Positions 1 to 46,866 of a stretch of 46,866 bases of DNA are shown here, piece after piece. The notes beneath the pieces were generated by a model. The model was given only the letters and a program-made list of their open reading frames with translations. It was not told the DNA's origin and searched no databases. The stretch's first letter is position 1. Each line of letters opens with the position of its first letter. This stretch comes from Candidatus Lokiarchaeota archaeon (GTDB lineage: Archaea > Asgardarchaeota > Thorarchaeia > Thorarchaeales > Thorarchaeaceae). Position numbers and translations under genes: made by a program. Location: contig WJIL01000097.1 of assembly GCA_014730275.1 (NCBI GenBank), positions 1-46,866 of the forward strand. Reading direction: 5' to 3'.

Positions 1-911
1 ATCGCATCTTGGTTGATTCTATCTAGATACCCCATTAGCGAGAAAGCCCAAACCGCACGTTCAGTATCAACTATGGTTCCATCTAACCAATGCCCTGTGG
101 AGTTGTCGAACTTGTTTAACAGATACTGAAAAACAGCTTCCGTGTCTATACGATCCATTTCATCCAAATAGTCAAGACACATGAGGCCCAAGGCAACAGC
201 GGAATATTCATTCTCCAATCCTGGGGCATAAGCAAACCCCCCGTCATGATAGCAGCCAAGCACGAAATTCAGAACCCTCGGTATGTCGATTGCTGATAGT
301 TCATCAAGAAAAGATAGAGACCACAAAGCGCATTGAGTATTGATTAAGTTCGATTCTTGATCAAGCCACGGAGCTTGAGCAAAACCTCCATCTGACAACT
401 GATTCGTTTTAATGAACTCTTTAATTCCATCGACGTCAAGTTGTTCAAGGATAGATAAATTGGAAAATATTTCAAGAGCGATTCTCAAAGTAATTACGCC
501 ACCAGCAGTGCTATAAGAGGAGTTTACAGGGGAAAACACATCATACGTCGATTCATCGTTTACCAAATCGCCTAGGAATGATTTGCATTCACTCCAGTCA
601 AATGCATACGAATAATTCAGAATAGACAAAACATTGTAAGGATCGCGAACTTGAAATATGCTAAGTTCAGATTTGATTCTGGGGTCTGTAGGCCAAGCTC
701 GTAGATATCCATAGAATGCACCGTCTTTAGAAGAATATAATGCCAGAGTATAATTAATGAGAGCTTGCCCTCTCGTTGTTGTATGGATATCCGAATGTTC
801 AGATATAATTCTCTCTTTGTAAGCGAGATTCTGGTTTTTGTTCAACGGTATCAACTGTGTCAATAATAGAAAAACAAGCACTATCAGGACTTGAGGGCGT
901 TTCGTTCTAAT
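1..911 (-). CDS. Secreted alpha/alpha-toroid (prenyltransferase/squalene-cyclase repeat) protein, partial
   Basis: The frame stays open for about 303 codons and runs off the left edge, so the C-terminus is missing. A basic N-terminus and a hydrophobic stretch (VLIVLVFLLLTQLIPL) form a signal peptide or anchor. The body carries helical repeats with the turn signature DGGFA (SDGGFAQAP and HDGGFAYAP), typical of the alpha/alpha toroid shared by prenyltransferases, squalene cyclases and thiol-ester proteins. No DXDD or other cyclase catalytic motif is seen in the visible part, so an extracytoplasmic binding role is as likely as catalysis. A strong Shine-Dalgarno sequence (GGAGG, 924-920 on the minus strand) sits 8 nt before an ATT codon at 911. 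No ATG, GTG or TTG lies at normal spacing, and the in-frame TTG at 926 overlaps the Shine-Dalgarno. The start is therefore either non-canonical or altered. It lies about 40 bp behind the caspase-like gene on the same strand. Family confidence is good; function is unknown. Confidence 0.7.
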   Translation of the reverse strand, partial: MRTKRPQVLIVLVFLLLTQLIPLNKNQNLAYKERIISEHSDIHTTTRGQALINYTLALYSSKDGAFYGYLRAWPTDPRIKSELSIFQVRDPYNVLSILNYSYAFDWSECKSFLGDLVNDESTYDVFSPVNSSYSTAGGVITLRIALEIFSNLSILEQLDVDGIKEFIKTNQLSDGGFAQAPWLDQESNLINTQCALWSLSFLDELSAIDIPRVLNFVLGCYHDGGFAYAPGLENEYSAVALGLMCLDYLDEMDRIDTEAVFQYLLNKFDNSTGHWLDGTIVDTERAVWAFSLMGYLDRINQDA

Positions 912-924
912 TTTTCGTTCCTCC

Positions 925-946
925 AAAAAAAGGGGGGTCGACCCCC
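925..946 (-). terminator. GC hairpin plus oligo-T between the caspase-like and toroid genes
   Basis: On the minus strand the sequence is a perfect palindrome GGGGGTCGACCCCC (946-933), predicted to fold as a 5-bp all-GC stem with a TCGA tetraloop. It is followed by C and seven Ts, and the T tract abuts the GGAGG ribosome-binding site of the downstream gene. It has the form of an intrinsic terminator or attenuator. Archaeal RNA polymerase terminates at oligo-U, so partial termination here would reduce toroid-gene expression relative to the protease gene. Confidence 0.6.
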
Positions 947-949
947 ATT

Positions 950-1966
950 CTAATAGGGTGTAATTACGTAATCTTTTCCGCCACCTGTTGATACAGGAGT
1001 CATACTGGATACGTACTCACCATCACTAATACAGAGGAAGGAATCGTGTGCACTTTCCCATGCCTCCATATAATCTTTAAAAATGTAGTCGGCAAGAGAC
1101 AACCCCCAAACTTCCGCAAACAGCTCAGCGAAAAAGTCCGCAGCCATTGTCTCCAAGCTACTAAACCAAAGGCCAGCAATGAGTCCTACAGCTGTTCCAA
1201 CTGCAATATTCGTACCATCTCGTATATCCTCTAGGTATTCCTCTAGGAGATACCGAGCTCGCGAGAATGCTGTAGCTCCATCGTATCCGCCAGTGGGTGT
1301 ATCATGGTACGGAATGCGCAATCCGGCAGTGTGTTCGTACCAGAAATTGATAGCAAGGAATGCTGCGGCATCAAGAGCAACCTCTCCTGTATAGCCGATA
1401 ACCATTCGAACATTGGTTTTGTCCTTTATTCCTTCAGCCAATCGTGTGTCAACGATTCCATTTCCTGGACCCAGCGAGTTACATGCTGAAATGAAAACAA
1501 GTTCGCATTCACCATTTACATGGCTCCAATAATCTACTACCCTTGGATTCAAATCTGCGCCATACATATCGACATTCGGCCCAGTATTGGTCAGTTCTCC
1601 ATGACTGCTTATGTGAACCCGATCAGTGGTACTCAGATATGATCTCAGTCTTGAATGGGTAGCACTAGACCCTACAGCTTTCTTAATTGTAATTGGAATG
1701 TCCAAACTGGAGCTAGATTCAGCATAGAAATCGTTATAGAAATCTAAGGCTGCTTTTGCTCCAAGATATGCATCATAGTGATGATCACGTTTGGTGCTAG
1801 GAGCAATCAAGCCAGCTTCTGGAATTCCTAATGTCAGGGGTTTCCTTTGGTTATGTGTCCTAGGATTTTCATTCACCAAATAGAACCCATAGATTACAAA
1901 AGACATTATTACTAATGGCAAAACTACATAAATTGCATAGAGTTTGGCCCTTGTTTCACGAAACAT
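950..1966 (-). CDS. Membrane-anchored caspase-like (clan CD, CHAT/C25-like) cysteine protease
   Basis: 338 aa. An N-terminal membrane segment (about residues 12-31) is followed by an extracytoplasmic domain. That domain has the clan CD dyad pattern: a hydrophobic strand ending in SSHG (His122), then about 40 residues later a strand ending in FISACNS (Cys162). The spacing and the acidic Asn/Gly-rich loops between them fit caspase/CHAT/gingipain-like folds. The C-terminal half (DGATAFSRARYLLEEYL and a second hydrophobic helix around 255-270) is not recognised. It heads a minus-strand pair with the toroid protein. ATG 1966 has a GGGAG ribosome-binding site, itself in a small inverted repeat. Substrate and pathway are unknown. 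The exact subfamily needs a profile search, but the His/Cys motif pair makes the fold call reasonably secure. Confidence 0.7.
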   Translation of the reverse strand: MFRETRAKLYAIYVVLPLVIMSFVIYGFYLVNENPRTHNQRKPLTLGIPEAGLIAPSTKRDHHYDAYLGAKAALDFYNDFYAESSSSLDIPITIKKAVGSSATHSRLRSYLSTTDRVHISSHGELTNTGPNVDMYGADLNPRVVDYWSHVNGECELVFISACNSLGPGNGIVDTRLAEGIKDKTNVRMVIGYTGEVALDAAAFLAINFWYEHTAGLRIPYHDTPTGGYDGATAFSRARYLLEEYLEDIRDGTNIAVGTAVGLIAGLWFSSLETMAADFFAELFAEVWGLSLADYIFKDYMEAWESAHDSFLCISDGEYVSSMTPVSTGGGKDYVITPY

Positions 1967-1972
1967 TTTACT

Positions 1973-1987
1973 CCCTAAGAGTTAGGG
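1973..1987 (-). promoter_or_regulatory. Inverted repeat overlapping the ribosome-binding site of the caspase-like gene
   Basis: The minus-strand leader contains CCCTAA, a 3-nt loop (CTC) and TTAGGG, followed by AG. The second arm contains the GGGAG ribosome-binding site, 4 nt before ATG 1966. A 6-bp hairpin would mask it. The stem is short, so any control of translation is only a suggestion. Confidence 0.4.
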
Positions 1988-2319
1988 CGTGATTATATCT
2001 AATAAATATTTTTTTTATCATATACAAAAAAATAATAGTGTATTTTAGCCGTGCTGCTAAGATAACGAGTCATTAGTAGGGAAAATGACTAGGTTTGTCT
2101 TCGTTTCAAGAACGCTTTACTCATCACAAGTACGCCCATTCCATGCAAAAGCCCCTAGCCGCTTCAGGTCATTCTTTCATATCCGAAAAAACCATGTAAT
2201 GCATTTATCCTGCCATACCGCGAAGATAAGCAGATGTAGAACAATCATAGAAAATGGGGCATTTTGTTCGCCCCATTCGTTCTTCTTTCTTGATTTGTTT
2301 CCATTCAGCCATTCATATT
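1988..2319 (-). promoter_or_regulatory. AT-rich leader and promoter region of the caspase-like gene; rest apparently empty
   Basis: Positions 1991-2035 are almost pure A/T. On the minus strand they include TATATGATAAAAA (near 2012-2024) and GATATAATC (near 1990-1998), plausible TATA elements for the caspase-like gene. From about 2040 to 2319 nothing convincing is seen. An 87-codon plus-strand frame at 2085 has no ribosome-binding site and unprotein-like composition. Confidence 0.4.
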
Positions 2320-2511
2320 TCATTTCACGGCATGTTCAACTGTACTGATATCCCACGACTCACCAGTCCGGTGGAAAATCTCTCGTGCAATTGCTCCATA
2401 TGATAGGCCCTCCTTCCGGAGAGAACATGCCACTTCTATTACTTCATCATTCATACGAGTACCGATTCTCTTGGCTTTGCGTGCGCGAATCATCTCAGCC
2501 AGTTCCTTCAA
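2320..2511 (-). CDS. Small helix-turn-helix protein, possibly frameshifted at its 5' end
   Basis: 63 codons from a TTG at 2511. The protein is basic at the N-terminus (MIRARKAKRIGTRM). It then has a helix-turn-helix of the resolvase/transposase-recognition type: EVIEVACSLRKEGLSYGAIA followed by a second helix near the end. No ribosome-binding site precedes the TTG. A better start is ATG 2531, preceded by AGAGGT. That frame reads MRHEL and then needs a one-base insertion to continue into YLKELAEMIR, so the gene may have lost one base near 2516. It is probably DNA-binding; no partner gene is evident. Confidence is moderate for the domain and low for the exact start. Confidence 0.45.
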   Translation of the reverse strand: MKELAEMIRARKAKRIGTRMNDEVIEVACSLRKEGLSYGAIAREIFHRTGESWDISTVEHAVK

Positions 2512-2531
2512 ATACTCAGTTCATGTCGCAT

Positions 2532-2827
2532 ATATTCGACCTCTTTTCACAGATAAAATAGAGCTAAGAAACTCCATATGTCACTGAGAAGGTAGAGTAT
2601 GACAGAAAAGGAAGTGGTGAACGAAGCGCGAACGTGGGACAGAGGATTTTCACTCATTCAACTGTAAGAAACAGGTTATCTGGAGAAACAAGCAACTTGA
2701 ATTATCTTTGAGAAGGTGAGTGTTGCTGGTTGGATGTTTGCCGGCGTTTGCTAGAATATTCTCATGGATGTTAGTCTAGCATACGCAATCGTTATCAAGT
2801 TCGAATGTCAAACCCTGTAAACAAGAA
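2532..2827. other. Intergenic region upstream of the CPBP protease
   Basis: No recognisable gene. A 22-codon frame (ATG 2599, reading MTEKEVVNEARTW and onward to a TAA) follows a purine-rich GAAGGTAG. It might be a small peptide, but nothing else supports it. No clear TATA box is assigned for the following gene. Confidence 0.3.
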
Positions 2828-3790
2828 ATGTGGAGCTCGCAAGAGGAGGAACAGGCTGTGGAGGAAGAGAAAGCAAGGGATACAGCAGCAACTGAGAGAA
2901 AGAAATCAATCGGCCACAAAATAATGGCGGTACTTGAGGTCATCATCGTAAGACATGTCATCTACACCTTAATAGCAATGGGTCTTTTGTTGTTCATGTA
3001 TGGAACTCTCGACCCAGAGCCGTTTCCGCTTGAGGCATCGTATATTGTGGGGTCACTCTGGTTTGTAATCCCAGCTCTCATGATATTCGGGCTAAGAAGA
3101 AAACCTTCCAACTACGGAATAACCACAGAAAAGGCACCAGAGAGCATAGACCTTGCATTCAGTGCTTTTCCCTACTTCCTTCTGACCTTTGCAGGATATG
3201 TAACCCTCATGATAGGCGGATGGTCATACCTTGAACCTTTGGGGGCCCTACTGATGACTGGTATCTTCCTGCTTTCCACCTTCCTTGTTGCCAGACTGAT
3301 TTCTACCAAGTATAACGCCTTTGACGAGATGAAGCTACCAAAGGAAAAGCATAGGAACAATGTGGTTGTCCTGATCATCCTCCTGATGTTCCCAATCCTA
3401 TTGGCGGTCGCATTGGATAGCCTATCCGTAGCAGTCCTCCATACGGTAATCTGGCAATTCATCTTCTCAGGTTTCGGTGAGGAAATCTTCTTCCGAGGAT
3501 ATATCCAATCTCGACTGAATCAGGTCTTTGGACGCCCATATGAGTGGAAAAGCATCCAATTTGGTCTTGGGTTATTCATCACAGCTGCATTGTTTGCAAT
3601 CAGTCACATGTTCAGTATCGCAGGCTTCCTGATAGGTGACTTCACCGTGGATTGGTGGTATGGCACTTTCACATTCGTGGGAGGAATCCTCTTTGGATTA
3701 CTTCGTGAGAAGACGGGTTCGATTGTTGCATCTGGAACGCTTCACGGTCTAGAGGCTGCTGGAGAAGGAATAGCAGCTGTCTTTGGATAA
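2828..3790 (+). CDS. CPBP-family intramembrane metalloprotease (CAAX/Abi type)
   Basis: 320 aa with an acidic N-terminal cytoplasmic stretch and about eight hydrophobic helices. The family motifs are present in order: GEEIFFRGYIQSRL (about residues 217-230, motif 1 with the EE and R), FAISHMFS (motif 2 His, about 256-263), a third loop, and GILFGLLREKTGSIVASGTLHGLEAA carrying the last conserved His. These residues bind the catalytic metal in Rce1/CPBP proteases. Members process prenylated proteins or bacteriocin-like peptides, or act in membrane-protein turnover; the substrate here is unknown. It stands alone between intergenic regions. ATG 2828 has no strong ribosome-binding site. The family call is strong. 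Confidence 0.85.
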   Translation: MWSSQEEEQAVEEEKARDTAATERKKSIGHKIMAVLEVIIVRHVIYTLIAMGLLLFMYGTLDPEPFPLEASYIVGSLWFVIPALMIFGLRRKPSNYGITTEKAPESIDLAFSAFPYFLLTFAGYVTLMIGGWSYLEPLGALLMTGIFLLSTFLVARLISTKYNAFDEMKLPKEKHRNNVVVLIILLMFPILLAVALDSLSVAVLHTVIWQFIFSGFGEEIFFRGYIQSRLNQVFGRPYEWKSIQFGLGLFITAALFAISHMFSIAGFLIGDFTVDWWYGTFTFVGGILFGLLREKTGSIVASGTLHGLEAAGEGIAAVFG

Positions 3791-4052
3791 GACACCTGAA
3801 TCAAAATCAAGTATTCAGGAGTAATATGAGTGTATGAAATTGTGAATCCGCAGACTCCACGCCAAGGGGAAAACCTGTGGGGCAAAAGACAAGTATCCTG
3901 GTGATAAAGTGAATGTCGAGTCGCAAAAATTAGCAGACAATAATGAATAGACATGCGAGAATTCGCTCTGAAACAGCTACGTTCCATATTCTATGACTCC
4001 TTTGCAGCATTTTGAACACACTTCTGCGATTATGACTAGAGTTCAAAAAAAA
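3791..4052. other. Convergent intergenic region with an oligo-T terminator for the importer operon
   Basis: The region lies between the convergent protease gene and the importer operon. The only structure seen is an A8 run at 4045-4052, which reads as T8 on the minus strand about 50 nt after the binding-protein stop. It is a plausible archaeal oligo-U terminator. No coding signal was found in 3791-4040. Confidence 0.4.
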
Positions 4053-4100
4053 GAATGGGGGAGATCCAAGCTTCGTTAACTTGAACCTCCTGTGGGGACG

Positions 4101-5540
4101 CTAGGCCCCCCTGGATTTTCCTATCCAAAATATGACAACTAATGCCACTACAGCAACAACCGCAACCACACCGACAACCAGTGGGTCAATCGGTATTGGG
4201 GCTGGCGGAGCAGTAGTAGTCATAGGCGTATAGTTAGATGCCACTGGAGGTGCAACGGTGAATCTGTCAAGGGTCTCAACATGCTTCGCAATAATGAAAC
4301 CTTCTGTTTCAGATCCGGATCGATCGTCCTTCCATGCTTCGGCAATGTACATCTCCGCAAGTCCCTGATGATCCTCTGGCCGGAGATATGTTGGGCCTTT
4401 CGGACAATCGATGGTGAGTCCCTGCTCCAGATGCATAATCATGTCATCAGTATTGAGATCAGGAACTGCATTGGTCACGTTCACCAAGAATTGCGCCGTG
4501 GCAAACCCGCTTGCAGTGAATAGCTCGGGAACACGATACGTCAATCCGAAAGCTCCATTGGGCATGATGTTCCTTTCGACGTGTTGTTCTACCATCCAGT
4601 CGTTGACATCGTTATCTGGCAGCTCATAACCATACAGGCAGAGACCAGTAGAACCCTCATAGGTCGCAGGAGGGGTCAAACTATCCTCAATAACGTTCAT
4701 AGACAGGATATCAATGCATGCTCCAGAGATTTCCATGTCTGCCGCAAGATCATAAGTCTCCAAATCTTCATACAGAAATGAGAAGTCACCAGCCCAGATC
4801 ACAAACAGATATTCGATATCATATGTGTCATCGGCATCCTGGAGATTGAAGATGTACGGCGAGAAGTCATTGGCTGTAAGCGGTGCATACTGAATGCTTC
4901 GCACATTACCACCTTTCTCCTCTATTACTTCCGTCATTGATTGGACGCCACTATACCCGAAGGAATAGTCAGCAGCCAAGAAAGCAAAGTCCGTGTAGTT
5001 GAGATAGTCCATTGCATAAGTCACACCTGCATAGGCGTCATGCCAGTTATTCCTCGCAATGCGGAATATATACGGATTGAAGTTCTCCGCAGTTAGTGTG
5101 GTATCAGCAGCCGGACTTATGAAATACAATTTCTCGTACTCTTCGGCAATAGGAGCGATTGCTGCGGCAACGCTACTATAGGTTCCTCCAACGATTATAT
5201 CAATGCCATCTGTTTCGATTGCGGATGTCACAAGCGATGCTGCTTCGGTCGGTGAACCCTTTGTATCATAGTATATGATTTCATAGGGCCGACCTGCTTG
5301 AGTCTTATTCTCGTTTTCATACCCCATCTCCGATGTGGCATAGACCATTCCTAGTTCGAAGCCTTGCTGTGTCCATGGTGCATAAAATGAAAGGCCAGCA
5401 GTTGTGAAAGGTGCAAAGACGCCTATTTTTATAGGCTCTTCGTCTTGTGCAGCAGCTGGTCTTACAAGGAGAGCAGGTAGACATATAGATACTAACAAGA
5501 GCATCGAAATAGAAGCAGAAATCAGTTTAGTCTTGTTCAT
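4101..5540 (-). CDS. Branched-chain-amino-acid-type ABC transporter substrate-binding protein, membrane anchored
   Basis: 479 aa from ATG 5540. This start is preferred over ATG 5561 because GGGAGAAGAG lies just before it and a clean signal peptide follows (ending near AAAQDEEP). The body is a type-1 periplasmic binding fold of the Leu/Ile/Val family: IKIGVFAPFT at the start, IDIIVGGTYSSVAAAIAPIAEEY in the first lobe, YFISPAADTTLTAENFNPYIFR, then IARNNWHDAYAGVTYAMDYL. The C-terminus has a Thr/Pro-rich spacer (TTTAPPAPIPIDP) and one membrane helix ending GKSRGA, the usual archaeal way of keeping a binding protein at the surface. It is the last gene of the minus-strand importer run. Its ligand is not predictable; the neighbouring acyl-CoA enzymes hint at an organic acid rather than an amino acid. 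Confidence 0.85.
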   Translation of the reverse strand: MNKTKLISASISMLLLVSICLPALLVRPAAAQDEEPIKIGVFAPFTTAGLSFYAPWTQQGFELGMVYATSEMGYENENKTQAGRPYEIIYYDTKGSPTEAASLVTSAIETDGIDIIVGGTYSSVAAAIAPIAEEYEKLYFISPAADTTLTAENFNPYIFRIARNNWHDAYAGVTYAMDYLNYTDFAFLAADYSFGYSGVQSMTEVIEEKGGNVRSIQYAPLTANDFSPYIFNLQDADDTYDIEYLFVIWAGDFSFLYEDLETYDLAADMEISGACIDILSMNVIEDSLTPPATYEGSTGLCLYGYELPDNDVNDWMVEQHVERNIMPNGAFGLTYRVPELFTASGFATAQFLVNVTNAVPDLNTDDMIMHLEQGLTIDCPKGPTYLRPEDHQGLAEMYIAEAWKDDRSGSETEGFIIAKHVETLDRFTVAPPVASNYTPMTTTAPPAPIPIDPLVVGVVAVVAVVALVVIFWIGKSRGA

Positions 5541-5583
5541 ATTCTCTTCTCCCATATCCAAGCACGAAATACTCAGTGCTTTT

Positions 5584-5593
5584 CCATATATAC
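5584..5593 (-). promoter_or_regulatory. Probable TATA box for the substrate-binding protein gene
   Basis: The minus strand reads GTATATATGG about 45-50 nt before ATG 5540, so a start site near 5563 would leave a short leader containing the Shine-Dalgarno. A second TATA-like stretch (AGATATATACC) lies near 5603-5613. An internal promoter would let the binding protein be made in excess of the permease, as is common for ABC importers. Confidence 0.5.
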
Positions 5594-5670
5594 TTAGAAT
5601 GCCGGTATATATCTGTTCAGTATGACTTGACGAAGCAATACTGAATGGGTTTTCTATAGGTTATAGGGCT

Positions 5671-6465
5671 TCATTCCGAAATCTTTCGAAGAAAGCCAAG
5701 ACAAATGCTATTGAATTCATCAGGTTGCTCAAAAGTAACTGCGTGGCCAGAATCAGGAATAATGGTCATTTCTGAATCAGGAATTCTGTCGTGAATCAGC
5801 TGAGAATACGGATAGGCTGGCTTCAGGATGTCTTGCTCGCCGGCAATAATACAAGTCGGTACGCTGATTTCAGACAATCGATCCGTGATATCAAGCATCA
5901 GAAACGCATCAAGTAGTCGCACAAGTGCGGGAAAATCCAGTGTTTTGTAGCGCTCCTTGGCCTTTTCAAGGATTTCAGTTTGTTCACTGATGAATGGTTC
6001 TGCGAAATTAAGTGGTACAGTCGCCCGATAGAACATCTCAGGGTCCTCGACCTCGCATGCATAACGCCATAACAGACACATATCACGGAGCAAAGGACCA
6101 ATCTCCGAAACAGCACTACAGGCCACAAGGCTCCTAACCGCGTCGGGGTATTTCAATGCAAAAACCAACCCCAATTCAGCTCCATAACTAATCCCAACAT
6201 GATGAACCTTGGATATACCTAGATTCTCAAGAAGAATCATCTGGTCATCTGCGTGCATTTCGAAGGTATACTCTCCCTCCGGTTTATCGCTCTGTCCTTG
6301 CCCACGCATATCATAGAGTATGACTTGATGGTGCTTAGAGAAAGCAGGAAGCTGGTTTACCCAGCCTAGAGTGTTTGAGAAGATACCATTACCAAAAACA
6401 ACAGGTTCACCTTCACCATGGATTTCATAGTAGAAATCCATTCCATTCACATTGCTAATAGGCAT
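5671..6465 (-). CDS. Alpha/beta hydrolase
   Basis: 264 aa, a normal length for a single-domain alpha/beta hydrolase. The N-terminal strand NVNGMDFYYEIHGEGEPVV is typical of the esterase/haloperoxidase group. DMRGQGQSDKP is the conserved post-strand-4 loop. The nucleophile elbow is GISYG (Ser93), the acid is in AGEQD, and the base is the His of DSGHAVTFEQP. The triad is complete. It starts 2 bp after the acyl-CoA synthetase stop, so the two are translationally linked. Probable roles are hydrolysis of a thioester, ester or lactone connected with the synthetase; the substrate is unknown. Confidence 0.85.
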   Translation of the reverse strand: MPISNVNGMDFYYEIHGEGEPVVFGNGIFSNTLGWVNQLPAFSKHHQVILYDMRGQGQSDKPEGEYTFEMHADDQMILLENLGISKVHHVGISYGAELGLVFALKYPDAVRSLVACSAVSEIGPLLRDMCLLWRYACEVEDPEMFYRATVPLNFAEPFISEQTEILEKAKERYKTLDFPALVRLLDAFLMLDITDRLSEISVPTCIIAGEQDILKPAYPYSQLIHDRIPDSEMTIIPDSGHAVTFEQPDEFNSICLGFLRKISE

Positions 6466-6467
6466 AA

Positions 6468-8042
6468 CTAATCTTCCTCCTCCCCGAAATCTTCCCGCAG
6501 TTTTCGTTTCAAGATTTTCCCAGCTCCCGAAATATAGGGTTCGAAGCTCTCCATAAAAACTACAGATTTCGGTATTTTGAACTTTGCAAGTTTCCCCTTG
6601 CAGAAATCCAGTATCTCATCCTCTGTGACGTCTTGACCCGATTTGGGAATAACAAGAGCACGTCCCACTTCACCCCATTTCGGATGCGGAACTCCAATAA
6701 CCTGCACTTCGCCAATTTTGGGATGTTCTTCCAGCAATTTTTCAATCTCCCGAGGATAGACATTTTCCCCACCGGAGATGAACATGTCCTTAACTCGATC
6801 TACAACATAGAAGAAGCCTTCATGATCAAAGTAGACAATATCTCCGGTCCTGAACCAGCCATCCTCATCTAAGAGCTCCTCGTTCAGTTCTGGCCTATTC
6901 CAGTATCCTGTTGTGACCGTGGGACCTTTGAACAAGAGTTCACCGGTCTCATTTGCGCCACATTCCTTCCCCGTTTTGGGATCAACCACTTTTGCATCTA
7001 TGAAGAAATTGGGGGTGCCAATGCTGCCGATTTTCTCTACTGCATGCCACGGATCAAGAGCGAAACAACTAGGTCCAACTTCTGTCATCCCAAAACCTTG
7101 CTTGAACTTGACGCCGTGTGTATTTCTGAAGGTCTTGATAATATCCAACGGGAGGGCTTCTCCTCCGGATGTCAGGAACCGAACACTACCGAAATCGATT
7201 GACTCGAAGTTGGGGGTATTCATTAGCATTCTATACTGGGTAGGGACAGCAAAGAAGAAATCGGGTCTTTCAGTATTGATGAGTTCTATTACTGTCTGTA
7301 CATCCCATCGGCCCATCTGTACTATTTTTCCGCCAAGAATGAAGAGAGGTATGGCATAGACGTATAATCCGCCAACATGAAAGAGGGGTAGATGGTTAAT
7401 GTAGATATCACCAGGAAGGATATCACGAATAGTGTTCAGGGTGTTGAATGCTACATGACGATAGGTAATCATAGCTCCCTTCGGTAGCCCCGTTGTTCCC
7501 CCTGTGTACATAATACCCATAGCATCGTCATAGGAGATGTCTACAACCTCAGGAGGGGTGATTGGTGCATTTTCCACGACATCTTGGTAGTTCAAAGCCC
7601 CATCCAGTTTAGGTTCAGTTTCATCCAGCGAAATCCAAAAATCTACATCCGTCGCCTCTTGTAGCTCAGGTACAACATCAGCTGTATTTGCGTCATAGCA
7701 AAGAACAGATGGTGCAAGGTCATTGACAAGATTCGTTAGTTCTCTGGCCACAAGACGCCAGTTAAGAGGGCTGAAGATACCACCACACTTCTGACAGCCA
7801 AAGAAGGTTTCCCAGTATTCCAAGCTATTGTGTGCCAATATACAGAGTCGATCGCCTTTCTTGAATCCTATATTCTCGTGCAGGCAGTTGGCAACTTGAT
7901 TTGCTCGCCTGTTGAACTCTCTGTAAGTGTATCTCGTTCCACTGCCAACATCGAAGATAGCTTCATCTTCAGGAGAGTATACTTCTCGCTTGGATAGATA
8001 ATCAAACTGGTTTGCCACATACATCCCTTCGCGGAGATTCAA
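6468..8042 (-). CDS. AMP-forming acyl-CoA synthetase (ANL superfamily)
   Basis: 524 aa. It has the standard adenylate-forming motifs: MYTGGTTGLPKGAM (A3 phosphate loop, about 178-191), GFGMTEVGP (A5), YFDHEGFFYVVDRVKDMFISGG (A7/A8 hinge, read in two pieces) and GAGKILKRKLRE with the catalytic Lys (A10). Length and motifs match medium/long-chain or aryl acyl-CoA ligases. It would activate a carboxylic acid to its CoA thioester at the cost of ATP to AMP. The start is TTG 8042; ATG 8024 is an alternative, and neither has a strong ribosome-binding site. It sits between the KAS III-like enzyme and an alpha/beta hydrolase in the importer run, which suggests it activates the imported acid. Chain length and substrate cannot be read from sequence by eye. 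Confidence 0.88.
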   Translation of the reverse strand: MNLREGMYVANQFDYLSKREVYSPEDEAIFDVGSGTRYTYREFNRRANQVANCLHENIGFKKGDRLCILAHNSLEYWETFFGCQKCGGIFSPLNWRLVARELTNLVNDLAPSVLCYDANTADVVPELQEATDVDFWISLDETEPKLDGALNYQDVVENAPITPPEVVDISYDDAMGIMYTGGTTGLPKGAMITYRHVAFNTLNTIRDILPGDIYINHLPLFHVGGLYVYAIPLFILGGKIVQMGRWDVQTVIELINTERPDFFFAVPTQYRMLMNTPNFESIDFGSVRFLTSGGEALPLDIIKTFRNTHGVKFKQGFGMTEVGPSCFALDPWHAVEKIGSIGTPNFFIDAKVVDPKTGKECGANETGELLFKGPTVTTGYWNRPELNEELLDEDGWFRTGDIVYFDHEGFFYVVDRVKDMFISGGENVYPREIEKLLEEHPKIGEVQVIGVPHPKWGEVGRALVIPKSGQDVTEDEILDFCKGKLAKFKIPKSVVFMESFEPYISGAGKILKRKLREDFGEEED

Positions 8043-8103
8043 TTTTCAACCGCATACACACGGTTTCTTCTTAATACCAATATACAAACTGCTAGAAAAC
8101 TCT

Positions 8104-9114
8104 TTACCACCATCTTAACACGGCCGCTGCCATGTTGAATCCTCCACCCGATGAACACAATGCTATGTATTCTCCATTGCCATGGCCTGGAGGAGGGAGT
8201 TTCCCTTGATCAACGGCATCGTACATAGCGAGTGCAATACATGCAGAGCCTGTATAGCCCCATTTGTCCATGACCGTGTGGGTCTTACCGAGGGGTATAC
8301 CAAGCTCTTCCATAACAGCCTCGATGGTACGGATGTTTATCTGTGTAAAAAAGAACCAATCAATATCCTCAAGGGTCAGATTGGCCTTTAGCACGCACTC
8401 TCTCGTCAAACCAGGCCAGTGCTGAAGATTGGTATCTGCTGGGAAACGCTTGCGAAAGGCAAGGTGGTGTTGTTTGTTTTCAATGGCTTCAATCGTGGGT
8501 GGTTCAGCAGTTCCTCCAACGTAGACCCCCACATGGTCATAATAGGAGCCATCCGCGATTAGTTTCGAGGTGATGATTCCCTCGCGTTCGTCACTGGGTT
8601 CCAAAACTACAGCTCCTGCGCCATCAGCAAACATCGTGCATGTGTAGTGATCCGTCCAGTCAACGAATTTGGTCATCCCATATGCTCCAACAACCAAAAC
8701 CGACTCCAATGTGCGATCAGTCTGTATGTATCGAGACCCAACATCCAGAGAGGTGACAAATCCTGCGCAGGCGCAATTGACATCAAAGGTTCCAGCATTC
8801 TTAGCACCCAGCTTGTACTGAAGTACGACTGATGTTGCCGGGGAGAGGTAATCGGGCGTGTCAGTACCAAGTATGATTAAATCAAGGTCGTCCGGGCTCA
8901 CATCTGCATTCTCTAGTGCTTCGCGGCTTGCATGGAGAGCAAGATCGGACGTGGTTTCATCCTCAGCCATAACGCGGCGTTCTTTGATACCAACATTCTC
9001 TACTAACCATTCCCCTGTCCCCGGGCGATCGAGCATATCTTCTATTTCTTGATTTGTTACAATCTTCTTAGGCACATACATACCTAAACCAGTAATCAAC
9101 GCCGAACGCCCCAT
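8104..9114 (-). CDS. KAS III-like thiolase-fold enzyme with altered catalytic triad
   Basis: 336 aa from ATG 9114, chosen because GAGGGT lies 8 nt upstream; a longer frame from TTG 9144 lacks one. The fold is that of FabH: SALITGLGMYVPKKIVTN at the start, GIKERR, and the nucleophile region FDVNCACAGFV (Cys116 at the FabH position). The end reads SSGGGFNMAAAVLRW. In FabH the other two catalytic residues are the His of HQAN and the Asn of GNTSAA. Here those sites read TQIN (Thr257) and GYTGSA (Tyr287). Cysteine acylation is still possible, but malonyl decarboxylation by the standard mechanism is not. It may make an acyl transfer or a non-decarboxylative condensation. It lies between a hydrolase and the acyl-CoA synthetase. 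Confidence 0.8.
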   Translation of the reverse strand: MGRSALITGLGMYVPKKIVTNQEIEDMLDRPGTGEWLVENVGIKERRVMAEDETTSDLALHASREALENADVSPDDLDLIILGTDTPDYLSPATSVVLQYKLGAKNAGTFDVNCACAGFVTSLDVGSRYIQTDRTLESVLVVGAYGMTKFVDWTDHYTCTMFADGAGAVVLEPSDEREGIITSKLIADGSYYDHVGVYVGGTAEPPTIEAIENKQHHLAFRKRFPADTNLQHWPGLTRECVLKANLTLEDIDWFFFTQINIRTIEAVMEELGIPLGKTHTVMDKWGYTGSACIALAMYDAVDQGKLPPPGHGNGEYIALCSSGGGFNMAAAVLRWW

Positions 9115-9194
9115 TATCAAAACCCTCAGTATTCTTTTCGACAACTATCACCGAAAACGAAGCTGGTTACCAAGCAGCCAAGCAGTCTTTGCGG

Positions 9195-10055
9195 CTAGAC
9201 TACCTCCCCCTTGGATTCAGGAGTATATGAACCATCTTCAACTGCATCAAGGAAGTTCAGCACTTCCTCATTGAATTTCTCATAGTATTCAATGAAGCTC
9301 AAGTGGGGGCCATCTTTTATGAGCACCAACTTCGCTTGTGGAAGAGCATCAGCCAGCATCTCTGCATTTTTTGGTGGAACAATAAGATCGCTGTCGCCAT
9401 GAATGACAAGTACTGGACAGGATATCTCCTCAACTTCTGGCTCAAGATTGAGACCCAATGTTGCAGAAGCTTGATGTCCCCGCGCGTACAGGGGCTGAGG
9501 ACGTTTTTCCCGCCATTCTATGATTTGCTCTACGAGAGGTTTGTTTTCTTCATAAAAGTCCGAACTGAAAGTGACGCTATAGCGCATTTCCATGGCCTGC
9601 TCTTTTGATAGCGTTTCAGTTGGACTGGCAAACATCAGGGCTTGCGTCTTGTCATCAGCAGAGATAGAATTCGGGCCGGCGAAACTAGTTGAACCAAGAA
9701 TCAAACTTCGAACCTTCTCAGGATACGAAATGGCCACCTGCTGTGCAATAAAGCCGCCCATCGAGATTCCAAGAATATGTGCACGTGGGATATCCAATGC
9801 GTCCATCAGACCAATGGTATCGTTAGCAAACATCTCCATGGTATACGGATAATCGGGCATCGAGCTTCTGCCTACTCCTCGATTATCAAAGACGACACAC
9901 CTGTATTTTTCTTTGAAAGTAGGAATTTGTCGAAACCACATCCAGAGGGAATAGCCCCAGCCCTCTATGCAGATAAGTGGTGGAACATCAGATGGTCCAT
10001 GAACTTCGTAGTAGATATCTACGTCACCTACTGTCTCATACGGCAAAATAATCAC
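9195..10055 (-). CDS. Alpha/beta hydrolase
   Basis: 286 aa from a GTG start at 10055 next to GGAAGTAG. The motif set is complete: VHGPSDVPPLICIEGWG around the oxyanion loop, FDNRGVGRSSMP, the nucleophile GISMGG (Ser98), the acid in HGDSDLIVPP, and the base in KDGPHLSF. The order and spacing match the 3-oxoadipate enol-lactonase/esterase-like group, but that group is functionally broad. It is the first enzyme gene after the permease gene in the importer run (57 bp gap). It differs clearly from the second hydrolase of the run, so the two are not a recent duplication. The substrate is probably an ester, lactone or thioester linked to the imported compound. Confidence 0.85.
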   Translation of the reverse strand: MIILPYETVGDVDIYYEVHGPSDVPPLICIEGWGYSLWMWFRQIPTFKEKYRCVVFDNRGVGRSSMPDYPYTMEMFANDTIGLMDALDIPRAHILGISMGGFIAQQVAISYPEKVRSLILGSTSFAGPNSISADDKTQALMFASPTETLSKEQAMEMRYSVTFSSDFYEENKPLVEQIIEWREKRPQPLYARGHQASATLGLNLEPEVEEISCPVLVIHGDSDLIVPPKNAEMLADALPQAKLVLIKDGPHLSFIEYYEKFNEEVLNFLDAVEDGSYTPESKGEVV

Positions 10056-10112
10056 CTACTTCCGTTTCAGCTTCTCTTCTTTGCGATATCATAATCATAT
10101 TTCCATCTCCGT

Positions 10113-11762
10113 CTAGAGGCTAAAAATCAACAATGACACAAACAGACCCATTATACCCAGTAGTGCGAATACCCAATAATCATCATCTCTTATGCGGAAT
10201 TCAAATTGGGAGGGTTTCAGTTTTCCTAGTTTCTCTCGGATAAAACCAGCCCTGTTCTTAATGGAACCCACAATACCCAGAGGCAGGAACAACACAATGA
10301 AGACGTAGACTATGCCTAATCCTACCAACCAGAGTTCGCCTGGGAGACCCAACACATCTCTCAGGAATTCGGTGAGATTCAGTTCTGAATATACTACGAC
10401 CCCAGCCCCAAGCAAAGGACCGAGTAATGTGCCAATGCCTCCGATAATTGTGTAAAGCATTGCATCTATTGATATCTCGACTCCTAACGCACTTACCGGA
10501 TCAATGGTTCTAATGATAGGTGCATATAATGCCCCCGCAAGTCCCGCAATTGCGCCACTTATGACTACGACGACTATCTTGCAGAAGTAGCTGTTGTAAC
10601 CAAGAGCTTGAGCCCGCTCTTCATTCTGAGCCACAGCAACCACCATTCTGCCAAATGGTGACACAACAAGTCGTTTCATGAAAATATAGACTATCATGAC
10701 ACTGGTCAGTACAAGATAGTACTGCACGGGGATTGTGTAATAGAAGGTCTGAGAGTTCGCAATCCATAGTGATACCATTTCAAAGATGTTGGTCCCAAAA
10801 GTGATAAACACACCAATGAGGGCAGTCGCCATGATAGCAATAGGCAAAATGGAAGAAGTGAGTGAATCTCCACTTCCGTCTTTACTAGATTGTGTTCTTG
10901 CTTTCTCAGAAAACTGAAGGGGGTCCTCGATTGACGCTTTTCGTTCCATCCAGTAAAGAAAAATCATCATGAGAAATGAAACAAAGACCAATATCGGTCC
11001 GAGAATATTGACTCCGAAAATAAGAAGGATACCTGTGAAGGCAATCATCACAGGACTTAAGAGAACTAGACCAATGCGCTCGGTTCTTTCTTTTACATAG
11101 AGGACAACCATTCCAAAGAAGCCCGCAATGAAAATGAATGCAAGACAGACGTAGAGAAGATACACAGGGGCAGTTCTGAGAATAGCTGGAGTTGATACTC
11201 CCAGTCCTGTTTCACCACCCGATATGTCTGGGGATTCAACAAAGAAATTGTAGATAAACATAGCAATTGCTAGAGCAATAAATGCAAAGGCGGTACCTTT
11301 CATACGGCTGGTTGTAAGCCCCATGACGAAGCCCAGACCAGCACCTACCATCATTGCAAGGAGGATAGTAAGTGGATAGGGAATGCTTGCGACAAAATTC
11401 AGGGGAGGGGGAAGAACTGATGCATCCAATGTGAATGCCATGAAGTAGGCTCCCACACCAAAGAGTGCCACATGTCCGAAATTAAGAAGGCCTGCTCGTC
11501 CCAGCTGGAGATCAAAAGACATCGCAAGAAGACCGAAAATCATTATCTGAGTCACAATATAGAGCATAGCTCGAAGCGGAGAAGTGCCTACTGCAGTGCC
11601 CAATGGAAGTAGATAGAAGAATGCAAAAACAGCCACTAGCGTTCTGTTCTTTGATAGCACAGCAGGTAGATTACGAATGCCTTCCACTATCCACACAGGA
11701 ATAGAAGCTATCCAATCCATTATGGCATTGCTGATGTTCTTTGTACTGCTCTCGTTATTCAT
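10113..11762 (-). CDS. LivM-type ABC importer permease with an extra membrane region
   Basis: 549 aa, against about 320-430 for most LivM permeases. Family motifs are clear: LSFDLQLGRAGLLNFGHVALFGVGAY written here as LLAMSFDLQLGRAG and LLNFGHVALFGVGAY, then SGGETGLGV, SPFGRMVVAVAQNEERAQALGYN (coupling helix, read in two parts), and IIGGIGTLLGPLLGAG near the end. Between about residues 195 and 340 there is an inserted block with about four hydrophobic helices and a polar loop (KARTQSSKDGSGDS). The ATG overlaps the LivH stop in ATGA, so translation is coupled. It forms the transmembrane channel with LivH. The role of the insertion is unknown. Confidence 0.88.
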   Translation of the reverse strand: MNNESSTKNISNAIMDWIASIPVWIVEGIRNLPAVLSKNRTLVAVFAFFYLLPLGTAVGTSPLRAMLYIVTQIMIFGLLAMSFDLQLGRAGLLNFGHVALFGVGAYFMAFTLDASVLPPPLNFVASIPYPLTILLAMMVGAGLGFVMGLTTSRMKGTAFAFIALAIAMFIYNFFVESPDISGGETGLGVSTPAILRTAPVYLLYVCLAFIFIAGFFGMVVLYVKERTERIGLVLLSPVMIAFTGILLIFGVNILGPILVFVSFLMMIFLYWMERKASIEDPLQFSEKARTQSSKDGSGDSLTSSILPIAIMATALIGVFITFGTNIFEMVSLWIANSQTFYYTIPVQYYLVLTSVMIVYIFMKRLVVSPFGRMVVAVAQNEERAQALGYNSYFCKIVVVVISGAIAGLAGALYAPIIRTIDPVSALGVEISIDAMLYTIIGGIGTLLGPLLGAGVVVYSELNLTEFLRDVLGLPGELWLVGLGIVYVFIVLFLPLGIVGSIKNRAGFIREKLGKLKPSQFEFRIRDDDYWVFALLGIMGLFVSLLIFSL

Positions 11763-12853
11763 GTACCAGTCAATCCTCCTGGTTTCACTATCAATATAAT
11801 GGCCATTATGATGAAGACGATAATGTTCTCAAGAAACGGAATGAAATACGCCGTGAGCTTCATCGCCAGACCTACTATCAAAGCCCCAAAGAAAGTCCCT
11901 TCAAAGCGACCATAATGAGCTCCACCAACAACCACTATGACGAATGCAAATATGAGATAGGTCAGACCATGACCTGTATTCGCTCCAATCCACGGAACCA
12001 AGACTGCACCGGACAACCCTGCAAGACCTGCACCAAGCATGAATACGAGTGTGAAGAGCTTCTTGATGTCAGTGCCGAGTATTTCAACCATCTCTGAATC
12101 TTCTATTCCGGCCTGAATTTGGAGACCAATACGGGTTCTCCGGAAAGTCACAAACATAGCAGCGGCGACTGTCAATCCGAGAAAAATCAGGAAGATTCGA
12201 TAGGTTTCAAATTTCAGAGGGCCGCCAAAATCGATAATGCCGGTGATGAAGAAATAGCCGATTTGTGAGTTAGGACTAATGAAGTAGGTTACTACTGAAC
12301 TCCCCCAGACTATCTCAGCGATTTGTGTAATGATGTACATGAAGCCAACAGTCAGCAGTATTTGAGCGACAGCATTGCCATAGAGCCTCCGAACTGTGAA
12401 GAACTCAATTCCTCCACCTATGAGAGCCATAACCGCAGTTGCTCCAAGAGCACCAACGATGAAAGCTAAGACAGACATAGCAAACGGATTCGCTGCAAAA
12501 TAAGAGGAAAACGGCAACGTAGGGTCTAGAAGAACAGCTTCCGTTCCGAGGTAAATCTCCAAACCTAGGAAACCACCGAGCATAAAGAAGGCTCCGTGAG
12601 CGAAATTGATAACGTCACACAAACCAAATATCAAGAAGAACCCAGACACCATCAAAAAGAGGAGCATACTGAGTGCAAGACCATCAATCAATCCCTTGCT
12701 TATTCTGACGAAAAAGCCACTCCACGAATAGGTGGCTATGGCCCACACAACAAAGATAGCTCCCAGTGCAAGCACTATTACTAGATTCATAATCTGACGG
12801 ATTTGCGGATTTTCGTCAAGATAGTCCCGAACAGAATCAATCTTTCTTTGCAT
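11759..12853 (-). CDS. LivH-type ABC importer permease
   Basis: 364 aa, slightly longer than typical LivH (about 290-310) because of a periplasmic-side segment around residues 100-120. Motifs include LSMLLFLMVSGFFLIFGLCDVINFAHGAFFMLGG (the family's start region, INFAHG being diagnostic), FFTVRRLYGN, RTRIGLQIQAGIEDSEMVEILG (coupling helix) and VVVGGAHYGRFEGTFFGAL. It is integral to the membrane and pairs with LivM, with LivG and LivF as ATPases. The stop overlaps the next start by 4 nt. ATG 12853 has GAGGAGG 14 nt upstream, a rather long spacing. Confidence 0.9.
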   Translation of the reverse strand: MQRKIDSVRDYLDENPQIRQIMNLVIVLALGAIFVVWAIATYSWSGFFVRISKGLIDGLALSMLLFLMVSGFFLIFGLCDVINFAHGAFFMLGGFLGLEIYLGTEAVLLDPTLPFSSYFAANPFAMSVLAFIVGALGATAVMALIGGGIEFFTVRRLYGNAVAQILLTVGFMYIITQIAEIVWGSSVVTYFISPNSQIGYFFITGIIDFGGPLKFETYRIFLIFLGLTVAAAMFVTFRRTRIGLQIQAGIEDSEMVEILGTDIKKLFTLVFMLGAGLAGLSGAVLVPWIGANTGHGLTYLIFAFVIVVVGGAHYGRFEGTFFGALIVGLAMKLTAYFIPFLENIIVFIIMAIILIVKPGGLTGT

Positions 12854-12887
12854 TGCGAATCTTAGCCTCCTCGAATCTCTAAGTATA

Positions 12888-13607
12888 TCATATGCTCACA
12901 CCCAAGTATTGGGCTATCAGGTCCTTGTCTTCGATCAACTCGGTCATGTTATTGCCCTCTTGTACAATCTTGCCATTGTCAAAAATGTAGTAATTGTCGC
13001 CCAATTCGGACACGGTCATGAAGTTCTGTTCTACCAACAGTATAGTTGCGAACTCCTTTAGTCTGTCAAGTGCTTCGATAAGATTCCTCGCAAGAAGAGG
13101 GCTCAGACCTTCTGTGGGTTCATCTATGAGTAACAGGTCATTATCATTCATCAATGCCCGAGCCACTGCCAGCATCTGCTGTTGACCTCCAGAAAGAGTG
13201 CCTGCTTTTTGCTTGAAGAAGCCCTCCATATCAGGAAACAAATCGAAAATGAATTCCAGTCGTTCCTCCATGCCTTCTTCAAGGCCGTCCTTTCGCATTG
13301 ATACAATCAGGTTTTGTTCAACAGTTAGTGATCCGAATATTCTTCTAGTGTCAGGAACGTAGCCAATACCCTTCTGTACTATTTCATGTGTGGGCAGACT
13401 GGATATGTTCTCGCCTTTGAACATGACCTTTCCCTCTTTAGGAGGATATAAGCCCAGAATCGTCTTCATCGCTGTTGTCTTGCCGGCTCCATTCCGCCCC
13501 AGCAAGAGGGTGACTTCTCCCTTGGGTACAACTAATGATATGCCCTGCAAAATGTAGAATGAACCGATGTACACGTGTGCATCTTGTATTTCAAGCAAGT
13601 TTGTCAT
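12888..13607 (-). CDS. LivF-type ABC importer ATP-binding protein
   Basis: 239 aa from ATG 13607, chosen because GGTGAT lies just upstream; an in-frame TTG at 13619 is less likely. Walker A is GRNGAGKTT, the Q-loop region is IGYVPDTRRIF, the ABC signature is LSGGQQQM, Walker B is LLLIDEPTEGLSP and the switch region is LVEQNF. VPDTRRIFGSLTVEQNL marks the LivF branch of the HAAT family. It overlaps the end of LivG by 17 nt. It powers import together with LivG at the cytoplasmic face. Confidence 0.92.
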   Translation of the reverse strand: MTNLLEIQDAHVYIGSFYILQGISLVVPKGEVTLLLGRNGAGKTTAMKTILGLYPPKEGKVMFKGENISSLPTHEIVQKGIGYVPDTRRIFGSLTVEQNLIVSMRKDGLEEGMEERLEFIFDLFPDMEGFFKQKAGTLSGGQQQMLAVARALMNDNDLLLIDEPTEGLSPLLARNLIEALDRLKEFATILLVEQNFMTVSELGDNYYIFDNGKIVQEGNNMTELIEDKDLIAQYLGVSI

Positions 13608-14385
13608 TTGTATCACCAAGGTAAGCTGTCAATACTCGTTCATCTTCTCGAATCTCGTCTGGAGTGCCTTTCGCAATTATCTTCCCTTCTGCCAGAGCGA
13701 TTATTTCTTCGCTGAGTCGCATGACGATGTCCATCTTATGCTCAACAACTAGCAATGTGAGATCATCCCCATACGAATCCTTTACCCGGAGAATCGCATC
13801 AATTACTTCAGGGATTTCTTCAATTGACATCCCAGCAGCAGGTTCGTCGAGTAAGAGTAGTCTCGGTTCGGTTGCAAGCGCCATAGCAATCTCGAGCTTT
13901 CTCTGCTCAGCATGCGGAATCAAAGCAGCAGGAACATAGAGCCTCGCAGGGTCCAAACCCACAATGGTGGCTATCTCAATGACTCTTTCATGAAAGTGGT
14001 CGAAAGAACCGGCCTTTTTCAGTATGCCAAAGAAGTTCACCCTAGCTCCACTACAACCCTGAACTGCTAAACGAATATTCTCAAAAGCTGTCTGATGGGG
14101 AAAAATGTTCGTGATTTGATAAGAACGCGAAATCCCCTTTCGTGCCCTTTGATGCATTGAAGTTCTTGTGATGTCTTGACCTTCAAAATAGACCTTCCCA
14201 GATGATGGGGACAGAGCACCTGTAATTAGATTGAACAACGTGGTTTTTCCTGACCCATTGGGGCCAATAATCGCCTTTATTGAACCTCGCTCGACAGCAA
14301 TACTGACATCGTTAACGGCAATCAGTCCGCCAAAATTCTTGGTCAACCCACTTGTAGTAAGAATAAGGTCGTTAGTCGAGGTCAA
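13591..14385 (-). CDS. LivG-type ABC importer ATP-binding protein
   Basis: 264 aa from a TTG start at 14385 with GGGGGAT upstream. Walker A is GPNGSGKTT. RSYQITNIFPHQTAFENIRLAVQ is the LivG-type region after the Q-loop, and EIPEVIDAI follows Walker B LLLLDEPAAGMS. The switch is VVEHKMD. The signature loop reads PHAEQRKLEIA instead of LSGGQ-like; this H(A/G)EQR(K/R)LE form is normal for LivG. It is the first gene of the importer run, with a TATA-like promoter about 75 nt upstream. Confidence 0.92.
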   Translation of the reverse strand: MTSTNDLILTTSGLTKNFGGLIAVNDVSIAVERGSIKAIIGPNGSGKTTLFNLITGALSPSSGKVYFEGQDITRTSMHQRARKGISRSYQITNIFPHQTAFENIRLAVQGCSGARVNFFGILKKAGSFDHFHERVIEIATIVGLDPARLYVPAALIPHAEQRKLEIAMALATEPRLLLLDEPAAGMSIEEIPEVIDAILRVKDSYGDDLTLLVVEHKMDIVMRLSEEIIALAEGKIIAKGTPDEIREDERVLTAYLGDTNDKLA

Positions 14386-14452
14386 TTTGGTATCCCCCAG
14401 AGGCTTTACGGCAATTCTGAAGACGGTTGTTGCCGGGTAGTTCAGTCTTCGT

Positions 14453-14470
14453 CGATAATATACCTTTTGG
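14453..14470 (-). promoter_or_regulatory. Probable BRE/TATA promoter of the importer run
   Basis: The minus strand reads CCAAAAGGTATATTATCG, a purine-rich BRE-like stretch followed by a TATA element. It lies about 75 nt before the LivG start, which would give a leader of about 45-50 nt. No other promoter candidate is evident in 14386-14573. Confidence 0.5.
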
Positions 14471-14573
14471 AAAAAACAAATCGAAAAGAGGATAGCTTGT
14501 AACGGTTTCCATAATCAGACTGAAGTCCATTTCCCTAATCCGATGACACCCCTTAGCAGGGAATAAGAGACTA

Positions 14574-15113
14574 TTAGCCCCTTGAAATCACATAGTAGCC
14601 CATCTGGGGGAAGATAGAGGGTTCTCGACTACGAACTGGTTCTAGTTTCCAGTGCCGAGATTCATAGACGAAGTACAGCAGACGTGCAATGAGAAGGCCC
14701 AATCCAGGTCCATAGAAGAGATATCCCCAAGGAATCGAAAAATCTGCAAGAATTAGACTCACAAGAAAATCCAAAACTGTCGAGACTATGAAAAACGGAG
14801 GACTTAGCACAAGGAATGCATTCTTTACGGAAACACGGATTGATCCATGGACTTCAAGTCGGCGTTTGTACCTTTGGAGGAGATAGAAACCAACAATCAA
14901 ACCAACGAATGCGGAGGCGAAATATAGCAGGGCTGCCATGGTGTTGGTTATCTCAAATGGCCAAGGAGATGGCCGGTCATAGAAGATAGGGAATAGGATG
15001 CCCGCTGTACTGAAGATGCTCACTACAATATCTACTGAAGACAATAGCAGAAAAGACGCATGTGACGAAAGATAATTCCCTGATATTGTCTCAGGCCTTT
15101 GCCCCTGATACAA
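14574..15113 (-). CDS. Four-helix integral membrane protein, unknown function
   Basis: 179 aa. There are four hydrophobic helices (about residues 19-43, 57-80, 100-122 and 128-150). The loops are basic (QRYKRRLEVHG, ESRHWK) and the C-terminus is polar. No motif is recognised. It starts with TTG 15113, with AAGGATTACG just upstream. It is transcribed towards the importer run, but a 188-bp gap containing the importer promoter separates them, so it is probably not part of that operon. It may be lineage-specific. Confidence 0.6.
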   Translation of the reverse strand: MYQGQRPETISGNYLSSHASFLLLSSVDIVVSIFSTAGILFPIFYDRPSPWPFEITNTMAALLYFASAFVGLIVGFYLLQRYKRRLEVHGSIRVSVKNAFLVLSPPFFIVSTVLDFLVSLILADFSIPWGYLFYGPGLGLLIARLLYFVYESRHWKLEPVRSREPSIFPQMGYYVISRG

Positions 15114-15458
15114 CGTAATCCAATCCTTCGTTCCTCATCTACTGAATAGACACTTGGCTTTGTTGGTAGCTTGCCTATTCAATCCCGATTACATGATGAT
15201 TCATCTCTTTCCTCACCAAACATGACAGTCCAAGAGAGTAGGGAATAACTCCTATCTTATGTTCAATACTCTAATTAGAAACCGTGGTATCTCATACGTC
15301 AAGGATGCATATCAAGCACAATTAGCTACCCAACGTGAATTACAATTGACAGAAGAGCAGCCAAGGTACTGGGGTTCATGGAAAGGACGCGTAGTAAAAG
15401 CAATATCGATAGACAGAGCACGAACACCCTTGCTGTGGAGATGAAATATCTTATAAGC
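15114..15458. other. Divergent intergenic region with one doubtful small ORF and a TATA box
   Basis: A 61-codon plus-strand frame (15259-15444, MFNTLIRNRGISYV) has fairly protein-like composition but no ribosome-binding site and no recognised family. It is left as doubtful. CTTATAAGC at 15450-15458 is a good archaeal TATA box for the MFS gene. Nothing else was recognised. Confidence 0.35.
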
Positions 15459-15459
15459 A

Positions 15460-15476
15460 TTAACTATAGTTAATTA
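15460..15476 (+). promoter_or_regulatory. TTAACTATAGTTAATTA element before the MFS gene
   Basis: TTAACTATAGTTAA (15460-15473) is a perfect 14-bp palindrome and overlaps TATAGTTAATTA (15465-15476). The same 12-mer lies upstream of the giant-protein operon (18056) and of a SnoaL-like gene (37709). It sits between the TATA box at 15450 and the ribosome-binding site, a repressor-operator position. Confidence 0.5.
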
Positions 15477-15490
15477 GGAAGGTGAGAATT

Positions 15491-16726
15491 TTGTCGCAGA
15501 CGCAAAAAGCAGTCACCTCGCAAGATTCAAAGGAAAACGAGGAAAAGACTGAGATGAAATCGAGGAAGTCACGTTTCGTAGCCATTATCCTAGCAAGTAC
15601 GGCATTGGCAACGCTAGGTGTTCCCTTCATCAGTCCTGCCCTTCCTATCATAAGGGATGTTTTCTCGGTAACGGATGCACAAGCAAGTCTCCTTGTAAGT
15701 GCCTATTTTGCAGTTGGGATAGTGTTTTCGCCGTTCATAGGAGTTCTGGAAGACCGTGTTGGTCGGCGTCCTATTCTTGGTTCTTCGTTGATTATTTTCG
15801 GAATTACAGGTGGCTTGTTGCTGTTTGTGCCTGAGTTTTGGATGATCTTGGCTATTCGTTTTGTCCAAGGAACTGCTGCTGCAGGTCTGTTCATCACGAC
15901 GGTTACGCTGATCAGCGATACGTTCGATGGGGCGAAACGCGACTCTGTGCTTGGTTTGAATAATGCAGTATTATCAATTGGTGCTGCAATTTTCCCCGTG
16001 CTAGGAGGTTTCCTAGTAACAATTACGTGGAATACACCCTTCGTCGTATACCTTGTTGCTATTCCTCTAGGTCTGGTTGCACTCAAGTTTGTTGAAGAAC
16101 CAGTAAAGGAGGTACAGGAAACAAGAGAATCCACTACACGAGAAAAAATAACTGCAATTGTTGGTCAAGGCACAATAACGGCATATGCCTCTGCAATTGT
16201 TGTAGAGATTCTTTTGTTTGGAACAGTTCTAACAGCATTGCCATTCTATCTAAGTCGGGTTTTTGAACTCGGGCCTGTGGCTATAGGTGCCGCACTCTCG
16301 ATTGGCAGTATATCTGCTGCAATAACAGCGGTAACAAGTGGGAAACTATCCGAGAATCTCTCTAGTCAGAAAATCATCGCTTTGTCATTCTTTCTCTACG
16401 GTATTGGATTGATTGGCTTCTGGAGCGCTACGTCATACATATGGATTCTAGCAAGCGGGGTAATCTTCGGTTCTGGAACAGGTCTATCACTACCTGCTAT
16501 TGATTCTCTAATCTCTACCCATGTATCAGACGAATTTCGTGGCAAAGCGCTTGGTGTGAGGAATGGGACTACATTCCTCGGTCGAACGGCAGGACCAATC
16601 CTGTTCACAGCTATAGGACTTATGATAGAATATTCGGCACTTCTACTCACAGCCAGCATCCTGATTCTTGGAGCGGCCCTACTACTCTTCGCATTATCAG
16701 GGACATCACTAGGTAAGAATCCCTAG
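15491..16726 (+). CDS. MFS transporter (drug/metabolite exporter type)
   Basis: 411 aa from TTG 15491, which has AGGTGAG just before it; GTG 15482 overlaps that ribosome-binding site. After a polar charged N-terminus there are 12 hydrophobic helices. The MFS motif A is clear in the loop after helix 2: GVLEDRVGRRPIL. FVQGTAAAGLF corresponds to helix 4. The sequence resembles the DHA1/Bcr-like exporters, but the substrate is unknown. The upstream operator-like palindrome suggests control by a small repressor. It ends 1 bp before the stop of a convergent small membrane-protein gene. Confidence 0.85.
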   Translation: MSQTQKAVTSQDSKENEEKTEMKSRKSRFVAIILASTALATLGVPFISPALPIIRDVFSVTDAQASLLVSAYFAVGIVFSPFIGVLEDRVGRRPILGSSLIIFGITGGLLLFVPEFWMILAIRFVQGTAAAGLFITTVTLISDTFDGAKRDSVLGLNNAVLSIGAAIFPVLGGFLVTITWNTPFVVYLVAIPLGLVALKFVEEPVKEVQETRESTTREKITAIVGQGTITAYASAIVVEILLFGTVLTALPFYLSRVFELGPVAIGAALSIGSISAAITAVTSGKLSENLSSQKIIALSFFLYGIGLIGFWSATSYIWILASGVIFGSGTGLSLPAIDSLISTHVSDEFRGKALGVRNGTTFLGRTAGPILFTAIGLMIEYSALLLTASILILGAALLLFALSGTSLGKNP

Positions 16727-17008
16727 CTATCCGTCTTTAGAGCCTTTCTTGGAGCCCAACAGTCTATCTAAACCTGCACTTAGGCATATTTCAGTAGATG
16801 CTATGAGTAAAAACGGAATAGTGATGAGAACAGTATATGAGATGAAACGCAGTGGATTTGCAAATGGGGAACCAATAGTAAAGTACGCAAATACCAGTAT
16901 GGTTATTACAACTGGGATGAGCCAACGAGGATTCCATTTTGACTCGCTTTCCGATGTATCAGATTCACTTTCGTATGAACGGTATTCGGAGGAACTTGAT
17001 GGTGGCAT
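16727..17008 (-). CDS. Small two-helix membrane protein, unknown function
   Basis: 93 aa. A Ser/Glu-rich soluble N-terminus (SSSSEYRSYESESDTSES) is followed by two hydrophobic helices (about residues 29-47 and 54-74) and a basic tail (GSKKGSKDG). ATG 17008 has a strong ribosome-binding site (GAGGAGAT), which is the main reason for calling it real over the frame on the opposite strand. It is convergent with the MFS gene with no spacer. A 32-codon frame (MGPEALAIWAENL, start 17119) lies just upstream on the same strand and might be a leader peptide. Confidence 0.65.
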   Translation of the reverse strand: MPPSSSSEYRSYESESDTSESESKWNPRWLIPVVITILVFAYFTIGSPFANPLRFISYTVLITIPFLLIASTEICLSAGLDRLLGSKKGSKDG

Positions 17009-17131
17009 AACAATCTCCTCTTAGCCTGTAGATATGTTGATACATAACCATATGAATGATTCTTGCGAGTCCTCACCGGTAAGGTTTTCGGCCCATATGG
17101 CCAATGCTTCGGGTCCCATGACATATCCTAG

Positions 17132-17293
17132 CTCGACATATTAGGCATTACCAATACCAGTAGCACGAACAAGTGCTTGATGATGGTTGATAACGGGAAA
17201 CTGCTTAGGGTATTCTATGTAGAAAGAGAAGGTGACATTGTAGGGATTACAGCATATAGAATAAGCAAAGTGAGAAAGTATAAGCCAGAGTAA
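17132..17293 (+). pseudogene. C-terminal remnant of a toxin-like DUF4258/RelE-type protein
   Basis: The open frame to the stop at 17293 ends MVDNGKLLRVFYVEREGD followed by IVGITAYRISKVRKYKPE. This matches the last two strands of small DUF4258-like or related toxin proteins (LRVVY, an acidic turn, VITAY). About half of the expected protein is missing: a TAG at 17129 closes the frame and only ATG 17180 or 17183 could serve as a start, with no ribosome-binding site. No antitoxin partner is seen. It reads as a decayed gene. The family call is from memory of the C-terminal pattern only. Confidence 0.4.
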
Positions 17294-17333
17294 TCACATT
17301 CCTTTTGATGAAGAAGGCAATCAGAAGGTGACC

Positions 17334-17834
17334 ATGTTGCGTGTATTTGCAATTTCGGGTTTCTCGGGAACAGGCAAAACTACCTTGGTAAAAGACGTAG
17401 TCAAGCATCTGACCGAAAGAGGATATTCAGTCGGAACCGTGAAGAGCTCTAAAGAAGATATACTTCCCCCAGAAGGTACTGATACATACATACATCTGAA
17501 GGCATCTGCACATCCTGTCGTACTTCTCGGACCCAGTACAACCACAATTAGATACATGCAGAGATTACCCCCAACTAAATTGTTTGAGAGAATCGATGCA
17601 GATATTGTTGTGTTTGAGGGGTTCAAATCAGCTTCAATACCAAGGGTATGGTGCGTGGGAACTCAGACAATTGACTTGAAGAGTATCCCAGATACAACAC
17701 ATGCTATAATCAGCTGGAAATCAACTGAAACAATAGATCGGCATTCCATTCCAGTTCTGCAATCTGATGCCATTGAGGAAATAGCAGACATAATCGAGGA
17801 GCATGCAGTTGAGCCTGAAAATGTACAGTTTTGA
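17334..17834 (+). CDS. mobB: Molybdopterin-guanine dinucleotide biosynthesis protein MobB
   Basis: 166 aa. The N-terminal P-loop AISGFSGTGKTTLVKDVV is the MobB signature. TVKSSKED follows at the usual substrate-side strand. DTYIHLKASAHPVVLLG matches the MobB region where a His/Asp/Thr contact is expected, and DIVVFEGFKSASIPR is the conserved (V)EGFK motif. It supplies GTP-binding help to MobA in making the guanine dinucleotide form of the molybdenum or tungsten cofactor. ATG 17334 is preferred; GTG 17328 overlaps GAAGGTG. It stands alone, so cofactor genes must lie elsewhere. Confidence 0.88.
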   Translation: MLRVFAISGFSGTGKTTLVKDVVKHLTERGYSVGTVKSSKEDILPPEGTDTYIHLKASAHPVVLLGPSTTTIRYMQRLPPTKLFERIDADIVVFEGFKSASIPRVWCVGTQTIDLKSIPDTTHAIISWKSTETIDRHSIPVLQSDAIEEIADIIEEHAVEPENVQF

Positions 17835-18188
17835 ATAGATTGAATTCAACCATCCATTTCTCCAAAATTGAAAAAGGGCACCAGTTCAATGGCAAAATGG
17901 GGACATTTGGAACACGTGTTCTAAGTAAAGTATCCAAATAAACCACCATTTCGCGCGACTTTGAAGAAGAGAATATGGTAACTAGCGTTCTAAGAGGGGT
18001 TTCATAGCATAGTGCCTAATCGGTAAAACGCGACTCTTGCCTTCCCTAAGTTTAATATAGTTAATTAACAATAGCAAATCATCACACAGAGCATTGTGTT
18101 GACGAGGAGAGCAAGAAATCACGAATTTCACGGAGTTAGTAACCGGTCAGGTTAGTTTCTTGGTTCTCACTCGTATTGCTTTTTCACC
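17835..18188. other. Upstream region of the giant surface-protein operon
   Basis: No gene is seen. It contains a perfect 12-bp palindrome GAACACGTGTTC at 17910-17921, flanked loosely by TTTGG and CCAAA, and the promoter element described separately at 18051-18067. From that element to the first start codon the leader would be about 120 nt. Confidence 0.4.
18051..18067 (+). promoter_or_regulatory. TTTAATATAG TTAATTA promoter element of the giant-protein operon
   Basis: TTTAATATAG is a plausible TATA box and overlaps the 12-mer TATAGTTAATTA (18056-18067), which also occurs at 15465 and 37709. It is the best promoter candidate upstream of the 14-kb operon. A strong ribosome-binding site (GGAGGT, 18190-18195) precedes the TTG start at 18201. 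Confidence 0.5.
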
Positions 18189-18200
18189 GGAGGTAGTAAG

Positions 18201-21200
18201 TTGCTAACTGAGAGAGAGAATAGAATCAAGATAGTGACGGTGCTCATTGTCGCAGTATTCATGTTTGGGCTGGTTCCGCAAGCAGTCTGGGCAGGACAGG
18301 CCTATGAGCAAGGAAACCAAGCCATTCCAGAGCCCTTTGATGGCTATGACCTCGATTGGATCAATATTTTCTATGATCCCAACGATGAGGTCATGACGAG
18401 AGTCGCAGAACTAGTTCATGAAGTAATATCCTATCGATTGAACAACATCCGACTTGTCCAGATTTCATCGCCTCAAGATGTAGAATATAATCTGATGGAT
18501 AGGCCATGGATGGCAGTATACGCATTTGATTCGAATCTGACAGGAGTTTCCTTCGAAAGTCGATTCGTTTCTTGGCGGTCATTCTCTCAGATTCTATCTG
18601 CAGAAAGACAAACCCAACATATTGTGGGAATGGGGAACACCCTTTCTCTTCAGGAGTATCTTGATTCTGATGATTCTCACATTCACATCAATGAAGCCCA
18701 ACAAACCGATGCCATATTGCTTATGATGTATGACATCTGGACGGTTGCATCTATTGTAAAACAGAAAGCCGATGTGAATGACGAGTATGCAGGTGCTGCA
18801 AAGGATCTCCGGTCAATAGCTACCAAAATATACGCAGACAACTTCAATGCATTGTTCAAAGCCCAGGCGAATCCTACAACTCCAGTCGGGCAAGTAGATG
18901 AGGCTGCTAGAAAGAAGAGAAAAGAGAAAATGTGGGAAGAGCATGCACCCGCAATTCGCCCGGCAAAATATAGAAGAACAGAGAACGGGAGCCTTGTTGA
19001 AATCCCACCCGGTGAAGTCCCAGAAGATTTCTCACCCACCATGAAAATAAGCTCGGAGGCTGAGCTGGCGGATGATGATTTTGTTCTTGGTGAACTACCT
19101 CTTCTCTCAGGCCTCAGAGGCCCGATTGGTGATATCGTCGATATCTTGCTTGAACTCCTAACTGACAAGGGGAAAACGGTACTCTCAATCCCCGAAGGTG
19201 TTATGGAGACTGTCAAGGAGGCCTTTGGGAGTATACAAGAACTAGTAGGACTTGTTGATGATTTTGATGCTGAAAGCGTTCTGAAAGAACTCCTACAATC
19301 GCTTGCCAATGAATTCCCGTTTGTAGAAAATCTCAAGCCCTATCTCGATGTTCTCGTCAAGTTACTTTTCAATCTTAGAGGTGAAGTTGAAGATATAGTC
19401 CCAGTAGTCACTGAGCTGATTGAGGGTCTGTTATCGGATGTTCTTCCTCCAGAAGCCCTAGACATGGTCGAACTTGTTCTGGACATGGGTTCTTCACTTC
19501 AAACCACAATTGAAGCTGCAAGAGAAAATGGAAAGAGCATTTTCAATGTCTTGGTTTCACATTTCACCGATCAGCTGTTCTCTAGGACTCTGAATAAAAC
19601 ACTCGTAGCAACTCTATCAATGTCACAGACCAATGCAAATACCATTCTTACCAAAGCAGACGATTTCATTGGTCCACTCATTCGTTACATAGTCAGTCAA
19701 GATGCCCAGAAACTGTTAGAAGAACTCTACGGTCCACTTCTTCAAAGCGTATTGGAATCTGTCTCATCCGCAGCTGAAGAAGCTGTGGGAAAAATTGATT
19801 CCGTAATAATGCTTGGTTTAACTCTAACCGAACTAGTCGACAATTTTGATGAAGAGAGCATCGCAACCCTCTTGCAAGAAACCCTTATCGAGATTATCGG
19901 CTCTTCAGGAATCACTGACACAGCTGAGAATTTCGCTCAGGATTTACTTGATGTGGTGAAAAGATACAAAGAACAAAGTCTCAGCAGCATTTCAGATTTT
20001 AGAAACGAAACATCTACAGTTATTGACAACGCTGTAGATTCTACCGTCTCCAGTAGCACGCGAGCCATAATTGAAGATCTTGTGCTTTTGATTGCAGGAT
20101 TCCATAATGATGGTTTCAGCCCAAGTGACGTACCTGATATGTTTGAGATAGCCGAAGCTATACTGGACGAATCGGACCTTCCAACAGATACACTGAACGA
20201 CTTGAAAGACTTCCATAATTCAGTGGTCCAACCCACACTCCTAACTGTTGGAGAACTAACTGATAACGACGGACTAAGAAAACTTACATCACAAACAGTT
20301 TCACAGTTTCAGACAGAATTCAGTAGCTATTCTGCAGTTTTCATGCAGGTTGTAGAATACTTCGATGCTGATGACTACCTTTCTTCTATCCCTAATTATG
20401 AGAATACGTTGGAGACAGCAGGGCAATTCTACCAAGTTGTGATCAGAGTTTCGGGAGCAGCAAAAGGCCAGTCCTTTGAAGGCGTTGTACAATCTGTCTG
20501 GCTATCAATCAACGGAATAATTGGATACCATCCATCATTTGATAATGTCCCCATTGATGCATACCTAAATCTTCTACAGATTCTCTTTCCAGAGGCTTTT
20601 GGTCTTGAAAGAGGCGAAGCACCACGCCCAAATCAAGTTATAGACCAAGTTATGGAAGCAGCCCAAGGAGAATTGAGCGGGGCAATAGACCCATCCACAC
20701 TTGAGGTCTTCCTTGAATTGGTCATGGAGGTAAAGGGGCTCTTTACAGAAGGTCTTGATTGGATTGTCGGAAAGATTCTGGATTGGTTGCAGGGACTCAT
20801 TCAACCGGTCATCAAGAATCTTGAAGATGCGATAACGAGTGTTCTTGGGGAAAATCAGGAGCTACTCGGATTTCATAACACTCTCCCAATAGGACTTGGC
20901 TCATGGTCATTATTCGATTTAAAGGTCGACCTTGGTATTATTGCCAACTTCGCAATTGACGCTTCACCCCTCTTTGATATGGTGAAAAGCCTGATACTGG
21001 ATGCTCGGCAAGTTTTCAGTCTAGACAATCTTGGAGATTTCTTTGGGATTGTGTTCAAGTTCTTTGAAATATCACCGCAGTTTTATGCAGAACTAGGTGT
21101 TGCTGGATTTGATACCGCACAGAACCCCTTCATGAAATTCCTTCTAGAAGCACTGGGAGTTTCTTTGTCTTTCAGTGGGAGCGCCAAATTCGTACTCAAC

Positions 21201-24200
21201 CTCTTCACATTCAAGGGTGGAGTCTTTCAGTGGGAGAACTTCATGAGGATTGTAGAATGGGCTCTCAACATCAAGGTCGAGATTTCACGTACCTTCACGT
21301 TGCTTGATTTCCTTACTGGTGGTGTTGGTGGCGGCGCGCTCAACACCGTAGCCAAATTCCTTGGATTGGACGCAATTACAGTGACCATATTTCTAGGTGT
21401 TGAGCTGATAATTATCAAACAAGCTGCAACGGCGACCATGCCTGAAGTATCCACATTGACTCTCATCTTGACTCTAGGTGCTACTTTACACATAGGAATC
21501 AGTATCGTCATTGCATCCCTCGACATAGATGGTACACTTGAGATCATTCTAGAGTTCTTCCAGAACCTTGCCAATAGCGCACCAATGCAAATCACGCTCA
21601 GGTTGATACTGACACTGAAAATCAAGATTACACTAGCCTTCTCAGATATCAAGAAGAAATGGGTCTGGGAGGTTCCAGGGTCTCCCTGGGATCTGTCTCC
21701 AAAATCTGGAGATGAGGAATATGAGGAATCAGGGGTAGGTTTCGACTCGGATGGTGACGGACTATCCGACACGTATGAGGAGGGCGTACCTGGTCTTGAT
21801 CCGTCAAAGACAGATACTGATGGTGATGGTGCCTCTGATAAGCTCGAAGTACAGACCATGGGCACAGATGCCACAGTTCCTGACGAGGACAACGATGGCC
21901 TCCTAGACGGGGAAGAGTGGGAGTTAGGAACCAGCCCAGTCAACTCAGACTCGGATTATGACGGAGTGAACGACTTCGATGAGGTAAACAAGTACAAGAC
22001 AGACCCGCTGTCTCAGGACACAGATGGGGATGCCCTGAGTGATGCGTACGAAATCTTCACTCCATGGAACATCTCTGGAATCACACCCACCGTAACCGAA
22101 GTTGTCATTGGCGGAAAGACCTACAATGATAGAACTGATCCACTTGTGGCAGATACAGATGGCGATGGACTTGTTGATGGAGATGAAGGACCAATGGGCG
22201 ATTACTACGGGCTTAGCTCGCTCTACAATGAGTCTGACGATGCCGTTGATGGTAATCCGCTGATTTTCAATGACGGGTATACGCACCCCCTTGATAGTGA
22301 TACTGACGACGATAGCTATCTTCAGCTCTACAACGGTGACATCGACCAGCAAGCACTGACCTTCCTCAAGGACATGAACGATGGTGCAGAGGTTGCAGGT
22401 TTCACCATCACAGTGTACGACGAAAACGGTGAGCCAGAGAAGAAGAAAGTAGTAACGAATCCTGTGAATCCAGATACAGACGGCGATACCGGAATCGAGG
22501 ACCGTACACCGCAACCGGGCGCATGGATAAACAGTGACGGTTACGAGCTCGCTCAGACACCGCCAACAGATCCTACAGACGGGGATTCTGACGACGACGG
22601 CCTCATCGATGGCTTGGAGGGTGTTCTGAAAGAGAATAGCAACCACACGAATGCAAACGACCCAGACACGGATGACGATGGACTCTATGACATGGAGGAG
22701 TTGCTCATGGGAACTGACCCACGTTCTGCAGATACGGACGGGGATCAGATTCCAGACGGAGAGGAGTTCTTCACTTTCTTCACCAATCCAAGAATAGCAG
22801 ATTCTGACTTCGATGGCGTCATTGACGGGGAAGAGGTCTATCTTTGGCATAGCAATCCGTTATCTGACGATTCGGACGGGGACGGACTACGAGATGGCCA
22901 AGAGATACTGGTGTTCGGTTCCGATCCTATGGACGAAGATGGCGATAATGATGGATTGAGTGATTTCGAGGAGGCCAAAATCTGGTACACGAATCCATTC
23001 GAATACGATTCTGATGGAGATGGGCTTTCTGACGGGGAGGAGGCGTTGGAATGGGGTTCGGATCCGCTGAACTGGGACACCGATGGTGACTCCATCAAAG
23101 AACCCAACGAAGATGGTGAGATGACGTGGCCCATGAACGATTACCACGAGGTCAGAATCTACGGCACCAATGTCACCGATGCTGATAGTGATCTAGATGG
23201 CTTAGGGGATGGGTTGGAATTGTACCTAGCATCGGGTCAAATACCATGGACTGAGCCTATCATGATTGACCCAATGATGCATGATACAGATGGGGATGGG
23301 TTGGCAGATGGTTCTGAAGTACGGCTCAAGAACGTGACAGATATCATCTATCCGTACAGGGCAGAAACGCTGTTCTATCCGTACAATACGAGCCCAACTG
23401 AATCAGATACTGATAGAGACAATATTACAGATTACGAGGAGGTCATGGTCTGGAACAGCAATCCAGCCCATAACGATACGGACAATGACACATTGTCGGA
23501 TTGGCAGGAAATCTATGTCTACAATACATCTGCTATCTACAATGACACAGATGGAGACGGATTACTCGATAATGAGGAATCACTAACACCTGTTTATCCA
23601 CTTACCAACGGAACGCCTCCATTCTTCCTAGGAGCGGCAATAGCACAGGATTCCACCTACGAAACGGATGCACTCAACCCTGATAGTGATGGAGATAATC
23701 TGCCGGATGGATCTGAGGTTGATTTCTACGGTACATCGCCTACGGATAGCGATTCGGATGGCAACGGCGTGCCAGATGGCAGGGAGTTTGATACTGACCA
23801 AGATGGTTTGTCGGACGGCCTCGAATTCCAAATCCATACTGAATACGCTCCGGGAGGAGGATTCCGGAACCCAGATTCTGATGGAGATGGCCTCCTTGAC
23901 GGCGATGAATACTATACCTACGGAACTTCACCCACAGAAGCTGATACTGACGGAGATGGCTATTCTGATGGCACAGAAATCTCGATTGGAACTGATCCAC
24001 TAACATATACAGATCAAGAAACTTTCGAGTTGAGACTTGCTGCAAGGCGGGGCGAGACGACTATAGATGTACTTCTCCCCAAGAATGCCACTGAAGTTTA
24101 CCAGAATACACCTGTACGAGCGGTTAACTATACCAATTTCGTAAGCATGTGGGTTACCTACAACAACGGTAGTGGCTGGAGCGAGCCTATACAACTGGTC

Positions 24201-24545
24201 TATGATTCTTCGACCCAGCAATGGTACAATGATACTGTTACATGGCAGCCTGGAGAGTATGAGCTCCGTGTATACGGACAAGATGCTGAAGGCGGTCATC
24301 ACGTAAAACAAGTCTCATTCTTAGTGCAATCTGGCTACCGACCGTTAATACCAATGTGGATGCTGCTTGCCATAGGAGCCGTGGCAGCAGTAGTGGTTAT
24401 CGCCATTGTCGGCTACAAAACTGGCTTCATAGAACGACTCACAAAACGTTTCAAAGATGAGAGTGATACTGATGGAAAGACGGAAAGCGCTACAACGAAA
24501 GAAGAGGAAGAAAGCCCGAAGGACTCAGAGGAGGGAGAGGATTAG
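18201..24545 (+). CDS. Giant surface protein: helical region, thrombospondin type-3 calcium repeats, C-terminal anchor
   Basis: 2114 aa. TTG start with GGAGGT 5-6 nt upstream and a signal peptide ending near AVWAGQA (residue 33). Residues about 40-900 are mostly amphipathic helix with recurring phrases such as LVDDFDAESVLKELL (about 350) and LVDNFDEESIATLL (about 546). Residues about 900-1160 include hydrophobic strand-like and glycine-rich stretches. From about 1180 to 1936 there are roughly 26 acidic motifs of the form D-x-D-x-D-G-x-x-D, thrombospondin type-3/calcium-binding repeats with many N-glycosylation sites. A beta-sandwich-like domain follows, then one membrane helix (about 2052-2072) and an acidic cytoplasmic tail. 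It is translationally adjacent to a second giant surface gene. It is probably a calcium-stiffened stalk or adhesin. The helical half is not recognised. Confidence 0.8.
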   Translation: MLTERENRIKIVTVLIVAVFMFGLVPQAVWAGQAYEQGNQAIPEPFDGYDLDWINIFYDPNDEVMTRVAELVHEVISYRLNNIRLVQISSPQDVEYNLMDRPWMAVYAFDSNLTGVSFESRFVSWRSFSQILSAERQTQHIVGMGNTLSLQEYLDSDDSHIHINEAQQTDAILLMMYDIWTVASIVKQKADVNDEYAGAAKDLRSIATKIYADNFNALFKAQANPTTPVGQVDEAARKKRKEKMWEEHAPAIRPAKYRRTENGSLVEIPPGEVPEDFSPTMKISSEAELADDDFVLGELPLLSGLRGPIGDIVDILLELLTDKGKTVLSIPEGVMETVKEAFGSIQELVGLVDDFDAESVLKELLQSLANEFPFVENLKPYLDVLVKLLFNLRGEVEDIVPVVTELIEGLLSDVLPPEALDMVELVLDMGSSLQTTIEAARENGKSIFNVLVSHFTDQLFSRTLNKTLVATLSMSQTNANTILTKADDFIGPLIRYIVSQDAQKLLEELYGPLLQSVLESVSSAAEEAVGKIDSVIMLGLTLTELVDNFDEESIATLLQETLIEIIGSSGITDTAENFAQDLLDVVKRYKEQSLSSISDFRNETSTVIDNAVDSTVSSSTRAIIEDLVLLIAGFHNDGFSPSDVPDMFEIAEAILDESDLPTDTLNDLKDFHNSVVQPTLLTVGELTDNDGLRKLTSQTVSQFQTEFSSYSAVFMQVVEYFDADDYLSSIPNYENTLETAGQFYQVVIRVSGAAKGQSFEGVVQSVWLSINGIIGYHPSFDNVPIDAYLNLLQILFPEAFGLERGEAPRPNQVIDQVMEAAQGELSGAIDPSTLEVFLELVMEVKGLFTEGLDWIVGKILDWLQGLIQPVIKNLEDAITSVLGENQELLGFHNTLPIGLGSWSLFDLKVDLGIIANFAIDASPLFDMVKSLILDARQVFSLDNLGDFFGIVFKFFEISPQFYAELGVAGFDTAQNPFMKFLLEALGVSLSFSGSAKFVLNLFTFKGGVFQWENFMRIVEWALNIKVEISRTFTLLDFLTGGVGGGALNTVAKFLGLDAITVTIFLGVELIIIKQAATATMPEVSTLTLILTLGATLHIGISIVIASLDIDGTLEIILEFFQNLANSAPMQITLRLILTLKIKITLAFSDIKKKWVWEVPGSPWDLSPKSGDEEYEESGVGFDSDGDGLSDTYEEGVPGLDPSKTDTDGDGASDKLEVQTMGTDATVPDEDNDGLLDGEEWELGTSPVNSDSDYDGVNDFDEVNKYKTDPLSQDTDGDALSDAYEIFTPWNISGITPTVTEVVIGGKTYNDRTDPLVADTDGDGLVDGDEGPMGDYYGLSSLYNESDDAVDGNPLIFNDGYTHPLDSDTDDDSYLQLYNGDIDQQALTFLKDMNDGAEVAGFTITVYDENGEPEKKKVVTNPVNPDTDGDTGIEDRTPQPGAWINSDGYELAQTPPTDPTDGDSDDDGLIDGLEGVLKENSNHTNANDPDTDDDGLYDMEELLMGTDPRSADTDGDQIPDGEEFFTFFTNPRIADSDFDGVIDGEEVYLWHSNPLSDDSDGDGLRDGQEILVFGSDPMDEDGDNDGLSDFEEAKIWYTNPFEYDSDGDGLSDGEEALEWGSDPLNWDTDGDSIKEPNEDGEMTWPMNDYHEVRIYGTNVTDADSDLDGLGDGLELYLASGQIPWTEPIMIDPMMHDTDGDGLADGSEVRLKNVTDIIYPYRAETLFYPYNTSPTESDTDRDNITDYEEVMVWNSNPAHNDTDNDTLSDWQEIYVYNTSAIYNDTDGDGLLDNEESLTPVYPLTNGTPPFFLGAAIAQDSTYETDALNPDSDGDNLPDGSEVDFYGTSPTDSDSDGNGVPDGREFDTDQDGLSDGLEFQIHTEYAPGGGFRNPDSDGDGLLDGDEYYTYGTSPTEADTDGDGYSDGTEISIGTDPLTYTDQETFELRLAARRGETTIDVLLPKNATEVYQNTPVRAVNYTNFVSMWVTYNNGSGWSEPIQLVYDSSTQQWYNDTVTWQPGEYELRVYGQDAEGGHHVKQVSFLVQSGYRPLIPMWMLLAIGAVAAVVVIAIVGYKTGFIERLTKRFKDESDTDGKTESATTKEEEESPKDSEEGED

Positions 24546-27500
24546 ATGAAGCATAGAGTTACATCAATCATTCTACTTGCATTTCTATCAGTAAGCGTAG
24601 TCTCCATAGTACCAGCCTTACCGGCTACAAACACTGACGGAGATGTGGTTTCTACTCCATCTACTCCTCTGAATGATGTACCCGAAGATATTGAGCCAAA
24701 GGTTAAGGATCTCCTTGCTGATGAGCAGCAAACCAAATATCCTGCAGATACTGATATTGGAAAGGCGCTCGGTAATAGAGAGAACCTCTACAGCAAGGTC
24801 TTTGAACCTTGGAAATCGAAGGCAGCCATCCATTCTGTCGCCTATCACGAAGAAACTGGATTCCTGGCACTAGGCGGAGGATATCTCTATGATAACGAGA
24901 TTCACATCTATCGCTTGAATACAGAAACTGGCTATTTCGATAAGGTCTGGGATAGTGGGGACGGAATCATCCAGAGTGATGTGCTTAGCCTTGACTTTGC
25001 TGACACCGACTTGAATGATTTCCTCGAGATTGTGGCTGGAAGCTCTGATGGGCACTTCTATGTGTTTGAGCAAAGACACATCTATGATCCCGAGACCAAC
25101 ACCGAGAACATGTTTGACCATGTGTACACTTCACCGTGGATGTTCCGTGTTTTCGATGTTGAAGTAGAGGATGTCGATAAAGACTACCGCCCAGATATCA
25201 TCGCGGGAACATGGGAAGGTGTGTATCTGTTTGAATATGACACACACTCTGGCTATCCATTCACAGAAGAACATTGGATTGAGTACAGACGGGTATGGCA
25301 CTCGGGCTCTTTGAATGGAGAGAGAGTATATTCCATAGAGGCGGGAGACAGCAATAACAATGGCCTTCCAGAGATCATTGCTGGAACTCGCGAAGGCACT
25401 GTATATGTTTTCGAGAACGATGGGCTCACGACGATAATCAACGGGCAGCCGTTCCCCCTTGTGCAGGATAATGCTTACTACCTGAACTGGACAAGTGAGA
25501 ATTACACATGGACGCCAATTCGAGATATGGCTCTAGGTGAACTTGATGGAACCTCGGGAGATGAAATCGCACTTGTTGCTTCTGGACAGGGAATATTGAC
25601 TCTGGACTGGAATAGCAATCGGAGAACCTACGATTACGAGAAGGTCTACAAGGAGTATGCTGAATGGGAAACCTTCGGACACTGGGCATTGGATTATTGG
25701 GTTGATAAAGTCGTTCAAGCAAAGAACGTCACCTATCACGACCCAAATAATGCATCCATCGTGGAATCCGAACCTATCAATTACGTATGGGGCGGGTCAT
25801 ACTTCATTCCAAATGCAAGTGTCTATCCATACAATACTGGTATGGCTTGGGAGACTGATGGCAATTATTCCACATTTGACTCGAGCATAGCTGGGGTTGA
25901 CAATGCAACAGCTATAGTTGATTTTGGTAAGGATGAAGAAGGCACTGGGGGAGCTAACTCGATGCCAGATATCATTATGGCATTCAGGAATACCTTATCG
26001 ACAGATGTTCTTGATGATTTGAACTTTTCAGTTGGTCAGAGTTCAACAGATTTTGAGCAGATATCAGCTGACCGTTTCACAATCGATGGTAACTTGCTGA
26101 GGATAGATGTCGACGATGCGCTTCAACGAAGAAAATGGGATTGGTTTAGGTATGCCAAGATTTCCGTCTTCAATGGAGCTACATACGAAATCAATTCACT
26201 CGAACTCCAACAGGTCTACAATCTTCTTACAGACGCCCTATCAGTGACTATTGGTCCATTGAGGAGGAATGCATATGCATATTTCTCAGGGACTGAAGAA
26301 TCAGACAAAATCATAGCTGGCACTGCAACGGGCAAGTACATCGGGATTTCCTATGATTCCATGAATGACGATTTCGATATCATTTTCGATTCCGGAGAAG
26401 ATGAAAGATACACAGAAGGAACAGGAATCTGGGACCTAGTAAACGTTCAAACAATGACAGATGTACCAATATGGAGGTATTTGTTCAATCCTAATCCAGA
26501 TGGCTTCGTTCCGCCTCTGTTTCAAATCCCTTCAGGAAAGGCCTATACTTCTTGGAGCTATGGTAGACACAATCTGCTTGGAGCACCAAACTATTTTGTA
26601 GGAACCAATGAGAGCGAGATTGCTGCCTTAAACATGCTAGGGCAAATGGATTCTGAAATCAACTCGTATCTCAGCCCTGTGAATACGTATCTTTCAGGAG
26701 CGGGAAGTGAGAAACCATCAGTGGCTGTTGAAATGCCATTCATAGACACCAATCAATTCAGTAGAATGCCTGTGGTAGCAGTGTCATCATATGACCCTGG
26801 TGTGAATCCAACATGGTCAGCAGCATCGCTTTCAACGGCAAAAATCAATTTCTTCTATCGAAGTACCCAGAATACGTCAGCACCGTTCTCAGAACGGGTA
26901 TCAATTTCCGATGTTGATACTACTGGTGCTATAACAGAACTCCTCGGGGTTTCACAGACCACTCCAAAGATGCATTTTGTGGATGTTGATGGAGATGAAG
27001 ACAAGGACATGGTATTTACGAATGGTCGGGTCTATCTTGCAAGAAACCTCTTGCAGGAGAACGGGGGATACACCAATGATTTGAGCCTCAGCATTGTCCA
27101 TGACTACTTCAAGGGCATAAACGATGTTGCTCCGGGGAAAGGATGGGGTCAACCACATATGTTTGATCTTGATGATGATGGTGATCTCGACATTATTATG
27201 AACTACGTTGACCGTGCAGGGGCGACAGCCTTCCTCAACGAAGGAACAGAGCAAAATCCTCACTGGGTTGAAGACGACAACATCTTCAGCAACAACCGCC
27301 CACAGACGAGCCTTAGATACAACAACTTCACCGATATCCGTATTGTACCTACTGGCAAAGGATATACTCTTGATGTCTACGCGGATGTAAACAATTTCGA
27401 TGTTGATGTCGATTACACTATGGTTGCATATGATTTAGATAACAGCTACACGCTCTGGGCTGAACCGATATTTGATGCAGTTGACAGTTACATAGCTGCA

Positions 27501-30500
27501 ACGTATCCACGGGTCGTCAGGACCGAGATGAGTCTAATGTATGGTGGTGGACAAGACTTCCTGAACTTCGGTTTCAGAATCAGGGAATCATGGAGTACAG
27601 ATGATGACCTAGATGAATGGACACTAACAGTTGATTCGGGGGACTTAGATGATGATGATAACGGAGAGATCGTCATAGGTGACTATGACAATAACGTCTA
27701 CGTCTTTGAGAATCTCGTGAATAACACATACAAGCGCATGTATCAATCATTTGACTTGAATCATACTGTCACAACCGATGAAAGTCCATATCTCTATGAT
27801 GAACTGGAAGGCATATCTGGTGAGTTCACACGTAGAATCTGGGATCACGCAAAACACCTCTTGGCAGGAGTGGACCTCGACAAGGATGGCCTGAAGGAAT
27901 TCATTGTAAGCTCAGGCTTGCAACTCTACGTTTTCGAGGACATGAACCTAACCGGAGGGGACCAGATGGAGTTTGTGTACTCCATAGACCTCAGAAACTC
28001 AGAATTCGTGGGTGAACCGGGTTGGAACCAAGTTGAGGAGATAACTGCTATCGCACAAGGTAATGACCTGGACTACGACTCCCGCAAAGAGCTCATAGTA
28101 GGCGCAGGACCATATCTCTTTGTGTTCAATGTTCCGAATAATGATTTCAATGGAACAGAGAAAAATGACTATTTCGTAACGCAGCCCAGTCTCGATGGTA
28201 GATATTACCTTCTAGGAAACCCCTATTCCGACAAGTACGAGTACGCTTCCATTCAGACAATTGCTGTAGGTGACACCGACAATGATGCATATCGGGAAAT
28301 TATCCTTGGTGGAACCAATGACACCCGCTATCAGCGAGAGACCGGATTTGCATACATCTACGAATCACAAGGTGGTACATTCCACAAGGTGTGGGAGGCA
28401 CCACCGGAGGTGGTCAAATGGAATCCTGTATCAGTTATCAAAATCGATGACCAAGACTATGATAGCTATCAAGAAATAATCATTGGCCACACCAAGGGAT
28501 TTGACATCTGGGAATGGATTCCTGCGACAGATTCCAAGTATCAGAAAACGGAGTACGTAACTGCATCTCCAAACTACCCCATTATCCCGGTCAATCATAC
28601 ATTGCGAGGAACGGAATCTTTTGACATCACAGACAGAGCTCATTCAAGTCTGACGAACGGCAGAGGTAGTTTCAGCAATTACGTGATGCATGTCTATACC
28701 AACGAGACCATTCCTTCAACCGAAACCAATGAAATCCAGGAAAGCAAGCTCTACTGGAAGAAATATGACAAGACAACAGGTGAATGGTCCTTTGGACAGC
28801 CGCTTTACGCTAATCCATATGGTGAGAAGGGTGAACTCGGTCATGACGACCAGCCCACAGTAACTACTACTGATGCTGGAGAAATCTATGCTGCATGGAG
28901 AGTGGTAGACGAATTCGGTGATTGGTATCTGTACGCTGCAAAGTTCGATATAGCAACCGAAACATGGCAAGATCCACTTAGATTAACAAGCGGAGTTGGG
29001 TACGAATATCGGCATTATCCAGAAATCTTCGAGTTCAACTCAACACACATGGGTATTGCCTATGTAAAGCGTATCATCTGGGGAAGTGATGTAATCCCCA
29101 TTTCAAGCGTCCTATACTTCAGCAAAGGCATGACGGCAGGAGTTACTGGTCACGAGATATACTTCAAGCAAGTTGGAGATCTATGGGTCCACTCGATATC
29201 CATTACTCGAACCGATGAAGGGAATTTCATTTTAGCCATGGCTGCAGAAAACCGAGGGCTCAACAAGCTGGACTATGATATCTGGACACTTGAACTGAAC
29301 GGCAGTATGTGGGCAGGGAACAACAGCATTCATCAAGCAACCTCATCCCGTAATGATGAGCTCTTCCCCGACATTGACCAGCTTGAATCAGAAGACAATT
29401 CACTAGTGGTCATATATGAATCGGTAACATCACCATATGAGAGAAGGATAGGTATGGCTGCAAGTACCGATGGGGGGTTGAGTTGGGGACATCAAGATAA
29501 TCTGAATGTTATTCCCAAATTTGTCGAAAGGATAGAGCATCTAGACACAGGTCAGGTCTCGTATCAATGGGACACATCGGTCTATACTGGTCTACGATCT
29601 TTCTCACCAACAGTCGTAGCAATGGATGGAGAAGGATTCATGTATGCCTTCGTTTGGACATTCAGCGAAGCGCAGATCAATTTTGCTGACTACACATTCA
29701 ATCTGGGTTGGCCGATGTATGGCATCAATCCACAATCAGATTGGACAGGGAACCACTTAGGCCCTGTAAAAGACCTTGATACTGGTGATTCGGATAAAGA
29801 TGGTAGAAAGGAGATTGTAGCTGGATGGGATAACCAAGTTGGATCATACGAGCTCAAGTCCTCCACTAACGAAACAGGATTCATGACCTATCGGGAGGTC
29901 TGGTTATCTGAGACCTATGAGAACTCGTTCAATGGACTGACCGTCTATGACTCCAACGGGAATGGCTGGCCAGAGATTGCTGTTGCCACAGGTAGGGGTG
30001 ATGTGTTTCTCTACGAATACCGGAAACCATCATCTGGTGCTACTGACTTGGTCTTTCCGGAACAGACCCTGAATACGAGCGTCGGTATCTATGGATCACT
30101 ACTTACCATCAACAAATGGGACTTCGATGCTGATTCGAAGGAAGAAATTCTACTTGGATCGCAGATAAACGGTAGTCTCATGGCCATTGATGATGACGGA
30201 ACAACACTATGGGAGAATACAGACGCTACGGGCAGGTACTTCTGGATTGACCTTATCGATCTCAACAATGATACTGCTCCAGAGGTCATTGGTCGATCCC
30301 AAGACACTCACCTCTATGCCATTGACGGTTCTACCGGCAATCAGCTCTGGAACTACTCTGCAGGTTCAGTCTACATCTACGGTGTTGACGGGGGCGATCT
30401 CACAGGTTCTGCAGATACGGAGCTCACGATTGGACTGTCTAACGGCAGTTTGGTGGTACTCTCAAACCAAGGTGATGTTATAGCAAGCCATAATGTGGCT

Positions 30501-32465
30501 GGAAGCGAAATTTATGGTGTTGAGCTTGGCCGCTTCACGGAGAGTAATACCACGCTTGCAGCCTTTGGTACGTACGGCGGAGAATTCACAGTTGTCAATC
30601 CACTTAATGGAACAACTGTATACACGGCTTCCAACATCATCCGGGGAGGGAGTTGGCCCAGTGAGATACATGCCTACGATTTCGATGAAGATGGAGTCAA
30701 AGAACTGGTCTTTGGGGACGAAGAAATCCGAATCCTTTCACTCACAACAGGAGAAATCTACTTCAACTCGACGGCCTACGGCGATATTCACCATGATATA
30801 TTCATTGAGGACTTCGATGGGGATACCAATGTGGAGATAGTCTCCTTCACACAATACAACGGTGTCTTCATGGTTGAACCTAAGGGTGGTGTCACCCAAT
30901 GGCATTATGATCCAGAGATTAGTGTGCTTCAAGATATAGATGTAGGATACTTAGGCGGGACAGGAACCCTAGACATAGCAGTTGTTAGTAGTGGAGGGTA
31001 TACTGTTGCGCTCGATGGTAAGAATGGCATCCCGATGTGGTTCCATGAGCTAAGTGAGCTCTATATTGGAGGCGTGGCGGCGAATCTTACAGGCGGGAAA
31101 TACGACAGATTAGCTGGGTCTAGTACATCAGGAAGGGTGTTTGGTTTCACTAGTCAGGAACAGCCAGCACCGGTTCTGGAACCAGCCTGGGTAGCCCACT
31201 CCGAATACATCACCTTCAATACTGGCAAAGAAACTCTTGATCAAGGAATTGCTGAAGATTTCAATGGAGATGCTGTAGACGAGATTCTGGTCAGCAATTT
31301 CGATAGGCATCTCAATCTATGGAATGCAACGACAGGCGAACTCATCTGGAACGTAAGTTTCAATGAGGGAATCGATTCAATCAGAGTTGGCAATGTAGAT
31401 GGCTCAGGATATTTGGATGTGGGAGTTCTTCTCAACGAGCTATTCGTGATTGTGAAAGGCGAAAGCGGTGCGAATATCACTGAATTCCAGGTTCCAGATG
31501 GGTTCCAAGTTGCAGACTTCTACATAGATGAATTCAACGCAGGACACACTGGTGATGAACTGGCTGTAACATATGAGAGATATCTACCCTACCTCGGCTA
31601 TGTAGCATGGTACGATGATTCAGGCTCAGAGATGTATCGTAGCAAGCAGAATGTAACAAACTGGGGCAACTCCATGGCTATTGGGCGATTCACCAATAGC
31701 GGAACCCTGGATGTGGCCATTGGTGGCTACAATAACATCGTGAAAGTATTCAGAGGAACTGATGGCAGCTATGTACAAGAGTACAATCTTGGAGATTACA
31801 TCTACGAAATTGTTCCAGGATACTTTGATGGAGACAACTATGAAGACATAGCTCTCCGTGGAAGCGACTATGACATTACCGTAGTGGAACAAGCGGGGAA
31901 TAGCATGCTGTTTGACGTACCTGTGGATTCAAGATTCAGGAGCTATCACGCTGCTGACGTGGTGGCCGGAGACGGAGTGGATGAGCTGCTGGTGAACATT
32001 GAGGAACTCGGTATCATAGGATATGATAACGCTGTTAACGAGGTATGGAGATTTGACTCCGCTACGACCCTGCCAGAGCAGCTGGCATCAGTACGGATCA
32101 GCGATTGGGGCAGTGATGGTGTAGAAGACGTTGTATTCACAAACTGGAACTACATCAATGTGATAAATGGCTCAACTCAGAATCTAGCATGGCACTATCT
32201 TGGCTCCGATGGTGTCTATGATCCGATGATAGGCAATTTCGACTCAGCCAGTACTCCAGAAGATATAGCATATCTATCTGACAGTAAGGTGGTCATTGTG
32301 TCCGGGTCTGAAACACCGTTGACATCACCTTCATCCCCAGAAGCAGCCGAGCTTGAACCATCAATCATAGAGCAGATAGCATCCACCTCGATTGCTGTCA
32401 CTCCGCTCATATTGCTGATGGTGGCACCACTGAGTATCTACTGGAGAAGAAAGGAAGAGAAATAG
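24546..32465 (+). CDS. Giant surface protein of FG-GAP/VCBS beta-propeller repeats with C-terminal anchor
   Basis: 2639 aa. ATG directly follows the upstream stop, with GGAGGGAGAGG as ribosome-binding site. A signal peptide ends near ALPATNTDGD. Repeats follow the integrin-type pattern of a calcium loop and a strand: DVDKDYRPDIIAGT, DSNNNGLPEIIAGT, DLDDDGDLDIIMNY, DTDNDAYREIILGG, DSDKDGRKEIVAGW and many more to the end. Several also look PQQ-like (ATGELIWNVSF, STGNQLWNYSA). Residues about 1350-1700 resemble a sialidase-type propeller with an Asp-box (STDGGLSWG near 1640). A membrane helix near the end (SIAVTPLILLMVAPLSIYW) precedes RRKEEK. Several propellers in tandem would form a long extracellular binding rod. 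Ligand and role are unknown. Confidence 0.82.
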   Translation: MKHRVTSIILLAFLSVSVVSIVPALPATNTDGDVVSTPSTPLNDVPEDIEPKVKDLLADEQQTKYPADTDIGKALGNRENLYSKVFEPWKSKAAIHSVAYHEETGFLALGGGYLYDNEIHIYRLNTETGYFDKVWDSGDGIIQSDVLSLDFADTDLNDFLEIVAGSSDGHFYVFEQRHIYDPETNTENMFDHVYTSPWMFRVFDVEVEDVDKDYRPDIIAGTWEGVYLFEYDTHSGYPFTEEHWIEYRRVWHSGSLNGERVYSIEAGDSNNNGLPEIIAGTREGTVYVFENDGLTTIINGQPFPLVQDNAYYLNWTSENYTWTPIRDMALGELDGTSGDEIALVASGQGILTLDWNSNRRTYDYEKVYKEYAEWETFGHWALDYWVDKVVQAKNVTYHDPNNASIVESEPINYVWGGSYFIPNASVYPYNTGMAWETDGNYSTFDSSIAGVDNATAIVDFGKDEEGTGGANSMPDIIMAFRNTLSTDVLDDLNFSVGQSSTDFEQISADRFTIDGNLLRIDVDDALQRRKWDWFRYAKISVFNGATYEINSLELQQVYNLLTDALSVTIGPLRRNAYAYFSGTEESDKIIAGTATGKYIGISYDSMNDDFDIIFDSGEDERYTEGTGIWDLVNVQTMTDVPIWRYLFNPNPDGFVPPLFQIPSGKAYTSWSYGRHNLLGAPNYFVGTNESEIAALNMLGQMDSEINSYLSPVNTYLSGAGSEKPSVAVEMPFIDTNQFSRMPVVAVSSYDPGVNPTWSAASLSTAKINFFYRSTQNTSAPFSERVSISDVDTTGAITELLGVSQTTPKMHFVDVDGDEDKDMVFTNGRVYLARNLLQENGGYTNDLSLSIVHDYFKGINDVAPGKGWGQPHMFDLDDDGDLDIIMNYVDRAGATAFLNEGTEQNPHWVEDDNIFSNNRPQTSLRYNNFTDIRIVPTGKGYTLDVYADVNNFDVDVDYTMVAYDLDNSYTLWAEPIFDAVDSYIAATYPRVVRTEMSLMYGGGQDFLNFGFRIRESWSTDDDLDEWTLTVDSGDLDDDDNGEIVIGDYDNNVYVFENLVNNTYKRMYQSFDLNHTVTTDESPYLYDELEGISGEFTRRIWDHAKHLLAGVDLDKDGLKEFIVSSGLQLYVFEDMNLTGGDQMEFVYSIDLRNSEFVGEPGWNQVEEITAIAQGNDLDYDSRKELIVGAGPYLFVFNVPNNDFNGTEKNDYFVTQPSLDGRYYLLGNPYSDKYEYASIQTIAVGDTDNDAYREIILGGTNDTRYQRETGFAYIYESQGGTFHKVWEAPPEVVKWNPVSVIKIDDQDYDSYQEIIIGHTKGFDIWEWIPATDSKYQKTEYVTASPNYPIIPVNHTLRGTESFDITDRAHSSLTNGRGSFSNYVMHVYTNETIPSTETNEIQESKLYWKKYDKTTGEWSFGQPLYANPYGEKGELGHDDQPTVTTTDAGEIYAAWRVVDEFGDWYLYAAKFDIATETWQDPLRLTSGVGYEYRHYPEIFEFNSTHMGIAYVKRIIWGSDVIPISSVLYFSKGMTAGVTGHEIYFKQVGDLWVHSISITRTDEGNFILAMAAENRGLNKLDYDIWTLELNGSMWAGNNSIHQATSSRNDELFPDIDQLESEDNSLVVIYESVTSPYERRIGMAASTDGGLSWGHQDNLNVIPKFVERIEHLDTGQVSYQWDTSVYTGLRSFSPTVVAMDGEGFMYAFVWTFSEAQINFADYTFNLGWPMYGINPQSDWTGNHLGPVKDLDTGDSDKDGRKEIVAGWDNQVGSYELKSSTNETGFMTYREVWLSETYENSFNGLTVYDSNGNGWPEIAVATGRGDVFLYEYRKPSSGATDLVFPEQTLNTSVGIYGSLLTINKWDFDADSKEEILLGSQINGSLMAIDDDGTTLWENTDATGRYFWIDLIDLNNDTAPEVIGRSQDTHLYAIDGSTGNQLWNYSAGSVYIYGVDGGDLTGSADTELTIGLSNGSLVVLSNQGDVIASHNVAGSEIYGVELGRFTESNTTLAAFGTYGGEFTVVNPLNGTTVYTASNIIRGGSWPSEIHAYDFDEDGVKELVFGDEEIRILSLTTGEIYFNSTAYGDIHHDIFIEDFDGDTNVEIVSFTQYNGVFMVEPKGGVTQWHYDPEISVLQDIDVGYLGGTGTLDIAVVSSGGYTVALDGKNGIPMWFHELSELYIGGVAANLTGGKYDRLAGSSTSGRVFGFTSQEQPAPVLEPAWVAHSEYITFNTGKETLDQGIAEDFNGDAVDEILVSNFDRHLNLWNATTGELIWNVSFNEGIDSIRVGNVDGSGYLDVGVLLNELFVIVKGESGANITEFQVPDGFQVADFYIDEFNAGHTGDELAVTYERYLPYLGYVAWYDDSGSEMYRSKQNVTNWGNSMAIGRFTNSGTLDVAIGGYNNIVKVFRGTDGSYVQEYNLGDYIYEIVPGYFDGDNYEDIALRGSDYDITVVEQAGNSMLFDVPVDSRFRSYHAADVVAGDGVDELLVNIEELGIIGYDNAVNEVWRFDSATTLPEQLASVRISDWGSDGVEDVVFTNWNYINVINGSTQNLAWHYLGSDGVYDPMIGNFDSASTPEDIAYLSDSKVVIVSGSETPLTSPSSPEAAELEPSIIEQIASTSIAVTPLILLMVAPLSIYWRRKEEK

Positions 32466-32467
32466 AA

Positions 32468-32526
32468 TCCAATCTGATTGGAGCGGTCGTGTCCCGGCAC
32501 ATAGGAGTCCTTGATTCCCAGCCGGG
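32468..32526 (+). terminator. Two inverted repeats after the giant-protein operon
   Basis: TCCAAT CTG ATTGGA (32468-32482) follows the stop by 2 nt. A second pair, CCCGGC (32493-32498) and GCCGGG (32521-32526), encloses a 22-nt loop and is followed by a pyrimidine-rich run. They may stabilise the 3' end or help termination of the 14-kb transcript. Confidence 0.4.
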
Positions 32527-32588
32527 TATCTTCCTTTCCTGTCTTGCGGCTATGGTGGGCTAGTGCTTAGATTCAGTAGCCTTTGCTC

Positions 32589-33008
32589 TCATTCTCCGAT
32601 GATTTTTATCAAGACGCGCTTGGGACGCCGTCCATCAAACTCCCCGTAGAAAATTCGTTCCCAAGTACCCAAGTCAAGCTTGCCATCAGTTATGGCAACA
32701 ACGACCTCACGCCCCATCACCTGGCGCTTGAGATGAGCGTCACCATTGTCTTCGCCCGTGCGATTGTGCTTGTATTGACTGATTGGCTCATGAGGAGCAA
32801 GATCTTCAAGCCACCGCTTGTAGTCTTCGTGAAGGCCGCTCTCGTTATCGTTTATGAAGACACTTGCAGTGATATGCATGGGATTTACGAGACACAAGCC
32901 TTCCTGAACACCACTTTCTTCAACGGCCTCCTGAACCTGGGGCGTCATGTGGATAAAATCCATTCGTTTGGGCACATTGAATGTCAGATATTTTGTATGA
33001 CTTTTCAT
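32589..33008 (-). CDS. YjbQ-family (UPF0047) protein
   Basis: 139 aa from ATG 33008 (GTG 33023 is a longer alternative). The complete family pattern is present: [18 protein letters not shown], then [16 protein letters not shown], then [21 protein letters not shown] and the ending [11 protein letters not shown]. Conserved His residues in HITA, KHN and AHLK fit the metal-binding trimer seen for this family. Members are annotated as secondary thiamine-phosphate synthase because overexpression can replace ThiE; the native role is unsettled. It is convergent with the giant-protein operon. Confidence 0.9.
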
Positions 33009-33067
33009 AATAGGACAAGACACAAGTTATCGTAAAAGGGTTGGCAACAATACGGAAAACACAGTTC

Positions 33068-33298
33068 TCATTCTTCCTCTTCTACAAGGCTGAATCCTTC
33101 AGCGATTTTTTCTTCTTTCCGCTTTTTGAGAAAGTTCTCGGCTGCAGCCTGACTTGGAAACTCTTTGGATGAACAATGTCCACTCGTGCCTATATTGCCG
33201 AATCGAATCGTGACAAAATTACCCCTAATTTCACCTGACCAGAATTTGAATTTCTCTTGGTTTTCATACCGTCCTGTTTTGTTGACGTCGGGAGTCAT
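33068..33298 (-). CDS. Stand-alone WGR-domain protein
   Basis: 76 aa, essentially one WGR domain: NKFKFW-type opening (EKFKFWSGEIRGNFVTIRFG), then NIGTSGHCSSKEFPSQAAAENFLKKRKEEKI and an acidic tail. In poly(ADP-ribose) polymerases and bacterial MolR-like proteins this domain binds nucleic acid ends or partner domains. Here the Trp of the name motif is shifted to KFW and the central G-R is GNF. No catalytic partner is adjacent. ATG 33298 is chosen; GTG 33307 is possible. It follows YjbQ's start by 60 bp on the same strand. Confidence 0.75.
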   Translation of the reverse strand: MTPDVNKTGRYENQEKFKFWSGEIRGNFVTIRFGNIGTSGHCSSKEFPSQAAAENFLKKRKEEKIAEGFSLVEEEE

Positions 33299-33467
33299 TC
33301 TTTGCACAGGTCCAATTAGATTACTCGGAATACGAGAGGATTAATCTTTTCCAAGTGAAATGAACAATTGCGGAGAATAGTAGGGAGAGAACGCTATGTC
33401 GACGGACAGATGAAAAAACACCGATAATTTCATTATATTCAGAAGAATCGTTTAGAGGTAGTAGTCG

Positions 33468-34106
33468 ATGTTAATTGAGGGAGAGAGAAAATTGGAAGAC
33501 TATCCTAAGGGTTATGAGATTTTCATTATGCAGTTGAAATCATCTAAATCTGTGCTCGCGGTATTTGTTCTATTAACTATCGCGTCTCTGTTTCTAAGAT
33601 ATAGGATTGATTGGTTTTTGCTCGACGCTCTACTAATCGGAGCGCTGTATTTTCTTACCATGTTTGTCGGCTTTGCAGTAGGTACGGCTGTTCATGAAAC
33701 AGAACATTTCAATGTGTTAAAGAGGTTCAAAATACCGGTAACTAATGTTGTCGCTCATAGGATAGCAAATGTTTCTTTCCATATTGACTGTTCAGATGAA
33801 ATAAGCCTAGAGGAAGCCTACGAAATATCAGCCGCATCGTTTCGGGGATGGAAACAACGCATCATAGAAACGGTTATTCTGGCAATCCTGGTCACATTGA
33901 ACATGCTAATTCCTTTTCCTTTCAACCTCGTCTTGGCGTTCCTGACATTCCTTGTTGCCCTGCAATTTCTAGGAGGGATCTGTGGGTGTTACTTGGTTGA
34001 AAGTCAAAAAACCGAAGGACTCTGCGTTTCACTGGCGAAAACAAGGAGTGGAGAGGACATTGAAGATATCATTAGATGGAACAAGGAACTAGTCGATACC
34101 AAGTAG
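33468..34106 (+). CDS. Membrane protein with HExxH motif, putative metalloprotease
   Basis: 212 aa. AGAGGTAG precedes ATG 33468 at good spacing. There are about four to five hydrophobic helices (about 28-46, 51-73, 130-145 and 147-175). The second runs straight into VGTAVHETEHFNVLKRF, an HExxH zinc motif at residues 76-80, so the active site would lie at the membrane face as in M48/M50-like or similar intramembrane peptidases. A clear third zinc ligand is not obvious; candidates are the His near 98 or the Glu residues near 115-120. The gene overlaps the end of a decayed gene on the other strand. The motif could be a chance match. Confidence 0.55.
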   Translation: MLIEGERKLEDYPKGYEIFIMQLKSSKSVLAVFVLLTIASLFLRYRIDWFLLDALLIGALYFLTMFVGFAVGTAVHETEHFNVLKRFKIPVTNVVAHRIANVSFHIDCSDEISLEEAYEISAASFRGWKQRIIETVILAILVTLNMLIPFPFNLVLAFLTFLVALQFLGGICGCYLVESQKTEGLCVSLAKTRSGEDIEDIIRWNKELVDTK

Positions 34107-34493
34107 TTGCCTGTTCTCATCCGTATCTTCAAATACCCGCCATTGAGCTACGAGGCCATCCCGGATCTTGGCGGTCCACAACGCAGGCCCATGAAGAATT
34201 TCCTCAGAGCATTCCGAATGGCCAACCATAATCACAAGGTCGTCCTTGGCAATGACACAAGAGAAAACGTTCCTATAATCGGTATAATTGTCGAAGAACT
34301 CGGTCCAGCCCTCTAGCATGACGTTCTTACCTTTAGCAGTATCTCCCTCAGTATCGATAAAGGAATGGTCTTCAGTCATCAATGAAGGAAGTCCCTTCAA
34401 GTCCTGCTCATTAATTCAATCATTGAATTCCAGGACGATTGATTTTGGATCGATAGCAGGTACTTCTCCTTCGCCATTCCACATGTTATCCAT
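34089..34493 (-). pseudogene. NTF2/SnoaL-like protein gene interrupted by an in-frame TGA
   Basis: From ATG 34493 the frame reads MDNMWNGEGEVPAIDPKSIV then LEFND, a TGA at 34418-34416, and continues INEQDLKGLPSLMTEDHSFIDTEG to the natural stop at 34089. The joined product of 134 residues has the length and pattern of SnoaL/NTF2-like proteins, where the segment around the stop is the first helix (typically ND or NRxD or ND-R-IN). A CGA-to-TGA change would explain it. The 3' part contains VMLEGWTEFFDNYTDYRNVF and VIMVGHSECS as expected. It is either a recent pseudogene, a strain-specific variant or a sequencing error. A shorter product from 34400 (TTG) would lack the first helix. Confidence 0.65.
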
Positions 34494-34800
34494 CTAGGAA
34501 ACGACAAATCCTCAGAGGAGAGAGTGGCTCTGACCAAAATGCATATATGGGAAACCACAGCCTCCTCGATTCGAATGAATAGAACACGGAGGTGCAGATA
34601 ATGATGGTTGTTAGAATTAATGCTATTTCGGAATCGGTTGATGTCTGCACTGGTGTTGCCGTGAACTAGAGGTTCACTGCTGCTTCTTGCTTATGTTGCT
34701 ACTTTGATATTCTCACACGTGGTGTCAGATGGGCTTCAGCAGCCTACACCATTCTAGAGACATCTTCTTGTTACTATTGCGCTACTGAATATGATCACGT
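34494..34800. other. Intergenic region with a short frame behind a consensus ribosome-binding site
   Basis: GGAGGT (34588-34593) precedes ATG 34601, which opens a 22-codon frame (MMVVRINAISESVDVCTGVA and two more) closed by TAG at 34667-34669. The same frame stays open for a further 45 codons after the TAG and is Cys/Tyr-rich. It may be a short peptide or a decayed gene. No other feature was found before the RIO kinase. Confidence 0.35.
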
Positions 34801-35628
34801 GTGAAACCAAACAAGAAATACAACAAAATGCCAATCGAGAAATTCAATCCCGATAAGGGAAGTGCCATACTTAGAAAACGGAAACAACAGAGAGGTGGCC
34901 GCAGAGGAAAAGACGTTGCTATTCATGAGCTGACCCTCGACACGGTTAGACAACATGCTATCAGTTTCGGCCTAGCGACCAGAGTAAGTTATCAAATCGC
35001 TGCTGGAAAGGAGGCTTCAATCTTCTTAGCAGGGTGGAAAGGACATCCTATCATCCTCAAGGCATACAGGCTGTGGAATAGTGCCCAGGCTTCGAAGAAA
35101 AGAGGTGCCTTTGCACAGGGAAAAATGGAAGCATTAGCTGTGAAAGAGTTCGATCTTCTCTGGAACAGTTTCCAAGCTGGAGTCAGGGTTCCAACACCGA
35201 TTTCAAGAGTAGGCAACTATCTCACGATGAGATTTGTCGGTGAGGGTACCAGTCCAGCACCGCAGCTGAATGATGTCGTACTTGACAGGCCCAATGAGGC
35301 TTTGGATGAGATTCTAGAACAGTATTATCTCTTCTATCGAGAAGTAAACTACGTTCATGGTGATCTCAGTCCATTCAACATCCTTTGGTGGAAGGATAAT
35401 CCATGGATTATCGATGTTCCTCAGGCCTACAAGGTTGACACCTACTGCTCCATGCACAAGGTAGAAGCACTCCTATACCGAGACATTAGGAACCTGTTGA
35501 AGTACTTTGACCAGTATGGAGTATACCGCGATGAAGATCAGATAGTGGATACCTTCCTAGAGGCCTACATTCCTGACAACATGCAACACTACAAAGAACT
35601 AGCGCCAGAAGGGAGTGAACTGCTGTGA
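34801..35628 (+). CDS. rio1: RIO1-type serine protein kinase
   Basis: 275 aa from GTG 34801. The RIO fold residues are all visible: the nucleotide-binding loop AAGKEASIFLA (68-77), the ATP Lys in IILKAYR (87), the catalytic loop YVHGDLSPFNIL (Asp188, Asn193) and the metal-binding IIDVPQA (Asp205). The GKEA form and the basic N-terminus (SAILRKRKQQRGGRRGK) place it with RIO1 rather than RIO2. RIO kinases act in late maturation of the small ribosomal subunit in archaea and eukaryotes. A small HTH gene follows after 66 bp on the same strand. Confidence 0.92.
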   Translation: MKPNKKYNKMPIEKFNPDKGSAILRKRKQQRGGRRGKDVAIHELTLDTVRQHAISFGLATRVSYQIAAGKEASIFLAGWKGHPIILKAYRLWNSAQASKKRGAFAQGKMEALAVKEFDLLWNSFQAGVRVPTPISRVGNYLTMRFVGEGTSPAPQLNDVVLDRPNEALDEILEQYYLFYREVNYVHGDLSPFNILWWKDNPWIIDVPQAYKVDTYCSMHKVEALLYRDIRNLLKYFDQYGVYRDEDQIVDTFLEAYIPDNMQHYKELAPEGSELL

Positions 35629-35694
35629 TACCAGATACAATCCTCTCAAGCTGGCGCATTTCACAGCTGAATATTCCATCAAGAGGTGAAAGAG

Positions 35695-35916
35695 ATGACA
35701 GCCGAATCATATACCGAACGTGAAATTGTGATACTGCAAGGCCTAGAAGAGGAGGGGCCTATGAGTCCTAAGGAGATAAGCGACAATCTCAACATTCCAC
35801 TACGCACTGTGACTCGGAATCTGAGGATTCTGAGAAAGAAGAGCCTCTGTCGGAAAATCCCGAACCTCCAAGATATGCGGAGCCCACTCTATGTGCGTCA
35901 AGGGGAACAATCGTAG
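35695..35916 (+). CDS. Small winged-helix transcriptional regulator
   Basis: 73 aa from ATG 35695, with GAGGTG 5 nt upstream (GTG 35686 is inside that site). The protein is a single winged helix: ILQGLEEEGPMSPKEISDNL, NIPLRTVTRNLRILRKKSL, then a wing ending RSPLYVRQGEQS. The pattern is typical of MarR/TrmB-like or ArsR-like archaeal regulators, but no effector domain is present. It is likely DNA-binding. Co-directional with the RIO1 gene; its targets are unknown. Confidence 0.75.
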   Translation: MTAESYTEREIVILQGLEEEGPMSPKEISDNLNIPLRTVTRNLRILRKKSLCRKIPNLQDMRSPLYVRQGEQS

Positions 35917-35946
35917 ATGAAAGAGGTAATTTGCTTGCTGCATTAA

Positions 35947-36183
35947 TTAAACTGGGTCGATTACTCTGATTTCTTCAATCCGCTTGAAGGCTTGATCATG
36001 AGTCATTAGAGACTCGATACCGTCTCTCCTCATAGTGGCAGCTATCGAGAGAGAGACTCTTTCACGGGTTTCTCGATAGATTTCTTTTCCCTCTTCAAGG
36101 ATTGTCGAATCTCGACAAGAAGTGGAGCCCATAATTGTTGCCACATCCAATACATAATTAGCAATTTGATAAAAATCATGTAT
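35947..36183 (-). pseudogene. Remnant of a PIN-domain (VapC-like) toxin
   Basis: The frame ends VSLSIAATMRRDGIESLMTH then DQAFKRIEEIRVIDPV, clearly the C-terminal half of a PIN-domain ribonuclease (usual form: DALIAATM, a short helix, LVTHDxDF, and the final VIDP). Upstream in the same frame, HDFYQIANYVLDVATI still reads as the protein's middle. The N-terminal strand with the first catalytic Asp is absent, no plausible start exists, and the Asp before SIAATM is Ser. It is a dead toxin; no VapB partner is seen. The 5' end overlaps the neighbouring plus-strand gene's start. Confidence 0.55.
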
Positions 36184-36194
36184 AGTGATTCCTT

Positions 36195-36638
36195 TTGAAC
36201 AACATAAGCGCCGCCCGAAGCTGGTTATGGATTCTCAAGTATTGGACACCGATTTACCTCATTCTCACGTTTACAGGACTCTTCTCATTGCAGTTCTTCA
36301 GCCATAATGCATATTCACTGGTGTTCCTAATTGGCATACCGGTTCTTGTTGTCCCCATTACCTATCAGAAGCTTGTTGGCGGAGGCTGTAGTCTGAAATA
36401 CCGCATTTGTGCATTGGTACGAGGCATGCTTGCAGGTGTACTCTTCCTAGCACTCGCATACACCGCAAATCTGGTTCTTCAAATCATACTCGCTCAGCTA
36501 TCTTTCTTAGAGAATCAAGTCCTAACGCAACCATATGAAATCTGGTTCTTCAGTGGTGCAATTGGAGGCTTTCTAGCCAGAATCGCAGAAGTCAGGGGAC
36601 AATCCATGCCTGTTCAGGTCGGTATTAGTCGTGAATAG
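36195..36638 (+). CDS. Four-helix membrane protein, unknown function
   Basis: 147 aa from a TTG start at 36195 (no strong ribosome-binding site, and no ATG nearby). Four hydrophobic segments (about 14-34, 38-54, 75-97 and 112-130) are connected by short loops; the last resembles a glycine-rich helix (FSGAIGGFLARIAEV). No family motif is recognised. It overlaps nothing convincing on the other strand except the upstream edge of the PIN remnant. Real by length and hydrophobic pattern; function is open. Confidence 0.55.
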   Translation: MNNISAARSWLWILKYWTPIYLILTFTGLFSLQFFSHNAYSLVFLIGIPVLVVPITYQKLVGGGCSLKYRICALVRGMLAGVLFLALAYTANLVLQIILAQLSFLENQVLTQPYEIWFFSGAIGGFLARIAEVRGQSMPVQVGISRE

Positions 36639-36691
36639 TATTGATGAATCATCAGTTACTGGGAGATGATGCGGGAGCGAATGTACAATCA

Positions 36692-37519
36692 TCAACCTAA
36701 AAATCGGTCTCCGTGAACGAAAAGAAAGCCCTTCTGACCAACATCTCTTCCTCGATCATGTTCATCCGCAAACGAGTAATTTACGGACCACCCGTTTTCA
36801 GCAAAGAGGGGTTGGATTCCCTCTGGATTGATTCCCCACTTGAAATGCGTCATGAATGCGCCAAAGCTGACTTCAGCCAAAGCTCGTACGCAAGCATCAA
36901 CGAAAATCTCACTATCCTCCGGGCTCATGGTGGCTGCTGTTTCCAATACAGAAACAAATGCCTCTCTAGGTAGGTAGTATCCAGTTCCCTCCAGTATCCA
37001 GAAGGTTGGAATTTCGGATGAGAATCCCCCATCAATAAGCCGAAATTTCCATCTTGGAGTTGATAAATCAGCAGGGACCCTGATGACGTTGCACAAAGAG
37101 TTTGCGTCTCTTAGAACCTCCTCTTTGTACTTGATGACAATTGGGAAATCGATTTCGAAGATAGTGTGATTCCCATCATCAAGTGGAGCAAATCGATACG
37201 CCCGGGTATCAAGCCCCGCTCCAAGGAGGATAATCTGAGATTTGTTGTGTTCTTCGCACCATGGTGCTAGCAGCTCATTTTCAAGGTAGTGGGCCCGTAC
37301 AATCGGATAATCCATTCGTTCGTAGCGTCTGTGTTTGTTGAGGTAGTCTTCCAAATCACCTGCTAGTCTTTCGGCGAAAGGATCTGAAATAAGTGGGTCT
37401 TCACGTTTGTATTCCTGCGCGCGCTGGTATGCGATGAGCCTTGCAGTGAATGGCACAGCTTCTGCCTCATCTAAAGCATCTTTGTCGTTCCCTCGTCGAG
37501 GCATAGATTCATCCACCAT
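36692..37519 (-). CDS. Class I SAM-dependent methyltransferase (leucine carboxyl methyltransferase-like family)
   Basis: 275 aa. The family pattern is clear: VPFTARLIAYQRAQE near the start, DPFAERLAG, YPIVRAHYLENELL, the SAM-binding strand and loop QIILLGAGLDTRAYRF, and FEIDFPIVIKYKEEVL with the acidic residue that binds the ribose. PTFWILEGTGYYLPREAF is the strand-4 motif. It matches the LCMT/PPM-like group of small-molecule methyltransferases found widely in bacteria, whose substrates are mostly unknown. It stands alone. ATG 37519 has no obvious ribosome-binding site. Confidence 0.85.
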   Translation of the reverse strand: MVDESMPRRGNDKDALDEAEAVPFTARLIAYQRAQEYKREDPLISDPFAERLAGDLEDYLNKHRRYERMDYPIVRAHYLENELLAPWCEEHNKSQIILLGAGLDTRAYRFAPLDDGNHTIFEIDFPIVIKYKEEVLRDANSLCNVIRVPADLSTPRWKFRLIDGGFSSEIPTFWILEGTGYYLPREAFVSVLETAATMSPEDSEIFVDACVRALAEVSFGAFMTHFKWGINPEGIQPLFAENGWSVNYSFADEHDRGRDVGQKGFLFVHGDRFLG

Positions 37520-37708
37520 TCAATAGTCAGTTGCAGGTCAAACAAAAAAGCGTTATTCAGACTCAGAGTGTTTTCCAAATACTCGTTTCTGTAGGAAGCC
37601 GCCGGGGCAAGTGTTTCGCACTGCACAGGAAAGTATTCCAAATGAATGATTCCGTTTTTTCTAGTGGTGAGAAGAAAACCAAAAAGAGTCACAAACCTAA
37701 TGGTTAAA

Positions 37709-37720
37709 TATAGTTAATTA
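37709..37720 (+). promoter_or_regulatory. TATAGTTAATTA element before the SnoaL-like gene
   Basis: TTAAATATAG followed by TTAATTA lies 24-40 nt before ATG 37744, so it contains or overlaps the TATA box. The 12-mer is identical to those at 15465 and 18056. A short leader is expected. Confidence 0.5.
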
Positions 37721-37743
37721 CAACATTATTGTAGGTTTCTACA

Positions 37744-38232
37744 ATGACAATTGTGCAAGACAAGAGAGAATACGCCAATTCTCCAACTGAGAATAAGGCA
37801 GTTATTCGCAGGTTTATTGAAGCATATAATAACCGAGAATTGGAAATATTCGATGAGTTAGTAGTAGCAGACTATATTGACCATACACATCAAACCGAGG
37901 GTCGAGAAGCGTTCAAGCAATTATTCACTCTAGCCTTCAAAGGTTTCCCCGATTGGTACGAATCCATTCAAGAAATGATAGCTGAGGGCGATAAGGTGTG
38001 GGTCCGCGTCATAGCCAAAGGCACTCACACAGGCGACTGGAATCTTTTTGGAGTTCCATTACCACCAACTGGCAAGAAAGTAGAAATGGAGATGGTATTC
38101 ATCTGGCGCGTAGTTGATGGCAAGCTTGTGGAGGGAGAAGAAGTCGACGACTCGTTGAATTTCATGAAACAACTTGGTTTGATCGAGTACACACAGAAAG
38201 GCAAGAAAGTCTTTCCAGAAGATGCTGGGTAG
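37744..38232 (+). CDS. SnoaL-like polyketide-cyclase-type protein
   Basis: 162 aa with a clear SnoaL/ester-cyclase pattern: NKAVIRRFIEAYNNRELEIF (first helix), VVADYIDHTHQTEGREAFKQ, GFPDWYESIQEMIAEGDKVWVRV, AKGTHTGDWNLFGVPLPPTGKKVEM and IWRVVDGKLVEGEEVDDSL. The NTF2 fold binds small hydrophobic molecules; the family includes aldol cyclases and many proteins of unknown role. It is preceded by the shared 12-mer element and followed by a thiamine-binding-type gene on the same strand. Substrate is unknown. Confidence 0.85.
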   Translation: MTIVQDKREYANSPTENKAVIRRFIEAYNNRELEIFDELVVADYIDHTHQTEGREAFKQLFTLAFKGFPDWYESIQEMIAEGDKVWVRVIAKGTHTGDWNLFGVPLPPTGKKVEMEMVFIWRVVDGKLVEGEEVDDSLNFMKQLGLIEYTQKGKKVFPEDAG

Positions 38233-38315
38233 TCCTAGGTTTAGGCGCGGAGTTTTGCCTTATCAAAAGGAAAACTCTATGGGCATAATAGCTTAGAGTA
38301 AGTTGAGGTAACAAG

Positions 38316-38633
38316 TTGTCAGAAGAGCAATCGAAATCAACTAAAGTCATTGCAGAACTAGTCATAGCCCCTTTCGGGGTGGGTACTAGTTTAAGCTCTT
38401 ATGTCAAAGAATCAGTAAAAGAAATCGATTCCTTCCCAGAAATCAGGGTTCAGCATACGCCGATGAGCTCAATCATTGAAGCGGATAGTGTTGATCAAAT
38501 ACTAGAGGTCACGAAAGCCGCGCATGAAAGAATGTTTGATGCTGGTGCAGAAAGGGTCTCTACTTTGCTTCGGATTGATGACCGAAGAGATAAGGGACGA
38601 GAAATGGAAGACAAGGTAGATGCGATTTCCTGA
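38316..38633 (+). CDS. MTH1187-family thiamine-binding protein
   Basis: 105 aa from TTG 38316 with GAGGTAAC upstream. It is a single ferredoxin-like domain of the UPF0045/MTH1187 type: IAELVIAPFGVGTSLSSYVKE, then VQHTPMSSIIEADSVDQILEV and RVSTLLRIDDRRDK. Relatives bind thiamine or its derivatives and form tetramers. It ends the plus-strand pair with the SnoaL gene. Confidence 0.85.
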   Translation: MSEEQSKSTKVIAELVIAPFGVGTSLSSYVKESVKEIDSFPEIRVQHTPMSSIIEADSVDQILEVTKAAHERMFDAGAERVSTLLRIDDRRDKGREMEDKVDAIS

Positions 38634-38644
38634 CATCCCCCCGG

Positions 38645-38650
38645 TTTTTT
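38645..38650 (+). terminator. Oligo-T terminator
   Basis: CCCCCCGG followed by TTTTTTG, 12 nt after the stop of the thiamine-binding-type gene, is a simple archaeal U-tract terminator for the plus-strand pair. Confidence 0.5.
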
Positions 38651-38672
38651 GCCCATTCCCTAACGGTACGAT

Positions 38673-39680
38673 CTAATCCCTTTGGTGTAAGATAACTACA
38701 ACCACAACCATGATACCCCCGATGGCCCCACCGATTCCTAACAGCATTATGTAATCTAATTCGGTGGAAGCACCATTAGGAGTAGTTGTTGTCGTTGTCG
38801 GTGATGTTGTAGTGGAGCTTGTTTCTGTGGACCAGCCTGCGAGCTGGGCCATTAACCACCAGAAGGCTTTGCCCTTCTGCTCGCAGCTGCTATAGGTTGT
38901 GTGACCTGCTTCGTTACCGTTGAATTCCTCATGTTCAATGGGAACATCGTAAGTTTCCCCACTATCTGCGTGTTCATAGGTACTATGCTCTCCTTCGTAC
39001 CAGCAATCCAAGTCAGCGAAGTCAAAGAGTACCTTGTTGTTTTCAATACAATATTGGCGAATCATTTCATTGTTCCGCCAGCGAGTATAGCCATCTGAAC
39101 CACCACTCTGAGCGTTACCGGTCATGTAGATGAACATCAGATCTGGATTATCGTTCTCCAAAGAAGTCATCGCATCAAGGTAATTCTGTACTTCTGAACT
39201 AGAATAGTGATTAAGCTGACAACACCAAGACCAAAGTGAGATTGTCAATGCTGGGTTGCTATCGAGGGTGTTCTGTGTTGTGGATAGCCCGTCTGCAGTT
39301 GACCAGTAAAGTTCTGGCGTAATGTAGCTATGTGGAGGGTTCCCATCAAGCATACAGAGTGCCCCCTCTTCGGCGGGGAGATTGCCAGAACCTATTGCAC
39401 AACTGAAAGTAGCGTTTGCAGACTCAATCCGTTGAAGCCCTGTTGTAATCTGTCCACCATGACTTGTGTGAGCATAGTGTATCTTCAAGTTAGATTTGGC
39501 TTGCTCAAGCCATTCATCAGGGATTTCATCAAGAGAAATGCATTCATGGTCTACCACAAGACCTCCCGAGAACTGAGCGGTAGAAAGAGAAGCAAATGCA
39601 GACTGCTCGAGTAGTAGCGAAAATGCAAGACATGTAAGTAGAACAATAGCTATCTTTCTTGAGGGGATGGCGTGCCGCAT
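38673..39680 (-). CDS. Secreted, C-terminally anchored protein with a HTSHG motif, possible hydrolase
   Basis: 335 aa. A signal peptide (KIAIVLLTCLAFSLLLEQSAFA) leads into an extracellular domain with KIHYAHTSHGGQITTGLQRI, several Cys residues, ISLWSWCCQLNHY, LMFIYMTGNAQSGG and a His-rich end (EHEEFNGNEAGHTTYSSCEQ). The order of a His-Ser motif, an M-T-G-N-A-like loop and late H-T resembles an SGNH-hydrolase-like family often annotated only as hypothetical. A Thr/Ser spacer (SSTTTSPTTTTTTPNG) and one membrane helix anchor it at the surface. It is not recognised with certainty. A TATA box lies about 35 nt upstream. Confidence 0.65.
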   Translation of the reverse strand: MRHAIPSRKIAIVLLTCLAFSLLLEQSAFASLSTAQFSGGLVVDHECISLDEIPDEWLEQAKSNLKIHYAHTSHGGQITTGLQRIESANATFSCAIGSGNLPAEEGALCMLDGNPPHSYITPELYWSTADGLSTTQNTLDSNPALTISLWSWCCQLNHYSSSEVQNYLDAMTSLENDNPDLMFIYMTGNAQSGGSDGYTRWRNNEMIRQYCIENNKVLFDFADLDCWYEGEHSTYEHADSGETYDVPIEHEEFNGNEAGHTTYSSCEQKGKAFWWLMAQLAGWSTETSSTTTSPTTTTTTPNGASTELDYIMLLGIGGAIGGIMVVVVVILHQRD

Positions 39681-39712
39681 ATTGTAAACCCTTCTAGTTG
39701 AATTGATGGGGG

Positions 39713-39720
39713 CTTATATG
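39713..39720 (-). promoter_or_regulatory. TATA box of the HTSHG surface-protein gene
   Basis: The minus strand reads CATATAAGCC, about 35 nt before ATG 39680. The predicted start site, 24-26 nt downstream, gives an mRNA leader of only about 10 nt, so the gene is nearly leaderless, and no ribosome-binding site is seen. Confidence 0.5.
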
Positions 39721-39761
39721 ATTTCGTTGCTTGTTTCTTCCAGCTTTGGCAATCTTACCTT

Positions 39762-40355
39762 CTAGCTTTTAAGCAGAGACGCAAGTTCCTCAGCCCATTC
39801 CCGTATTCTATCCAAATCACGGTTATCATAGGGCTTGTCAGTATCAACGCCCTGAGCCTCCAGATCCTTTCGAAGGCCTCGTAAGAGCAACCTCCACAGG
39901 AAACCCATAGCATCGAAATCCCAGAAGCCACCAAAAACTTCGATTGAATCCGGGTTCAAGCCATGTTCATTTGCCTTATCAACAACATACTGTTGGTACG
40001 CTTCTTCTTTGTTGACACCAAGCTTCGAGTAAAGTCCACCTTCTTGTTCGGCTCCCATCTCTCCATCGCCAGTAGTAAATGGCCAGGAACCTGAGGAAAC
40101 AAATAGAGCTGTAATTTTCGATTGTAGTTCCTCTTTGTGGTCTTTAAGGAATTGGTCGGGTTCTTTGGTCCACCTTGAGGCTTTTATGCCGCTTCCTATG
40201 ACAACCATATCGTAGACAGAAAGATCGTCAACATCCTGGCGTTTCAGATTAACAACATCGGTTTCAATTCCCTCTTCCCTTAGTCCCGTTGCGATAAGGT
40301 CGGCAGTGTCAGCCGTAGCTCCGTACCTTGTTCCGAATGCAATTAGCGTTTTCAA
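39762..40355 (-). CDS. Flavodoxin-domain protein (HemG-like)
   Basis: 197 aa from TTG 40355. The N-terminal FMN phosphate loop is FGTRYGATADTADLIATGL. DMVVIGSGIKASRW is the second flavin contact and ALFVSSGSWPF the third. This matches the flavodoxin_5 group that contains HemG-type protoporphyrinogen oxidase and related stand-alone flavodoxins. The extra C-terminal segment (about residues 115-197, FGGFWDFDAMGFLWRLLLRGL) is also typical. It probably transfers electrons with FMN; haem synthesis is not implied by the neighbours. Confidence 0.85.
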   Translation of the reverse strand: MKTLIAFGTRYGATADTADLIATGLREEGIETDVVNLKRQDVDDLSVYDMVVIGSGIKASRWTKEPDQFLKDHKEELQSKITALFVSSGSWPFTTGDGEMGAEQEGGLYSKLGVNKEEAYQQYVVDKANEHGLNPDSIEVFGGFWDFDAMGFLWRLLLRGLRKDLEAQGVDTDKPYDNRDLDRIREWAEELASLLKS

Positions 40356-40391
40356 TTACCTTGTCACCAATATTCAATTTTCTTTCTGGTT

Positions 40392-41264
40392 TCAACTCGT
40401 TATTCTACGTAATTTGTCTTTCACCAGATAAAGAAGACCAACGTAGGACAACGCCCCAAGTATTCCAAAAATCACGAGGGCAGGAATCTGTAATTCGGGA
40501 TCCCCATTCAAGAACATCACCCATCCCATCGCGTTTACAGCAGTTCCTAGCGTTACAAAGAAGCCAAAGAAAAGCAGAATGACAGGATACGCAGTTCGGG
40601 GGCGTGTAAGTAGTAGATACAATGAAATGAATCCTAATGGAATAGTTAGACCAAGATCGAAGTAGCGGATAACCCAGAAGACATTGGGTGTGTTCTCATA
40701 AGTTCCCGACTCTGTGCCGCCTGTATTCAGGACTTGGAACACCTCACCCAACCACATCATGGCGAACAGCAGAAGAAGGACGGACATCACTGCCGCATAG
40801 ATTTTGAGATTCCGTGGGTTGAATGTAGGTGCATCATCAGGTTCAAACATGGACAGACTGCTCATTCCAAGGATGAGACCGCCAATAACGAGAAAAATGA
40901 GTAATCCGAAGTAATGTTCGATATTGCCCGAATATGCCGGATTATTCCACTCTTGGCCGATTCCATAGGTAAGCCCAGTGTAAATCAGGGTCACCGGAGG
41001 GAGAATCAAGAAGTACTTCGCCCATTCCTTTCTCAACAAATGAGCTAGACCACCAATGAGAAGAATTGGCGTGATTAGTATCAGGTCAGCCAAATCTTGA
41101 CCCATAAGTTGCCAAATCACGGATTGTGAGGATCTGTGCTCCATTATTCCGAGGCCGAGTGGACCTATGGCTGCTATTACGATGAAGACAATCGCACAGG
41201 CTATAGCAACCAGACTGATTACGTACCTTTCAAAGACAAGATGACTAGGTTCTTCAGATTCCAT
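40392..41264 (-). CDS. Polytopic membrane protein, unknown function
   Basis: 290 aa from ATG 41264, which has AGGTGA 5 nt upstream; the longer frame from 41378 starts inside the divergent promoter region and is not favoured. Eight to nine hydrophobic helices span nearly the full length, with short loops and one longer polar loop (EVFQVLNTGGTESGTYENTP). No transport or enzyme motif is recognised. It lies 36 bp before the flavodoxin gene on the same strand, so both may be in one transcript; an electron-transfer role is only a guess. Confidence 0.7.
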   Translation of the reverse strand: MESEEPSHLVFERYVISLVAIACAIVFIVIAAIGPLGLGIMEHRSSQSVIWQLMGQDLADLILITPILLIGGLAHLLRKEWAKYFLILPPVTLIYTGLTYGIGQEWNNPAYSGNIEHYFGLLIFLVIGGLILGMSSLSMFEPDDAPTFNPRNLKIYAAVMSVLLLLFAMMWLGEVFQVLNTGGTESGTYENTPNVFWVIRYFDLGLTIPLGFISLYLLLTRPRTAYPVILLFFGFFVTLGTAVNAMGWVMFLNGDPELQIPALVIFGILGALSYVGLLYLVKDKLRRITS

Positions 41265-41456
41265 TGTTTTCACCTGAGTGAATACTTCTATGACTCCGCG
41301 AGTTGAAAGCCATAATAAACTTGGCACGGCGGTACATATGAAACAATCGAAGGATACCCTGCTTAGTGTGCCATCCAAATTCGAAAAACCAATAGCGATT
41401 TGACAATGGATATATCACCCAATAAGAAGCAACGTGGGAAGCTCGGTGAGTAATCT

Positions 41457-42272
41457 TTGAATTCTGATGTTGATGAAATACAAGCCTTTCAACAGAAGAT
41501 AATGAACTGGTGGAGAAGAAACGCACGCGACCTACCATGGAGAAGGGACAATAGCCCGTATGCCGTGCTTGTTTCTGAAATAATGCTTCAGCAGACGCAG
41601 GTTAATCGGGTGGTCCCAAAATTCAAGCAATTCATGGAGACATTCCCCACAATTGATGATCTTGCCAATGCAGGGATAAAGGAAGTAATGCAAATCTGGA
41701 GTGGGCTTGGATATAACCGAAGAGCGGTATGGTTGAGAGACGCAGCAAAGAAGATAGTTGAGAAAGGGTCGTTCCCTCGGACTATCGAGGAGCTAACCAA
41801 TCTGAAGGGCATTGGACCGTACACCTCGCGCTCAATTCTTATCTTTGCATTCAACAGGGATATTTCCACAGTTGATACAAACATTAGGCGGGTTCTCATT
41901 TCAGCAGGATTTGCTACGAAGGAGACTTCCAAAAAAGAATTGCAAAAAATTGCGGACAGAATCCTCTTGAAAGGAAGGTCTCGTGATTGGCATAATGCGC
42001 TTATGGATTATGGCTCGGAAGTCCTCACCTCCAGTTCAACAGGGATATCGCCCCGCACAAAGCAAACAAGATTCGAAGGATCTACTAGACAGCTCAGAGG
42101 GGAAATCATCAAGGTTTTGACATTTTCTGAACCACTTGAACTACAAGAGCTGATTTCCCAGACTGAGATGGTAACACCAAATCAGAAACAAATCAGTACA
42201 GTGCTTCGAGAGTTGGAGAAAGAACAACTAGTGGAACAAACAGATACAGGAAAATACCGTCTTCCAAGATAA
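41457..42272 (+). CDS. MutY-like adenine DNA glycosylase lacking the Fe-S cluster
   Basis: 271 aa from TTG 41457 (GGTGAG upstream). The HhH-GPD core is clear: RDLPWRRDNSPYAVLVSEIM, LQQTQVNRVVPKF (catalytic Glu41 in the SEIMLQQTQ motif), IWSGLGYNRRAVWLRDAA, LTNLKGIGPYTSRSILIF (helix-hairpin-helix) and STVDTNIRRVL with the catalytic Asp. After ALMDYGSEVL, where MutY has four cluster-binding Cys, the sequence reads TSSSTGISPRTKQTRFEGS, and the whole protein contains no Cys. The C-terminus is a small winged helix (QISTVLRELEKEQLVEQT), not the NUDIX-like MutY domain. It likely removes mispaired adenine opposite 8-oxoguanine. Confidence 0.85.
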   Translation: MNSDVDEIQAFQQKIMNWWRRNARDLPWRRDNSPYAVLVSEIMLQQTQVNRVVPKFKQFMETFPTIDDLANAGIKEVMQIWSGLGYNRRAVWLRDAAKKIVEKGSFPRTIEELTNLKGIGPYTSRSILIFAFNRDISTVDTNIRRVLISAGFATKETSKKELQKIADRILLKGRSRDWHNALMDYGSEVLTSSSTGISPRTKQTRFEGSTRQLRGEIIKVLTFSEPLELQELISQTEMVTPNQKQISTVLRELEKEQLVEQTDTGKYRLPR

Positions 42273-42326
42273 TCAACCCTGGTCATTTGGTATTTTGAAT
42301 CTACAGAGAGTTCTTAGTGTATTCTA

Positions 42327-42920
42327 TTAATCACCAAAATAACCGCGTTCTGAAGCCTCATCGAGTAGCTCTTGAGTCAGCTTCCAGAGATGCTCCGATC
42401 CCAGCCGAATTTTCTTTTTCTTCTCCAGAACATCAGCCTTGTGGAGATTGTGCTTTTTCCAAGATGCCCCTTCATTGCCGTATGCCATCAAGATTGGTTG
42501 AAGTGAATCAACAGCCTTGGCAAATTTCGCTTCAGGTGTTGACATCGATTCAAATTCTTCCCAAATTTCCAAGAGAGATTGTCCCTGTTCGGGAGGAAGA
42601 AGACCGAAAATTCGTTTGGCCGCTTCCTGTTCAGCCTCGTACTTCTCCGAATCGAGATGGTCGCCGTATAGAAAAGTATCACCGGCATCGATCTCAACCA
42701 AATCGTGAATAAGGAGCATCTTCATAACATGCAGAAGGTCAAGATCAGACTCATTTGCGTATTCACTGAAAATGAGGGCTGATAGGGCAGCATGCCATGT
42801 GTGTTCAGCTGAATTCTCTTGTCTCGAGTTGTCAACAAGCCATGTTTGTCTCAGTATTTTCTTCAGCTTGTCAATCTCTATGAGGAATTCTATTTGAGCC
42901 AATGAATTATCAGAAGACAT
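42327..42920 (-). CDS. HD-domain 5'-nucleotidase (YfbR/HDDC2-like)
   Basis: 197 aa from ATG 42920 (a GTG/ATG-like longer start at 42935 has no better support). The HD metal site is complete: NSAEHTWHAALSAL (His), MLLIHDLVEIDAGDTF (HD pair and following E/D), and AKAVDSLQPIL with the last Asp. Length and motif order match the HDDC2/YfbR deoxynucleotidase group, which hydrolyses nucleoside 5'-monophosphates. It is convergent with the glycosylase gene, suggesting no functional link beyond nucleotide hygiene. Confidence 0.85.
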   Translation of the reverse strand: MSSDNSLAQIEFLIEIDKLKKILRQTWLVDNSRQENSAEHTWHAALSALIFSEYANESDLDLLHVMKMLLIHDLVEIDAGDTFLYGDHLDSEKYEAEQEAAKRIFGLLPPEQGQSLLEIWEEFESMSTPEAKFAKAVDSLQPILMAYGNEGASWKKHNLHKADVLEKKKKIRLGSEHLWKLTQELLDEASERGYFGD

Positions 42921-42987
42921 GATACGGAGAGGCAAATGGTGCTATTTGGGTATAACGGCCCCGATGCCCAACTCCCTCGCTTCACAA

Positions 42988-43286
42988 TTAGGTCGTCTTT
43001 CCAAAGGGTCCGGTCATCATAATCCACAGTCCATCTCTGGAAAAGCCGGGGAACAATGCAAGAGCTATTCCAAGGATAACCATGATGATGCCAAAGATGA
43101 ACAGAGGGGTTAAGAAGATCTCATAGAATCCCAATTGAACTTCCATTCCTGTATATGCAAGTACTGATACGACAAATGGTGCTAGAACAGTAGCAATTAC
43201 CAGAACTACACCAAGCCAGAAAATGACTTTGCCAATCCGTTTTCTGCGAGAAACATCTCGGGGTTCCCCTTAGTTTTTTCGTTCAT
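42988..43286 (-). pseudogene. Small two-helix membrane protein gene with a frameshift near its start
   Basis: A frame ending at TAA 42990 encodes RDVSRRKRIGKVIFWLGVV, a first helix, GMEVQLGFYEIFLTPLFIFG, a second helix and the tail FSRDGLWIMMTGPFGKTT. It has no start codon. Upstream, ATG 43286 opens MNEKTKGNPE in another frame and would join it if one G were added to the GGGG run at 43269-43266, giving MNEKTKGEPRDVSRR. The whole would be about 99 residues. The cause is a natural frameshift or a homopolymer read error. No family is recognised. Confidence 0.6.
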
Positions 43287-43417
43287 CGTTTATCAGCAAT
43301 TTAATCCAATTCAATTCTTATTGCTTTTTCCCCGAATATTCAGAGTATCTCTATAGGGTTATGTCAGAATCTTTTAATCATCAGTAAAGAAAAAGAAGAA
43401 GGTGTGAGGAGAAGGGT

Positions 43418-43579
43418 TTAAGCTGGAATGATTCGTTCTTTCTGCTTCTGTAACTCCAAAGCAGATAGCTTTTGATCATGGGTGAGTTCGGAGTGCTTTT
43501 CGATAGATTTTGCAACAGCGCCCCGAGATGTGCCCATAAGTTCCGCATTACAGATATCGCATTCGTACTTGTATGGCAT
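43418..43579 (-). CDS. 53-aa zinc-finger-like small protein
   Basis: MPYKYECDICNAELMGTSR then GAVAKSIEKHSELTHDQKL and a charged tail. The C-x2-C at the start and the H-x4-H near residue 37-42 make a C2H2-type zinc site, with a short helix before the His pair. Such tiny zinc proteins are common in archaea and usually bind nucleic acid. ATG 43579 has no strong ribosome-binding site. Too short to identify, but the metal pattern makes it likely real. Confidence 0.6.
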   Translation of the reverse strand: MPYKYECDICNAELMGTSRGAVAKSIEKHSELTHDQKLSALELQKQKERIIPA

Positions 43580-43705
43580 CGTCTGTCACTAATGTAAACA
43601 TGTTTCCTGTGACCTTTTAGTAATTGGGGAAGTATGACGCGATAAAACAATTCAGAAAGGAATTGATAGAAGCAGGACTTGATGATTTGTACCTTAGTCA
43701 GCATC

Positions 43706-43960
43706 TCACTGTGAGTACAATTCTTTCAATCGCTCAAGCGCAGCTGAATAGTCCTCATTCTGTTTTGACCAGTCCACAAGATTATCACATGGAAAACCAT
43801 CACATTCATCGCAGTGCTCAAGGCCTTTTTCGTCAACACAGCACTCTAGAATCCAGCAATCTGCAGACCAATGAGTTGTGCGGTCGCCATGACAACCTTT
43901 GCAATACATGCCCTTGGCGATAGCTTCACTTATGCCTTCCTTTTGACCAAGCCACCCCAT
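43706..43960 (-). CDS. DUF3795-type Cys-rich protein, N-terminally short
   Basis: 84 aa. The Cys pattern MYCKGCHGDRTTHWSADCWI, then LECCVDEKGLEHCDECDGFP and CDNLVDW is that of DUF3795 proteins, thought to bind metal. The usual N-terminal CGLYCGxC segment is absent: the frame opens at ATG 43960, 31 nt before the stop of the upstream gene, and a TGA closes it a few codons further up. It thus seems to be the 3' two-thirds of a gene, or a natural short form translated by coupling with the upstream metalloprotease. Function is unknown. Confidence 0.65.
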   Translation of the reverse strand: MGWLGQKEGISEAIAKGMYCKGCHGDRTTHWSADCWILECCVDEKGLEHCDECDGFPCDNLVDWSKQNEDYSAALERLKELYSQ

Positions 43961-45195
43961 CCCTTGAAGATTGAACGGTTCAAATCAGTATAATGTTCAT
44001 ACCAGTTATGGTCACTGACATTCTTGAATTCGTCCTGAATCTCCTTATGTGTCAGATTGTAGTTAGCCCGTGTAGACTCTATGCCCCAGTAGGTTGCTTG
44101 TCCTTCAATCCAGAATTTGTTTTGAACCGGTGCGTGATCTACTGTATCATTGCCTTTCTTTTCAGTCTTGAACTGGAAAAGATGCATTAGTTCGTGCTCA
44201 CAGACGTACTTCAAGTCGGCTTTGCTCTCCTTCTTGCCTACTTCAATTATAATGTGACCTTTAGTTGATGCTTTGCCTACCGTTTCACTGGTCGTTCCTT
44301 TAAGCACTGTAATATTGATTCTACCTGGCCTGTAGGTTACTGGACCTCTAGTGAAACCTTTCTTATGGTAGAAATCCAAGCTATAGGCGATGTGTTCCTT
44401 TATTTCCTTAACATAGTCTCCGTCAACGCCGCTCTTATTGTAAACATCTACCTTCTCACTCTTATCGAGTGTCTTTTTATCGTCAATCCCATCGAAAGAG
44501 AAGTCACGATTCACACCATTTGTAATTGTAACTCTATAGCCGGTTTCAGTTGCCAAAAAGCCATACACATTGGGGCGCCCAGGAGAAATAAGACTCTCCA
44601 TCCACTTGCTTGTGTTTGCTGATTCAAAACCAAATAGAGACACAGACCCATTGTGATTCGAAGGAAGCGAAGGTCCGTTGTCCTCGTCAGGCCATCCGTC
44701 ATAAGTTTCGTCACCATTGCCACCACTATAGCGTACATAGTCAATGACATTCCCAACCTCCGTGAAGAGCCCTATTTCATCTCCTGAGGGGTCAAGCAGT
44801 CTATCTGTCAAACCAAGATGAATGCTTGCTGATCCATCACTGGCGTCCAAGTCATCTTCTCCAGTCCCCCCGTAGATTGCGATGTAATCTTCTGCGTCGA
44901 TGCTACTTACTAAAGGCAGCCTAAGCATGCCCTCCTCATCGAATGTTGTAATATACCAACCAGAAAGCTGCTCTTTGGTATAACCTTCAGAAATATAGAC
45001 TTCAAAAAATTCCTGATCAACTGTGAGAGTCTGATTGTAATGAATTTCACATATCTGAACGTTATCTACAAATTCTGATGCAGTGTCCGTATGAGTTGGT
45101 TCACTTGCTTGCTGTAACAGCAAAAAAAAAACGGTCAGTCCGGAGGCTACGAGGATTATGGTAGTAATTAGAATGGCGGCTACTTTTCGATTCAA
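43930..45195 (-). CDS. Anchored metalloprotease with an N-terminal lamin-tail-like domain, probably truncated
   Basis: 421 aa from TTG 45195, preceded by AGGGA; longer starts to 45309 overlap the divergent neighbour. MNRKVAAILITTIILVASGL is a signal anchor. Residues about 45-185 resemble a lamin-tail domain: QICEIHYNQTLTVDQEFFEV, SGWYITTFDEEG, and GNVIDYVRYSGGNGDETYDG. The second half holds the zinc motif CEHELMHLFQ (HELMH near residue 334) and FWIEGQATYWG with the likely third ligand Glu, as in gluzincin-type proteases. The protein ends shortly after, at FKGWGGLVKRKA, whereas a protease of this type would be expected to go on; the DUF3795 frame begins exactly there. Confidence 0.7.
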   Translation of the reverse strand: MNRKVAAILITTIILVASGLTVFFLLLQQASEPTHTDTASEFVDNVQICEIHYNQTLTVDQEFFEVYISEGYTKEQLSGWYITTFDEEGMLRLPLVSSIDAEDYIAIYGGTGEDDLDASDGSASIHLGLTDRLLDPSGDEIGLFTEVGNVIDYVRYSGGNGDETYDGWPDEDNGPSLPSNHNGSVSLFGFESANTSKWMESLISPGRPNVYGFLATETGYRVTITNGVNRDFSFDGIDDKKTLDKSEKVDVYNKSGVDGDYVKEIKEHIAYSLDFYHKKGFTRGPVTYRPGRINITVLKGTTSETVGKASTKGHIIIEVGKKESKADLKYVCEHELMHLFQFKTEKKGNDTVDHAPVQNKFWIEGQATYWGIESTRANYNLTHKEIQDEFKNVSDHNWYEHYTDLNRSIFKGWGGLVKRKA

Positions 45196-45300
45196 ATTCA
45201 GTTCCCTGAAGCCAGTGGTGGCCCAAATGGACACAGACCAACCAATACTTTTGTCTTTCTGTTTCTCTCGCATTCTTGATAACAGCAATAAGTGAGCGGA

Positions 45301-46020
45301 ATGCATCATAAACTGGTGATTGTCCTGTTAGACTTGGTTAATACCCTTCGAGATTTCAAAAATGATTCTGAACTCTATGCTGATCTCATATTTGATGCCG
45401 AGAAATCTATCACGATTGTTGTCGAATTGACTGACACTGGTCAAACTGCTACCCTCATTTTGGAGAAAGAGACAGGGGTTAGTAGCATCGAAAAAGGTGG
45501 AAAAAAAGGGGATTTGAAAGTAACTATGACAACACAAACTTTGCATGATATTGCAGAAGGAGAAGCAGATGCATTTGCCTTGGCAGGTCGCTCAAGTATG
45601 GATGAAAAGCGTCCGATTGACTTTGAATTCCTGAACCCGGCTCGAAGTGCAGAAGCAATGGAAGCTATCAAAGGGCTTGCAACCTATTTCTTCGTACCAG
45701 GGCGGCTGAAAAACAAGGAACTCCGGGTTGAACAGGCGGGTCAAGCCCATGGTGCTCGCCCAATCCCATTGGTCTACTGGAATGCGTTGAGGACAGCATG
45801 GTATCATGTTGACACTGGTACCGTGCTAAATGAAGAGCGAGAAATCGATCCATGGCCCCAAGCTTTCATTGTTTTGGATGGAAAGGGGAAGATAGTAATC
45901 GATGACGAAACCATTGAAATGGAAAAGAACAGGATTTACTATGTGCCTAGAAGCGTAGTACATCAGATTGAGGCGAGGACAGATGTTCAGCTCATTTGGC
46001 TAGCATGGGACGCAAAATAA
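45301..46020 (+). CDS. SCP2-like sterol-carrier domain fused to a cupin domain
   Basis: 239 aa from ATG 45301 (GTG 45292 also possible). Residues about 15-135 read as an SCP2 lipid-binding domain: ITIVVELTDTGQTATLILEK, GDLKVTMTTQTLHDIAEGEA and DAFALAGRSSM followed by an EAMEAIKGLA helix. Residues about 150-239 are a small cupin: WYHVDTGTVLNEEREIDPWP, FIVLDGKGKIVIDDETIEME, and NRIYYVPRSVVHQIEA with the late His. A full metal-binding triad is not evident. The combination suggests binding of a hydrophobic molecule with regulation or catalysis. A methyltransferase gene follows after 33 bp, so they may act on the same compound. Confidence 0.75.
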   Translation: MHHKLVIVLLDLVNTLRDFKNDSELYADLIFDAEKSITIVVELTDTGQTATLILEKETGVSSIEKGGKKGDLKVTMTTQTLHDIAEGEADAFALAGRSSMDEKRPIDFEFLNPARSAEAMEAIKGLATYFFVPGRLKNKELRVEQAGQAHGARPIPLVYWNALRTAWYHVDTGTVLNEEREIDPWPQAFIVLDGKGKIVIDDETIEMEKNRIYYVPRSVVHQIEARTDVQLIWLAWDAK

Positions 46021-46053
46021 AGTGACAACAGGATTCTTTGGACTGTGGATTAC

Positions 46054-46674
46054 ATGGACGAAGAGAATCACAGTGAAGATACCCTTTTTGGCAGGATTAG
46101 AAGCACAGTGGGGCGATTCTTTGGAAACGGGGTATGTCCGTATGAATTTTCTTTCACACTGATGAATCCCTTTCGTCGCTTCATACTCTCACCCAGCGAA
46201 CTATTGGACCGTTTGCAGCTAGCAAAGGATTTCTGCGTCCTTGAGCTGGGACCAGGGCCTGGATATTTCAGTCCTGAAGTTGCGAAAGCTCTTACAGAAG
46301 GACATCTTCTTTTGGTCGATATTCAGAAGGAAATGCTCGAAAGGAACAGAAAACGACTACAGAAACAAAGCATTGCCAATGCTGCCTCAATCCATGGTGA
46401 TGGATGCTCTTTGCCAATAGGTAGTGATACATGTGATGTGGCTTTTCTAGTAGCTGTGCTTGGTGAAGTTCCACAGCCTAGATTATGCATAAGAGAAATG
46501 GGCAGAGTACTTCGAAATGGCGGTTTGCTCTCAATTACAGAACAGCCGGGCGATCCGGATCATCTTTCAATAGATACAGTATGCAATCTCGTAGAAAGCG
46601 AGGGCTTCACCGTTCTCGAGTCACTTGGAAAAGACAAAAACTTCACTGTCAATTTCAGACTTACCTCCATCTGA
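46054..46674 (+). CDS. Class I SAM-dependent methyltransferase
   Basis: 206 aa from ATG 46054 (GTG 46045 in frame upstream). The SAM site is VLELGPGPGYFSPEVAKAL, the ribose-binding acid is in LLLVDIQKEMLERNRKRL, the adenine contact is IHGDGCSLPIG, and strand 4 is DVAFLVAVLGEVPQP. It belongs to the UbiE/Methyltransf_11-like group and is slightly short at the C-terminus. It is co-directional with the SCP2-cupin gene, which points to a lipid-like substrate by association only. Confidence 0.85.
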   Translation: MDEENHSEDTLFGRIRSTVGRFFGNGVCPYEFSFTLMNPFRRFILSPSELLDRLQLAKDFCVLELGPGPGYFSPEVAKALTEGHLLLVDIQKEMLERNRKRLQKQSIANAASIHGDGCSLPIGSDTCDVAFLVAVLGEVPQPRLCIREMGRVLRNGGLLSITEQPGDPDHLSIDTVCNLVESEGFTVLESLGKDKNFTVNFRLTSI

Positions 46675-46713
46675 TGCTTGCTGTGGCGGATTAATCGTTT
46701 CTCCCAGATATCC

Positions 46714-46752
46714 TCACAACTTATGGTCACAAATTGTGACTACCGATTGTGA
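46714..46752. promoter_or_regulatory. Symmetric four-half-site operator
   Basis: TCACAA (46714-46719), 7 nt, TCACAA (46727-46732), 1 nt, TTGTGA (46734-46739), 7 nt, TTGTGA (46747-46752). The four hexamers form two nested dyads centred on 46733, the inner one being the 15-bp palindrome GTCACAAATTGTGAC. It lies just upstream of the TATA box of the right-edge gene, the usual place for an archaeal activator or a blocking repressor. Confidence 0.7.
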
Positions 46753-46770
46753 CCCCATATAGTGGCTTTC

Positions 46771-46780
46771 TATTATATAC
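46771..46780 (+). promoter_or_regulatory. TATA box of the right-edge gene
   Basis: TATTATATAC, about 25-30 nt before the GTG at 46802, so the transcript would be leaderless or nearly so. Confidence 0.5.
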
Positions 46781-46801
46781 TAAATCTGAGTGGTATGTCA
46801 T

Positions 46802-46866
46802 GTGAAACACGATGAACACGATGTCAAACACAACCCGGTCAGAGAAGAAGAATATCGCAACCATCG
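46802..46866 (+). CDS. 5' end of a gene cut by the window edge
   Basis: GTG 46802 opens MKHDEHDVKHNPVREEEYRN and stays open to the window end. It is supported mainly by its position after the operator and TATA box. The start is polar and His/Glu-rich; family cannot be told. The true start could also be a downstream codon. Confidence 0.4.
   Translation, partial: MKHDEHDVKHNPVREEEYRNH

Follow-up and report, generated by a model that had tools for sequence, protein, structure and literature searches.

A conserved, sometimes fused gene pair encoding two giant membrane-anchored surface proteins in Asgard archaea

Two giant genes, referred to here as A and B, lie head to tail in an Asgard archaeal genome, and each encodes a protein with a signal peptide and a C-terminal membrane helix. 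This raises the question of whether their products form a single device and, if so, what that device does at the cell surface. The stretch of DNA analysed (the window, 46,866 nucleotides) is contig C97 of a 3.64-Mb Asgard genome (G000). Its relevant features, in coordinates of the window, are the following.

18189-18193, + strand: Shine-Dalgarno sequence GGAGG of gene A (from sequence), 7 nt upstream of the TTG start
18201-24545, + strand: gene A, 2114 aa, with signal peptide, head, TSP3 stalk and C-terminal membrane helix
18201-18293, + strand: signal peptide of A, VPQAVWA/G, its cleavage motif conserved among relatives
18333-18875, + strand: alpha/beta domain of A, aa 45-225 (AF2 part aa 49-142), from AF2, domain alignment and hhalign
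18528-18530, + strand: Asp110 of A, replacing the catalytic-type His of relatives (domain alignment)
18633-18635, + strand: Gly145 of A, replacing the catalytic-type Cys of relatives (domain alignment)
19122-20849, + strand: predicted alpha-helical solenoid of A, aa 308-883 (AF2), missing in short-form paralogues
20859-21671, + strand: strand domain of A, aa 887-1157, about 9-10 long antiparallel strands (two AF2 runs, conservation)
21744-23969, + strand: TSP3 (DxDxDGxxD) repeats of A, aa 1182-1923, about 25, of calcium-binding type (PF18884 and motif counts)
24003-24335, + strand: membrane-proximal domain of A, aa 1935-2045, probably a beta-sandwich (from sequence)
24354-24410, + strand: C-terminal membrane helix of A, aa 2052-2070, followed by a charged cytosolic tail (hydropathy)
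24530-24535, + strand: Shine-Dalgarno sequence GGAGGG of gene B (from sequence), within the last codons of A
24546-32465, + strand: gene B, 2639 aa, with signal peptide, FG-GAP/PQQ-type propellers and C-terminal membrane helix
24798-25895, + strand: first FG-GAP propeller region of B, aa 85-450, with FG-GAP_3 at aa 209-278 (conservation)
26982-28481, + strand: second FG-GAP stretch of B, aa 813-1312, 7 motifs (motif positions)
29463-29486, + strand: STDGGLSW of B, aa 1640-1647, the sole canonical Asp-box motif, with weak domain-level support
29787-31286, + strand: third propeller stretch of B, FG-GAP/PQQ (BamB-like), aa 1748-2247 (profiles and motif positions)
32364-32432, + strand: C-terminal membrane helix of B, about aa 2607-2629, then an RRKEEK tail (hydropathy)

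The TAG stop of A occupies positions 24543-24545 and the ATG of B begins at 24546. The statement in the initial annotation that B starts directly after the stop of A is therefore exact in coordinates, order and zero spacing. The TTG start codon of A is preceded by a strong Shine-Dalgarno sequence, and in most relatives inspected that of B likewise lies inside or adjoins the C-terminal codons of A. The signal peptides and the single C-terminal membrane helix ascribed to both proteins are indeed present, as judged from hydrophobic N-termini and hydropathy. A comparison of the two species of the genus shows purifying selection on both genes (dN/dS 0.067 in A, 0.096 in B). About 140 nt upstream of gene A, at 18045-18070, there is an AT-rich, TATA-like stretch, tttaatatagttaattaac, which is a possible archaeal promoter.

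To what extent is the pair conserved? We searched 59 relatives with the N-terminal half of A and with B, and 228 Asgard genomes with a profile of A. A broader search covered one genome per species across 84,980 species, with a sensitivity set by two peptide patterns, and all of its matches fell in Asgard-labelled or unlabelled archaeal records. A is present in 48 of the 228 Asgard genomes, a patchy distribution among genomes many of which are incomplete. At 37 of the fetched loci, spread over Thorarchaeota, Harpocratesius and other Asgard families, the gene directly after A is B; three of these loci were recognised from the TSP3 tail of an A gene at the start of a contig, and the genomes represented include G062, G105 and Harpocratesius (G136), each of which is a single contig. 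The genome of the window itself carries three A-B pairs (C97, C9 and a short form on C142). The order is B-A at two further loci (a second copy in G105, and G098), G018 carries two B genes in tandem, and a complete B lacking an upstream A was found only once (G054:C149). The objection that the two genes might occur mostly apart in related genomes thus fails, and their pairing as a conserved system, initially an inference, now extends over much of the Asgard phylum. We found no paper describing the pair in the open-access literature.

Two loci carry A and B as a single open reading frame, of 4836 aa in G226:C38 (L114/L128) and of 4881 aa in G225:C144 (L105/L129). At the junction the membrane helix of A, a basic linker of about 60-75 residues and the signal helix of B are all kept. 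Since G226 is sister to the unfused G028 in both the A and the B tree while G225 branches elsewhere in both, the pattern is most simply explained by two fusion events, apparently independent of each other. A third candidate, a 3533-aa open frame in G019:C5, was not used as a fusion, its A stretch being N-masked: 4710 bases of N (L076:5688-10397) lie exactly where a short-form A would be expected. Other irregular copies include one A with an in-frame TAG (L084, G011:C76) and a B in two frames with one TGA inside the match (L077, G013:C226), each a sequencing error or a pseudogene, as well as a variant A of 1442 aa lacking the TSP3 stalk (L131, G087:C137), about 4 kb from a 1281-aa B-like ORF.

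The trees of A and B resemble each other. Their distances correlate with a Mantel r of 0.95, where the best of 2000 permutations reached 0.54; the corresponding figures within the long Thorarchaeota form are 0.43 and 0.35. The pair of the window groups with that of Harpocratesius as its sister, with support of 1.0 in one tree and 0.92 in the other, which is consistent with the pair having been passed on or transferred as a unit. Some A and B branches within Thorarchaeota disagree (G015, G225), suggesting that partners are exchangeable. Together, the conserved pair, its order and the two natural fusions mean that the case for joint action rests on more than adjacency. Because the two proteins are sometimes fused in a single chain, they are very probably one device, and on balance we favour the reading that A and B, through coupled translation, form one two-subunit surface complex for contact or capture.

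Is there a third constant component? In some families the gene downstream of B encodes an additional secreted, membrane-anchored protein; the window has none. These proteins are PPC-bearing (f20, f21), of beta-helix type (f15 and the loci of B-A order) or FN3-bearing (short form). The last, at L063:12839-14680 with homologues in L074, L075, L076 and L094, is about 610 aa long, secreted and membrane-anchored; it is FN3-like in its C-terminal part, shows a Cys...His...Asn pattern by eye and matched no peptidase family. As the downstream genes vary, a third gene was rejected as a fixed component, and A and B are the sole constant members. In G105:C1 a run of giant surface-protein genes (1642291-1680106; L120, L221, L121) spans about 38 kb in the order A, B, PPC protein, B, A, beta-helix protein, the last having cytosolic TPR.

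The alternative that survives best is that A and B are a structural coat or glycocalyx which protects a wall-less cell and binds no specific ligand. Both proteins are huge, acidic and rich in N-X-S/T (20 and 36 sites, respectively), and the single membrane of Asgard cells is covered with surface proteins while lacking an ordered S-layer (PMC9834061). However, the patchy occurrence (48/228 genomes), the several divergent pairs per genome and the varying third genes are more in keeping with a specialised device than with a bulk coat, and we regard this explanation as unlikely.

What, then, do the two proteins consist of? In A, the TSP3 profile PF18884 matches with E 1.8e-27 and 95.2 bits, well above the Pfam cut-off of 25. 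There are 18 motifs of DxDxDGxxD type and 23 by a looser pattern, giving 25 combined positions at aa 1182-1923, so that the original estimate of about 26 type-3 calcium motifs was fair. The myxobacterial proteins MtsD (cohesion) and CglD (a gliding lipoprotein) resemble A in being secreted, membrane-attached and endowed with long DxDxDG TSP3 runs, but they have another head, whereas A has a fixed partner. Against the NCBIfam equivalogs of these two proteins A scores far below the cut-offs (61 of 800 and 152 of 400 bits), and both matches run through the repeats only. The membrane-proximal domain following the stalk (aa 1935-2045) has no Pfam match.

The part of A preceding the stalk had been described as a long unrecognised helical region. 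Unrecognised it is: searches of Pfam, NCBIfam and PDB sequences yielded no known domain, and the possibility of a known, unrelated domain there falls away. Helical it is only over about 575 residues, the region being a composite of three parts. AF2 models place an alpha/beta domain first, then a helical solenoid, then long amphipathic strands. The head model was built from 17 sequences (mean pLDDT 67.9, pTM 0.47) and the strand region was modelled again from 14 (mean pLDDT 70); in both the few sequences limit confidence; the solenoid is best modelled at about aa 450-790 (pLDDT 66-92). The long-strand domain, whose strands are hydrophobic, is the best conserved part of A. Short-form A copies (C142 and others) keep the alpha/beta and strand parts without the solenoid.

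In a Foldseek comparison of the head model with the PDB, the only matches with E <= 0.001 were two MTP chains (2.9e-4 and 4.0e-4), followed by further MTP, honey-bee vitellogenin and lipovitellin. As modelled, the A head resembles MTP and vitellogenin in having a helical superhelix and, after it, long-stranded sheets, but the TM-score is about 0.1 with an rmsd of 34 A, which is not a global match, and there is no sequence relation. The strand domain alone found outer-membrane barrels first (FepA, 4.5e-4, TM 0.31), with MTP at 0.01. We treat both the MTP and the barrel matches as leads, not assignments. A head that handles lipid or another hydrophobic cargo in a groove between solenoid and strand sheet, with B positioning it, would accord with these MTP matches and with the hydrophobic, comparatively well conserved strands. 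The low TM-scores and high rmsd, the closer resemblance of the isolated strand domain to FepA-type barrels, the short forms with strands and no solenoid, and the lack of any sequence match to lipid transfer proteins all speak against such a function, which we consider improbable.

The alpha/beta domain of the A head is more revealing. It is homologous to an Asgard domain family with an H-G...C pattern (hhalign prob 99, E 2e-18), whose wider membership emerged from a search with a stalked solo protein of contig C21 and which occurs in 27 of the 228 Asgard genomes. The aligned stand-alone relatives carry His and Cys, with a W between, in 20 of 20 cases, although these 20 were selected with a pattern of which the Cys is part, and one match lacking that pattern (L161) was set aside. 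By contrast, the Cys is absent from all 30 paired A copies (28 Gly, 1 Ala, 1 Pro) and the His from 29 of them. Seven TSP3-stalked copies retain an intact H-G...C (G000 C14, G000 C21, G001, G019, G099, G100 and G101), and no B was found beside them in the fetched flanks. Since the Cys is lost in the paired copies and both residues are kept in the stalked copies lacking B, the head of A has probably lost an enzymatic function and been taken over for binding. As the 30 paired copies share ancestry, the Cys may have been lost in a single old event. An intact H-G...C domain was also seen inside a 13,746-aa open frame (L159, G131:C3, around 1041178-1041552), far larger than any frame in the window.

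His and Cys are arranged in this family as in cysteine peptidases of clan CD (caspases, gingipain C25, CHAT), the stand-alone relatives of A having H-G and C at the expected places. Clan CD enzymes of the caspase type use a Cys/His dyad within an alpha/beta/alpha sandwich (PMC11121540). In the AF2 model the order of strands and helices in A agrees with the caspase-hemoglobinase fold. A differs from these peptidases in having no Cys and almost always no His, Asp110 and Gly145 standing at these positions in the window. Profile comparison did not establish clan CD membership: hhalign against C14, CHAT and C25 gave probabilities of 0-4%, in a test of little power, since the control pair C14 and C25 itself reached 5%. 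A match to caspase-1 (E 1.2) is likewise not significant, its H-G being in register. From pattern and topology, we consider the family of this domain probably caspase-like.

That A might be a peptidase regulator or substrate carrier, its dead domain pairing with intact H-G...C relatives while B recruits substrate, is very unlikely: such relatives exist in the genome of the window (on contigs C14 and C21), the third protein of short-form operons shows a Cys...His...Asn pattern and pseudocaspases such as cFLIP, which acts with caspase-8, provide a precedent (PMC11121540), but the caspase-like fold of A is not proven, the intact relatives are unlinked to the A-B pair and a strong intact relative is missing from most genomes that carry A-B.

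The composition of B is more familiar. FG-GAP_3 (PF13517) matches with E 3.2e-21 and 76.1 bits, above the Pfam cut-off of 26.9, and FG-GAP was found in 12 of 12 B homologues; the FG-GAP-type propellers first proposed for B are thus borne out by profiles. B also has 17 DxDxDG-like repeats and a PQQ/BamB-like propeller near aa 1866-2072, and its best conserved part is N-terminal (aa 85-450). The Asp-box domain attributed to it fared less well. Beside the one canonical motif there is only a partial second one, at aa 1441, and the BNR profile matched 1 of 12 homologues (E 0.007), so B does not qualify as an Asp-box/BNR sialidase-type propeller protein.

These elements allow us to outline how a two-subunit complex of A and B would work. 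One transcript and coupled translation would yield A and B in a fixed ratio, as single-pass membrane proteins with almost all of their mass outside the cell. The TSP3 stalk, predicted to be calcium-loaded, would lift the A head off the membrane. This head, an inactive peptidase-like domain with a solenoid and long amphipathic strands, is probably a binding module. B would form a beta-propeller rod, probably docked on A by its conserved N-terminal end, and we infer that the physical complex so formed contacts or captures a partner, be it another cell, matrix or a macromolecule. A two-subunit contact or capture receptor is the most likely function of the pair.

The layout recalls that of integrin alpha/beta, also two single-pass proteins with short tails, of which one bears FG-GAP calcium-type propellers and the other an alpha/beta head on a stalk. 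Integrin has a single propeller and EGF/PSI modules, whereas A-B has many propellers and TSP3 repeats, and no vWA/I-like domain was matched by Pfam in A. The likeness is an analogy in layout and does not extend to homology of A. Integrin subunits associate non-covalently at the cell surface; for A and B, an association is suggested by the fusions and the conserved linkage. Integrin-like families have already been noted in Asgard archaea, among them fam15271, which adjoins tubulin/FtsZ (PMC9258230), as have proteins with integrin repeats (Liu et al. 2021, as cited in PMC9258230). These are integrin-like at the sequence level, and no paired system figures in their description in the excerpted text of PMC9258230. 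More speculatively, and with rather low probability, A-B could be an Asgard two-chain adhesion receptor of integrin-like layout, and account for part of the surface structures by which Asgard protrusions and partner cells are held together. It would have arisen independently of integrins, by combining an inactive caspase-like head, carried on a calcium stalk, with a rod of FG-GAP propellers.

The cultured Lokiarchaeum has a single membrane that is covered with unidentified complex surface proteins and bears no ordered S-layer (PMC9834061), and by analogy A and B would fit among such proteins. No known prokaryotes are more closely related to eukaryotes than the Asgard archaea, and contact between cells has a central place in hypotheses on eukaryotic origins. 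The conserved, sometimes fused two-gene system described here is a concrete candidate for part of the Asgard surface, and it provides a testable clue in that the copies joined to a partner have lost a cysteine-peptidase-like site which the stalked copies without a partner have kept.
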